Shown here in pieces: positions 1-43,805 of a stretch of 43,805 bases of DNA. The stretch's first letter is position 1. Every line of letters begins with the position of its first letter. The notes beneath the pieces are model-generated. The model was not told the DNA's origin. It saw only the letters and a program-made list of their open reading frames with translations, and did not search any database. This DNA is from Patescibacteria group bacterium (GTDB taxonomy: Bacteria > Patescibacteriota > Minisyncoccia > Minisyncoccales > JANBVM01): assembly GCA_024239015.1 (NCBI GenBank), contig JANBVM010000004.1, forward strand, positions 1-43,805, read 5' to 3'. A program made the position numbers and the translations under genes.

Positions 1-693
1 ATTTCAAAGGCTCTTGAGGGATCAGATATGGTTTTTATCGCTGGAGGCTTAGGAGGAGGAACTGGTTCTGGAGCAGCTCCAGTTGTAGCTAAAATAGCCA
101 TGGACTTGGGAGCTTTAACCGTTGCCATAGTGACTCTTCCTTTTTCTTTTGAAGGTTCTTATAGAAGAAGAGTTGCTAAACAAAGCAAAGATCTTTTGGA
201 GAAAAACATTGATGCTCTATTGGTTATCAAGAATGACAGACTTCTTGAGGGAATTGAACCCAAAACCTCTTTATTAAATGCTTTTTGGGTCTGCGATGAT
301 GTTTTAAGGGAAGCAGTTAGAGGGATTTCTGATTTAGTTGTACTTCCTGGAATAGTAAATGTTGATTTTGCTGATGTAAGATCTATTCTCAAGGGGGCAG
401 GCACTGCTCTCTTTGGAGTAGGCAGGGCTCAGGGCGAAAGAAGAGCCGGAGAAGCAGTAAGGCTGGCTCTTAGTTCTCCATTATTGGACGTGACTCCAAA
501 AGGGGCAAAAGGGGTTTTGTTTAATATCTCAGGTGGAGACATTTCTCTTTCTGAGATTGAAGAGGTTGGCAGTATTATTACCAAAGAAATTAATCCCAAA
601 GCCAAGGTAATTTTTGGAGCAGTTCAGGATGAAAAGCTGAAAAAAGGAGAAATAAAAGTAAGTGTAATTGTCACTGGTTTTAAAAAGTCTTAG
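1..693 (+). CDS. ftsZ: Cell division protein FtsZ (C-terminal part, 5' cut by window)
   Basis: FtsZ is the tubulin-like GTPase that forms the division ring in the cytoplasm. The reading frame is open from base 1, so the N-terminus lies outside the window. The tubulin/FtsZ signature GGLGGGTGSGAAP sits at the start of the visible part, followed by the T7 region and the C-terminal FtsZ domain (VSVIVTGF at the end). The protein stops right after the globular domain (…TGFKKS). The variable linker and the conserved C-terminal peptide that usually binds FtsA or ZipA are absent. The next gene is 257 bases away behind its own promoter and riboswitch, so FtsZ ends its operon here. The family call is certain; the missing tail is read directly from the sequence. 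Confidence 0.97.
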   Translation: MSKALEGSDMVFIAGGLGGGTGSGAAPVVAKIAMDLGALTVAIVTLPFSFEGSYRRRVAKQSKDLLEKNIDALLVIKNDRLLEGIEPKTSLLNAFWVCDDVLREAVRGISDLVVLPGIVNVDFADVRSILKGAGTALFGVGRAQGERRAGEAVRLALSSPLLDVTPKGAKGVLFNISGGDISLSEIEEVGSIITKEINPKAKVIFGAVQDEKLKKGEIKVSVIVTGFKKS

Positions 694-702
694 CTTTTCC
701 AC

Positions 703-731
703 TTGACCGACTGATCGAGAAACGATATTCT
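703..731 (+). promoter_or_regulatory. Candidate sigma-70 promoter of the B12 operon
   Basis: TTGACC (703-708), a 17-base spacer and TATTCT (726-731) lie just after ftsZ and upstream of the riboswitch aptamer. A second -10-like TATAAT at 736-741 has no good -35 partner. The exact start site is inferred. Confidence 0.5.
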
Positions 732-749
732 TAAATATAATAATAAGTA

Positions 750-935
750 CTATAAAACAAGCGGGGAAACAGGTGAAAATCCTGTGCTGTGCCGCAACTG
801 TAATCTCTTCCTCTTTTTTTCAAAGAGGAGGGTAAGCCAGAATGCCGCTAGAAATCTTTTAACGCCTACCTTCGAGCAAAGGAGAGAGTGTTAATCTTTT
901 TTTGAAATAAAGATTACTTCTGTCCCACTCGAAGT
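750..935 (+). ncRNA. Cobalamin (B12) riboswitch leader
   Basis: The leader carries the conserved blocks of the AdoCbl/cobalamin riboswitch class in the right order. GGGGAAACAGGTGAAAATCC starts at 763, GCTGTGCCGCAACTGTAAT follows, then a variable hairpin (CTCTTCCTC…GAGGAGGG, about 805-832), then the B12-box-like GTAAGCCAGAATGCCGC at 832-848. An expression platform follows. CTTCGAG (870-876) is perfectly complementary to CTCGAAG (928-934). That second segment overlaps the terminator hairpin, so antiterminator and terminator exclude each other. A local hairpin TAATCTTT/AAAGATTA (892-899/909-916) would bring the two arms together. It should control the four-gene operon starting at 950. The class assignment rests on reading the consensus by eye. 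Confidence 0.88.
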
Positions 936-945
936 GGGATTTTTG
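923..945 (+). terminator. Attenuator terminator of the B12 riboswitch
   Basis: TCCCACT (923-929), a CGA loop and AGTGGGA (933-939) form a 7-bp stem followed by TTTTT. It ends only about five bases before the ATG at 950. The only weak ribosome-binding sequence (AGTGGGA) lies in the 3' arm, so the same hairpin could stop transcription and hide the initiation site. Confidence 0.75.
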
Positions 946-949
946 ATTT

Positions 950-2767
950 ATGAAAAAGAAAATTTTTATTACTTCTTTAGCCATAATCTTACTTGCCATA
1001 CTTGGATTAACTAATTTTCCCAAAATTTACTCACAAAGCCAATCAGAAATTGATAAAACAGTAAGTTATCTTAAATCCCAACCTCAAACAGCCTGGAGCA
1101 CTATAGCACTAGCTGGGGCTGGAGATAGTGGTATTGATTTGAACCATTTAAGGTCTGTTCCTTCTGATCAAAAATCTACCACTGCTTACGCCAAATATAT
1201 CTTAGCTTTAGTGGCAGCTGGGAATAATCCTACTAATTTTGGAGACGAAAATTACGTAGAAAAATTAAAGAGTTATTATCAAGAGGACCAATTTGGAAAC
1301 ACTAATTTAATTAACGATGATATCTGGGCAATATTAGCTTTAGGTTCAGTCGGTCAAGAGAATCTATCAATAGTCCAAAAATCTAAAGATTATGTTTTGA
1401 ACCACCAAAATCTGGATGGGGGGTGGAGCTATGACATTTCTATTTCTTCTTCTGACACCAATGACACTGCAGCTGCTATTATGGCTTTACTTGAAGCTGG
1501 GGTTTCCGACTCATCTTTGGCTATTCAAAATGCTGTTTCTTATCTTAAATCAGGACAAAACTCAGACGGAGGTTTTCCTTATACTTCAGGTTCAATTTCT
1601 GATTCTTGTTCTGATTCATGGGTGATTTCATCTATCTATAAACTAGGACAAGTCCCTACAGACTTAAATTGGACAAAAGATGGGAAAAACGCTCTGGACC
1701 ACCTTAAATCTTTACAAGACGAAGATGGTGGTTCTTGGTGGCAGTCTACTGGAGACAACAAATTCTGTAGTGCTTATGCTTTAACTGCTTTGTTAGGAAA
1801 ACACTATCCAGCTGGAACTATTTATAATAGTCATCGTCTAAGAATCGAGGGTTTATATAGTACTGTTTGCGAAATCGATACTAATGGAGGAACTGCTATG
1901 GATTTGATAATCTCAGGATCAAAAATATGTGGCTATAATTACTCAATCATTGAATATCCTGGACTAGGTCTATATCTAGCAGAGCTAGGAGGCGAGACCA
2001 GCTGGATGTATCTGGTAGACAATATTCCTCCAACGATAGGAGCAGATAATTATTATTTAGAGATTGGAGACGAAACTTTATGGCATTCCGGACAATGGCT
2101 GGAGAAGGGTTGGAATCTGACTAAAGTAGAATTAATTGAGAGCGGCGATTTAGTTAAAATTCAAGTCAAATATTACGATTCTACTACTGGTGATTGGCAT
2201 AGCCTAGAAGTAGGAGAGCTAAAGGTAGAGATTGGCTCTTCGGAACTAACAACTAATGATTTAGGCCAAATAGAATTCTCTTTAGCTAGCTTAGAAGATG
2301 GCTTTTATGATGTATTCGTTGAGACTCAAATTATAAATGAGGAAGGTTATATTAGGAGTGAAAAAGAAAGCTTAAAAATAGGTACAGTTCCACCAGAGCA
2401 TGGAGTGAGTTTAAAAGTAGATGTTGAAAGATTAAAAGTTCAGACTGCTGGACTACAAACTACCATTAGCTTTTCTATAAGCCCAGACATATTGGACTTT
2501 GGAAAGTTAAAGCCAGGGGAAAGTTCAACCAAAGATTTAACTATTGATAATCAAGACACCGGAATTTATTTAGAAACAGAAGTAAGTGGAGCTAGTATTT
2601 TTCAGGAAAACTTAGATATCGATGGAGAATTCTGGCAAGTTTTCTCATCTGGGGTAGAGGCGGGAGAAACTAAGACTTTACCTATTAAAATAATCATTCC
2701 CAAAAACTATAGTGGGAATTTTGGCTTACTAGAAGGAGAGCTTACTTTTTGGGCTATTAAGAAATGA
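950..2767 (+). CDS. Transcobalamin/intrinsic-factor-like secreted protein (prenyltransferase-type alpha barrel + DUF4430)
   Basis: Likely an extracytoplasmic cobalamin-binding protein. It has an N-terminal signal or anchor segment (residues 5-28). Helical repeats of the prenyltransferase/squalene-cyclase alpha/alpha type follow (about 40-285; repeat motifs LDGGWSYD, SDGGFPY, EDGGSWWQ). Next comes a DUF4430-like beta domain (about 293-385; SWMYLVDNIPP…GADNYYLEIGDETLW), then one or two Ig-like beta domains (about 390-600). An alpha/alpha barrel joined to a DUF4430-type domain is the arrangement of animal intrinsic factor and transcobalamin, in which B12 sits between the two. The gene is first in an operon behind a cobalamin riboswitch, which supports that role independently. 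It overlaps the next gene by ATGA. B12 binding is inferred, not shown. Confidence 0.85.
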   Translation: MKKKIFITSLAIILLAILGLTNFPKIYSQSQSEIDKTVSYLKSQPQTAWSTIALAGAGDSGIDLNHLRSVPSDQKSTTAYAKYILALVAAGNNPTNFGDENYVEKLKSYYQEDQFGNTNLINDDIWAILALGSVGQENLSIVQKSKDYVLNHQNLDGGWSYDISISSSDTNDTAAAIMALLEAGVSDSSLAIQNAVSYLKSGQNSDGGFPYTSGSISDSCSDSWVISSIYKLGQVPTDLNWTKDGKNALDHLKSLQDEDGGSWWQSTGDNKFCSAYALTALLGKHYPAGTIYNSHRLRIEGLYSTVCEIDTNGGTAMDLIISGSKICGYNYSIIEYPGLGLYLAELGGETSWMYLVDNIPPTIGADNYYLEIGDETLWHSGQWLEKGWNLTKVELIESGDLVKIQVKYYDSTTGDWHSLEVGELKVEIGSSELTTNDLGQIEFSLASLEDGFYDVFVETQIINEEGYIRSEKESLKIGTVPPEHGVSLKVDVERLKVQTAGLQTTISFSISPDILDFGKLKPGESSTKDLTIDNQDTGIYLETEVSGASIFQENLDIDGEFWQVFSSGVEAGETKTLPIKIIIPKNYSGNFGLLEGELTFWAIKK

Positions 2768-3333
2768 AAAAAAATCTATCAATCTTAATAATAACCTTTC
2801 TTTTATCAGCTGCTCTTGTCCAAGCTGTAGCAGTTAAGGTTGAGCCTTCTGAATTAAGAATTGAAACCAATTTCAAAACTCATTTTAAAGAAGAAATCAT
2901 CGTAGAAAATCCAGATAATAACGTAGCCCTATATGAAGTTTATCTGGATAATTTTTCAGATTGGATTAAGGTAGAACCAGAAAGTTTTATTCTAGAAAGC
3001 GAAGATTCACAAACAGTAATTTTAGAAATTGATAGTAAAGAAAAAGGTGTTTTTTCAACCACCATTTCAGTTGTAGCTAAACCTTTGTCTGGAAGGAAAT
3101 TCAAGGCAAACTCTGGGGTAAAGATTCCCTTAGAAGTTAGGGTCGTTGAAGGAGAGAAGGAAACCCTTTTAGCTACCGTTTATAGAAACGGAACAAACCT
3201 TGTTTATAACTCAAAGAATCTAATTAATGTTTTGAGTTTAATCTTAATCTTAGTTCTAGGGATTTGGATAACAAATAAAAAGATGAAATCAAAAGACAAA
3301 GACCATTATAACTTCCCAGCTATAAAATTCTAA
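2764..3333 (+). CDS. Membrane-anchored Ig-like surface protein of the B12 operon
   Basis: The protein has a signal peptide (about 1-22, ending near QAVA), one extracytoplasmic beta-sandwich domain of the NEW1/COG1470 kind (about 23-130), a transmembrane helix at 157-171 and a short basic cytoplasmic tail. The domain motifs are KVEPSELRI, WIKVEPESFILESEDSQTV and FSTTISVVA. Translation is coupled to the preceding gene by the ATGA overlap. No catalytic motif is visible. It most likely holds or spaces the secreted binding protein at the cell surface; the preceding protein ends in a similar beta domain (DFGKLKPGESSTKDLTI). The specific function is not known. Confidence 0.7.
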   Translation: MKKNLSILIITFLLSAALVQAVAVKVEPSELRIETNFKTHFKEEIIVENPDNNVALYEVYLDNFSDWIKVEPESFILESEDSQTVILEIDSKEKGVFSTTISVVAKPLSGRKFKANSGVKIPLEVRVVEGEKETLLATVYRNGTNLVYNSKNLINVLSLILILVLGIWITNKKMKSKDKDHYNFPAIKF

Positions 3334-3337
3334 AAAG

Positions 3338-3775
3338 GTGACAAAAAGCACAAAGATAATAATTGGCACAGGGACACTTTTTATCTTAACTGTTCTATTG
3401 GTGTTTGGTTTTTCAGATTTTGATTTGAAAGAGGGTATAAAAACCCAAATTGAGGAAGGACGCTTAGTAGGTAAAGTAAATTTAGTTATTGATTTTGGAG
3501 AGGGAGAGATCGAAACCTTTGAAAGAGAAACAAAAGAAACAATGACAGCCTTTGATTTATTAAAAGAAGGAACAGAAGAGTTAAGTTTATCTCTAGAAAC
3601 TAAGAACTATGATATAGGAGTATTTATTGAAACAATCGGGGATAAGAAAAATGGTCAGGATGAAAAATATTGGCTATATTATATCAATAATCAACCTCCT
3701 CCTGTTGCAGCTGATAAAAGAGGAATAGAACCAGGAGATAAGGTTGAGTTTAGGTTTGAGAAACCACCTTTTTAA
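3338..3775 (+). CDS. Stand-alone DUF4430 protein with N-terminal membrane anchor
   Basis: It starts with GTG at 3338, four bases after the preceding stop. Residues 7-26 are a membrane anchor or signal segment. Residues 45-145 match the DUF4430 / transcobalamin C-terminal pattern: TAFDLLKEG, IGVFIETIG, YWLYYINNQPPPVAADK and the terminal GDKVEFRF. This is the same fold as the second domain of the 605-residue protein two genes upstream, here alone and tethered to the membrane. It could be a second half-site for B12 or a hand-over module to the transporter downstream. In Gram-positive bacteria DUF4430 proteins are often found beside cobalamin uptake genes. The family call is strong; the function is inferred. 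Confidence 0.82.
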   Translation: MTKSTKIIIGTGTLFILTVLLVFGFSDFDLKEGIKTQIEEGRLVGKVNLVIDFGEGEIETFERETKETMTAFDLLKEGTEELSLSLETKNYDIGVFIETIGDKKNGQDEKYWLYYINNQPPPVAADKRGIEPGDKVEFRFEKPPF

Positions 3776-3777
3776 TT

Positions 3778-4350
3778 ATGAAGATTTTTAAGGATCAAGA
3801 AGAATTCTTCCAAATTTTTATTGCTTTAGTCTTTATCTTGATTGGGGTCTTAATGAGATTAGTGCCTCATCCTCCCAATTTTGCCCCCATTTTAGCTATT
3901 GCTCTCTTTGGCGGGACCTACCTTTCTAAAAAAATAGCTCTTACTTTACCGATAATAGCTATGATAATTTCAGATATTTTTATCGGTTTTTACAATCCCT
4001 TGGTGATGGCATCTGTTTACATAAGTTTCATTCTAACTGCAGTTTTAGGGCTTTGGTTAAAAAACAATAAAAGATGGTATGCAGTAAGTGGAAGCGCCCT
4101 TCTATCTGCTTTTTTGTTTTTCTTAATTACTAATTTTGCTGTGTGGGCTTTTGGCCACATGTATTCAAGAGACTTTTTTGGCCTGATGCAATCTTATTTT
4201 ATGGCTATACCCTTTTTTAAGAACACTTTTTTATCGAATTTATTCTACGTGATCGTATTCTTTGGCGCCTATGAAGCGGTCTTATTCTGGGTCAAAATAA
4301 AATTTAAAATTCCTCAAGTTGCTGTTTTGAGAAATGATTCGCGACAATAA
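3778..4350 (+). CDS. ECF-transporter S-component-like membrane protein (DUF6580-like)
   Basis: This 190-residue polytopic membrane protein has about five or six hydrophobic segments (residues 12-28, 35-50, 52-70, 75-92, 100-128, 145-172). The N-terminal block RLVPHPPNFAPILAIALFGG and the SDIFIGFYNPL motif are typical of the DUF6580 family. That family resembles the substrate-binding S subunits of energy-coupling-factor transporters. It is last in the riboswitch operon, two bases after the DUF4430 gene, and is followed by a terminator. The context suggests a cobalamin-specific S component sharing an energizing module coded elsewhere; no EcfA or EcfT is in the window. An alternative is an uptake channel unrelated to ECF. 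Confidence 0.7.
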   Translation: MKIFKDQEEFFQIFIALVFILIGVLMRLVPHPPNFAPILAIALFGGTYLSKKIALTLPIIAMIISDIFIGFYNPLVMASVYISFILTAVLGLWLKNNKRWYAVSGSALLSAFLFFLITNFAVWAFGHMYSRDFFGLMQSYFMAIPFFKNTFLSNLFYVIVFFGAYEAVLFWVKIKFKIPQVAVLRNDSRQ

Positions 4351-4352
4351 AA

Positions 4353-4386
4353 AAGCGAGATGTGAGGTGACATCCGGCTTATTTTT
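4353..4386. terminator. Bidirectional terminator after the B12 operon
   Basis: AAGC-ga-GATGT / ACATC-cg-GCTT is a symmetric hairpin (4353-4380). It is flanked by an A-run on the left and ATTTTT on the right, so it can end both the B12 operon and the small minus-strand gene next to it. Confidence 0.7.
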
Positions 4387-4606
4387 ATTCATCTGAAAGG
4401 GCTTCTATTTCTCTTCCAAGGGATGGATTAGTTATATCCACTTGCTCTGCAACTTCTACAGTAAATTTGTAAAGATCTTTTATGATCTAGACGAGATTAC
4501 CTTTTTTTGAATTACCTGGATTAACCGCTTTCAACTGCTCAACGCTTTCTTCTAATTCTTCTACTCTTTCTTCTAATTCTTTTACTCTGTCAACTAGTTT
4601 TTCCAC
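4385..4606 (-). pseudogene. Small coiled-coil protein gene interrupted by an in-frame TAG
   Basis: The stretch between the B12 operon and comEC holds a minus-strand frame starting at GTG 4606-4604. A GAGG ribosome site lies nine bases upstream. It codes for a heptad-rich helix (VEKLVDRVKELEERVEEL…) up to a TAG at 4489-4487 (codon 40). Without changing frame it continues for 33 more protein-like codons (IIKDLYKFTVEVAEQVDI… to LSDE) and stops at TAA 4387-4385. The whole would be 73 residues. The simplest reading is a point nonsense mutation; a 39-residue product or readthrough are alternatives. The family is not recognised. Confidence 0.5.
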
Positions 4607-4660
4607 TAAGAATCGCCTCGCTAAATAAAATACCTAAACTCAAAAGCCTTATCAACTGTC

Positions 4661-6133
4661 ATGACAAAATCTAAAATCTTATTATACCTTTGTCTTTCTT
4701 TTATTGGAGGAGTTTTCTTAAGTTCAGTATTTAAAACATCTCAGCCAAGTATGCTGGGATTTTTGATTTTAAGTACAATTTTCATTTCGGTCTTCTGGCG
4801 ATATAAAAAGATGGTGATTTTTGGCTTCTGTTTATTTCTTCTTTCAGCTGGAGTTTGGCGTCATCAGACAGCTGAGCTGAGAATTAACAACAACGGATTA
4901 AGGAAACATATAGGAGAGGAGATTTCTCTAACCGGGTTTATTTTTTCACAACCGAGTATTGGAGAAAAAAGCACCAAACTATTAGTCCAAGCTGAGGATT
5001 TAAATGGAAAGGAAATAAAAGAAAAGATTTTAGTTAGGACTTGGAAATATCCTCAATATGAATATGGAGATAGGTTAATAATTATTGGACTGCTGGAAGA
5101 ACCAGAGGTCTTCGAAGGTTTTAATTATAGGGAGTTTTTAGCAAAAGATAACATTTATGCCTTAATGTATTTCCCGAAAATAGAACTAGTTGATAAAGGG
5201 TCTGGGAGTTTAGTAACGAGATATCTTTTTTCTTTCAAAAGTGGGCTAAGCAAGAGTTTGAATAAAATAATGCCTTCTCCCCAATCTGGACTCTTGGAGG
5301 GACTGATGTTTGGAGACGAAGATAATATTTCAACAGAATGGAAAGAAAAATTTAATCTCACTGGTACTCGTCATATTACAGCTGTCTCTGGAATGAATAC
5401 TACGATTATTTCTACCTTAGTTTTGGGTTTTCTTTTGTCTTTGGGTTTTTGGAGACGCCAGGCCTTTTATCTTTCTGTGATTTTTATATTTTTCTATATT
5501 CTAATGATAGGCGCTCCAGCCTCAGCTATCAGGGCTGGTATCATGGGAGCTCTTTTTCTAACGGCCCAGCATCTTGGCAGGGTTTCAAGTGGTTTTAGAA
5601 TAATTGTTTTTGCAGGCGCCATAATGCTGTTTTTAAACCCTTTGCTTTTAAAATCAGATGTTGGGTTTCAGCTGTCTTTTTTAGCGACATTGGGCTTAGT
5701 TTTGTTACAACCAATTCTCTCAAGTTTATTTAAAAAAATTCCAAATATAATTGAACTTAGATATACTTTGTCAGCTACCTTAGCTGCTCAATTTTTTGCT
5801 CTTCCGATTTTAATTTATAACTTCGGGCAAGTTCCTTTAATAGGGCCTTTAGCTAATGTCCTTATTGTCCCTCTTTTGGTAGTGATTACAATTTTAGGCT
5901 TTATTTTTTCTTTCTTAGGAATGATTCTTTATCCTCTTGGCCAAATCCTTTCTTTTCCAGCCTGGTTTCTTCTGACTTATATCTTTAAAGTAATTGATTT
6001 TTCTTCAAAAATTCCCCATGCAACCTTAAGCCTTGAAAATATTCCCTGGATTTTTATTTTTACCTCTTATTTATTTTTAGGAGTTGTGGTCTGGCGCCTA
6101 CAAGAGAAAGATAGACTGAAACTTTTGCAGTAA
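4661..6133 (+). CDS. comEC: ComEC/Rec2-family DNA-uptake channel, short form
   Basis: ComEC forms the inner-membrane channel for single-stranded DNA during natural transformation. The 490-residue protein has N-terminal membrane helices (1-65), a soluble DUF4131-like OB-type segment (about 80-160; EEISLTGFIFSQPS) and the Rec2/ComEC core. The core has the signature GLMFGDEDNIS…LTGTRHITAVSGMN (about 215-245) and many helices to residue 480. The C-terminal metallo-beta-lactamase-like domain of the roughly 750-residue Gram-positive proteins is absent, so any nuclease function must lie elsewhere. It is a single gene behind its own AT-rich upstream region. Confidence 0.9.
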   Translation: MTKSKILLYLCLSFIGGVFLSSVFKTSQPSMLGFLILSTIFISVFWRYKKMVIFGFCLFLLSAGVWRHQTAELRINNNGLRKHIGEEISLTGFIFSQPSIGEKSTKLLVQAEDLNGKEIKEKILVRTWKYPQYEYGDRLIIIGLLEEPEVFEGFNYREFLAKDNIYALMYFPKIELVDKGSGSLVTRYLFSFKSGLSKSLNKIMPSPQSGLLEGLMFGDEDNISTEWKEKFNLTGTRHITAVSGMNTTIISTLVLGFLLSLGFWRRQAFYLSVIFIFFYILMIGAPASAIRAGIMGALFLTAQHLGRVSSGFRIIVFAGAIMLFLNPLLLKSDVGFQLSFLATLGLVLLQPILSSLFKKIPNIIELRYTLSATLAAQFFALPILIYNFGQVPLIGPLANVLIVPLLVVITILGFIFSFLGMILYPLGQILSFPAWFLLTYIFKVIDFSSKIPHATLSLENIPWIFIFTSYLFLGVVVWRLQEKDRLKLLQ

Positions 6134-6191
6134 ACGGAACTTTATTCCTAAAAAATTTGATTATCCAACTTATATTTGATATTTTTAAACA

Positions 6192-6935
6192 ATGAACCGA
6201 ATAGAAGTATATAATAAAAAGATATACAACCGAATATGGAAATCAGGAGATATCCAGAAACCAGAAAGCTGGTCGCTCTGGGAAATCACAAAGAATTTTC
6301 AAGGAAAGAAAAGTTTGGAGGTGGGTCCAGGGAACTATCCCAAGATTGCAATTAAAAATAGTTATTTTGTGGAAATTAGCGAAGAGGCAGTAGAGCCTCT
6401 GAATAAATTGGGGGGTAAGGCCGCAGTTGGAGACGTAACAAATCTTTCTTTTGAAAACCAATTTTTTGATCTAGTGGTAGCGGCTGAAGTCTTGGAACAC
6501 ATCAAGAATGATAAAAGGGCATTTTCTGAAATCGCTAGAGTTTTAAAGCCTTCTGGTTTTTTCTTGTTTTCTGTACCCTTGAGGCAAGAACTATATGATG
6601 AGTTCGATGTCATTACCGGCCACGAAAGAAGATACGAAATTAAAGACCTAAAGGATATACTTTTAGATAATGGTTTTAAGATATTGAAATATCGTCCCAG
6701 GAGCTATTTACTAACAACATTAGATGTTTTGGCCAAAGCTCTTCTTATCAAGAAAATCCTGTTAAGGAATAAAGAACACGAGGTTTTTTTCAATTCACCA
6801 AAACCTTTTGTTAATTTATATTCAAGAACCTATGCTTTTTTGGAGAAAGCTGGAACTCCTAAGTGGAGATTGGACGTTGAGAATCTCTTAAAGCGTAGAT
6901 ATAGGGGGATTACAATTCTTTGTCAAAAAAGATAA
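6192..6935 (+). CDS. SAM-dependent methyltransferase (class I)
   Basis: This Rossmann-fold methyltransferase of the Methyltransf_11 type has motif I SLEVGPGNYP (about 36-46), an acidic residue at FVEIS, motif II GDVTNLSFENQFFDLVVAAEVLEHI (about 75-100) and the post-motif RVLKPSGFFLFSVP. The C-terminal half (about 150-247) carries no second recognisable domain. The substrate cannot be read; members beside envelope genes often act on glycans, lipids or quinones. It stands alone, and no ribosome site is obvious before ATG 6192. Confidence 0.8.
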   Translation: MNRIEVYNKKIYNRIWKSGDIQKPESWSLWEITKNFQGKKSLEVGPGNYPKIAIKNSYFVEISEEAVEPLNKLGGKAAVGDVTNLSFENQFFDLVVAAEVLEHIKNDKRAFSEIARVLKPSGFFLFSVPLRQELYDEFDVITGHERRYEIKDLKDILLDNGFKILKYRPRSYLLTTLDVLAKALLIKKILLRNKEHEVFFNSPKPFVNLYSRTYAFLEKAGTPKWRLDVENLLKRRYRGITILCQKR

Positions 6936-6983
6936 AAAAAATCAGCTCTCTTCTTTTATACATCTTGTATATAGATGAGAGCT
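6933..6983 (-). terminator. Terminator of the 95-residue gene
   Basis: The hairpin is AGCTCTC (6944-6950) with GAGAGCT (6977-6983) and an inner TATACA/TGTATA stem. On the minus strand it is followed by a U-run (A-run at 6934-6940). It closely resembles the terminator at 7929-7978. Confidence 0.8.
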
Positions 6984-6996
6984 TTATCTAATTCTT

Positions 6997-7284
6997 CTAA
7001 CCTATGACTTCAAGATCGCATTCATCTTCGAATCCGGGTATTACATCCCTAAAAGTTATAATCTTATACGAGGGATACTCATTTTCGATCTCTTTTAACT
7101 CTTCTTGAGTTAAGTTCTTCATGGTAGCAAGAGTCTTATCGTCTTCTCGACTACGATCGTCTCGACTACGTATGTTAATGACCTTACCAGCCACTATTTT
7201 TTCGGTACCCCTTACTTTTATTGTCAGGATTCCGGTTTCAGGGTTGTATTCATGATGTTTTTTAGTATGTTTTTCAGTACTCAA
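6997..7284 (-). CDS. Hypothetical 95-residue protein with C-terminal QEEL..Y..DV motif
   Basis: No known family is recognised. The start is a TTG at 7284, because an upstream in-frame TGA and the lack of ATG leave no better choice. The protein begins basic and His-rich (EKHTKKHHEY), has a short beta region (TGILTIKVRG) and a duplicated acidic/basic stretch (RSRDDRSREDD) coded by a short direct DNA repeat. Its C-terminal module NLTQEELKEIENEY…FRDVI resembles VSQEELEALIKKY…SPDVV in the 142-residue protein at 8383, so the two may share a domain. It has its own promoter at 7333-7361, a leader hairpin and a terminator. Confidence 0.6.
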   Translation of the reverse strand: MSTEKHTKKHHEYNPETGILTIKVRGTEKIVAGKVINIRSRDDRSREDDKTLATMKNLTQEELKEIENEYPSYKIITFRDVIPGFEDECDLEVIG

Positions 7285-7288
7285 TCTC

Positions 7289-7320
7289 TTTCATCTCTAT
7301 CCTTTATTTTCTATTAATAA
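7289..7320 (-). other. Leader hairpin of the 95-residue gene
   Basis: On the minus strand CCTTTATT and AATAAAGG flank a 7-base loop and form an 8-bp stem just upstream of the GGATAGAGATGAAAGAGA stretch before the TTG start. The neighbouring units carry comparable leader hairpins. Confidence 0.5.
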
Positions 7321-7332
7321 AGGAACAGTTTT

Positions 7333-7361
7333 ATTAAAACAAGATAATGATTATCCGTCAA
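7333..7361 (-). promoter_or_regulatory. Promoter of the 95-residue gene
   Basis: Minus-strand TTGACG (7361-7356), 17-base spacer, TTTAAT (7338-7333). The -35 and the following bases (TTTGACGGATAATCATTA) nearly repeat in the promoter at 8305-8332. Confidence 0.65.
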
Positions 7362-7410
7362 ATGTGGGTAACTCAGCGGGGCATACAGATTACTCTATAG
7401 GAAAATAGAT

Positions 7411-7450
7411 AAAATAAAAAAATAAGCCCACAAATTATTGATCATGGGCT
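7411..7450 (-). terminator. Terminator of the 106-residue gene
   Basis: AGCCCA (7425-7430) pairs with TGGGCT (7445-7450). An A-rich run to the left gives the U-tract on the minus-strand transcript. Confidence 0.7.
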
Positions 7451-7473
7451 AAAAAGCACAGAAAAAGTGGATT

Positions 7474-7794
7474 CTACAAAAAATCAACTTCTATAAACTT
7501 ACCATATTCCTTTCTGATAATTTCCTTAATCTCTTCTTTTTCTTTTAAATCTCTTATTTGTTCAATATCTATTTTGTCTCTATCAATGTTATTTTTGATA
7601 GAGCCAGCAACTAAAGCTAGATACCCCACAGAGATTTCATCTATTATGTATAGAGAGAACAAAACTTCCTTTTTGTTCGCAAAAAGCCTTGCATTCAGGA
7701 GATTAATTTCTACATCGTGTAATGTAAACGCATAATTCAGCATTTCATTTTCTATACATATCGGTTTGTCTATCCCTTCTATTTTGTATTTCAT
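7474..7794 (-). CDS. Hypothetical 106-residue acidic protein
   Basis: No family is recognised. The product appears cytoplasmic, with a beta-rich N-terminal half (KYKIEGIDKPICIENEMLNY, FSLYIIDEISVGYLALVAGS) and a charged helical C-terminus (IRDLKEKEEIKEIIRKEYG). The ATG at 7794 is preceded by a very strong ribosome site, AGGTGAGGTGA. That site is almost wholly buried in a long leader hairpin (7797-7842). A consensus promoter lies at 7885-7913. The gene therefore looks tightly and possibly conditionally translated. It is the second unit in a row of four single-gene units on this strand. Confidence 0.62.
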   Translation of the reverse strand: MKYKIEGIDKPICIENEMLNYAFTLHDVEINLLNARLFANKKEVLFSLYIIDEISVGYLALVAGSIKNNIDRDKIDIEQIRDLKEKEEIKEIIRKEYGKFIEVDFL

Positions 7795-7796
7795 TC

Positions 7797-7842
7797 ACCT
7801 CACCTAAGTATCTACCAAACTTGATAGACACTTCGGTAAGGT
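7797..7842 (-). promoter_or_regulatory. Leader hairpin masking the ribosome-binding site
   Basis: On the minus-strand RNA ACCUUACC-g-AAGUGUCUAUC pairs with GGUAGAUACUU-a-GGUGAGGU around a six-base loop. That gives 8 bp + 1x1 mismatch + 11 bp, with three G-U pairs. The 3' arm is the ribosome-binding site, two bases before the ATG at 7794. An RNA thermometer, a protein-binding autoregulatory site or another translational switch are all possible. Confidence 0.75.
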
Positions 7843-7884
7843 AAATCTTCCTTCCTAAATTTAAAAGAGCCAATTTATAATTAA

Positions 7885-7913
7885 TTTATAGATTCATATT
7901 GATAACTTGTCAA
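7885..7913 (-). promoter_or_regulatory. Promoter of the 106-residue gene
   Basis: Minus-strand TTGACA (7913-7908), exactly 17 bases, then TATAAA (7890-7885). This near-consensus sigma-70 site gives a leader of roughly 80 bases. Confidence 0.8.
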
Positions 7914-7928
7914 TAAGATTATAGAAGT

Positions 7929-7978
7929 AAAAAAAATCGGCTCTCTTCTTTTGCATTATAAATACATAGATGAGAGCC
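7929..7978 (-). terminator. Terminator of the 100-residue gene
   Basis: GGCTCTC (7939-7945) pairs with GAGAGCC (7972-7978), and a run of A on the left gives the U-tract. Sequence and layout match the terminator at 6933-6983, including the shared CTCTCTTCTTTT and ATAGATGAGAGC. Confidence 0.8.
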
Positions 7979-8011
7979 TTAGCTCTTGAAGAGGATTATT
8001 CTGTTTAAGAA

Positions 8012-8314
8012 TTAAGGCATTATTATATCAATGCCGTCGCTAATATCGATATCAGCCGGACTATACCATAAAGAATAACCCTTTTCCTTGTCCCATTCCT
8101 CCACCACCCTTGTGGTAGAATGAGCTCTTTTGATATCAACATAGAAATCCTCGATGAAGGGGTGTAAGTTAGAATAGTTTCTTTCAAGAGACTTCATCAT
8201 TTTTTCTGCTTCTTTTCCAGAGCTGAAAGTGGAATGAAACCTTTTTCCTTCTACTATTAGGATTAGATTTGTCAGTGTTTTAAACCCTCCAAAGTACCGC
8301 CCATAGGATAGCAC
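8012..8314 (-). CDS. Hypothetical 100-residue protein, start uncertain
   Basis: No family is recognised. The body has a beta strand (LTNLILIVEGKRF), a helix (GKEAEKMMKSLERNYSNLHPF) and strands FYVDIKRAHSTTRVVEEW and YSLWYSPADIDI, suggesting a small alpha/beta fold. The GTG at 8314 has no ribosome site and lies inside the promoter spacer. A good GGAGG at about 8288-8284 sits ten bases before an in-frame CTG (8275-8273). The true product may therefore be about 87 residues from a CTG start. The gene is the third of four single-gene units. Confidence 0.55.
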   Translation of the reverse strand: MLSYGRYFGGFKTLTNLILIVEGKRFHSTFSSGKEAEKMMKSLERNYSNLHPFIEDFYVDIKRAHSTTRVVEEWDKEKGYSLWYSPADIDISDGIDIIMP

Positions 8315-8332
8315 ACATTAATGATTCGTCAA
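8305..8332 (-). promoter_or_regulatory. Promoter of the 100-residue gene
   Basis: Minus-strand TTGACG (8332-8327), 16-base spacer, TATCCT (8310-8305). TTTGACGAATCATTA resembles the 7333-7361 promoter. It overlaps the apparent GTG start of the gene. Confidence 0.55.
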
Positions 8333-8345
8333 ATAAAAGAGGTAG

Positions 8346-8377
8346 AAATAAAAAAAGCCTCTATATTATTTTAGAGG
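8346..8377 (-). terminator. Terminator of the 142-residue gene
   Basis: CCTCTA (8358-8363) pairs with TAGAGG (8372-8377). The A-run at 8350-8356 supplies the U-tract on the minus strand. Confidence 0.7.
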
Positions 8378-8382
8378 ACATT

Positions 8383-8811
8383 TTACTTTGTAGGGACAAA
8401 TAATTCATATCCAGAATTTTCCAAAAGCTCAATCATTTCTTCCTCTAGGGATATCTGATCCTCAATCAAGTCTATAGATTCAAAATCTATACTATATATG
8501 CCCATGCTCTCGTTCTCTATTCTGGCTTTCTCACATTGTTCCCTTGTCCTCATAAGCTCTTGCCTTCTTTCTGCAAGATTTAGAAATAAAGACTCTACTA
8601 CGTCGGGGCTGACTACTTCCCAATTACGGTATTTCTTTATCAAGGCCTCCAGTTCCTCTTGGCTTACTCTAGATGCTTCGGAGAATGGGAGTCTAACCCC
8701 ACCCTCAACAGCACAGCCGTCTTTGAACTTTATTACAGCAATAGTTCTTTTTTCTTCATCTTTATGAATTAAGAATTCTTTTATTGTATCAAACTCAATA
8801 CTCTGGACCAT
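8383..8811 (-). CDS. Hypothetical 142-residue protein
   Basis: No family is recognised. It starts at ATG 8811 with the ribosome site TAGGAG eight bases upstream. The N-terminal half reads as beta strands (SIEFDTIKEFLIH, KRTIAVIKFKDGCAVEGGVRL), then the helix VSQEELEALIKKYRNWEVVSPDVVESLF, which resembles the end of the 95-residue protein at 6997. A charged helical region follows (LAERRQELMRTREQCEKA) and an acidic tail ends EEEMIELLENSGYELFVPTK. Its leader carries a long stem (8837-8848/8889-8900). It is the first and longest of the four minus-strand units. Confidence 0.6.
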   Translation of the reverse strand: MVQSIEFDTIKEFLIHKDEEKRTIAVIKFKDGCAVEGGVRLPFSEASRVSQEELEALIKKYRNWEVVSPDVVESLFLNLAERRQELMRTREQCEKARIENESMGIYSIDFESIDLIEDQISLEEEMIELLENSGYELFVPTK

Positions 8812-8836
8812 TGTTTATCTCCTACTATCTTGTGTC

Positions 8837-8900
8837 ATCACAGGATAGTAAACTTATCTACCAACAGCTTAATTGATAAACAAATTAGCTATCCCGTGAT
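8837..8900 (-). other. Long leader stem upstream of the 142-residue gene
   Basis: On the minus-strand RNA AUCACGGGAUAG pairs with CUAUCCUGUGAU over 12 bp with one G-U pair, closing a 40-base loop with weaker internal pairing (TTATC/GATAA). The ribosome site lies just downstream, so it is not directly masked. Confidence 0.55.
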
Positions 8901-8942
8901 TTTTCTCCCTCCCCTTCAGTTGAAAAAGACCGTTCTGTGTAT

Positions 8943-8971
8943 AATTAGAGCATACTGTAAAAACTTGTCAA
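8943..8971 (-). promoter_or_regulatory. Promoter of the 142-residue gene, divergent from the 9018 gene
   Basis: Minus-strand TTGACA (8971-8966) is followed after 16-17 bases by TCTAAT/CTAATT. A second TTGACA (plus strand, 8973-8978) and TAGAAT before ATG 9018 suggest an overlapping divergent promoter, with less certain spacing. Confidence 0.5.
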
Positions 8972-9017
8972 GTTGACATTTATCATATTAACAAAATTTT
9001 GATAGAATGAACTTAGT

Positions 9018-10295
9018 ATGAGTCAAAAAGCCTGGATAGTCGATGTTAATATGGGTTATGGCCACCAAAGAGCAGCTTATCCTTTGAAGAATTTAGCCCC
9101 AGGAGGTAAGGTTATTAGCGCCAACGATTATGGTGGAATTCCTGAAAGAGATAGAAGGGTTTGGGAGAACTCAAGGAAATTTTATGAATTTGTTTCAAAA
9201 TTTAAGAGACTGCCTTTAATCGGCGAGCCCTCTTTTTTCATTTTTGATCAATTCCAGAAAATCCTCAGCTTTTATCCCAGAAGAGATCTGTCTAAGCCGA
9301 ATCTTTATCTAAAAAGGATTTATTATTTATTTAAAAAAGGGTGGGGGAGACACTTAATCGAAAAATTAAAAGAAAATCCCCTGCCCTTAATTTCTACTTT
9401 CTTTGTTCCAGCTTTTATGGCAGAAGCCTTTGGTTACCCCGGAGAAATTTTTTGTGTTATTACTGATACTGACGTAGCCCGCCATTGGGCGCCCCTGAAC
9501 CCTTCTTTGAGTAAAATTAAATATTTAGCCCCCAACAATAGGGTGGTCGAAAGATTAAAGCTTTATGGGGTAAGGCCAGAAAATATCTTTTTAACTGGCT
9601 ATCCTTTGCCGCTTGAAAATCTTGGTACAGAAAATTTAGAAGTTTTAAAACAAGATTTGAATCATCGTCTTTTCAACCTCGACCCCAAAAAGAAATACTT
9701 TCAGAGATACCAGTCATTGATTGAAAAATATTTGGGTAATTTAACAAAAGAACCAGATCATCCCTTGACAATAACATTTGCTGTAGGGGGAGCTGGGGCT
9801 CAAAAAGAAATAGGGGTTAGGATTTTGAAGAGCTTGAAAAAAAGAATCGATAATAAAGAAGTTAAGATTATTTTGGTGGCTGGCATCAGAGAACCAGTCA
9901 AAGAATATTTTTTAAAAAATATCGAAAATTTAAATTTAAAAGATAATATCGAAATAGTTTTTAATAGTAAAATAGAGGATTATTTTAAAAGCTTTAATTC
10001 AGCTTTGAGAAAAACAGATATTTTATGGACCAAACCAAGCGAGTTGTCTTTTTATTCGGCTTTGGGTTTACCAATTATTATTGCTCCTACAATTGGCTCT
10101 CAAGAAGAATTTAATCAGAAATGGCTTTTGAAATTGGGCTCTGGTATTTTACAGCATAATCCAGACCACACTAATCAATGGCTTTTTGATTTGTTGGGAG
10201 AGGGTTCGTTTGCCGAGGCTGCGATGCAGGGGTTTGTTGAAGCTGAAAAGAGAGGAACGTTTAATATCCAAAAAATCATTTCTGAAATCAAATAA
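9018..10295 (+). CDS. GT-B glycosyltransferase, MurG/MGDG-synthase-like
   Basis: The protein has the look of a GT28-type nucleotide-sugar glycosyltransferase. The N-terminal domain begins AWIVDVNMGYGHQRAAYPL, like the GxGH loop of MGDG synthases and MurG. It continues through PLISTFFVPAFMAEA and FCVITDTDVARHWAPL (an acceptor-side motif). The C-terminal nucleotide-binding half has TITFAVGGAGAQKEIG (about 255-270) and LWTKPSELSFYSALGLPIIIAP (about 345-368). It is cytoplasmic or membrane-associated. The donor and acceptor are unknown; a glycolipid or cell-wall precursor is likely. It is followed two bases later by a glycoside hydrolase gene. Confidence 0.75.
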   Translation: MSQKAWIVDVNMGYGHQRAAYPLKNLAPGGKVISANDYGGIPERDRRVWENSRKFYEFVSKFKRLPLIGEPSFFIFDQFQKILSFYPRRDLSKPNLYLKRIYYLFKKGWGRHLIEKLKENPLPLISTFFVPAFMAEAFGYPGEIFCVITDTDVARHWAPLNPSLSKIKYLAPNNRVVERLKLYGVRPENIFLTGYPLPLENLGTENLEVLKQDLNHRLFNLDPKKKYFQRYQSLIEKYLGNLTKEPDHPLTITFAVGGAGAQKEIGVRILKSLKKRIDNKEVKIILVAGIREPVKEYFLKNIENLNLKDNIEIVFNSKIEDYFKSFNSALRKTDILWTKPSELSFYSALGLPIIIAPTIGSQEEFNQKWLLKLGSGILQHNPDHTNQWLFDLLGEGSFAEAAMQGFVEAEKRGTFNIQKIISEIK

Positions 10296-10297
10296 AA

Positions 10298-11287
10298 ATG
10301 AAAGTGAAATTTAAAACAGTTCTATTTCTGCTATTGGCTATTTTCTTGATTTTTGTGAGCTATTTTTTTATTGGTTCAGCCCCAAAAGCAGAGGAGATTA
10401 TTTTTGGAGTTAATTTTTCACAAAAACATTCTCAAAAATTAGTTTTAGATTGGAAAGAAAACTATTTGGCTTTATTAGATGACTTAAAAGTAAAAGATAT
10501 AAAATTACTGACTCATTGGGATTTAATTGAACCAGAAAAAGATATTTTTTACTTTGACGATTTAGATTGGCAAGTTGAAGAAGCAGAAAAAAGAAAAGCC
10601 AAGATTCTTTTAGTGATTGGCATGAAGACTGGCCGTTGGCCAGAGTGCCATATCCCAGGTTGGGCAACAAATCTAAACCGAGAACAACAACAAAAAAGAA
10701 TATTGAATTTAATTGAAACAATTGTTTTAAGATATCAGGATTCGTCATCAATAACTACTTGGGACGTAGAAAACGAGCCTCTCTTTCCCTTTGGTGAATG
10801 CCCCTGGATCGATAAGGATTTTTTAAAAGAAGAAATAAACTTAGTAAAATCGCTTGATCCAAAACGGCCAATCTTAATCTCAGACAGCGGTGAAGGTTCT
10901 TTTTGGATTCAAGCTGCAAAACTCGGCGACATAGTCGGAACAACTATGTACAGAAAGGTTTGGTTTCCTAAACCTGGTATTTATATTAATTATTACTTTC
11001 CCCCTGTTTTTTATTGGAGGAAAGTCCAGTTGATAGAAAAGATTTTTAAAAAAGAAGTAATCAATGTTGAACTTCAAGCAGAACCTTGGTGTCCATCATT
11101 GCTCTATGATTGTTCATTAGAAGAGCAGCAAAAAACAATGGATCTGGGACAATTTAGAGATAATATTGAGTTTGCAAAAAAAACCGGCCTTGATGAATTT
11201 TATTTGTGGGGAAGTGAATGGTGGTATTGGTTAAAAGAGAATCAGAACCAACCCGATATTTGGAAAGAGGCCAAAGGATTATTTTAA
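10298..11287 (+). CDS. Membrane-anchored clan GH-A-like glycoside hydrolase
   Basis: An N-terminal membrane segment (residues 7-26) is followed by a TIM-barrel glycosidase of about 300 residues. The features of clan GH-A are visible: a Trp-rich early strand (LLTHWDLIEPE), the acid/base region TWDVENEP with Glu160, and a second glutamate strand INVELQAEPW (Glu258 or Glu262) as candidate nucleophile. The C-terminal strand FYLWGSEWWYW fits the barrel's last strand. It would act outside the membrane on a glycan, perhaps the cell's own surface polysaccharide. It lies in a three-gene run with a GT-B and a GT2 enzyme. The exact GH family is not assigned. Confidence 0.78.
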   Translation: MKVKFKTVLFLLLAIFLIFVSYFFIGSAPKAEEIIFGVNFSQKHSQKLVLDWKENYLALLDDLKVKDIKLLTHWDLIEPEKDIFYFDDLDWQVEEAEKRKAKILLVIGMKTGRWPECHIPGWATNLNREQQQKRILNLIETIVLRYQDSSSITTWDVENEPLFPFGECPWIDKDFLKEEINLVKSLDPKRPILISDSGEGSFWIQAAKLGDIVGTTMYRKVWFPKPGIYINYYFPPVFYWRKVQLIEKIFKKEVINVELQAEPWCPSLLYDCSLEEQQKTMDLGQFRDNIEFAKKTGLDEFYLWGSEWWYWLKENQNQPDIWKEAKGLF

Positions 11288-11290
11288 TTT

Positions 11291-12004
11291 ATGTTGTTAA
11301 GTATTATTATTCCAGCTCTAAATGAAGAGAGATATCTTCCTTTGCTGTTAAAAAGCATTAAGAAACAGAGCTTTAAAGATTACGAAATAATTATTGCTGA
11401 CGCAGGTTCCGAGGATAATACAGTTGAATTAGCTGTTAGTTTTGGATGCAAGGTTGCCAAAGGCGGCTTGCCAGCTAGAGGAAGAAATGAAGGCGCTAAA
11501 ATTGCTAGAGGGAAGCTATTTTTGTTTACTGATTCAGACAACATTTTTTTGTCCGCTAACTTTTTACAAAATCTCATTAAAGAATTCAAAAAAAGAGACT
11601 TAGATTTAGCTTATTTCCCTATTTATGCTGATGGTGGCAAAATCGATAGATTAGTTTACGGAGCTTTTAATTTATGGACAAAATTGACCCAAAGATTTCT
11701 AGCTTATTCTACTAATAGTGTTTTAATAAAAAGAGAAATTCACCAAAAAATAGGTGGGTTTGATGAAGAAGTAAAGATAGCTGAAGACCAAGAATATGTC
11801 TGGAGGGCTAAAAAATACGGGAAGTTTGGTTTTATTGAAACGGAACCCGTTTTAACTTCTTCCCGCAGATATGAAAGAGAGGGAAGGATTAAAACTTATT
11901 TAAAGTATATTCTAGCTGGAATCTGGATGATCTTTTTCGGTCCAGTAAAATCGAATCTATTCAATCTATTCAAGGAATATTGGAAAAGACCCATTGAAAA
12001 GTAA
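11291..12004 (+). CDS. Family 2 glycosyltransferase
   Basis: This GT-A fold enzyme starts with the GT2 signature LLSIIIPALNEERYLPLLLKS. It has the EIIIADAGSEDNT strand and FLFTDSDN in place of the DxD metal motif. The acceptor-side motif ED is in KIAEDQEYVWRAKKYG (about 170). A C-terminal hydrophobic helix (KYILAGIWMIFFGPV) suggests membrane association. It is likely to transfer a sugar to a lipid-linked or surface glycan. It follows the glycoside hydrolase after three bases. Confidence 0.85.
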   Translation: MLLSIIIPALNEERYLPLLLKSIKKQSFKDYEIIIADAGSEDNTVELAVSFGCKVAKGGLPARGRNEGAKIARGKLFLFTDSDNIFLSANFLQNLIKEFKKRDLDLAYFPIYADGGKIDRLVYGAFNLWTKLTQRFLAYSTNSVLIKREIHQKIGGFDEEVKIAEDQEYVWRAKKYGKFGFIETEPVLTSSRRYEREGRIKTYLKYILAGIWMIFFGPVKSNLFNLFKEYWKRPIEK

Positions 12005-12029
12005 AAAAAACTGAGAGATAATACAACAT

Positions 12030-13355
12030 ATGATTGGCTATAATTTGCCAAAACTTAAATTGCCTAAATTGAAAAAATCAAAGGTAAGAATTCCTAAATT
12101 CTGGAGAGATAAATTATTTTGGCTTTTTACCCTAGTTATCTTCACCTCTTCTCTTTTTGGCTTTTTGGCCGGGACAATTTCTGGCAGTTTTTTCTATATT
12201 GAAATAGCTGGTTATTTAGAGAACCTGGGGCTTAGCACTGATCAATTAAGGTCTGGTAAAAGTGAGACTTATATTCCTCAAACTTCGCAAGAGCAGGCAG
12301 TTACCAGGGTGGTAAAAGAAAACTCAAAAGCAGTAGTGAGTATTATAATTAGCAAAGACCTTCCGATAATTGAAGAATATTATTATTCTCCCTTTGAGGA
12401 TTTCTTCGGAGATCCCCTTTTTGATATTAAAGTTCCGGGCTACCGTCAGAAAGGAGTGGAGAAAAAGGAGGTTGGCGGAGGCACAGGTTTTATCATATCT
12501 GAAGACGGAATGGTCCTCACCAATAAACACGTTGTCTTAGACAAAGAAGCTGATTATACTATTTTGACTTCAGATGGTAAGAGATTTTCAGCCCAGGTCT
12601 TAGCTAGAGACTTGGCTCAAGACATAGCCATATTGAAGATTAAACAAGAGATAATAAACGATGACCAGGGAGAGACAATTTTAAAGCCTTTTCCTAAGGT
12701 AAAACTAGGCGATTCCGATAAAATACAGATTGGGCAAACAGTAGTAGCTATTGGTAATGTTTTGGCAAGGTACCAAAATACTGTCTCTGTTGGAATCGTT
12801 TCTGGCTTGGGGAGAACCATTACAGCTTCAGGTGGAGGATTTTATGAAACCTTAGAGGATGTAATTCAGACAGATGCTGCCATAAACAGAGGAAATTCAG
12901 GCGGTCCCCTTTTAAATTTAAAAGGACAGGTAATAGGGATTAATACAGCAGTTGACATCCAAGGGCAAAATATTAGCTTTGCTATTCTTATTAACAAGGC
13001 CAAAAGAGGAATTGAGCAGGTTAAAACTTTAGGTAAAATAGTTTACCCATTTTTAGGAGTAAGATATGTTATCATTAACGAAAGCATTCAGAAAGATAAC
13101 AACTTGCCGGTAGATTATGGAGCCCTGATAGTGGGATCCCAGGGTCAAGCCGCTATTTTCCCAGACTCTGCCGCTGAAAAAGCAGGCCTGAAACAAGGAG
13201 ACATAATCTTGGAATTTAATGGAGAGAAGATCACCACTGAAAACAGCTTAGCAAAAATTATTATGAAATATGATCCAGGAGACGAAATTACTTTAAAGAT
13301 TCTAAGAGAGAAAGAAAAAACCATTAAAGTGGTTTTAGAGGGAAGGAGCGAATAG
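12030..13355 (+). CDS. HtrA/DegP-type serine protease with PDZ domain
   Basis: This membrane-anchored, extracytoplasmic quality-control protease is built in the usual order. A basic N-terminus and a transmembrane helix (about 30-55) come first. The trypsin-like domain has the full triad His167 (LTNKHVV), Asp198 (AQDIAIL) and Ser290 (RGNSGGPLL). One PDZ domain follows (about 345-435; AAEKAGLKQGDIILEFNGEKI). The 441-residue length is normal for a single-PDZ HtrA. It precedes ClpC and a catalytically dead relative, suggesting a local protein-quality cluster. Confidence 0.95.
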   Translation: MIGYNLPKLKLPKLKKSKVRIPKFWRDKLFWLFTLVIFTSSLFGFLAGTISGSFFYIEIAGYLENLGLSTDQLRSGKSETYIPQTSQEQAVTRVVKENSKAVVSIIISKDLPIIEEYYYSPFEDFFGDPLFDIKVPGYRQKGVEKKEVGGGTGFIISEDGMVLTNKHVVLDKEADYTILTSDGKRFSAQVLARDLAQDIAILKIKQEIINDDQGETILKPFPKVKLGDSDKIQIGQTVVAIGNVLARYQNTVSVGIVSGLGRTITASGGGFYETLEDVIQTDAAINRGNSGGPLLNLKGQVIGINTAVDIQGQNISFAILINKAKRGIEQVKTLGKIVYPFLGVRYVIINESIQKDNNLPVDYGALIVGSQGQAAIFPDSAAEKAGLKQGDIILEFNGEKITTENSLAKIIMKYDPGDEITLKILREKEKTIKVVLEGRSE

Positions 13356-13366
13356 TTCAAATTAAC

Positions 13367-13394
13367 TTGATTTTTTAAGAATTTATTGTAAAAT
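13367..13394 (+). promoter_or_regulatory. Promoter of clpC
   Basis: TTGATT (13367-13372), 16-base spacer, TAAAAT (13389-13394) lie just after the htrA stop. No heat-shock operator such as CIRCE was seen. Confidence 0.5.
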
Positions 13395-13410
13395 ATCAAT
13401 AAACAATAAT

Positions 13411-16119
13411 ATGAATGGAGGTCAATTTACTCACAAGGCCCAAGAGGCCATAATCTCAGCTCAAAAACTATCCAGAGATAAAGAACAGCAGCAGATCGAT
13501 GCTCTGCATCTACTTTATGCTTTACTAAACCAGGAGGAAAGCATTGTTTTGAATTTGCTGGAAAGGATAGGAGCAGATATTGAAGGATTGAAGAAAAAAA
13601 CAAAATTAGCCTTGGGTAAAATCTCAACAATAGTCACTCCTCAGACGCTTGGCCAGTTTTATTTAACACAAGATATGGCTAAAGTCTTAGATAATGCCAA
13701 AAAGGAGGCATCCCGTATGGGGGACGAATATATCTCAGTAGAGCATCTTTTTTTGGGCCTTTTGAATACCGACACCAAGGTCAAGGAAATTTTAGATAAA
13801 TCCACCTTTTTAAAACCTCAAACTAAGCCAGGTTCTTTGGAGTTTGGGAAATTGGACTATCAAACACTTTTGAAAGAGCTGGCTAAAATCAGGGGCGGAC
13901 AGAGAATTACTGACCCAAAACCTGAGACAAAGTATCAAGTGATTGAAAAATATGCTAGGAACCTAACTTCTTTGGCTAGAAAAGGAAAACTAGACCCAGT
14001 TATTGGCAGAGAGAATGAGATAAGGAGATTAATGCAGATTCTTTCTCGAAGGACAAAGAACAACCCGGTTTTAATTGGTGAGGCAGGGGTGGGTAAAACA
14101 GCTGTTGCTGAAAGCTTAGCCCAGAGAATTGTTTCTGGCCAGGTCCCAGAAAGCTTGAAAGAAAAAGAAATCATTGCTTTAGATCTGGGGTCTTTGGTGG
14201 CCGGGACAAGATATAGGGGAGAATTTGAAGACAGGGTAAAAGCCCTTTTACGAGAGATTAATAGGGCCAAAGGTCAATATATACTATTCATTGATGAATT
14301 GCATACTCTAGTTGGAGCTGGAGCTGCTGAGGGCGCAATTGATGCCTCCAGCTTGCTTAAACCGGCCCTAGCCAGAGGAGAGTTAAGAGCAATTGGAGCT
14401 ACCACCTTAAAAGAATACCAAAAGTATATTGAGAGAGACCAGGCTTTAGAAAGAAGGTTCCAGCCAATTTATGTTACAGAACCCTCAACTGAGGACACCA
14501 TATCGATTTTGAGAGGAATTAAGGAGAGATACGAGCTACATCATGGAATAAAGATAAAAGATGCAGCTTTGATTACCTGTGCCCAGCTGGCAGCCCGCTA
14601 TATAACTGACAGATTCCTGCCCGACAAAGCAGTTGACTTAATGGATGAGTCAATGTCAGCCCTTCGCTTGGAAATTGAATCAGAGCCCAGTCAGCTGGAG
14701 GATCTAAGGAAAGAAATTCAAAAACTAAAAATTGAAAAAGAAGCAATTAAAAGAGAAAAAGGAACTAAAAGAAGACAGAGCGTTATTGCCAGGCAACTCT
14801 CAGACCTTAGAGAGAAAGAGAAAACAATTAGAACTAAATGGCAAACAGAGAAAGAATTGATTTTTAAGATAAAAGATTTTAAAAAAGAAATAGATAAATC
14901 TCGCTTTGAAGCTGAAAAGGGAATAGCTTCAGCTGATTTGCAAAAAGTTGCTGAAATAAAATACGGGAAAATACCAACTCTTTTAAAAAACTTAAAAGCT
15001 GCTGAAAAGAATCTGACCAGGGTACAGAAAAAACATTCAATCTTAAAAGGAGAGGTTTCTGAGGAAGATGTGGCCAAAGTAGTTTCTAAATGGACTGGTA
15101 TTCCTATTACCAGGTTGCTAGAAGAGGAGATCAAAAAATTAGAGAAAATGGAAAATATTATCTCAAAGAGGGTGATTGGTCAGAAAGAGGCAGTCTTGGC
15201 TATTTCTAGTGCTATCCGAAGGGCCAGGGCCGGTATCTCAGAAGAAAACAGGCCCCTGGGTTCTTTTATGTTCTTGGGTCCAACCGGAGTAGGAAAGACC
15301 GAAACTGCCAAGGCTTTATCTGAGTTTTTATTCAACGATGAAAATGCTTTAATCCGCCTTGATATGTCAGAGTATATGGAAAGGCATGCTGTTTCTAAAA
15401 TGATAGGATCTCCCCCGGGTTACGTTGGTTATGACGAAGGCGGTCAGTTGACTGAAAAGATTAGGAGAAGACCATACAGCGTGGTGTTATTGGATGAGAT
15501 TGAAAAAGCTCATCCTGAAGTATTTAATATCCTGCTTCAGATTTTGGAAGACGGTAGATTAACCGATGCCAAGGGAAGGACAGCTTCTTTTAAAAACACA
15601 ACCTTAATTATGACCTCAAATGTTGGTTCTGACATCATCGCCAGAGAAGCTTCTCTGGGTTTTATTGAAGGAGACAAAGAAAAAAGCCAGAAAGAGAGTT
15701 TGAGAGATAAAGTTATGACTGCCCTAAGAGACAGCTTTAGGCCTGAGTTTTTGAACAGGATTGATGAAATAATCATATTTAACTATCTCTCAAAACCAGA
15801 GATAAGGAAGATAGTTGATTTGGAGCTTCAGAAAGTGACTAAAAGACTTTTGCAAAAAGGGATCGAAATTAAGGTCGAAAAAAGAGTCAGAGAACTTATT
15901 GCTAAAAAAGGCTTTGACCCTAATTTGGGAGCTAGACCCCTAAGAAGGGTAATACAAAAACAACTTTTAGATCCTCTTTCTTTGAAGATTGTTTCGGGAG
16001 AATTAAGAGAAGGAGACAGGATCTTAGTTAATTTAGAAAACAAAAACATAGTTTTTCTTGACCCAAAAGACTTACTCAAACTTAAAAGTAGGGTCAAGAA
16101 ACAGAAAGTTTCTGTTTAG
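13411..16119 (+). CDS. clpC: AAA+ unfoldase ClpC
   Basis: ClpC is a class-I Clp/Hsp100 ATPase that unfolds proteins and feeds them to ClpP in the cytoplasm. It has two N-terminal Clp_N repeats (about 1-150) and a first AAA domain with Walker A GEAGVGKT (223-230) and [14 protein letters not shown] coiled-coil middle region (about 430-560) and a second AAA domain with GPTGVGKT (about 623-630) and the C-terminal D2-small domain follow. A hydrophobic LGF tripeptide near residue 749 sits where ClpP-docking loops are found. The 902-residue length is close to ClpC and ClpB. clpP is not in the window. Confidence 0.94.
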
Positions 16120-16127
16120 ACTTGAAT

Positions 16128-16841
16128 ATGAGAAAGGCTATCTTGAAGATTTTAGGCATTTTTATCTTAGGTATTTTTGGTGGAATTTTTGCTGACCAGA
16201 TTCTCTGGCCTTATCTTGTTGAGAGGCCTCTTTTTTATGAATACCGGTTAGAGAAAAATCCAGTCTATGTCACAGAGAAAGAAGAAATTACCATTCAAGA
16301 GAACGTTGCCTTGCAGAATGCTATTGAGAAAGTAGAAAAAGCAGTAATTGGAGTGAAAACAGAGACAAAAGAGAAAATCCTGCAGGGCTCTGGCTTAATC
16401 TTGACCTCAGACGGTTTGGTCGTAACTTTAGCCGATTTAGTCCCTCAAGGCGGTAGTTTTCTTTTTTTTATTGAAGGAGAGCCAGCTTCTTTTCAAGTTT
16501 TAAAGAGAGACTTAAAAGAGAATTTAGCCCTCATTAAGCTTGAAAAAGATAGTTTGTCAACTGTAGGATTTGCTAATATTGAAAGATTAAAACTGGGAGA
16601 AAGAGTATTTTTGGTTGGGACAGCCTTTGGAGTAAAAGATTTTAGAAGGACGGTTAACGAGGGGATTGTGAGCAATTTTAATGAGGACGAAATCCAGACA
16701 AGTATCTTGGAAGTAGGCACTCTTGCTGGCAGTCCTCTGTTTAATATTGAAGGAGAGCTTTTAGGATTAAGCACAGTTGATTATTGGGGAAGAGTCAGGG
16801 CTATCCCGGTCACCAAGGTGAGAACCTTTGCCGGCTTTTAA
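16128..16841 (+). CDS. HtrA-like pseudoprotease (catalytic triad lost)
   Basis: A membrane helix (residues 5-23) is followed by a trypsin-fold domain related to the HtrA protease three genes upstream, without PDZ. All three catalytic positions are replaced. The His position reads VVTLADLV (Ala102), the Asp position ENLALIKL (Asn132), and the Ser position TLAGSPLFN (Ala200, in place of GNSGGPL). The fold residues around them are kept, such as GSGLILTSDGLVVT, LGERVFLVGTAFG and GIVSNF. It is thus probably a non-enzymatic scaffold or regulator at the membrane. ATG 16128 is taken as start; a TTG at 16122 would add two residues. It directly follows clpC. Confidence 0.82.
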   Translation: MRKAILKILGIFILGIFGGIFADQILWPYLVERPLFYEYRLEKNPVYVTEKEEITIQENVALQNAIEKVEKAVIGVKTETKEKILQGSGLILTSDGLVVTLADLVPQGGSFLFFIEGEPASFQVLKRDLKENLALIKLEKDSLSTVGFANIERLKLGERVFLVGTAFGVKDFRRTVNEGIVSNFNEDEIQTSILEVGTLAGSPLFNIEGELLGLSTVDYWGRVRAIPVTKVRTFAGF

Positions 16842-16843
16842 AG

Positions 16844-17017
16844 ATGAAACTGATTAATCAACAAAAAGGATTCCATATTTTTTACCTAGACTTTATATTT
16901 ACTCTAATTTTAATTGGGGGGATGCTCTACGTTCTATTCCAGAGAGACATTTCTTGTACCGGGAACTGTCAAGTTTTTATTAAGAACTTGACGGCTTTTG
17001 TCAGTCAGTTAAGATGA
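16844..17017 (+). CDS. Small single-pass membrane protein (57 residues)
   Basis: The ATG at 16844 lies two bases after the preceding stop, which suggests translational coupling. One transmembrane helix (FIFTLILIGGMLYVLF, about 16-31) follows a short polar N-terminus. The C-terminal outside segment has two cysteines in SCTGNC and an amphipathic end. No family is recognised. A longer frame starting at 16784 would overlap the preceding gene by 58 bases and is less likely. Placement at the end of the HtrA/ClpC block suggests a helper role, which is inference. Confidence 0.6.
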   Translation: MKLINQQKGFHIFYLDFIFTLILIGGMLYVLFQRDISCTGNCQVFIKNLTAFVSQLR

Positions 17018-17094
17018 AAATTAGAGGTTGCGGAGACAATATTTTTTACTCCACAATCTCTTTCCCTCCCCCAGTTAGTTCTTTTTATATATAT

Positions 17095-17242
17095 AAGGTC
17101 TCTTTCTCGCACCTAATGGCGCGCCGCAGTCGATAACATTGGCGACGAGGAAAACCATGGACATCGAGAGCCATGTGTAAGGAGAAAAGAGCCTAATTTT
17201 AATAGGAGAGCAACTCATTTATTCTGCTCTCCCTGTTTTTTT
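17095..17242 (+). ncRNA. Candidate structured small RNA 1 with terminator
   Basis: The 568 bases after 17017 hold no convincing gene. This part shows a closing stem GG(U)CUCUUUCUC (17097-17108) with GAGAAA(A)GAGCC (17182-17193), 11 bp with two single-base bulges. It encloses GC-rich hairpins such as CGCC/GGCG and CATGG/CCATG. The intrinsic terminator GGAGAGCA/TGCTCTCC (17205-17212/17225-17232) plus a T-run follows. A TATATATAAGG element lies just upstream. I could not match it to 6S, SRP, RNase P or tmRNA motifs. Confidence 0.55.
17205..17242 (+). terminator. Terminator of candidate small RNA 1
   Basis: An 8-bp stem GGAGAGCA/TGCTCTCC with a 12-base loop is followed by CTGTTTTTTT. Confidence 0.8.
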
Positions 17243-17260
17243 ATAAGAATAGAGAGTGAA

Positions 17261-17382
17261 AAAAGAGATAGGAAGTCTCCGTTTGCGTCCCAGGCAAGTT
17301 TCCATTTTGAGAGACCCTGTCTTTCTTCACACATCCCTAGTTCTTTAAAGCAAAAGAACCCTTACCAGGTTCTTATTTTTTT
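17261..17382 (+). ncRNA. Candidate structured small RNA 2 with terminator
   Basis: GATAGG (17267-17272) and GTCTC (17275-17279) pair with GAGAC (17311-17315) and CCTGTC (17316-17321). This forms a nearly continuous 11-bp helix with a two-base bulge. It encloses a TTTGC…GGCAA hairpin. A strong terminator AAGAACC/GGTTCTT plus T-run ends at 17382. Whether it is separate from small RNA 1 or continues it by readthrough cannot be told. No known RNA family was recognised. Confidence 0.5.
17354..17382 (+). terminator. Terminator of candidate small RNA 2
   Basis: AAGAACC (17354-17360), a 7-base loop and GGTTCTT (17368-17374) are followed by ATTTTTTT. Confidence 0.8.
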
Positions 17383-17396
17383 ACAAAATAATTTAG

Positions 17397-17474
17397 TTTT
17401 CCACAGGTTGTTTCATGGTTTTTCCATAAGTTAATCACTAGTTACACATTAGTTTTTCCGCAGCCTTATCTACA
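17397..17474. other. Cluster of DnaA-box-like 9-mers
   Basis: Four 9-mers near the TTATCCACA consensus lie within 78 bases: TTTTCCACA (17397), TTTTCCATA (17420), TTTTCCGCA (17454) and TTATCTACA (17466). An AT-rich stretch (17485-17580) follows. This is origin-like in style, but no dnaA, dnaN or gidA gene is near and mismatched boxes occur by chance in AT-rich DNA. Confidence 0.25.
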
Positions 17475-17505
17475 GTTTAGTTTACCGTATAGAACATATA
17501 ATTTT

Positions 17506-17533
17506 TTGATTTTTTTATGATTTATACTATAAT
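17506..17533 (+). promoter_or_regulatory. Promoter of the DUF5678 gene
   Basis: TTGATT (17506-17511), 16-base spacer and a perfect TATAAT (17528-17533), with a leader of about 45 bases to ATG 17586. Confidence 0.7.
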
Positions 17534-17585
17534 TAAAATAGTAATCATAAGATATTAAGGCGAGCTATAATAAAAATTAAAAAAT

Positions 17586-17798
17586 ATGGATAAATCATTA
17601 AACTTTACTCAAATTACCAAAAAATACAGAGGTAAATGGATAGGTCTTACCGACGACGAGAAGAAGGTAATTTCTTCTGGCAAAACTGCTAAAGAAGCTT
17701 TAGAGAAGGCGAAAAAAAGAGGATACAAAAACCCCATTCTTTTTAAAGTTTCTGTTGTTCTTATGCCCTACGTAGGGAATATCCTACTTACCAAATAA
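17586..17798 (+). CDS. DUF5678-family protein (70 residues)
   Basis: The protein shows the DUF5678 pattern: Tyr/Trp near the start (KYRGKWIGLTDDEKKVISSG), then a helix (KTAKEALEKAKKRGY) and a final strand region (NPILFKVS). These small alpha/beta proteins are frequent in archaea and candidate-phyla bacteria, often next to retroviral-type aspartyl protease-like genes; none is seen here. The biochemical role is unknown. It is monocistronic, with its own consensus promoter and a terminator at 17841-17865. Confidence 0.75.
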   Translation: MDKSLNFTQITKKYRGKWIGLTDDEKKVISSGKTAKEALEKAKKRGYKNPILFKVSVVLMPYVGNILLTK

Positions 17799-17840
17799 GT
17801 TAATGTGGTTCGGGTTCTATAACTTGAGCTCGGTAGCGAA

Positions 17841-17865
17841 AACAGGACTAAAAACCCTGTTTTTT
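17841..17865 (+). terminator. Terminator after the DUF5678 gene
   Basis: AACAGG (17841-17846) pairs with CCTGTT (17856-17861), followed by a T-run. Confidence 0.75.
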
Positions 17866-17941
17866 GCTTGAGCTTTTCAAAAAATGAGGCTATTCTGAAA
17901 GCATGAGAGATAATTTTTAAAAAATCATAAAACAAAATAAA

Positions 17942-18217
17942 ATGGGTTTAAATAAAATTCTTAAAATTCTAATAATTATAGCTCTTATTTGGGTTGCTTT
18001 TTCGATATCAGGCGCTAGGATATTAGTTTCAGAGGTAAAAGTTAAACCTGGGCAAGAATACTATGTTGAGGGATGGGGGAACTTGGGAGAGGCTAGTCAG
18101 ACCCAATTAGTTTGCAGATATTTTAATGGCAGAAAAATATTAACCAAAGTTTTATGGTATTCGTCAAACAACATTTTAGGTAGGGACTCTTGTCCATTTT
18201 TGTATAGTTCCCAATAA
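17942..18217 (+). CDS. Small secreted or membrane-anchored hypothetical protein (91 residues)
   Basis: An N-terminal hydrophobic segment (residues 5-23, ILKILIIIALIWVAFSISG) is a signal peptide or anchor. A short extracytoplasmic beta-rich part follows, with two cysteines (LVCRYF and RDSCPF) that could form a disulfide. No family is recognised. It is first in a run of four small envelope proteins (17942-19235) with short spacings, which probably form an operon. Confidence 0.6.
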   Translation: MGLNKILKILIIIALIWVAFSISGARILVSEVKVKPGQEYYVEGWGNLGEASQTQLVCRYFNGRKILTKVLWYSSNNILGRDSCPFLYSSQ

Positions 18218-18226
18218 AGGTTTTAG

Positions 18227-18523
18227 ATGAAAGAAAAAATTAAGAAGTATTTGATTCTCATAATGATTATTGGAGGATTGTTTGCCTTCAATACCTTAAC
18301 ATTTGCCCATCCTGGAAGAACAGCAGCTGATGGTTGTCATTATTGTAGAACCAATTGTAGCTCCTGGGGGGTTGCTTGGAATCAAAGACATTGTCATGGA
18401 GTAAGGGCATTACCTCAAGCCGAGGTTCCTAAAGAAGGTAGCGACGGTTCTTTTTGGGGGTGGATAATTGGATTAGGTGTTGTAGGTTATATCTATTATA
18501 TTTCCAAAAATAGAAATGAATAA
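18227..18523 (+). CDS. His/Cys-rich YHYH-like surface protein
   Basis: Residues 8-27 form a signal segment. The motif HPGRTAADGCHYCRTNC…WGVAWNQRHCHG (about 28-60) follows; it is a variant of the YHYH-type pattern seen in small secreted proteins. Its histidines and four cysteines could bind metal or form disulfides. A single transmembrane helix near the end (WGWIIGLGVVGYIYYIS) anchors it. The last eight bases overlap the start of the next gene. The function is unknown; metal binding is inference. Confidence 0.65.
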   Translation: MKEKIKKYLILIMIIGGLFAFNTLTFAHPGRTAADGCHYCRTNCSSWGVAWNQRHCHGVRALPQAEVPKEGSDGSFWGWIIGLGVVGYIYYISKNRNE

Positions 18524-18845
18524 AGAAGTTATAAGAAATAAAAATATTGCCTCTGGAATTGCCACTCTAATGCTTTTACTGGCCATGCCTTCAGGAATAT
18601 GGCCTTATGGTTATTATGTTCTCCTGCGTTGGGTGGTTGCTGGAGCAGCTGTCTTTATATGGTGGGTAGCCTCCGAATTAGAAAGAAAGAACTGGAGCTG
18701 GCTAATGATAGGGATTGCTATTCTTTTTAATCCTTTAATTCCTATTTATCTTGATAAAGGAGTTTGGGTGGTAATTGATTTTATTGTTGCTATTTTATTC
18801 TTAATAGCTATATTTAAATTAGGAGAGTCGGAGACTAATAAGTAA
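18516..18845 (+). CDS. DUF6804-like integral membrane protein (109 residues)
   Basis: About four hydrophobic segments are visible (residues 12-24, 30-50, 58-77, 82-103). The arrangement, with ASELERKNWSWLMIGIAILFNPLIPIYL in the middle, fits the small DUF6804 membrane family of unknown function. It overlaps the preceding gene by eight bases, so expression is likely coupled. Confidence 0.65.
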   Translation: MNKEVIRNKNIASGIATLMLLLAMPSGIWPYGYYVLLRWVVAGAAVFIWWVASELERKNWSWLMIGIAILFNPLIPIYLDKGVWVVIDFIVAILFLIAIFKLGESETNK

Positions 18846-18863
18846 TTTAGTGGATATTGGGAA

Positions 18864-19235
18864 ATGCCAGAAACAAAAAAATCAATTCTATCTGTAGTAG
18901 CCCCAATCACCGCATTCATTATTGCCTATGCTCTAGCTAGATATTTGGGGTTGGTCTTTCTCCTTTTTTTATTAACAGGGTACGCTGGCCATTGGTTTGC
19001 TAATTGGTATTCAAAAAGAGAAAATCAAAGCTATAAATTAAAGAATGTCATTTGTTGGTCTAATGTAGTCACTTGGATCTCTCCAGTGGTAGGAGTCGGT
19101 ATGGGAATAATGGCATACGGATTCGGTAAAACCGAGAATAATAAAAAATATAGAAACTTAGGAATATTTGGTCTGACCTTATCAATTGTTAACGGACTAC
19201 TTGGAGTGTATCTTAGATATATTAGTTATATTTGA
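18864..19235 (+). CDS. Integral membrane protein of unknown function (123 residues)
   Basis: Three or four membrane helices are seen (residues 9-25, 28-46, 66-88, 98-120) with a short polar loop (YSKRENQSYKLKN). The last pair (GVGMGIMAYGFGKTENNKKYRNLGIFGLTLSIVN) vaguely resembles DUF4190-type proteins. No functional residue can be named. It ends the small-membrane-protein run and is followed by a clear terminator at 19299. Confidence 0.6.
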   Translation: MPETKKSILSVVAPITAFIIAYALARYLGLVFLLFLLTGYAGHWFANWYSKRENQSYKLKNVICWSNVVTWISPVVGVGMGIMAYGFGKTENNKKYRNLGIFGLTLSIVNGLLGVYLRYISYI

Positions 19236-19298
19236 TTGTTACTCAATGGCTATTAAACCCTAGTCTCAAAATTGAGAATTTAAAAATGAGAACAAAAA

Positions 19299-19320
19299 GC
19301 CCAGCTGCTGGGCATTTTTT
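19299..19320 (+). terminator. Terminator after the small membrane-protein run
   Basis: GCCCAG (19299-19304) pairs with CTGGGC (19308-19313), followed by ATTTTTT. Confidence 0.85.
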
Positions 19321-19358
19321 ACAAAAAAGTAAACGTGATATGCTAAATAAAGAGGTGA

Positions 19359-19389
19359 GCGAGGGTTGCTAAAACAGTACAACCCTCGC
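19359..19389. other. Strong palindromic hairpin next to the zinc-ribbon gene
   Basis: GCGAGGGTTG (19359-19368) and CAACCCTCGC (19380-19389) form a perfect 10-bp stem with an 11-base loop. There is no T-run on either side. It lies just beyond the stop of the minus-strand zinc-ribbon gene and could protect the mRNA 3' end. Confidence 0.6.
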
Positions 19390-19397
19390 CGCTTCGG

Positions 19398-19559
19398 TTA
19401 GCTTCTACAGTTTTTTGAATCACGCTTAGCTAAACACTCATTACACCATTCTCCACTACTGGGTCTTGAATATCTTTCCCCGTAGTTAGAAATTGGCCAG
19501 TTTGAGCAGTTTCTGCAGAAGTGCCAGGTATCGTGCCCCTTTCTTTTTCTGTAAGTCAT
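19398..19559 (-). CDS. Zinc-ribbon microprotein (53 residues)
   Basis: A minus-strand frame from ATG 19559 to TAA 19398 codes for a basic start (MTYRKRKGHDTWHF) followed by CRNC…GEWCNEC and a late Cys. The two CxxC pairs are 20 residues apart, the spacing of a zinc ribbon. The aromatic, polar linker (SNWPISNYGERY) fits a nucleic-acid- or protein-binding ribbon. A promoter-like TTGAAG-N16-TAAAAT lies 17 bases upstream of the ATG; no ribosome site is visible. The function is unknown, but the regular ribbon argues for a real gene. Confidence 0.65.
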   Translation of the reverse strand: MTYRKRKGHDTWHFCRNCSNWPISNYGERYSRPSSGEWCNECLAKRDSKNCRS

Positions 19560-19724
19560 CTAGGTAAAGTTAATTTTAGGTTAATTATTTATTTCTTCAA
19601 GCAAAGACCTTGAGAGCCTTTTTAAAAGGTGCTTGGTTTTTGTTTTTATTAAAAGAACTCCCTTTCTCAATCACCTTAGGTTATTTTTCAACTGGTGTCA
19701 AGTTTAAGGACTTACTAGGTTTCC

Positions 19725-19752
19725 TTGTATTATTTTTAGAACATGCTATAGT
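19725..19752 (+). promoter_or_regulatory. Promoter of the LexA-like gene, leaderless
   Basis: TTGTAT (19725-19730), 16 bases, TATAGT (19747-19752). The expected start site is about base 19759, two bases before the ATG, so the mRNA should have almost no leader. Confidence 0.6.
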
Positions 19753-19760
19753 GTGATTAT

Positions 19761-20429
19761 ATGATGCATTTAATCCAAGAAGAGCTTTTGAAGCTTTCTA
19801 AAAAAAAGAATCTTGCCAAGCTTAGCCTTAGAGAAATGGCTAAGTTAATTGGGATGCCTAACCAATCGCCACAGAAGATTAAACATCACCTTCTCCAGCT
19901 TCAAAAGAAGGGATTTTTAAAGATTGATAGAATAAAGGGAGTGATGAAACGTACTTCTTCTACCCCTGATTGGGCTAAAGGGTTGCTTAATAAATCCGCA
20001 CGGCTTTTTTCAATTCCAGTTGTTGGAACAGCAAACTGTGGTCCACCAACAATCTTTGCAGAAGAAAATTTTCAGGGATTTTTACGTGTATCTAATAAAT
20101 TGATTAAACGTTCAAGACCAGATGGTCTTTATGCCATTAAGGCTGATGGCTCATCCATGAATCGAGCAAAAATAGAAGGAATATCTCTTGAAGATGGTGA
20201 TTTTGCTATAGTTGACAAAGAAGATAAAAATGTAGTAAATCAAGATATTGTGCTTGTAATCATTGATGATGTGGCGACCATTAAACGATTTATAGATGAT
20301 AGGCAAAATGGCCAAATTGTTCTTAAGGCAGACTCTTCTTTTGATTATGATCCTATTTATCTTCACGAAGATGATGACTTTAGTGTCTGCGGGAAAATTA
20401 TTCAGATTATTAAAAAGCCGAAGAATTGA
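19761..20429 (+). CDS. LexA/UmuD-type S24 autocleaving repressor
   Basis: The N-terminal winged helix (LSLREMAKLIGMPNQSPQKIKHHLLQLQKKGFL, about 20-55) binds DNA. The C-terminal S24 peptidase domain has the cleavage site Cys93-Gly94 (TANCGPP), the catalytic Ser132 in ADGSSMN and Lys175 in VATIKRF. This fits a SOS-type transcription repressor that cleaves itself with RecA-ssDNA. Cys-Gly is the UmuD-type site, whereas most LexA proteins use Ala-Gly. Its targets cannot be read; the TIR gene 60 bases downstream on the same strand is a candidate. Confidence 0.88.
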   Translation: MMHLIQEELLKLSKKKNLAKLSLREMAKLIGMPNQSPQKIKHHLLQLQKKGFLKIDRIKGVMKRTSSTPDWAKGLLNKSARLFSIPVVGTANCGPPTIFAEENFQGFLRVSNKLIKRSRPDGLYAIKADGSSMNRAKIEGISLEDGDFAIVDKEDKNVVNQDIVLVIIDDVATIKRFIDDRQNGQIVLKADSSFDYDPIYLHEDDDFSVCGKIIQIIKKPKN

Positions 20430-20488
20430 TTAATAATAAAGTAAGTTTTAGACTAAGGGGTAAATTAATTTCGTAACAAACAACTCAT

Positions 20489-21676
20489 ATGAATAAAAAA
20501 ATAAAAAAACAATCTAAAAAAAATCAGATAGAAACTATTAAAAACAGTAAGAGAACTTATATAAGTCAATCTGATATTCCTAGATACCAGCTTTCACAAG
20601 CATTAAGGGTTGCAAATGCAATTGCTGATAATTATGGAAAAAAGCCCACCAGACCGCTTCGGGTTGCAGAAGCAATGGAAGTCTTACCAGCTTCGAGTAA
20701 TTTCAGAATGTTATGTGGAGCTTCCATCGCTTACGGTCTTACAGAGGGTGGGTACAACGCGAATTTAATATCATTAACGCCATTAGCAAAAAGGATTGTT
20801 GCTCCGACTGTCGATGGAGACGATTTATCCGCAAAACAAGAAGCAATACTAAAACCTAAAATTATTAGAGAATTTTTGACAAAATATGACACCTCTTCTC
20901 TTCCTGCGGAAAAAATTGGTTATAATGTTCTTGAAGAGATGGGGGTTCCAACTGTAAAAACTAAAGAAACCTTTGACCTCATTTTAAAATCCGCTAAAGA
21001 AGTTGGTTTTATTCGAGAGATGAAAGGTAAAAATTTTGTTGATTTGAGCGTTACCTCGGGAACAAAAGAAAATAATAATGGTGAAACAGTATCGCCAGAT
21101 GAATCAGAAAACATTACAGATGAAATAGGGGATCAAAATAATTTAGACTTGGCTCCATCTGATGACCAGACAAAAGAGACCATGAAACAAACTGGGGATG
21201 TGAAAAAACGACTCCAACGAGTATTTATAACCCACGGGAAAAACCAAGCTTTTATAAGTCCTATAAAAAAGTTCTTAATATTTGGTGGCTTTGAACCTGT
21301 GGTGGCAGTAGAAAGGCAGACCACTTCTCAACCTGTACCTGAAAAAATAATAGGTGAAATGCAAAGTTGTGGTGCAGCTATAATTCATATTGAAGCAGAG
21401 CAAAAATTGATCAGTACAAAGGGGAAGGAACAAGTAATTTTGAACCCAAATGTTTTAGTTGAGATTGGTGCCGCAATGGCTCTTTATGGAAAAAGATTTG
21501 TACTTTTAGTAAAAGAGGGGGTTGATTTGCCTTCAAACTTGCAAGGATTATATCAGGTTCGATATTCTAATAGTTCATTGAGCAGTGGAGAGACTATTAA
21601 ACTTTTGGAAGCAATTAATGATATTAAAAACCATTCGTTACCAGGATTTTTAAAGGGAAATCAAGATTCAATTTAA
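20489..21676 (+). CDS. TIR-domain nucleotide-binding protein (PF10137 / Cap12-like)
   Basis: The C-terminal domain (about 243-362) matches the predicted nucleotide-binding TIR family of CBASS and Pycsar effectors: RVFITHGKN, EPVVAVERQTTSQPVPEKI, CGAAIIHIEA, NPNVLVEIGAAMALYGKRFVLL and LPSNLQGLYQVRY. Glu325 in VLVEIG is the likely NAD-glycohydrolase residue. The N-terminal 185 residues look like a helical, winged-helix-type domain (ALRVANAIADNYG, GLTEGGYNA…SLTPLAKRIV), joined by a long acidic linker (about 186-238). No CD-NTase or cyclase gene is nearby. It may be a stand-alone defence or abortive-infection effector, or a regulator. The domain call is strong; the role is inferred. Confidence 0.85.
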   Translation: MNKKIKKQSKKNQIETIKNSKRTYISQSDIPRYQLSQALRVANAIADNYGKKPTRPLRVAEAMEVLPASSNFRMLCGASIAYGLTEGGYNANLISLTPLAKRIVAPTVDGDDLSAKQEAILKPKIIREFLTKYDTSSLPAEKIGYNVLEEMGVPTVKTKETFDLILKSAKEVGFIREMKGKNFVDLSVTSGTKENNNGETVSPDESENITDEIGDQNNLDLAPSDDQTKETMKQTGDVKKRLQRVFITHGKNQAFISPIKKFLIFGGFEPVVAVERQTTSQPVPEKIIGEMQSCGAAIIHIEAEQKLISTKGKEQVILNPNVLVEIGAAMALYGKRFVLLVKEGVDLPSNLQGLYQVRYSNSSLSSGETIKLLEAINDIKNHSLPGFLKGNQDSI

Positions 21677-21702
21677 TAAGATTTCCTCTAATTTTTATCT
21701 AA

Positions 21703-21830
21703 TCAATGATTCTAAATACGTTGTTCAATGGGTAAAGCTAATTCCAAACTCCTATGAAACCTTTTAATTTCCAATAGCTTCTCCCTCATCATTACCATAT
21801 AGTCTTTATTCTCTAAAATTATAATAAGCT
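21703..21830 (-). other. Possible gene remnant between the TIR and toxin-antitoxin genes
   Basis: A short minus-strand frame reads like protein (SKLIIILENKDYM…LLEIKRFHRSLELALPIEQRI). It lacks a start and is cut by a TAA just upstream. It looks like the debris of a lost gene rather than a working one; low confidence. Confidence 0.25.
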
Positions 21831-21869
21831 TTGAATTAGGACGGTGTCCTTAATAATAGTAAATGAATT

Positions 21870-21898
21870 TTGACATTTTTCTTAGAGAAGAATACAAT
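21870..21898 (+). promoter_or_regulatory. Promoter of the toxin-antitoxin pair, leaderless
   Basis: Consensus TTGACA (21870-21875), 17 bases and TACAAT (21893-21898). The predicted start site (about 21905) is at the ATG (21907), so the antitoxin mRNA is probably leaderless. Confidence 0.8.
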
Positions 21899-21906
21899 GA
21901 AAATAT

Positions 21907-22125
21907 ATGAGCAAAATTGTTGCCATCCCAAAACAGTTATCAAAAAAGGGAGAATTAGTTATAATACCCCGTTCTGATTACGAAGAGCTTTTACGCTTGA
22001 AAAAGGTCATTCCTTTAGTGAAACCGACTCTATCTGAAAAAAAAGCAATTCAATCTGGAAGAAGAGAAATTAAAAGAAAAAAGTATTTGACTCTTAAACA
22101 ACTAAAAGATGAGCTGGAGGATTAG
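21907..22125 (+). CDS. Type II antitoxin, RelB/Phd-AbrB-like
   Basis: This 72-residue basic protein precedes and overlaps a RelE/ParE toxin gene by 17 bases, the usual antitoxin-first order. The N-terminal KIVAIPKQLSKKGELVIIPRSDYEELLRL has the pattern of antitoxins with a small DNA-binding strand-helix unit. The C-terminal charged segment (SGRREIKRKKYLTLKQLKDELED) is the expected toxin-wrapping tail. It should neutralise the toxin and repress the shared promoter at 21870. Confidence 0.78.
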   Translation: MSKIVAIPKQLSKKGELVIIPRSDYEELLRLKKVIPLVKPTLSEKKAIQSGRREIKRKKYLTLKQLKDELED

Positions 22126-22378
22126 AGTTGCAAAAAGAGTTTCAAAGGAGGTAAAACGAATCCCTAAGAAAGACGCAAAGCGTCTTTTATCTGTCTTGGA
22201 GGAGCTAGCAGAAAATCCTTATCAAGGAGATATTGAGAAAATCAAAGATGAAGATAATGTGTGGCGACGGAGGGTAGGTAGCTACAGAGTCCTTTACGAA
22301 GTGGTACCGAAAAGAAAGTTTTTAAACGTTTTCCAAATCAGCAGAAGAACTACCACCACTTATCATAAAAGAGCGTGA
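22109..22378 (+). CDS. RelE/ParE-superfamily toxin
   Basis: The 89-residue product has the RelE/ParE fold pattern: helix pair KRVSKEVKRIPKKDAKRLLSVLEELAENP, then the strands DNVWRRRVGSYRVLYEVVPKRKFLNVFQISRR, with the central R-x-GxYRVLYEV motif typical of the family. A basic C-terminus (RTTTTYHKRA) may provide the RNA-contacting residues of ribosome-dependent mRNases. Whether the target is mRNA (RelE) or gyrase (ParE) cannot be decided. It overlaps the antitoxin gene. Confidence 0.85.
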   Translation: MSWRIRVAKRVSKEVKRIPKKDAKRLLSVLEELAENPYQGDIEKIKDEDNVWRRRVGSYRVLYEVVPKRKFLNVFQISRRTTTTYHKRA

Positions 22379-22438
22379 GTAAATCAAGAAATCATTCAAC
22401 CTCATACTTTTTCCTACAGATAAAATAACATTAATCCT

Positions 22439-22467
22439 TTGACGAAAAGCGAATTATAGTTTATAAA
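22439..22467 (+). promoter_or_regulatory. Promoter of the 49-residue protein
   Basis: TTGACG (22439-22444), 17 bases, TATAAA (22462-22467). Confidence 0.7.
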
Positions 22468-22511
22468 TAAGACGGCAATTTAACAAATTTTAATAAGAAG
22501 GAGGTTATGAA

Positions 22512-22661
22512 TTGTCGTTTGATAAAGGTGAAAGAGTTAATAAGTACTACAGAAGAGTAGCTAACAAAGATAAACACGAAGAAAAAAAGATTGAAAGAGG
22601 AGAAAACAGAAAAATGATCCCACCTTCTAAAAAAATGGGAAGAGGTAAAACCAATAGTTAA
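22512..22661 (+). CDS. Small basic protein (49 residues), TTG start
   Basis: Between the toxin gene and 22715 lies a complete small unit: promoter at 22439, GGAGG at 22500-22504 seven bases before TTG 22512, a 49-residue frame and a terminator. The product is highly charged and lacks hydrophobic core residues (SFDKGERVNKYYRRVANKD…, ending KMGRGKTNS), so it may be disordered or bind RNA, DNA or ribosomes. A competing ATG at 22509 gives only 17 codons. No family is recognised. Confidence 0.6.
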   Translation: MSFDKGERVNKYYRRVANKDKHEEKKIERGENRKMIPPSKKMGRGKTNS

Positions 22662-22668
22662 AAAAAAC

Positions 22669-22690
22669 GGTGCACTAGCACCATTTTTTA
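22669..22690 (+). terminator. Terminator after the 49-residue protein
   Basis: GGTGC (22669-22673), ACTA loop, GCACC (22678-22682), then ATTTTTTAT. Confidence 0.85.
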
Positions 22691-22714
22691 TTTCCTTAAT
22701 TTTTTAAAAAGGAA

Positions 22715-22945
22715 TTACTGAGACTCTGATTCTTTGTGCATTCCGTGCTCTTTGTGCATTCCGTGTCCTTTTTGACCCCAGCTGCAACACCAACAACGAC
22801 TACCACGCTTTTTAAAGAAAAACGATAAACCAAGAAGAATCAGTAAAATTGGCCAAAGCATTCCCCATGCTCCAGCGGCTATAAAGCCCATATTTTGGAG
22901 AAGGAAAATTAAACCAATTATTATAAGTAAAATTGCGAAATACAT
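22715..22945 (-). CDS. LiaI/LiaF-like small membrane protein with Cys/His metal-type tail
   Basis: Two hydrophobic helices (about 2-20 and 24-44; AILLIIIGLIFLLQNMGF, WGMLWPILLILLGLSFFF) match the N-terminal transmembrane unit of LiaI/LiaF/DUF5668 proteins. A basic cytoplasmic stretch then carries RCWCCSWG and a duplicated GHGMHKE-HGMHKE tail, coded by a short direct repeat. The cysteines, histidines and methionines suggest metal binding, perhaps copper or zinc. The role is unknown; LiaF-type proteins act in envelope-stress sensing. Confidence 0.65.
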   Translation of the reverse strand: MYFAILLIIIGLIFLLQNMGFIAAGAWGMLWPILLILLGLSFFFKKRGSRCWCCSWGQKGHGMHKEHGMHKESESQ

Positions 22946-23065
22946 TTTATTATTGTGTAGTTTAAAGTTAGCTACGACCTTTATTGAATTATAGCAAATA
23001 TTCTTTAAGTAATAAAAGAGGTAAGTTATTAACTTTTGTTATGAGCAAAGCCGTCGAGAAATTTT

Positions 23066-23094
23066 TTGACCGCAAGCCTTAATTTTGGTATATT
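23066..23094 (+). promoter_or_regulatory. Promoter of the DeoR-like regulator
   Basis: TTGACC (23066-23071), 17 bases, TATATT (23089-23094). The start site should be near 23101, which rules out the TTG at 23085 as start codon. Confidence 0.65.
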
Positions 23095-23111
23095 TTTTTA
23101 ACAACTGGATT

Positions 23112-23705
23112 ATGGATAAAAACTATTTACTTCAGGTCACAAATGAAATCTATCGCATAACTTTACTTTTTCCCAAAAAGGAGCCCTTAAGATATAGGAT
23201 GAGGGAGGTGGCTGACGATGTTTTATCTGGATTTATTTCTATTACGATTGATGCTGATCCAAAGATTAAATCCGCAAGGATCAACGACTTAGAAAGGAAT
23301 GCCGAAATTATCAATAGTTTTTTAGAACTTGCAAAAACCCAAAATTGGGTTAAGTCTCCTGACATATTGAGACTACAAGAAGAGTATAGTAGAATAGGGG
23401 AAGAGTTAGAAAAATTTAGAACAGAAAAAGAGACTGAAGAATTACCCAAAGAAACAGCAGATATTGCACTTCCGCTGGTTTCTGTGTCAAAAGATGATAA
23501 GGTTGATATACCTGACCGTCAAGAAAAGATTTTAGAGATTTTAAAAGAAAAAGGAAGAGCTCAGGTTTGGGAGATAAAGGGTCTCCTTCCAGAGGTAAGC
23601 AAAAGAACTTTGAGGAGAGATTTTAATAGTTTAGTCAAAGAGGGCCTGGTACAAAGGATGGGCGAAAGAAATGAGACTTTCTATCAGATTATTGATAGGT
23701 CATAA
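23112..23705 (+). CDS. DeoR-type winged-helix regulator with N-terminal helical domain
   Basis: The C-terminal 60 residues form a DeoR-like winged helix (DRQEKILEILKEKGRAQVWEIKGLLPEVSKRTLRRDFNSL, then VKEGLVQRMGERNETFYQI). The N-terminal 110 residues are helical (VTNEIYRITLLFPKKEPLRYRMREVADDVL…), a domain that looks specific to candidate-phyla proteins. ATG 23112 is chosen because the promoter lies over the longer TTG-started version. It stands directly upstream of the ECF sigma gene, separated by a palindrome. Confidence 0.75.
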   Translation: MDKNYLLQVTNEIYRITLLFPKKEPLRYRMREVADDVLSGFISITIDADPKIKSARINDLERNAEIINSFLELAKTQNWVKSPDILRLQEEYSRIGEELEKFRTEKETEELPKETADIALPLVSVSKDDKVDIPDRQEKILEILKEKGRAQVWEIKGLLPEVSKRTLRRDFNSLVKEGLVQRMGERNETFYQIIDRS

Positions 23706-23726
23706 ATAGGACAGCGGTAATTTATT

Positions 23727-23751
23727 TAGTAGGACGCGTTATGTCCTACTA
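23727..23751. promoter_or_regulatory. Palindrome between regulator and sigma-factor genes
   Basis: TAGTAGGAC (23727-23735) and GTCCTACTA (23743-23751) are perfect 9-base arms around GCGTTAT. There is no T-run. It is either an operator (the regulator upstream is a candidate) or an mRNA hairpin 38 bases before the sigma gene. Confidence 0.55.
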
Positions 23752-23789
23752 TTTCATATCTCTTCTCTAGAACAAAAATAGGGAATTTT

Positions 23790-24293
23790 ATGGAAAGAAA
23801 AAAAAGATTATTTAGTAAAATATACGACAAATACATAGATAAAATATATGGTTTTACCTTCTTTAAGGTAAACTCTCAAGAAATAGCTGAGGATTTGACT
23901 TCTGAGGCTTTCTCAAGAACATGGGCTGTTTTTAGAAAAAAAGACAAAGAGATTGATAATATTCAAGCATTTTTGTATAAGACCGCCAAAAATTTAGTAA
24001 TTGATCACTATCGGCAAAAAGGGAAAACTCAGGTAGTATCGACTGAAGATATCTCTATTGCCGATCCAAGACATAATTTGGAAGAAGAAGCTATATTAAA
24101 TTCAGACGTTGATAATATAAAAGAAATCTTGTATACCTTAAAAGAAGACTATCAGAACGTTATTATCTGGTATTATCTGGATGACCTATCAATTTCTGAG
24201 ATATCTAATGTATTAGGTAGGACAAAAGAGACTACTCGTGTCCTACTACACAGAGCTCTGAATGCATTAAAGGTTAAAATTAAAGAGAATTGA
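23790..24293 (+). CDS. ECF-type RNA polymerase sigma factor
   Basis: This 167-residue sigma-70-family factor of the extracytoplasmic-function group has region 2 (about 8-80; IDKIYGFTFFKVNSQEIAEDLTSEAFSRTW, then AFLYKTAKNLVIDHYR) and region 4 (about 110-165; LKEDYQNVIIWYYLDDLSISEISNVLGRTKETTRVLLHRALNAL). Regions 1 and 3 are absent. It should direct transcription of an envelope-stress or surface regulon. The following gene codes for a membrane DUF5667 protein, a common partner. Confidence 0.92.
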   Translation: MERKKRLFSKIYDKYIDKIYGFTFFKVNSQEIAEDLTSEAFSRTWAVFRKKDKEIDNIQAFLYKTAKNLVIDHYRQKGKTQVVSTEDISIADPRHNLEEEAILNSDVDNIKEILYTLKEDYQNVIIWYYLDDLSISEISNVLGRTKETTRVLLHRALNALKVKIKEN

Positions 24294-24339
24294 TTCTTTT
24301 TAGCGTTAGTTAATTTGGTAGGTTGATAAACTTCAGAAG

Positions 24340-24365
24340 TGTAACAAAAATGACCTTTTTACGTC
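24340..24365 (+). promoter_or_regulatory. Candidate ECF-sigma promoter
   Basis: TGTAAC (24340-24345), 16 bases, CGTC (24362-24365) match the bipartite ECF pattern (TGTAAC/CGTC as in the SigX/SigW class). It stands between the sigma gene and its membrane partner. Confidence 0.5.
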
Positions 24366-24405
24366 ATAAATCTAGGTAAGGGTAAAAAAGCCTTTATTTC
24401 GTTTT

Positions 24406-25110
24406 TTGACTACATTTTTTGTGACAACATCTCAATTAATTAGGAAAATTAAAGAATTGAAGGGGGTAAAGCCCAATCAAGACTGGGTCTTACTTACTAA
24501 AAAACAGATATTGGGAGAAGAAGTAACCCCTGAATTGTTCCCATTCCTGAGGCCAGCTTATGCTGGTTTGTTTGCCTTGTTTCTACTATTGGGTCTCTTC
24601 GAATTCTCTCAGGGAGCCCTGCCTGGTGAATCTCTGTATTATTTCAAGAAGATTGTTGAAAGGGGCCAGATAATTATTTCGTCTGAAGAGGCAAGGCCCA
24701 GTTTCAATCTTGAGTTAGCCAATAAGAGATTAGAAGAATTGAATGAGATTGCCCTGGGTAATGAAGCAAAGAAATTAGCGCCAGCCATGCATGAATTTCA
24801 GATCAAAGTTGCAGAAGCTGCAGAGAACCTGACAAAAGTAAAGAAAATTAATAAAGAGATTGTTTTTCAAACCCAAAAATTAGAGGAAAATAAAGAGAAG
24901 GTGGAAAAAGTTTTGGCAGCAAAAATTGATACCGATGACTACGATACTGCTTTGTCCCAGCTAGTTGAAAGTCAGATTTTAGATTTAGAACAAAGAACGT
25001 TAAGCGAAGAAGATCAAGAAATTTTAGAAGCTGTAAGACAAGATTTTGAATCAGGCAATTATTCTGAAGCTTTGATAGGAATTTTGGATCTAAGCCAGAA
25101 CGATCTTTAG
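24406..25110 (+). CDS. DUF5667-type membrane protein, possible sigma-factor partner
   Basis: The N-terminal cytoplasmic part (about 1-45; LIRKIKELKGVKPNQDWVLLTKKQIL) is followed by one transmembrane helix (about 48-70; PAYAGLFALFLLLGLFEF). The DUF5667 region begins GALPGESLYYFKKIVERGQI and continues as a long helical, coiled-coil-rich extracytoplasmic domain (about 75-225). Such proteins follow ECF sigma genes in candidate-phyla genomes and may act as anti-sigma factor or sensor. The start is either TTG 24406 or GTG 24421; neither has a clear ribosome site. The sigma-partner role is inferred from context. Confidence 0.72.
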   Translation: MTTFFVTTSQLIRKIKELKGVKPNQDWVLLTKKQILGEEVTPELFPFLRPAYAGLFALFLLLGLFEFSQGALPGESLYYFKKIVERGQIIISSEEARPSFNLELANKRLEELNEIALGNEAKKLAPAMHEFQIKVAEAAENLTKVKKINKEIVFQTQKLEENKEKVEKVLAAKIDTDDYDTALSQLVESQILDLEQRTLSEEDQEILEAVRQDFESGNYSEALIGILDLSQNDL

Positions 25111-25180
25111 GAGGTAATTTTATCATTAAAAGTTTTCCACAAGTATTTTTTTGACAATTTGATACAATATAAAATTGGAA

Positions 25181-25297
25181 GTCGCAGTTCGTGACTGATA
25201 GCTAGGGTCGCGAACAATTCCTTTCTTAGATAGAACTCAATTGGTTGAGATTCTAACTTTGTGTTCTACTAAAAAGGAATAAAGTGGTCGACGCGAC
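25181..25297 (+). ncRNA. Structured 5' leader of the S-layer-like gene
   Basis: The 227 bases between 25110 and 25338 hold a folded leader. P1 is GTCGC/GCGAC (25181-25185/25293-25297). P2 is a hairpin GTTCGTGAC/GTCGCGAAC (25187-25195/25207-25215). P3 is ATTCCTTT-c-TTAG / CTAA-AAAGGAAT (25217-25229/25269-25280). P4 is TAGAACTCAA/TTGAG-a-TTCTA (25231-25255). TAGAAC can instead pair with GTTCTA at 25263-25268, extending P3 at the cost of P4. This is a three-way-junction RNA with two alternative forms, 40 bases before the ATG. It is not a riboswitch class I recognise. Confidence 0.6.
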
Positions 25298-25337
25298 AAA
25301 AGTAATAATAAATTAATCACTTAAAAGAATAAAAAGA

Positions 25338-28300
25338 ATGACTATAAAAATGTCTATAACGAAGAAAATTATTTCGATTGCTACTGTTGTTGGTATGTTG
25401 GCCCCCATTGCCCCTGCTTTGGCTATAACAGCAGCTGATCTTCAGGTACAAATTGATGCTTTATTAGCTCAATTGTCCTCATTACAGGCTCAGTTGACTA
25501 CACTTGAAGGGGGAGAAACAACTCCAACTGTTAGTGGTTGTACAATTACTTCTTTTGATAGAAGCCTAAAAGTAGGCTCGTCAGGAGAAGATGTTAAATG
25601 TCTACAGATTATCTTGAATTCAGCCGCCGATACCCAGGTAGCTGCAACAGGCGTAGGATCTTCTGGTAGTGAAACTACCTACTTTGGTCCTTTAACCCAA
25701 GCTGCAGCAATTAAATTCCAGGAAAAATACGCCAGTGAAGTTTTAGCTTCTTGGGGATTAACTACTGGAACTGGTTTCATTGGCTCAACAAGTAGAACTA
25801 AGCTGAATAGTCTCTTGGGCGCAGGAGTTCCTGGAACACCTGGAACACCTGGCGAAGTCGGCACTACAGCCGCTGTTTCTTTAGCTGCTGATACTGCAGT
25901 CGCAGGTGCTGTGGCTAAAAACTCTCAAGATGTACCTTTCACCAAGATTAGATTTTCAGCTGGTGCCACTGCTTATACCGTTACCCAGATTGTTGTTGCT
26001 CGAGGCGGAGTTTCAGCCGATGCTGATATTTCATCTATAAAGTTATATGATGGAACAGCCCAGCTAGGTTCAACTCAGGCCTTAAACACTAACACCCACA
26101 AAGCAACCTTTGGAAGCCTTTCATGGGAAATTCCTTCCTACACCGTTAAATACCTAAGTATTCTTGGAAGCATTGCTGCTTCACCTACAGTTGGAGATGT
26201 TATCCAGTTAGGAATTTCTGCTGCTTCAGACATTAGTGCAACGGTAAGTCCTTCAGGAACTTTCCCAATCATGGGAAACTTGAAGACAGTTGCTGGAATT
26301 TCAGTTGGTCGACTTGATGTTGACAAACAGGCTACTCCAGCTACCACCACTGTTCTATCTGGAGCTACTGACCAAGAAGTTGCTTGTTGGAAGTTTACGG
26401 CTGACAACACCGAAGGCTTCGACGTTAATTCAATTAAGGTTTCCCATGTTGGTTCTGCTGCTAGAGCTGACCTAAGCAATCTAGTTCTTAAAGTTTCAGG
26501 AACTCAGATTGGTTCAACCATGCTCAGTTTAGATGCTTCTAACCAGGTAATGTTTGACCTATCTGCTTCTCCTTTGAACATTAGAACTGGATCAGCTAAG
26601 ACAGTTTGTTCTTACACTGATGTTGCTTCTGGAATTTCGACCTCAAGGACAGCAATCTTTGAGCTTACCCAAGCTACAAATATAGTGGCTTACGGTGCTA
26701 ATTCCGGAGGAATAGTGACAGTTACTATTACCTCTGCTACTTTTGTTAAGCAGACCGGTAATACCATGACCATTGGTCAGGGTACTTTAACCGTTGCTTT
26801 GGATGCTGCTCAAAATCCTGCCGCTCAGAATTATGTTAAGGGAACCGCAAACAGATTAATTACTGCTGTTAAGTTCTCAACTGGTGCAAGAGAGGGAGTT
26901 AGGATGGTAAAACTTGTATTCACCCTAGGTGGAACAGGTTCTGCTACCGATATCTCTAATGTTACCCTTTGGGACGGAACCACTCAGATTGCAGGTCCTG
27001 CCTCAGTTATTGGTACTAGCGTCACCTTTGGTGCTAACACTATTGGTTACGATGTAACTGGACTATTTGATGTGCTGAAATCAGCTAATACTACTGTTTT
27101 AGTTAAAGCTGATGTTCCAACCGGGGCTGATTCTACAAAGACAGTAAGCCTGAGCTTATCTGCAGCATCTGATATTTCTGCCGATGGCCTAGGATCACAA
27201 TACGACTTGCCTTCTTCAGCTATTACTGGAACAGCTACGGGTAACGCCCACTCTGTGACGGCTAATGGTACTTTATCAGTGGCTTTGGCTGCTGATACTC
27301 CACCTGCTCAGACTTATGTGAAGGGATCAACCGCAAAATCATTCACTAAGATTAACTTTACTGCAGGTTCTGGAGAGGACATGACTGTGACCTCTATTAC
27401 AGTTAGATGTTATGTAGGATCTGGTACTGGATCCACTTGTGCTTCAGGAGACGTCACCAACGTTAAGTTGTTGAAGTCAGACGGATCACAGTTTGGATCA
27501 GTTGTTACCAGCCCAACAGCTTCTGCTGGATTTAGCGGTACTTTCACAGTTACAGCTGCTCAGACCGGATCCATTACCGTAGTAGCTGATATTCCTACCA
27601 CTGCCGCCGCTGCCTCTGTTCACTTTGACCTTCCGGGAGCTGGAACAGTTGCCAGTGATATTACTTCAACTGGTGCTTCTTCTGCAGCTGATATTACAGA
27701 AACAGGTTCTGCCACTGGTAAATTAGTAACTATTGGTTCAGGATCTTTGACTATTGCTGCAGCCGCAGTCCCAGCCGATCAGACCCAGATTATTGGAGCC
27801 ACTCAAATTCCTATTGTTGGTTTAGTACTAACAGCTGGAACAGGTGAGGATGTTAGGATAACTAAGTTAAAGTTCACCAGGAGTGTTCTTACTTCTAGTG
27901 AAGGTTCTTCAACTGACTTGTCTAACATTGCAATTTACGATGGATCTACCAGACTAACTGCTAATAAGCCTTGGGATGGCACTGACACCGAAGTTACATT
28001 TACAGCCTCTGATTTCTTGAACTTATTGGGGATTGATATTGTCAAAGGACAGCAAAAGACGGTTACCGTCAATGCTGATGTTCCTTCTACCGCAGTCAAT
28101 CTACACGTAGTTGCTATAGGTATAGCCACCTCTACTGATCCTGGTAGTACTACTACTAGTGACGTTACGATTGTTGGGCTTTCTTCAAATACAAGTCCAG
28201 CTCCTACCGTAACAAAGGCCAATACGGCTTTGGAGGGAGCTAACTACAGCTCAAATGGTGATGGTAATGCTTATTATCTGACTCTTAACACTAAGGGTAC

Positions 28301-29453
28301 TTTAACAGTAGCTTCAGCTGCTGATACCCCTGGTCAGGCAATTCAGTCTGTAGGGTCACAAGGTTATGCATCTCCGCCAACTGTTTCATTCTATAAGGCT
28401 TCATTCAGCCCAACTCTTGAGGCTAGTGATGTTAAGTCAATTACTGTAGAAAGATCAGGTGGTCGTGATTCTGACTTTAGTTCAATTACTATTTGGGATG
28501 GAACGACTCAGTTAGGTACAGCTCAGTCCCTAGTTAATGCTTCAACTACATTTAGTTTTGTAGCTGGAAGTTACTGGAGAATTGACGCTGTTAAAAACCT
28601 AACAGTCAAAGGTGTACTGAACGGTATTAGGCTTAGCACTGGTTCTGGATCTGAAACAGGTGATGCTCCTCAGCTTGGTGTTGATAACATCACAGCCGAA
28701 GGTGTGTCTTCTGGTTTGTCACCAACTGGCGCTGGACAAATTGACCTACTCGGTAATGCTCAACACCTGAGACAGTCTCAACCTACTATAGCTTTGGCCT
28801 CACCCGTAGATACAACTATAGGTGGAACCAAGCAGCTTATTAGGTGGACGGTGACAGCTGATGGAACTGACGATATTGCTTGGAAGAAAGTTATCCTTGA
28901 TGTGTCAGGAGCAATAACCGTTGCAACCGTTAGCAATACAGTTGGTTGTATTAGTGGCGACACAGGTTGTACTGGAAAGACAGATGGTATATACACGTCT
29001 ACTAGTAGTGACATAGGAGTATCTCCTACCCAGTTAATTGCTACCAGCTCAATGAAAATCTATGATGTTGGATCTGGCAGCGCAATTACAGCTACTACTA
29101 CTGATACTGCCTGGACCGTTGATCAATCTACTTCACCTGGAACAGCTAGAGTCGCATTTGTAGCCGCCGCAGAACAAACAGTTGCTGCAGGCACTACAAA
29201 GACTTACTACCTAGAAGGTGCTTTCTTACAAGGTGGTGCTGCCGGTGACAGTATAACGACTAGAATTAATACCAGGCCTACCTCAGCTACTAGTGATACC
29301 TATGTAACAGTTGCAGGCACTACAGGAACCTTTATCTGGTCAGATAAATCAGGAGCTAGTTCAGGTAACGCACACTCTTCATTAACTGCTGACTGGACTC
29401 ACGACTACAAAGTTTCTGGCTTGCCAACTTCTGTAAATACTTTGACCAAGTAG
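25338..29453 (+). CDS. Giant S-layer-like surface protein with N-terminal peptidoglycan-binding domain
   Basis: The 1371-residue exported protein has a signal peptide (about 1-30, cut near PALA), a short coiled coil (DLQVQIDALLAQLSSLQAQL, about 33-53) and a PG_binding_1 domain (about 68-158; LKVGSSGEDVKCLQIILN, YFGPLTQAAAIKFQEKY). A Gly-Thr-Pro hinge follows (PGTPGTPGE). More than 1,100 residues of repeated Ser/Thr-rich beta domains come next, with recurring motifs LAADTP-AQ-YVKG, FTAGSGEDM-VTSI and ADVP-TA. It resembles the surface-array proteins of candidate-phyla bacteria: wall-bound at one end and self-assembling by the rest. It is single, behind a structured leader, with a very strong terminator. 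ATG 25350 is an alternative start. Confidence 0.85.
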   Translation: MTIKMSITKKIISIATVVGMLAPIAPALAITAADLQVQIDALLAQLSSLQAQLTTLEGGETTPTVSGCTITSFDRSLKVGSSGEDVKCLQIILNSAADTQVAATGVGSSGSETTYFGPLTQAAAIKFQEKYASEVLASWGLTTGTGFIGSTSRTKLNSLLGAGVPGTPGTPGEVGTTAAVSLAADTAVAGAVAKNSQDVPFTKIRFSAGATAYTVTQIVVARGGVSADADISSIKLYDGTAQLGSTQALNTNTHKATFGSLSWEIPSYTVKYLSILGSIAASPTVGDVIQLGISAASDISATVSPSGTFPIMGNLKTVAGISVGRLDVDKQATPATTTVLSGATDQEVACWKFTADNTEGFDVNSIKVSHVGSAARADLSNLVLKVSGTQIGSTMLSLDASNQVMFDLSASPLNIRTGSAKTVCSYTDVASGISTSRTAIFELTQATNIVAYGANSGGIVTVTITSATFVKQTGNTMTIGQGTLTVALDAAQNPAAQNYVKGTANRLITAVKFSTGAREGVRMVKLVFTLGGTGSATDISNVTLWDGTTQIAGPASVIGTSVTFGANTIGYDVTGLFDVLKSANTTVLVKADVPTGADSTKTVSLSLSAASDISADGLGSQYDLPSSAITGTATGNAHSVTANGTLSVALAADTPPAQTYVKGSTAKSFTKINFTAGSGEDMTVTSITVRCYVGSGTGSTCASGDVTNVKLLKSDGSQFGSVVTSPTASAGFSGTFTVTAAQTGSITVVADIPTTAAAASVHFDLPGAGTVASDITSTGASSAADITETGSATGKLVTIGSGSLTIAAAAVPADQTQIIGATQIPIVGLVLTAGTGEDVRITKLKFTRSVLTSSEGSSTDLSNIAIYDGSTRLTANKPWDGTDTEVTFTASDFLNLLGIDIVKGQQKTVTVNADVPSTAVNLHVVAIGIATSTDPGSTTTSDVTIVGLSSNTSPAPTVTKANTALEGANYSSNGDGNAYYLTLNTKGTLTVASAADTPGQAIQSVGSQGYASPPTVSFYKASFSPTLEASDVKSITVERSGGRDSDFSSITIWDGTTQLGTAQSLVNASTTFSFVAGSYWRIDAVKNLTVKGVLNGIRLSTGSGSETGDAPQLGVDNITAEGVSSGLSPTGAGQIDLLGNAQHLRQSQPTIALASPVDTTIGGTKQLIRWTVTADGTDDIAWKKVILDVSGAITVATVSNTVGCISGDTGCTGKTDGIYTSTSSDIGVSPTQLIATSSMKIYDVGSGSAITATTTDTAWTVDQSTSPGTARVAFVAAAEQTVAAGTTKTYYLEGAFLQGGAAGDSITTRINTRPTSATSDTYVTVAGTTGTFIWSDKSGASSGNAHSSLTADWTHDYKVSGLPTSVNTLTK

Positions 29454-29510
29454 TAGGTTCGGACCGAAATCTTGAACTGAAATCTATTTATGCCTTTCCT
29501 TGTGAGGCAA

Positions 29511-29545
29511 CCAAAAGCCGCTCCATTGGAGCGGCTTTTGGGTTC
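29511..29545 (+). terminator. Very strong terminator after the S-layer-like gene
   Basis: Perfect 14-bp arms CCAAAAGCCGCTCC (29511-29524) and GGAGCGGCTTTTGG (29528-29541) surround an ATT loop. The TTTT lies inside the 3' arm, and the stem may also serve the minus-strand GT4 gene. Confidence 0.85.
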
Positions 29546-29559
29546 ACTTAATATATTTT

Positions 29560-30726
29560 TTAGAGCAGCTTTTCAGTTTCTTGAATCATTTCTCTGATAG
29601 AGAATTTTTTCAGTTTTTCTTTAGCTTGACTTATTAATTCCTGAGCCAGTTTGGGATTTTTAATTAGTTTTAGCGTTTTTTCAGCTAATTCCTTAGAACT
29701 TCTGGGCTTTATTAGAATTCCTTCTTTCCCATCCTCAATTATTTCTGGTATAGCGCCTACATTTGTGGCTATAATTGGGACCCCTGAAGCCATAGCCTCT
29801 AAAATTATCCAAGGAAAACCTTCTTTTAAAGAAGGCAGAACAAAAACATCAAAAGCCTTTAAATATTTATATGCGTCAGGGATTCGACCCAATAGAAAAA
29901 CTTGGTTTCCAAGGTCATATTTTTTGATTAGTAATTCCAGTTCTCTTCTTTGTCTTCCTTCACCGATTATTAATAACTTAAAATCAGCTTTCAAGAGATG
30001 TGCTGACTTTATTAAGTATTCCAAACCCTTTGTTTTATATAGATTAGCTACGCTGCCGATTAAAATTGTTTCAGGCTCCAATCTGTAGCCTGCAGGGAGT
30101 AGCCCAGAAAGCTTTTGGCGAGCCTCACCTTTTGATAAGAATTTTAGCTGATTAACGTCAATGCCATTATAAATCTTGACTATTTTTTCAGGCAGGCAAA
30201 TTCTGTATTTTATTGCGATATCTCTGTCAACTTCTGAATTAACAACAATTTTATCTTTGAGGGGAGAGGTAATCTTTTCAGCCCAGAGGAGAGTTCTATT
30301 CATAAACCATGGCCTGGGATCGCGGAAAGACCAGCCACCGATTCGATATATAACTTGGAACTTAAAATCCGAAGCTCGAAGCTTATATAGGAAAGAGGCG
30401 ATTGAACCCATTATGCCGGCCGAGGTAGAACATAAAAAAAGAGTATTAGGCCTTTCCTTTTTCAAAAGGTTGAGAATTTCTAATATTGAAAAAGGAACTT
30501 GCCAGGGTAGGGGAGTTCTTTTCATGTGTTTCAGATACACGATTTTGACAGACAGACTTTTTAGTTTTCTAAAAAGCTCACCATCTCCCTCACCGGCGGC
30601 AACCAAAATATCGTATTTATCCTTATTTAAATTGGAAGCCATCTCAAAAATATATCTTTGAGCTCCGCCGAATTCTGATTGAGTGGCCAAAAATATGATT
30701 TTTCTTTTATTATTGACAGTTTCCAT
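29560..30726 (-). CDS. Family 4 glycosyltransferase (minus strand)
   Basis: This GT-B enzyme has the GT4 pattern. The N-terminal acceptor domain begins IIFLATQSEFGGAQRYIFEMA. The C-terminal donor domain has SVANLYKTKGLEYLIKSAHLL (about 225-245), LLIIGEGRQRRELELLI and the EX7E motif in LPSLKEGFPWIILEAMASGVPIIATNVGAIPEII (about 300-335). It should add a hexose or similar sugar to a surface glycan. It is convergent with the S-layer gene and divergent from the next gene, with a 50-base shared upstream region. Confidence 0.9.
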   Translation of the reverse strand: METVNNKRKIIFLATQSEFGGAQRYIFEMASNLNKDKYDILVAAGEGDGELFRKLKSLSVKIVYLKHMKRTPLPWQVPFSILEILNLLKKERPNTLFLCSTSAGIMGSIASFLYKLRASDFKFQVIYRIGGWSFRDPRPWFMNRTLLWAEKITSPLKDKIVVNSEVDRDIAIKYRICLPEKIVKIYNGIDVNQLKFLSKGEARQKLSGLLPAGYRLEPETILIGSVANLYKTKGLEYLIKSAHLLKADFKLLIIGEGRQRRELELLIKKYDLGNQVFLLGRIPDAYKYLKAFDVFVLPSLKEGFPWIILEAMASGVPIIATNVGAIPEIIEDGKEGILIKPRSSKELAEKTLKLIKNPKLAQELISQAKEKLKKFSIREMIQETEKLL

Positions 30727-30776
30727 AATATTCAGTAACGTTATAACATTCTACAATTTAAAAGGAGAAGATAAAA

Positions 30777-31439
30777 TTGTCAGATAAAGTACATAATATA
30801 GGAATATGGGCTCATGGTCATTCTCTTGACCGTGATCCTGAAATATGGAAAAGAGTTATCTGGGGAGTACCTCCGAATAGACTAGGAAGGGCCTCTCTAG
30901 CGACATTGCTGGCTATAAAAAATAAAGCAAGACTACTGGGATTTGGAACTGGGTCAAGTCGAACATCGGAAGGTAAGATTGAGGCTGAAGTGATCCGGGA
31001 CTTTATACTGGATAACTTCAATAATTTAGGAGAATTTCAACAGTTCAATGGAGTAGACCTCAGAGAGGCTAAGGATAAGATAAGCCGAATAGTAGAAGTT
31101 GACACAGCATCCAAGAATACCTATGAAGAACTTCAATGTGCCGCTAGAATCTTTTTAGAAAAAGGAGTAAAGACTGTGATTTTTGTCACAGATCCTGCTC
31201 ACGGCTCTAGGGTTTTCAAAAATGCCTGCGAAGTCTTTTTAGAAAATAATAGTTTCAGCAACATCCTCCAACACTTCTCTGTTGCAGCAAGCGCAGTTCC
31301 TTACTCTGGTACTGCTGGTGATGTAGTTGTAGCAGAGCCTCCATATCCGTTACGTAAAGTATTCCAAAATATCATGCAGGCTCCAGAAGAAAGAAGAAAA
31401 GAAATCAACTTACTTCTCAAAAGATACCGCTTTGTTTAA
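30777..31439 (+). CDS. DUF218/YdcF-ElyC-like protein
   Basis: It starts with TTG 30777 after GGAGAAG. The pattern resembles the DUF218 fold: a strand with a Gly-rich turn (LLGFGTGSSRTSEGKIEAEVI), then EVDTASKNTYEELQCAARIFLEKGVKTVIFVTDPAHGSRVFKNA, where the Thr/Asn pair and the late DPxHxxR are the family's conserved spots. Related proteins (SanA, ElyC, YdcF) act in envelope-polymer metabolism or bind SAM. No membrane segment is present, unlike ElyC. It is monocistronic, ended by a terminator at 31449. Confidence 0.6.
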   Translation: MSDKVHNIGIWAHGHSLDRDPEIWKRVIWGVPPNRLGRASLATLLAIKNKARLLGFGTGSSRTSEGKIEAEVIRDFILDNFNNLGEFQQFNGVDLREAKDKISRIVEVDTASKNTYEELQCAARIFLEKGVKTVIFVTDPAHGSRVFKNACEVFLENNSFSNILQHFSVAASAVPYSGTAGDVVVAEPPYPLRKVFQNIMQAPEERRKEINLLLKRYRFV

Positions 31440-31448
31440 AATACTCTC

Positions 31449-31480
31449 TGCTTTTGATTCAAAAATCGAAAGCATTTTTT
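31449..31480 (+). terminator. Terminator before the polysaccharide operon
   Basis: TGCTTTtGAT pairs with ATCgAAAGCA around a short loop, followed by TTTTTT. Confidence 0.75.
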
Positions 31481-31491
31481 ATTGTAATAGT

Positions 31492-31519
31492 TTGACTTTT
31501 AACTCGTCTTATTTATAAT
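31492..31519 (+). promoter_or_regulatory. Promoter of the polysaccharide operon
   Basis: TTGACT (31492-31497), 16 bases, TATAAT (31514-31519). It is the only clear promoter before a run of genes with overlaps or spacers of a few bases that reaches the window end. Confidence 0.75.
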
Positions 31520-31550
31520 AGACTATTGAATTTAGATAGGCAATTTTTTT

Positions 31551-32372
31551 ATGTTCAAAAAAGTAGGCATTATTGGTGTGGGAATGGTGGGTGGCGCTTT
31601 ACAGCGCTACTTTGAGAAAATAAAGAAAATAGAACCTCTTTTATATGATAGTGGTAGAAACTTAGGGTCTATTCAGAACGTCAACCAGGCAGAGGTTATT
31701 TTTATTTGTGTTCCTACCCCATTTAATAAAGAAAAAAACTATTTTGACTTATCTTATATTGAAGATGCAATTTCAAAAATTGAAGGTGAAAAAGTTATAG
31801 TTGTTAAATCAACAGCTTTACCCGGTACTACTGAATCTTTACAGCAGAAATATCCCCAACATAAAATATTGAATAATCCTGAGTTTTTAACTGAACTTAC
31901 AGCCGATCAAGATATGTCTTATCCCGATCGTCAAATAATTGGTCACACTAAAGAGTCTTATACCGTTGCCAAAGACGTTCTCCAGCTCTTACCCTTAGCT
32001 CCCTTTGAGAGAATTTTGACAGCTACCGAAGCTGAAATGGTTAAATATTTTGGAAACACTTGGTTCTCGACAAAAGTCATATTTGCCAATCAAATTTATG
32101 ATTTGTGCCAAAAATTAGGAGCTAACTATGACAGGGTTAGGGATGCTGCAGCTGCCGACAAAAGAATCGACAGAACTCATTTAGAGGTCATACACAAGGG
32201 GTACAGAGGATATGGAGGGAAGTGTTTGCCCAAAGACATAAAAGCTCTTATCCGTTTTGCCGAAGAAAGAGGGATTGATTTAAAACTTCACAAAACTGTT
32301 GATGAAATCAATGATAAACTCTTAAAGGAGCAGAATATTTCTGATCCGGAAAAACATAGTATAAGAGAATAA
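31551..32372 (+). CDS. UDP-glucose/GDP-mannose dehydrogenase-like protein, short form
   Basis: These enzymes oxidise UDP-sugars to uronic acids with NAD. The protein has the N-terminal NAD-binding motif (VGIIGVGMVGGAL, 5-17), the VPTPF loop, the KSTALPGTT strand, and the central helical domain with catalytic Cys225 in GYGGKCLPKD. It ends at residue 273, so the C-terminal UDP-binding domain of the usual 420-450-residue enzyme is missing, with no sign of frameshift. It may act on a different substrate, pair with another subunit, or be a regulator. It is first in the polysaccharide operon. Confidence 0.85.
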   Translation: MFKKVGIIGVGMVGGALQRYFEKIKKIEPLLYDSGRNLGSIQNVNQAEVIFICVPTPFNKEKNYFDLSYIEDAISKIEGEKVIVVKSTALPGTTESLQQKYPQHKILNNPEFLTELTADQDMSYPDRQIIGHTKESYTVAKDVLQLLPLAPFERILTATEAEMVKYFGNTWFSTKVIFANQIYDLCQKLGANYDRVRDAAAADKRIDRTHLEVIHKGYRGYGGKCLPKDIKALIRFAEERGIDLKLHKTVDEINDKLLKEQNISDPEKHSIRE

Positions 32373-32373
32373 T

Positions 32374-33273
32374 ATGTCTAAAATTTTAGTTACAGGAGGA
32401 ACAGGTTTTATCGGCTCCCACCTAGTAGATGCTTTAATTGAAAATAACCATCAAGTTTCACTTGTTGACAATTTAAGTACTGGTAGAAGGGGGAATATTA
32501 ACCCAAAAGCTGACTTCTTTGAGACTGATATTAAAGATTTTAATAGGATCAGACCTCTATTTAATGGGATTGATTTTGTCTTCCACTTAGCTGCTAATCC
32601 TCGTATTCCTTTGTCTATTGAAAAACCAAGAGAGACAAATGAGGTTAATATTAATGGGACTTTAAATGCTCTGCTAGCCTCTAAAGAGGCTGGAGTTAAA
32701 AAATTTATCTACAGCTCTTCTTCTTCAGTATATGGGGATCAAGAAGAATTACCTGTAAAAGAAGGCATGACCTGTTCTCCCTTAAGCCCCTATGCTTTAC
32801 AGAAATATGTTGGCGAAGCTTATTGTAAAATTTTCTCTGAGATATATGGATTACCCACAGTCTCTTTACGTTATTTCAGCGTGTATGGTCCTAGATATTC
32901 AAAAGAAGGAGAACATCTTCAGGTTATAGCTCTTTTTCTCGAAAAGAAAAAACAAGGCGAACCTTTGACCATCACCGGAGATGGAGAGCAGACAAGAGAT
33001 TTCACTAGCGTTTTTGATGTAGTCAGAGCTAATATTTTGGCTATGGGATCAGGAAAAGTAGGAAAAGGGGAAGCTATTAATGTCGGAGGGGGAAAAGATT
33101 ATAGCATTAAAGAAGTAGCCAAATTAATTGGAGGTGAAATTAAATATATCCCCTTACAGCCAGGCGAAGTAGACCGTAATTTGGCAGATATCAGCCTAGC
33201 TAAGGAATTATTAAACTGGGAACCTAAAATTAAATTAGAAGAGGGTATTAAACAATTACTAAAAGAGTTATGA
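32374..33273 (+). CDS. NAD-dependent sugar epimerase (GalE-like SDR)
   Basis: This extended short-chain dehydrogenase has the GGTGFIGSHL motif (7-16), the FHLAANP strand, SSSSSVYG, the catalytic pair in YALQK (Tyr-x3-Lys) and the C-terminal DFTSVFDVV motif. It likely interconverts UDP-hexoses (4-epimerase type) or their derivatives for the surface glycan. It starts one base after the dehydrogenase stop and overlaps the next gene by four bases. Confidence 0.88.
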   Translation: MSKILVTGGTGFIGSHLVDALIENNHQVSLVDNLSTGRRGNINPKADFFETDIKDFNRIRPLFNGIDFVFHLAANPRIPLSIEKPRETNEVNINGTLNALLASKEAGVKKFIYSSSSSVYGDQEELPVKEGMTCSPLSPYALQKYVGEAYCKIFSEIYGLPTVSLRYFSVYGPRYSKEGEHLQVIALFLEKKKQGEPLTITGDGEQTRDFTSVFDVVRANILAMGSGKVGKGEAINVGGGKDYSIKEVAKLIGGEIKYIPLQPGEVDRNLADISLAKELLNWEPKIKLEEGIKQLLKEL

Positions 33274-34247
33274 AAAGAAATAAAACTGTACTAGTCACAG
33301 GCGGCGCTGGCTTTATTGGTTCTCATCTCGTTGAAGAACTTTTACAAAAAGGACAAAAAGTTATTGTTGTTGATAATCTTTCAACTGGAAGCTTAAAAAA
33401 CATCGAACATCTTAAAAAGAACAAAGAATTTCATTTTATTAAAGGATCTATTTTGGATGAGAATTTAATGGAGGATTTAATAAAGAAAGTAGACCAAATC
33501 TATCACTTAGCAGCAGTAGTTGGTGTAAGAATGGTATTGGGGAAGCCTTTGAATTCTCTTTTAACTAATATAAAAGGGACAGAGATCGTTTTGAAGGAAG
33601 CGGCAAAAAGAAAAACGAAAATTCTATTAGCTTCAAGCTCTGAAGTTTGCGGAAAAGACGATAATATTCCTTTTGGAGAAGAAGACGATAGAACCTATGG
33701 TTCTGTCTATAATGATCGCTGGGTTTATGCTTTTGCCAAGGGAGTTGATGAATTTTTAGGTTTGGCTTATTGGAGAGAGAAAAAACTGCCCGTTGTTATC
33801 GTTCGTCTTTTTAATGTGATAGGTCCTAGACAGACAGGTAGATATGGCATGGTAGTGCCAACCTTTGTAAAACAAGCCCTTTCTAAAGGACCAATTACTG
33901 TCTTCGGAGACGGTAAACAGACTAGATGTTTTGCTGATATTCAGGATGTAGTAATAGCCTTAGTTAAGTTAATGGTAGCAAAGAATGCTGAAGGCCATGT
34001 TACTAATTTAGGCTCAGATTACGAGATAAGCATTAATCAATTGGCGAAAAAAGTAAAAGGATTAACTGGCAACTACTCCTCAGAGATCATTTATGTCCCT
34101 TACAAGAAAGCCTATCCTGATGGCTACGAGGATTTTAGGCGTAGGGTGCCTAATATTTCAAAAATCAAAAAGACGATCAACTACAGGCCAAGTGTTGGCT
34201 TAGAGGAAAGCATTAAAAGAATCATAAAGTATTACGACAACAAATGA
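33270..34247 (+). CDS. NAD-dependent sugar epimerase/dehydratase (SDR, UXS-like)
   Basis: A second extended SDR has GGAGFIGSHL (10-19), the YHLAAVVGVRMVL strand, SSEVCG, catalytic YAFAK and the RCFADIQDVV motif. The RLFNVIGPRQTGRYGMVVP stretch resembles UDP-glucuronate decarboxylases and dTDP-glucose dehydratases rather than GalE. Beside the UDP-sugar dehydrogenase a decarboxylase producing a pentose is plausible. It overlaps both neighbours by four bases. Confidence 0.85.
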   Translation: MKRNKTVLVTGGAGFIGSHLVEELLQKGQKVIVVDNLSTGSLKNIEHLKKNKEFHFIKGSILDENLMEDLIKKVDQIYHLAAVVGVRMVLGKPLNSLLTNIKGTEIVLKEAAKRKTKILLASSSEVCGKDDNIPFGEEDDRTYGSVYNDRWVYAFAKGVDEFLGLAYWREKKLPVVIVRLFNVIGPRQTGRYGMVVPTFVKQALSKGPITVFGDGKQTRCFADIQDVVIALVKLMVAKNAEGHVTNLGSDYEISINQLAKKVKGLTGNYSSEIIYVPYKKAYPDGYEDFRRRVPNISKIKKTINYRPSVGLEESIKRIIKYYDNK

Positions 34248-35032
34248 AGATTTGTTTTGTCTCAATAGATGTCGAATCTGATTTTGCTGAGAATAAAAAC
34301 TTTGAAGGAATAGAAAACTTAGACAAAATTTTAAGCATTTTTAAAAAGCACAATATCTCAGCTACTCTCTTTGTTACCGGGAATGTCTTAAGAAGATATG
34401 CCGAAATAGTAAAAAACTGGTCAAAACATTATGAAATTGCCTGTCACAGTTTTTCTCATCAATTTTGGAATACTTTAAATAATCAACAGAGAAAAGAAGA
34501 GTTGGAAGAATTTTCTGGTCTCTATCGAGGAATTTTTACCAGAAGCCCAAAAGGTTTTCGTGCTCCTTCTCATCTTATCGATGAAGAAGGATTAAAGCTC
34601 TTACAAGATAACAATTTTTTATACGATAGTAGTGTCGTTCCTCACTATCCTTTTTTTAAAAAATATCGAGGGTATAAAGGACGAGCCCCGCTTTTTCCTT
34701 ATTGGCCAAATATTAAAGACCGTAGACAAAAGGGTCAAATGGAAATTCTGGAAATTCCAGTAAGAGGACAAATATTCGGAATTCCTTTAGCCGGAGCTTG
34801 GATTGCGCGACTTCCTTTTTCTTTTTATAGATTTTTATTTGAAATTTATCGTCCCTCCTTCCTTACAATAAATATGCATTCCTGGGATATTCTCGATACT
34901 CCCCAAAGAAAAAGTACTCCGGCTCAATTCTTGAGAAACCTTGAAGAAACCTTATTGTTATTAAAAAAGAAGAGTTACAAATTTCTAGAAGGTTTTCAGA
35001 TTTATGAGTCAATTTCGAAGAATAGACAATAG
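34244..35032 (+). CDS. Polysaccharide deacetylase (NodB fold)
   Basis: This carbohydrate-esterase-4-type deacetylase has the metal-binding triad Asp9 (VSIDVESDF), His68 and His72 (CHSFSHQF). The usual later motif GFRAPSH and the closing ITINMHSWDIL-type histidine strand (INMHSWD) are present. It should remove N-acetyl groups from a glycan intermediate. No signal peptide is seen, so it probably acts inside on lipid-linked sugars. It overlaps the next gene by 29 bases. Confidence 0.88.
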   Translation: MKICFVSIDVESDFAENKNFEGIENLDKILSIFKKHNISATLFVTGNVLRRYAEIVKNWSKHYEIACHSFSHQFWNTLNNQQRKEELEEFSGLYRGIFTRSPKGFRAPSHLIDEEGLKLLQDNNFLYDSSVVPHYPFFKKYRGYKGRAPLFPYWPNIKDRRQKGQMEILEIPVRGQIFGIPLAGAWIARLPFSFYRFLFEIYRPSFLTINMHSWDILDTPQRKSTPAQFLRNLEETLLLLKKKSYKFLEGFQIYESISKNRQ

Positions 35033-36002
35033 AAAAGAGTGGCAGGAATTACTTAATAAGGTTTTGTTTAAAACCTTTTTTCATAATTTAGAATGGGAAG
35101 ATTTCTTAGAAAATAATTTTAAATGGTTGAAATTCGAACACTATTTATATGGAGACGAGGTTTTGTTAAGTTTAGCCCGGTATAAAGTTTTTGGTAAAGA
35201 AAGACTAATTTCTCACCCCTTTTGCGAGTACGGAGGGCCGTTGCCTTTAAAAAAAGACATTGACGGTAGAAGGTTTAGGGAGGGTCTTTATTTAAACTTT
35301 AAGGATTTTTTTAGAATTAGCTTTCATCCCCAAATTCCAGCATATTTTAAAAACTTGGCTCTAAAAGAACCAGACAGTTCAAGGGATACCTATTTTATTG
35401 AAAATATTAACCAGAAAACTGAAGAGAATATTTTTTCTTCTTTCAGGAAGACGCTTCGCCACTCTATAAATAAAGCCCAAACCCAGAATCTTGAAATTAA
35501 AAAATGTGGAGATAAAGAGGAATTGAAATATTTTTATAATCTATATCTAAAAACTACCAAAAGACATAAAACCATACCTTATCCTTTTTCTTTTTTTCAA
35601 TATTTTTTAGACTCCCAAAATTCTGAAATTATTCTAGCTAAAAGTGAGGATAAGATAATAGCTGGTAGCGTTTTTCTATTTTATGATAAATTTATACATT
35701 ATTTTTTGAATGCCTCTGACGAAATACACAGAGACAAAAAAGCTAATTATCTGATTTTGTGGGACCAAATTAAAAAACATCTCAGAGGAAGCTATCAAGT
35801 TTTTGATTTCGGAGGAACAGGTAGAGGATCTGCTCTTGAAGTTTTCAAGAGGGGGTGGGGGACGAGGAGATATCCGATTTTTGAGCTGAAGAATTTTTCA
35901 GAGAATAAGCTGAAGAAATCAAAGCTAAGAAATATCTTTGGTCTTCTTCCCTCCTTTTTGATTAAAAAAGTCGGCTCTTATCTGCTTAAATATAAATTAT
36001 AG
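35004..36002 (+). CDS. FemAB/GNAT-type aminoacyl- or acyl-transferase
   Basis: The protein has the double-GNAT look of FemAB/BcsL-type enzymes: WEDFLENNFKWLKFEHYL early, then the helical LRHSINKAQTQNLEIKKCG, FFQYFLDSQNSEIILAKSEDKIIAGSVFLFYDKFIHYFLNAS and the closing FDFGGTGRGSALEVFKRGWG. FemX/FemAB add amino acids to lipid II; in polysaccharide clusters relatives modify sugars with acyl or amino-acid groups. Which applies here is open. The 29-base overlap with the deacetylase gene indicates a coupled operon. Confidence 0.78.
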   Translation: MSQFRRIDNRKEWQELLNKVLFKTFFHNLEWEDFLENNFKWLKFEHYLYGDEVLLSLARYKVFGKERLISHPFCEYGGPLPLKKDIDGRRFREGLYLNFKDFFRISFHPQIPAYFKNLALKEPDSSRDTYFIENINQKTEENIFSSFRKTLRHSINKAQTQNLEIKKCGDKEELKYFYNLYLKTTKRHKTIPYPFSFFQYFLDSQNSEIILAKSEDKIIAGSVFLFYDKFIHYFLNASDEIHRDKKANYLILWDQIKKHLRGSYQVFDFGGTGRGSALEVFKRGWGTRRYPIFELKNFSENKLKKSKLRNIFGLLPSFLIKKVGSYLLKYKL

Positions 36003-36008
36003 GTAACT

Positions 36009-36725
36009 ATGCGAGGTTATAAAAAGAGAAAACAGAAATGGGAAGGAAAGAATCGAAAATATGAATTAAATTCAGCTCGAGAAGCAACTATTATTCTAAC
36101 CGTTAAAAACACACTTGAATTGTTAGGAAACAAAAGAGAAGGTGAGGTATTAGATATTGGGTGTGGTTTTGGAGAAATTGATTTGTTATTAGCCAAAGTT
36201 ACAGATTTCAGAATTACTGGATGTGATATTTCTGAGAATGCATTAGGGATTGCCAGAAGCAATATTAAGCAGGCAGATTTGGCTGGTCGGGTCAAAATTG
36301 AAGAAGGGGATGTTTACAACCTTAAATATCCTGATAATTCTTTTGATGTTGTCCTGAGCTTTGGTTATGTATCAGCAGCCACTTACCCTGGAGTGCAAAG
36401 GGAGGTAGCTAGAGTTTTAAAACCAGGAGGTGTTTTAGTCTGTGATTTTATAAATTGTCTATCTTTCTATAAATTTCTCAATACTTTTGCAAGAATTATA
36501 AAAAGAAATGAGAACCCTTACTATATTTCTGCTGCTAGAATCAGTCAAGAATTTGAAAAAGCAGGTCTTATGTTTATAAACCAACGCTTCTTTAATACTT
36601 ATCCACCAATAAACCTAAAGATGGATTCTGGTGTGTTCTTTACTTTCGAGAACACTATAGGGAAAGTGTTTCAAAATTTTTTAGGGAGGGTAAGATTAGT
36701 TAGCTTCCAAAAATTTAAACCTTAA
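36009..36725 (+). CDS. SAM-dependent methyltransferase (class I)
   Basis: Motif I VLDIGCGFGEIDLLL (about 47-60), acidic ITGCDIS, EEGDVYNLKYPDNSFDVVLSFGYVS and RVLKPGGVLVCDF are all present, so this is a Methyltransf_11/25-type enzyme. In this operon it probably O- or N-methylates a sugar or a glycan end. The C-terminal part (about 150-238) has no recognisable second domain. Confidence 0.85.
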   Translation: MRGYKKRKQKWEGKNRKYELNSAREATIILTVKNTLELLGNKREGEVLDIGCGFGEIDLLLAKVTDFRITGCDISENALGIARSNIKQADLAGRVKIEEGDVYNLKYPDNSFDVVLSFGYVSAATYPGVQREVARVLKPGGVLVCDFINCLSFYKFLNTFARIIKRNENPYYISAARISQEFEKAGLMFINQRFFNTYPPINLKMDSGVFFTFENTIGKVFQNFLGRVRLVSFQKFKP

Positions 36726-36727
36726 AA

Positions 36728-37867
36728 ATGTTTTTTGTTCACCCTCAAATTAAATTGAATAGAGAGAACTTAAAGAGAATATTTTTTAGTTTTCTGGGGA
36801 AATCTGATTTTGTTTCTTTGAAAAAGAAACTTTCTTTAATGTTCACTGAAAAACAGCTTGTTTTCACTGATATGGGGAGATCTGCTTTTAAGATTATTGT
36901 TGAAAAATTAAACCTGCAAAATTCTCAGATTATCATGCCAGCATATATCTGTGACATTTTTTACCCTATTTTAAAGCAATACAATATTAAGCCAATTTTT
37001 TTGGACATTGACCTTAATACTTTTAATGTTAATCCAGATAAAATTTCACAATCAGTTACTCCTCAAACTAAGGCGATTTTAGTAGCTCACACCTATGGAT
37101 TACCGGTTGATATGGAGAGAATCAAAGAAATTAAGGGACCTATCATTATTGAAGATTGTGCCCACACTTTTGGAGCTAGATACCAGAATGAGTTTGTTGG
37201 AAATTTTGGCCAAGCCTCGTTTTTTAGCCTTTATAAACAGTTTCCGACCTTTCGGGGTGGGTTATTAATCTGTCCTAATAATTGGGATATTAATCTTTCC
37301 AAAACAAGTTTTAACACTAGAGATTTTATTTCATTCTTAAACTCTTTCCCTTTTTTTAGTTTTCTTTTTAAAACATTTGGAGAAAAGGCAGCTGAAAAAA
37401 TGCCCAGGAAAGAGAAAACCCTAAAACCCAGTGCCCTTAATTCAGTTTCATTAAACTTTTTCTCTTACTTTTTGGAAGATTATGAAGAGCCTTTAAGAAG
37501 AAGAATCGCTCTTGCTTTATTCTTTCAAGAGGAATTAAAGAAGTTGGGGCTTTTAGTTCAAGAATCAACAAATAATGTTTTTTGTTATCTTTCAGCTTTA
37601 GTTCCTAAAGAATTAGAGGGAAAAAGAGATGAGTTAGTAAAAAAACTGAGAAGGGAAGGAGTTTTTTGTACTAGAATGTGGAATACTTCCAGAACCATTA
37701 TTCTGAATCCAGACGTTCAACAGGAATATAATATTGATTTAAATGAATTCCCTAATACTGTTGAAGCTGCAAATAGGGTTATTAATTTTCCTCTACAGAA
37801 TCATTACACCAAAAAAGACATCGAAAAAATAATACAGGCAATAAAAAAGGTTTTAACTAAACTATGA
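36728..37867 (+). CDS. DegT/DnrJ/EryC1/StrS-type PLP aminotransferase
   Basis: This family transfers an amino group to keto-sugars. The PLP site is readable: IIMPAYICDIFYP (aromatic stacking region), the Asp143 motif IIIEDCAHTFGARY, and Lys170 in SFFSLYKQFPTFRGG, the Schiff-base lysine before the Gly pair. The 379-residue length is normal. It would supply an amino-sugar for the surface glycan. It starts two bases after the methyltransferase stop and overlaps the following GT by four bases. Confidence 0.85.
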   Translation: MFFVHPQIKLNRENLKRIFFSFLGKSDFVSLKKKLSLMFTEKQLVFTDMGRSAFKIIVEKLNLQNSQIIMPAYICDIFYPILKQYNIKPIFLDIDLNTFNVNPDKISQSVTPQTKAILVAHTYGLPVDMERIKEIKGPIIIEDCAHTFGARYQNEFVGNFGQASFFSLYKQFPTFRGGLLICPNNWDINLSKTSFNTRDFISFLNSFPFFSFLFKTFGEKAAEKMPRKEKTLKPSALNSVSLNFFSYFLEDYEEPLRRRIALALFFQEELKKLGLLVQESTNNVFCYLSALVPKELEGKRDELVKKLRREGVFCTRMWNTSRTIILNPDVQQEYNIDLNEFPNTVEAANRVINFPLQNHYTKKDIEKIIQAIKKVLTKL

Positions 37868-38964
37868 AAGTTTTAATACCGGTTTTACATTATTATCCAG
37901 TGATTGGGGGATTAGAAACATGGACCCAGAATATTGCAGAAAGGCTTTCTGATAAAGCCGATATCTTTATTGTTACTGGCAAAGTGAAAGATAAACCTAA
38001 TAAAGAGAATTTAAGAGAGGTTGATATATCTAGAACCTCTCTGTATTCTCTGAGAGATCTTTCTTATTCTTCTCCTCTCTATATACTCACAGCTCTACCT
38101 TTTATCTTTTTAAAGTCTCTTTTTTTGATAAAGAAGGAAAAAATCAATATCTGCCACTGCCAAGGATTTCTCAGTAGTTTTTTAGGATATCTTCTTTTCA
38201 ATCTGACCAAAACCCCATACGTTGTAACTGTCCAAAGATTGGAAAAAAATAGCTTCTTGAGAAAATTAGTCTACAGAAATGCTAAAACTTGTATTGCTGC
38301 TAGCTCAGCTATCAAAGATTATTTTATTGAAATTGGCAGCAAGGATATAGTAGTTATTCCTAATGGAATTGATCTGAGAAGATTCAGTAATTTAGACCGT
38401 AAAGAAAACAGAGCAAAATTAGGCTTAGACAACAAGTTTACGATAATGACTATAGCAAGACTGGAGAAGGTTAAAGGAATAAGATACTTGATTCAATCAC
38501 TACCTTTATTAGATATTAACTACCAGTTACTGATCGTTGGGGATGGTTCAGAAAGGGAAAGCTTGGAAAACATGGTAAAGAAGTTAGGATTGGATAATAA
38601 AGTAGAATTCTTGGGGCAAATTCAAAATGAAAAAATTCCAGACTATTTAATCGTTGCTGACTGCTCCATCTTACCTTCTTTAAAAGAAGGCTTTGGAATA
38701 GTGATCTTAGAGGCGATAGCCTCAAAAGTTCCTGTTGTAGCTACCAGGGTGGGTGGTATTTTAGATATAATCGAGGATGAAAAAACAGGTCTTTTAGTAG
38801 AATCTAAGAATCCGGACCAAATCGCAAAAGCTATATATAGAATTTATTCCCAGCCAGAACTGGCTAGGGATTTGGTGGCTAATGCTAGCTTAAATTTAGT
38901 AAAATATGATTGGCAAAATATTACAGGGGAGGTTCATAAAATTTATAAACGATTAATCTTATGA
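37864..38964 (+). CDS. Family 4 glycosyltransferase 1 of 4
   Basis: GT-B enzyme with the N-terminal GGLETWTQNIAERL loop and the donor domain TIARLEKVKGIRYLIQSL (about 198-215). LLIVGDGSERESLENMV and the EX7E motif in LPSLKEGFGIVILEAIASKVPVVATRVGGILDII are also present. It overlaps both neighbours by four bases. It adds one sugar in repeat-unit assembly; specificity cannot be read. Confidence 0.92.
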   Translation: MKVLIPVLHYYPVIGGLETWTQNIAERLSDKADIFIVTGKVKDKPNKENLREVDISRTSLYSLRDLSYSSPLYILTALPFIFLKSLFLIKKEKINICHCQGFLSSFLGYLLFNLTKTPYVVTVQRLEKNSFLRKLVYRNAKTCIAASSAIKDYFIEIGSKDIVVIPNGIDLRRFSNLDRKENRAKLGLDNKFTIMTIARLEKVKGIRYLIQSLPLLDINYQLLIVGDGSERESLENMVKKLGLDNKVEFLGQIQNEKIPDYLIVADCSILPSLKEGFGIVILEAIASKVPVVATRVGGILDIIEDEKTGLLVESKNPDQIAKAIYRIYSQPELARDLVANASLNLVKYDWQNITGEVHKIYKRLIL

Positions 38965-40049
38965 AGATATTGTTAGCTACACCAACTTATCCACCAGAAA
39001 TTGGAGGACCTTCTCAATATGCAAAGAATTTGGCGGAAAAATTGAGAGAAAGAGGCACTAAGACAGAAGTCGTTTCTTATAACAACTTAAAAGAAAGCCC
39101 TCGACCTTTTAAATTTTTCATCTATTTCTTGAATCTTTTCAAAAAAGCTAAAAACAGCCAAATAATCTATACCTTTAACCTTATTAGTTGCGGCCTACCT
39201 GCTTTTTTTTGCAGTAAAATTTTAAGGAAGAAATTTCTCATAAGATTAGGTGGTGATTTCTTATGGGAGCGGGCAGTGGAATTAGGAAATATTAAAAAGA
39301 CTTTAAGAGAATATTATCGAGAGCCCAAAAGCATAATGGAGAAATTTTGGTTATACTTGATGGAAATAGTCCTAAATTCGGCCAATAAAATAATCTTTAC
39401 TAGTAACCTGCAAAAAGAAATTTACAAGAAATATTTTTGCATTAAAGAAGAAAAAACCATAGTCCTTTCCAACCCGTTTCCAGAATACAAACCATTAAGT
39501 TATCGGCTACCAACCGTTAATTATCAGATATTATATGCTGGCCGTCTGATAAAGCTTAAAAACTTGGAAATCCTGATCGAAACTTTTGCCAGAGTGATGG
39601 AAAAAACCAATATTGCTATAACATTAAAATTAATAGGAGAAGGACCAGAGAGAGAGAGTTTAGAATTGAGAATTAAAGATTTGGGGCTGGAGAACAAAGT
39701 AATTATAGAAAAATCTATTCCTCACTTCGCTTTATTAAAAGAGATTGAAAAAAGTTATTTTTGTATTTTACCCTCCTTAACTGAGATTTCACCAAATTTT
39801 GCCCTAGAATGCATAAGACTAATGAAACCGATCTTGTTAACTAAAGAAACTGGGATTTACGAAGATTTTAAAACCAACCTGACTTTTATTAATCCTCAAG
39901 ACGAAAAAGACATTAGAGAGAAAATACTCTATCTCTTAGATGAAAAGAACTACCAATCTTATATTGAGAGAATGAAAGATATTCCAACTTCTTACTCTTG
40001 GAATAATGTGACAGAAAAACACATTTCATTATTCAAAACATTGACATGA
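38961..40049 (+). CDS. Family 4 glycosyltransferase 2 of 4
   Basis: The N-terminal TYPPEIGGPSQYAKNLAEKL loop is typical GT4. The donor domain has YAGRLIKLKNLEILIETFARV, LIGEGPERESLEL and ILPSLTEISPNFALECIRLMKPILLTKETG. The EX7E glutamate spacing (TEISPNFALE) is kept but the region is less canonical than in its neighbours. It overlaps the flanking genes by four bases. Confidence 0.9.
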   Translation: MKILLATPTYPPEIGGPSQYAKNLAEKLRERGTKTEVVSYNNLKESPRPFKFFIYFLNLFKKAKNSQIIYTFNLISCGLPAFFCSKILRKKFLIRLGGDFLWERAVELGNIKKTLREYYREPKSIMEKFWLYLMEIVLNSANKIIFTSNLQKEIYKKYFCIKEEKTIVLSNPFPEYKPLSYRLPTVNYQILYAGRLIKLKNLEILIETFARVMEKTNIAITLKLIGEGPERESLELRIKDLGLENKVIIEKSIPHFALLKEIEKSYFCILPSLTEISPNFALECIRLMKPILLTKETGIYEDFKTNLTFINPQDEKDIREKILYLLDEKNYQSYIERMKDIPTSYSWNNVTEKHISLFKTLT

Positions 40050-41143
40050 AAAAAGTTTTATTTATTAGTGTGACAAATTATAATTTCGAGAAAGAAGAGT
40101 TAGTTTCGCATCTGGAAGACAAATTTAAGGGTTTAGCTCAAAAAATAAAGCCTTATGTTTTGGCCAAAGGTAAACCTTTCCACAAAAGGATTTGGGATAC
40201 TGATTTCTATCTTTTAAAACCAGGAGTTCTCTTTTGGCCCCTAGCTTCTATCTTGGCTTTTTATTTATGTTTGGTAAAAAGAATTGATGTGATCATAGCC
40301 CAATCTCCACTCATTGAAGGATTTATAGGTACAGTCTTAAAGAAAGTCTTAAGGAAAGAATTAATTGTTGAAATCCACGGGGATTGGAAAGAGGGTCCTT
40401 TTCTTTCAAAAAGAAGAAGGTTCGAAGCTTTACAAAAGAAGATCGTTCCTTCCTTGGCTAAAATAAGCTTTAAAAATGCTGACAAGATTAGAGCAGTAGC
40501 TGCTTATTTGATCAGAGAGGCAAAGAGATTTGCTCCTGAGAATAATTATTTTTTGTTTCCGACCTTTACTAATCTAGACTCATTTTCAAGAGAAAAAGAT
40601 ACAAGCTATCAAAAGTTTATTTTGTCTGTCGGGCAATTAGAAAAAGTGAAAGGAATGGATGTAGTAATAGATGCTTTCAATGAGATTAGTAAAGAATTTC
40701 CTGATTTTAAACTAATAATTATTGGCGAGGGCTCTCAGAGGAAGAATTTAGAACTTAGAATTAAGAATTTAGGATTAGAAAATAAAGTAGAGCTCAAGGG
40801 AAGATTGTCTCTTGAACAGACAAAAAACACCATGAGAGAATGTTACTATTTCATTTTACCTTCTTTATCCGAGGGATTACCTAGGGCATTAATGGAAGCA
40901 ATGGTTTTGGGAAAACCAGTGATCGGGAGTAATGTCGGTGGAATACCAGATTTAATAAAAGATGGTCAGAATGGTTTTCTATTTATTGCCGGTGATTCCA
41001 ATGAGCTAGGTAAAAAAATGAGAATTCTATTAAATAATAAAGAGTTATCGCTTAATATGGGACAGGCAGGCAAAGAGCTTATAAAGAATAATTTTTCTAA
41101 TAAAAAATATATTGAAAATTATATTAAGATGGTTAATCTTTAA
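40046..41143 (+). CDS. Family 4 glycosyltransferase 3 of 4
   Basis: GT4 enzyme with an N-terminal helix-rich domain (LYLCLVKRIDVIIAQSPLIEGFIG, EIHGDW) and the donor domain SVGQLEKVKGMDVVIDAFNEI, LIIIGEGSQRKNLEL and LPSLSEGLPRALMEAMVLGKPVIGSNVGGIPDLI. The EIHGDWKEGP motif recalls lipid-linked glycan transferases. The hydrophobic segment at about residues 58-75 may lie along the membrane. Confidence 0.92.
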   Translation: MKKVLFISVTNYNFEKEELVSHLEDKFKGLAQKIKPYVLAKGKPFHKRIWDTDFYLLKPGVLFWPLASILAFYLCLVKRIDVIIAQSPLIEGFIGTVLKKVLRKELIVEIHGDWKEGPFLSKRRRFEALQKKIVPSLAKISFKNADKIRAVAAYLIREAKRFAPENNYFLFPTFTNLDSFSREKDTSYQKFILSVGQLEKVKGMDVVIDAFNEISKEFPDFKLIIIGEGSQRKNLELRIKNLGLENKVELKGRLSLEQTKNTMRECYYFILPSLSEGLPRALMEAMVLGKPVIGSNVGGIPDLIKDGQNGFLFIAGDSNELGKKMRILLNNKELSLNMGQAGKELIKNNFSNKKYIENYIKMVNL

Positions 41144-41151
41144 TCACCACC

Positions 41152-42192
41152 ATGAAACTGTTAATCATTACTCAAAGAGTAGATATTAATGATAGTAATT
41201 TAGGTTTTTTCCACAGCTGGTTAGAAAAGTTTTCTGAAAGATTAGAGAAAGTATATGTAATTTGCCTATGGCAAGGAGAACATAATCTTCCAGACAATAC
41301 CATTGTTTATTCAATGGGGAAGGAAAAAGGATATTCTAAGTTAGTACAACTTTTTAATCTCCAAAAAGTTCTCTTAAAACACATCAGAGAAGTTAACGGT
41401 ATTTTTATCCACATGTCACCGATTTACGCTATAGTTAGTTTTCCATTAGCTAAAATTTTTGGAAGTAAAATGATATTGTGGTTTGTTCATAAATCAGTTA
41501 ATTGGAAATTGAAATTGGCTGAAAAATACGTAGATAAGATTTTAACTGCTTCAAAAGAAAGTTGTCGCCTAAGAAATAGCGATAAGATTGAAATTGTGGG
41601 TCATGGTATTGATATAAATCAGTTTCAACCCACATATCATACTCACCCTTCATTAATGCTCAGAATATTATCAGCAGGAAGAATCGCTCCAGTCAAAGAT
41701 CTAAAAACTCTAATTAGAGCTATAGATATTTTATTTAATCAAAAAAACATTAAAGATATTAAGGCAAAGATTATTGGAGAACCGCTTTTAGATTCTGAAG
41801 TAATATATTTAAATAAATTGAAAAATTTAGTAAGAGAAAAGAAACTAGATAGCTGTATAGAATTTTTTGGGGGTCTGCCGCACGCTCAGATGCCAAGACA
41901 CTATCAAAACTCTGATTTAATCATAAATCTTAGCCAAACAGGAAGTATTGATAAGACAGTGCTAGAGGCTATGGCGTCTGGTTGTTCAGTTTTGACTTGC
42001 AATGAAGCGTTTGTAAATATACTAGACGATAGATACTTTTTTGAGAAGAAAAACCCTCAAGATTTAGCTGAAAAAATCATTAGTTTTAAAAATAGCCCTC
42101 GAGAAGAAAATTTAAGAGAGATAATAATTAAAGACTATAATTTAGATAATCTAATCGATAAAATAATCTCAAAGTTTTATGTGCAGCATTAA
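41152..42192 (+). CDS. Family 4 glycosyltransferase 4 of 4
   Basis: GT4 enzyme starting eight bases after the preceding gene. The donor domain has SAGRIAPVKDLKTLIRAIDIL, AKIIGEPLLDSEVIYL, FFGGLPHAQMPRHYQNSDLIINLS and the EX7E-like TGSIDKTVLEAMASGCSVLTCN, in which the first acidic position is replaced by Gly-Ser-Ile-Asp. It overlaps the following asparagine synthetase start by 14 bases. Confidence 0.88.
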   Translation: MKLLIITQRVDINDSNLGFFHSWLEKFSERLEKVYVICLWQGEHNLPDNTIVYSMGKEKGYSKLVQLFNLQKVLLKHIREVNGIFIHMSPIYAIVSFPLAKIFGSKMILWFVHKSVNWKLKLAEKYVDKILTASKESCRLRNSDKIEIVGHGIDINQFQPTYHTHPSLMLRILSAGRIAPVKDLKTLIRAIDILFNQKNIKDIKAKIIGEPLLDSEVIYLNKLKNLVREKKLDSCIEFFGGLPHAQMPRHYQNSDLIINLSQTGSIDKTVLEAMASGCSVLTCNEAFVNILDDRYFFEKKNPQDLAEKIISFKNSPREENLREIIIKDYNLDNLIDKIISKFYVQH

Positions 42193-43805
42193 TGGCTTTA
42201 GTTTTCAAGACAGAGACCTGATTAGGAAGATGGTTCATACGACCAAGCACCGGGGACCGGATCAAGAAGGTTTTTATTATGGCGATAATGTGTCTTTGGG
42301 ATCGGCCAGACTCTCTATTATCGATTTATCTGAAAAGGGAAGGCAACCAATCTGGAATGAAGACAAATCAATCTGCGTGATTTGCAATGGAGAGATATAT
42401 AATTACAAAGAAATAAGAAAAGATCTTAAGCGGAAAGGCCATAAATTTTCATCTAATTCAGACACAGAAGTCATCTTACATCTCTACGAAGAAAAAGGAG
42501 AGAAGCTTTTAGATGATTTAAATGGAATCTTTGCTTTTGCTATTTTTGATAGAAATATAAATAAGCTGTTCTTGGCAAGAGACAGGTTTGGAGTAAAACC
42601 ACTTTATTATTTTTTTGATAAAGGAAAACTCATTTTTTCTTCTGAGATTAAAGCAATTCTCTCTCACTCAATACCTAGAGATATTGATCAAGACGCCTTA
42701 TCTCATTATTTCCGCCTTTTCTTCGTCCCCAGTCCCCTTACTTTATTTAACAAGATTAAGAAACTTCCTCCGGCTCACTATTTAACTTATCATGATAAAA
42801 AGGTCACTGTTGGCAAATATTGGGAACTTAAGGATGCCCCAGAGATAAGATCAAAGGAAGATGCAATCAGAGGAATAAAATCTTTGCTCAGAGATTCTGT
42901 AAAACGTCAACTTATATCTGATAGACCCTTGGGTATATTTTTAAGCGGAGGGGTTGATTCAACATCTGTTTTAGGAATTGCTTCTGAATTCATTCAAGGT
43001 AAAATTAAAACCTATTCAGTCGGGTTTGATATTAAAACAGAACAAGAAAAATTTAATAGAGATTTTTATTTTGCTCGTCAGACCAGCCAATATTATGATA
43101 CCGACCATCATGAACTTTTGGTGAGTGATATCGATGCTAGAGATAGTATTGAAAAGGTAATTTGGCATATGGAAGAACCAGTTCCTAACCCTACCCAGAT
43201 TGCAACTTTTCTTTTAGCAGAAGAGGCCAAAAAAGAAGTCACCGTAGTTTTAGGAGGAGATGGTGGAGATGAAATTTTCGGCGGGTATCCAAGATATTAT
43301 TACAGTAAATTAATAGACAGATATCAGCTTTTTCCTTCTTTCCTAGGGGAGAATATTTTTCCTTATTTCATTGAATTACTATTTAATAGGAGAGGATTAA
43401 AAGAAAAACTGAACACTCCGCCTGGAATCTCTCGCTATCTGTTATTCATGGGACAAAAAGAAAAAATCTTAAACCGAGTTTTAAATAAACAATTTGAAGG
43501 AGGTTTAACTGAAGATTTTTTTAAAAAACACTATCCCGAGAATAAATTTAAGGATCAAAACAAGTACCTTATGTATTTAGATCTCTCAACTTGGCTCCCT
43601 GACGAATCTTTACTTCGTTCCGACAAAATGACCATGGCTTTTGGGCTAGAGGAAAGGGTGCCAATTTTAGATCATCGATTAGTAGAGTTTGCATTTAGGA
43701 TTCCTACTAAATATAAAGTGCGTGGTAAAAAGAATAGTAAATGGATTTTTCAGCAGGCAATGAAAGAATATTTACCTCCTCATGTTTTTGAAAAAGAAAA
43801 AAGAG
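42179..43805 (+). CDS. asnB: Glutamine-hydrolysing asparagine synthetase (3' cut by window)
   Basis: The frame starts with ATG TGC, so the processed protein exposes the Cys2 glutaminase nucleophile (MCSINGF). The Ntn glutaminase domain (about 1-200; NGEIYNYKEIRK, FLARDRFGVKPLYY) is followed by the ATP-pyrophosphatase domain with the PP-loop SGGVDS (256-261). GGDGGDEIFGGYPRYYY and the late LLRSDKMTMAFGLEERVPILDHRLVE follow. The reading frame is open to the last base and misses only the C-terminal end. In glycan clusters AsnB relatives often amidate a sugar acid or act in glycopeptide-type modification instead of making free asparagine. Confidence 0.93.
   Translation, partial: MCSINGFSFQDRDLIRKMVHTTKHRGPDQEGFYYGDNVSLGSARLSIIDLSEKGRQPIWNEDKSICVICNGEIYNYKEIRKDLKRKGHKFSSNSDTEVILHLYEEKGEKLLDDLNGIFAFAIFDRNINKLFLARDRFGVKPLYYFFDKGKLIFSSEIKAILSHSIPRDIDQDALSHYFRLFFVPSPLTLFNKIKKLPPAHYLTYHDKKVTVGKYWELKDAPEIRSKEDAIRGIKSLLRDSVKRQLISDRPLGIFLSGGVDSTSVLGIASEFIQGKIKTYSVGFDIKTEQEKFNRDFYFARQTSQYYDTDHHELLVSDIDARDSIEKVIWHMEEPVPNPTQIATFLLAEEAKKEVTVVLGGDGGDEIFGGYPRYYYSKLIDRYQLFPSFLGENIFPYFIELLFNRRGLKEKLNTPPGISRYLLFMGQKEKILNRVLNKQFEGGLTEDFFKKHYPENKFKDQNKYLMYLDLSTWLPDESLLRSDKMTMAFGLEERVPILDHRLVEFAFRIPTKYKVRGKKNSKWIFQQAMKEYLPPHVFEKEKR

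Follow-up and report, generated by a model that had tools for sequence, protein, structure and literature searches.

A cobalamin-riboswitch operon of a candidate-phyla bacterium likely encodes a counterpart of animal B12 carriers together with a membrane importer

The animal B12 carriers transcobalamin, intrinsic factor and haptocorrin are secreted proteins in which a toroid, recognised by PF01122, precedes a DUF4430-type C-terminal beta domain. In proteobacteria, BtuM, a solitary protein with an S-component fold, supports B12 uptake in E. coli, acts on cobinamide too, and ligates cobalt through an invariant cysteine, Cys80; like BioY, it is an S-component fold able to work alone (PMC6072759). 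ECF-CbrT of Lactobacillus, the B12 transporter deposited as 6FNP (PMC5997447), has a B12-specific S component. In the BtuG/BtuB/BtuFCD system, a surface corrinoid binder passes its ligand to a membrane importer. Bacteria of the candidate phyla are believed to rely on their neighbours for B12, and one paper noted that a Parcubacterium must get B12 from other sources, the route being unnamed in the relevant sections of that report (PMC5220378).

Here we describe an operon that provides a concrete candidate for such an uptake route. It lies in a 43.8-kb window (the whole stretch of DNA that was analysed) of a 1.03-Mb genome assembly, the genome bin of which is 92.5% complete and mixed. We consider it likely that this operon is a bacterial counterpart of the animal B12 carriers, controlled by a B12 riboswitch and combined with a membrane importer; that its products bind B12 is inferred. 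Its carrier resembles the animal proteins in being secreted and in carrying the toroid before the DUF4430 beta domain, and they are its top fold matches. In contrast to them, it has no Pfam match to PF01122 (Eukaryotic cobalamin-binding protein), even at E 10, shares about 13-17% identity, adds a C-terminal Ig domain, shows another domain orientation in the model, and is encoded in a riboswitch operon. The putative importer, a DUF6580 protein, is like BtuM in its fold and in the absence of EcfT, but it lacks the BtuM-defining invariant cysteine, is partnered by an anchored DUF4430 protein and the carrier, and occurs in CPR rather than in proteobacteria. It also matches CbrT by profile over nearly its full length, yet the energising module of an ECF transporter is not in evidence, with no EcfT found in the genome or in DUF6580-bearing relatives. 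The hand-over from surface binder to importer that we propose resembles that of BtuG/BtuB/BtuFCD, whereas the folds of binder and importer differ.

The presence of the two-domain architecture of intrinsic factor and transcobalamin in bacterial operons under B12 control, and in many lineages, bears on the origin of the animal carriers. DUF6580, a family of unknown function, gains a specific predicted function. We found no paper on DUF6580, and nothing relevant on transcobalamin-like bacterial proteins or CPR cobalamin riboswitches, in the literature searched; earlier notice, for example in Actinobacteria, is not excluded.

Leader RNA and the proteins of the operon

The leader contains an AdoCbl (cobalamin) riboswitch aptamer on the plus strand (747-854), which cmscan assigned to AdoCbl-II (RF01689) at 42.6 bits (gathering score 36.5, E 5e-7). 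The Cobalamin model RF00174 widens the aptamer to 714-867 (36.3 bits, cut-off 31.5); having exceeded these curated covariance-model cut-offs, the leader qualifies as a member of the cobalamin clan (Rfam CL00101). It is the sole Rfam match across the whole window and the single copy of such a match in the 1.03-Mb genome. The expression platform (865-940, plus strand), assigned from RNA pairing anatomy, lies between aptamer and start codon and allows two structures: an antiterminator, in which 865-869 and 871-876 engage in a longer alternative pairing with 928-938, and an intrinsic terminator (922-940) that overlaps this pairing and is followed by a T run. Such a layout is usual for a transcriptional OFF switch, although this assignment is inferred from RNA anatomy without expression data. 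Terminators within 200 bases past the aptamer were detected at 17 of 21 riboswitch loci, window included, compared with 0.8 +/- 0.9 for dinucleotide shuffles; with the window not counted, 16 of the 20 further riboswitch-bearing loci have one.

Four plus-strand ORFs of 605, 189, 145 and 190 amino acids follow, neighbouring ones overlapping or standing apart by a few bases. Directly past the last of them, a hairpin with a T-rich tail (4346-4389, plus strand; fold -13.0 kcal/mol, z -2.6) is the likely operon terminator.

We read the 605-aa product of the first gene (950-2767, plus strand) as a secreted transcobalamin-like carrier, on the basis of Pfam, AlphaFold, Foldseek and its orthologues. An N-terminal signal peptide is followed by an alpha/alpha toroid (about residues 30-290), a DUF4430/transcobalamin-like beta domain (about 291-385), a beta-rich linker and a C-terminal Ig-like domain (about 500-605). 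The best Pfam match of the toroid is SQHop_cyclase_C (35.4 bits), and the protein's own DUF4430 (PF14478) scores 19.0 bits, under the cut-off of 23.8; among orthologues, DUF4430 passes this cut-off at 30-40 bits and several proteins pass for toroid and DUF4430 both. NCBIfam NF053823 (SCO2321 family membrane protein) gives a partial match (85.8 bits, far short of the family cut-off of 300) that is strongest in the toroid region, and the DUF4430 profile reaches intrinsic factor at E 0.25 only. When the AlphaFold model of the carrier (29 aligned relatives; pLDDT 84.9, pTM 0.57) was compared with the PDB by Foldseek, the 14 best matches were haptocorrin, transcobalamin and intrinsic factor only (E 3e-10 to 3e-8, probability 1.00, about 420 columns spanning both domains). 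Haptocorrin is the single best match, the animal carriers rank above terpene cyclases and prenyltransferases, and their toroid-then-DUF4430 order is met. Across both domains, the rmsd to the animal proteins is about 20 A and the TM score 0.28-0.31 by query length, which means that the model places the two domains in a different orientation and leaves the clamp geometry undemonstrated.

The third gene (3338-3775, plus strand, GTG start) encodes a 145-aa membrane-anchored DUF4430 protein, that is, a second transcobalamin-like beta domain, which meets membership of PF14478 with 46.9 bits. The 190-aa product of the fourth gene (3778-4350, plus strand) is a membrane protein with an S-component fold and our proposed solitary B12 importer; it belongs to DUF6580 (PF20221, 161.5 bits, gathering cut-off 27). 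A DUF6580 profile made from 17 relatives matched one PDB chain, 6fnp_A (E 1.7e-6, positions 6-159), the length of which (182 residues) suits the CbrT S component, as we infer. The AlphaFold model of DUF6580 (pLDDT 90.5, pTM 0.84) has BtuM with cyanocobalamin (8c7p) as its top Foldseek match, with TM 0.67/0.70 and probability 1.00, at an E of only 0.05, and RibU as the next. No conserved cysteine was present across alignments of 15 and 17 DUF6580 proteins; the conserved residues H31, D66 and Y81 occur in the same sequence order as the BtuM pocket residues H28, D67 and Y85, a correspondence of order only and not of superposed structures. A search for CbiQ/EcfT (PF02361), but not EcfA, found none in this genome and none in the 17 DUF6580 genomes, while 3 of 60 relatives, all without DUF6580, have it. 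Given that EcfT was not found, DUF6580 is probably solitary, and we think it likely that it acts alone as a BtuM-like importer; this is inferred and no transport data support it.

A preliminary description, made from sequence alone, had proposed that the locus captures B12 through a transcobalamin-like system under riboswitch control, with an S-component-like membrane protein. This core reading is supported and stood up to all the tests open to us. The ORF lengths and the tight packing held exactly, as did the riboswitch, which the Infernal check placed above the Rfam cut-off, the helical toroid of the 605-aa protein and the stand-alone anchored DUF4430 domain. The DUF4430 domain of the carrier, weak by Pfam alone, is backed by orthologues and fold, the S-component-like nature of the 190-aa protein by CbrT (profile) and BtuM (fold), and the comparison with transcobalamin by the 14 top fold matches. 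What did not hold as written is the ECF module partner implied by the term 'ECF S component', as EcfT was detected neither in this genome nor in DUF6580-bearing relatives. The proposed two-step hand-over and the binding of B12 remain inference, without binding data.

Conservation of the operon and its surface docks

Of 60 genomes of the same order, own genome included, 15 encode DUF4430, in every case together with DUF6580 (17 genomes; p 3e-12) and mostly adjoining it. The cobalamin riboswitches found in these genomes lie without exception (7/7) upstream of genes for the carrier, DUF4430 or DUF6580. A wider scan of 85,000 prokaryote species, with one genome per species, returned 54 loci, a few of which belong to genomes of the order-level set. 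They are mostly from candidate phyla (Nealson-, Doudna-, Lipton-, Komeili-, Giovannoni-, Wildermuth-, Jackson-, Uhrbacteria and others), with further loci in Dehalococcoidia and Actinomycetes and on single Woesearchaeota and Deltaproteobacteria contigs that are possibly misbinned; there were no plasmid matches. Cobalamin riboswitches above the cut-off are present in 20 of the 46 loci scanned for them, each upstream and on the coding strand, and the full carrier-Ig-DUF4430-DUF6580 set also occurs in L097, L099, L100, L107, L115, L149 and G022. Given that riboswitch and genes are conserved together in dozens of genomes, chance can be excluded.

The second gene of the operon (2764-3333, plus strand) encodes a 189-aa Ig-like protein whose sequence has an N-terminal signal and a C-terminal membrane helix, and which we propose as the anchor of the carrier. 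An anchored Ig protein is encoded directly downstream in all loci whose carrier bears a C-terminal Ig domain (26/26) and in none of the loci without a carrier Ig domain, a few of which are truncated by contig ends. This perfect co-occurrence suggests, by inference, an Ig-Ig dock that joins the carrier to the 189-aa protein at the surface. Two loci carry other domains. The carrier of G037 is split, with a first gene for the toroid and a Dockerin_1 domain (31.8 bits) and a next gene for a membrane protein ending in DUF4430; no cohesin partner for this dockerin variant was found by Pfam. In L139, the toroid carries a peptidoglycan-binding domain. The simplest reading, again inferred, is that Ig-Ig, dockerin and peptidoglycan-binding domains are alternative docks, each of which would keep the toroid half near the anchored DUF4430 half and the importer.

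Proposed mechanism and rival explanations

The best explanation overall, and in our judgement a likely one, is an AdoCbl-repressed operon for the acquisition of B12 (corrinoid). As inferred from the RNA anatomy, scarcity of the cofactor would allow the leader to form the antiterminator and the operon to be transcribed, and plentiful cofactor would lead to the 922-940 terminator and turn the operon off. The 605-aa protein would clamp the corrinoid between toroid and DUF4430, like transcobalamin and intrinsic factor (the fold is predicted, the binding inferred), and its C-terminal Ig domain may pair with the anchored 189-aa Ig protein for retention at the surface, an inference from co-occurrence. 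From there, the ligand might pass to the anchored DUF4430 protein and on to the DUF6580 importer, putatively solitary like BtuM. The likely consumer, also inferred, would be a class II ribonucleotide reductase (RNR) encoded outside the assembled sequence, given that relatives place DUF6580 beside nrdJ and a corrinoid adenosyltransferase and that the operon sits at the place of nrdDG. A bolder reading, which could as readily prove wrong as right, is a widespread modular B12 uptake machine of CPR, with interchangeable docks for a transcobalamin-type carrier, an anchored half-carrier and a solitary BtuM-like importer, coupled to a switch from class III to class II RNR.

It is possible that the AdoCbl-regulated operon prefers a related corrinoid, such as cobinamide, pseudo-B12 or other cobamides, over B12. 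The best fold match of the carrier, haptocorrin, is a broad corrinoid binder in animals, and the DUF6580 fold is like that of BtuM, which handles cobinamide (PMC6072759). CPR inhabit communities with many circulating cobamides, which favours this view as well; however, nothing in the sequences tells corrinoids apart. The notion that the 605-aa protein is a squalene-hopene/prenyltransferase-type enzyme instead of a carrier rests on its top Pfam match, SQHop_cyclase_C, and on its sequence-only PDB matches, which are cyclases. Yet the DxDD motif of class II cyclases reads D169-T-N-D172 here, with Asn171 at the position of the catalytic acid, and the protein is secreted, fused to DUF4430 and Ig domains, and under a B12 riboswitch. 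With this motif broken and the fold search ranking animal B12 carriers above all cyclases, we rejected the enzyme reading, which is all but excluded.

We regard it as unlikely that DUF6580 is served by a missed EcfT/EcfA, in which case the system would be a conventional ECF transporter for B12 supplemented by surface proteins. In favour of this possibility, CbrT, the sole PDB profile match, works with an ECF module, and the bin is mixed and not complete (92.5%); against it stand the distribution of CbiQ/EcfT (3/60 relatives, 0/17 DUF6580 genomes) and the precedent of BtuM and BioY as S-component folds working alone (PMC6072759). Less probable still is a recent import or relic without a B12-dependent enzyme to feed. 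No known B12 enzyme or adenosyltransferase was found in the bin, and two close relatives within the family, G001 and G005, hold a different, divergent DUF4430-DUF6580 pair elsewhere; but the riboswitch and all four genes are intact, and the CPR part of the bin, unlike the relatives, is also without any RNR, which probably places the RNR in the gap.

The nrdDG locus and the consumer of B12

The putative acquisition operon occupies a position that other genes hold in relatives. Six relatives (G001, G002, G003, G005, G022 and G030) share the order ftsZ-nrdD-nrdG-comEC, with DUF4430-DUF6580 and a few genes preceding comEC in G030, and G019 has nrdD-nrdG-comEC with ftsZ past the contig end. The order in the window is ftsZ-riboswitch operon-comEC, nrdDG being absent, and the operon fills the exact ftsZ/comEC spot where relatives hold class III RNR (nrdDG). 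We read this as a possible genomic trace of an RNR change tied to the gain of a vitamin importer, with the class II RNR itself inferred.

The mixed bin comprises about 568 kb at GC >0.335, the CPR part, and lower-GC contigs of about 460 kb in total, archaeal-looking ones included. Contamination of the window contig was considered and rejected, as its full-length ClpC occurs as a single copy and has its nearest match in the genome's family (82%). The only NrdD/NrdG of the bin are encoded on a low-GC archaeal-looking contig; as this NrdD shares about 21% identity with the CPR enzyme, we do not accept it as proof that class III RNR is used. No ribonucleotide reductase was found in the assembled CPR part (about 568 kb), and no NrdJ, PF02310 enzyme or adenosyltransferase of either family in the genome bin. 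Given that nearly all relatives have an RNR, it is probably encoded in the missing part of the genome, and the locus swap points to class II as the most plausible type, an inference for which direct consumer evidence is lacking. The suggestion in the preliminary description that class II RNR is the consumer was not upheld for this genome, nrdJ being absent from its sequenced part, and is plausible through the relatives and the nrdDG swap.

In relatives, operons combine DUF6580 with genes for AdoCbl-dependent RNR and for enzymes of its cofactor: nrdJ-cobA-DUF6580 in G020, nrdR-nrdJ-pduO-DUF6580 in G058 and nrdR-nrdJ-DUF6580 in G012, nrdR being identified by its sequence. At loci of the wider scan, L121, L122, L132 and L149 have nrdJ in the neighbourhood of the carrier, and L144 has a partial nrdJ-like match. 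The carrier of L122 also has cobA close by, and those of L144 and L149 have pduO. DUF6580 is near genes for B12-binding radical SAM proteins in five genomes (G024, G037, G044, G049 and G051). With the own genome excluded, 13 of 16 genomes with DUF6580 encode NrdJ or a PF02310 enzyme, compared with 9 of 43 without DUF6580 (p 4e-5). G012, G016 and G058 encode NrdJ without NrdD, from which we infer that B12 should be essential there.

A divergent form of DUF6580 is paired with DUF4430 in G001, G005 and G021 and stands alone in G018. Most of these divergent proteins lack the conserved H31, and in three of the four genomes no B12 enzyme was found. It is possible that the DUF6580 family serves more than one ligand and that the divergent pair carries something else; the divergent genes sit among rplK/nusG, dcd, tmk and deoC.

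The ftsZ-comEC slot and divergent DUF6580 proteins

In the window, the riboswitch operon is flanked by ftsZ and comEC (flanks at 1-693 and 4661-6133). Comparison of this slot with loci L214-L216, L240, L242, L243, and L028 revealed that nrdD-nrdG, the genes for a class III ribonucleotide reductase and the corresponding activase, fill exactly the same position in related genomes. Separately, nrdD-nrdG immediately precede DUF4430-DUF6580 in genome G030 (L028, 7725-11955); this class III enzyme makes no use of B12.

A divergent form of DUF6580 is present at loci L036, L037, L038, and L039 (genomes G005, G018, G021, and G001), being adjoined by DUF4430 in three of the four and neighboured by rplK/nusG and genes for dCTP deaminase, thymidylate kinase, and deoC. 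No B12 enzymes were found in most of these four genomes, and it is possible that the divergent proteins carry another ligand.

Proposed surface attachment and possible hosts of the carrier

In genome G037, the carrier is split over two neighbouring genes (L029, 9972-11315 and 8799-9941): in one, the toroid carries a type I dockerin domain, and the next encodes a membrane protein with DUF4430. The first 160 residues of this partner might form a cohesin-like domain, for which Pfam gives no match. In an Adlerbacteria locus (L139, 2766-4058), a peptidoglycan-binding domain (PG_binding_1, 46.9 bits) is joined to the toroid carrier, which we infer from sequence alone to be an alternative means of cell-surface retention.

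The carrier and anchored Ig architecture also occurs at L120 (2531-4974) and L133 (3042-5573), on contigs whose taxonomic labels are Woesearchaeon and deltaproteobacterium; this reflects either transfer or misbinning.

Composition of the genome bin and the remaining window

The window's own bin (G000; contigs C1, C2, C6, C9, C11, C12, and C24; stretches L155-L158, L161, L164, L166, L167, and L179) is a mixture of ~460 kb of low-GC contigs (GC 0.27-0.33), whose genes look archaeal, and ~568 kb with GC near 0.36, resembling the window. Its radical SAM proteins and NrdD/NrdG were found only on the low-GC part.

Elsewhere, window positions 25338-29453 encode a repeat-rich secreted protein of 1371 residues, possibly peptidoglycan-binding at its N-terminal start and conceivably an S-layer protein, with a sigma-factor-like gene upstream (23790-24293).
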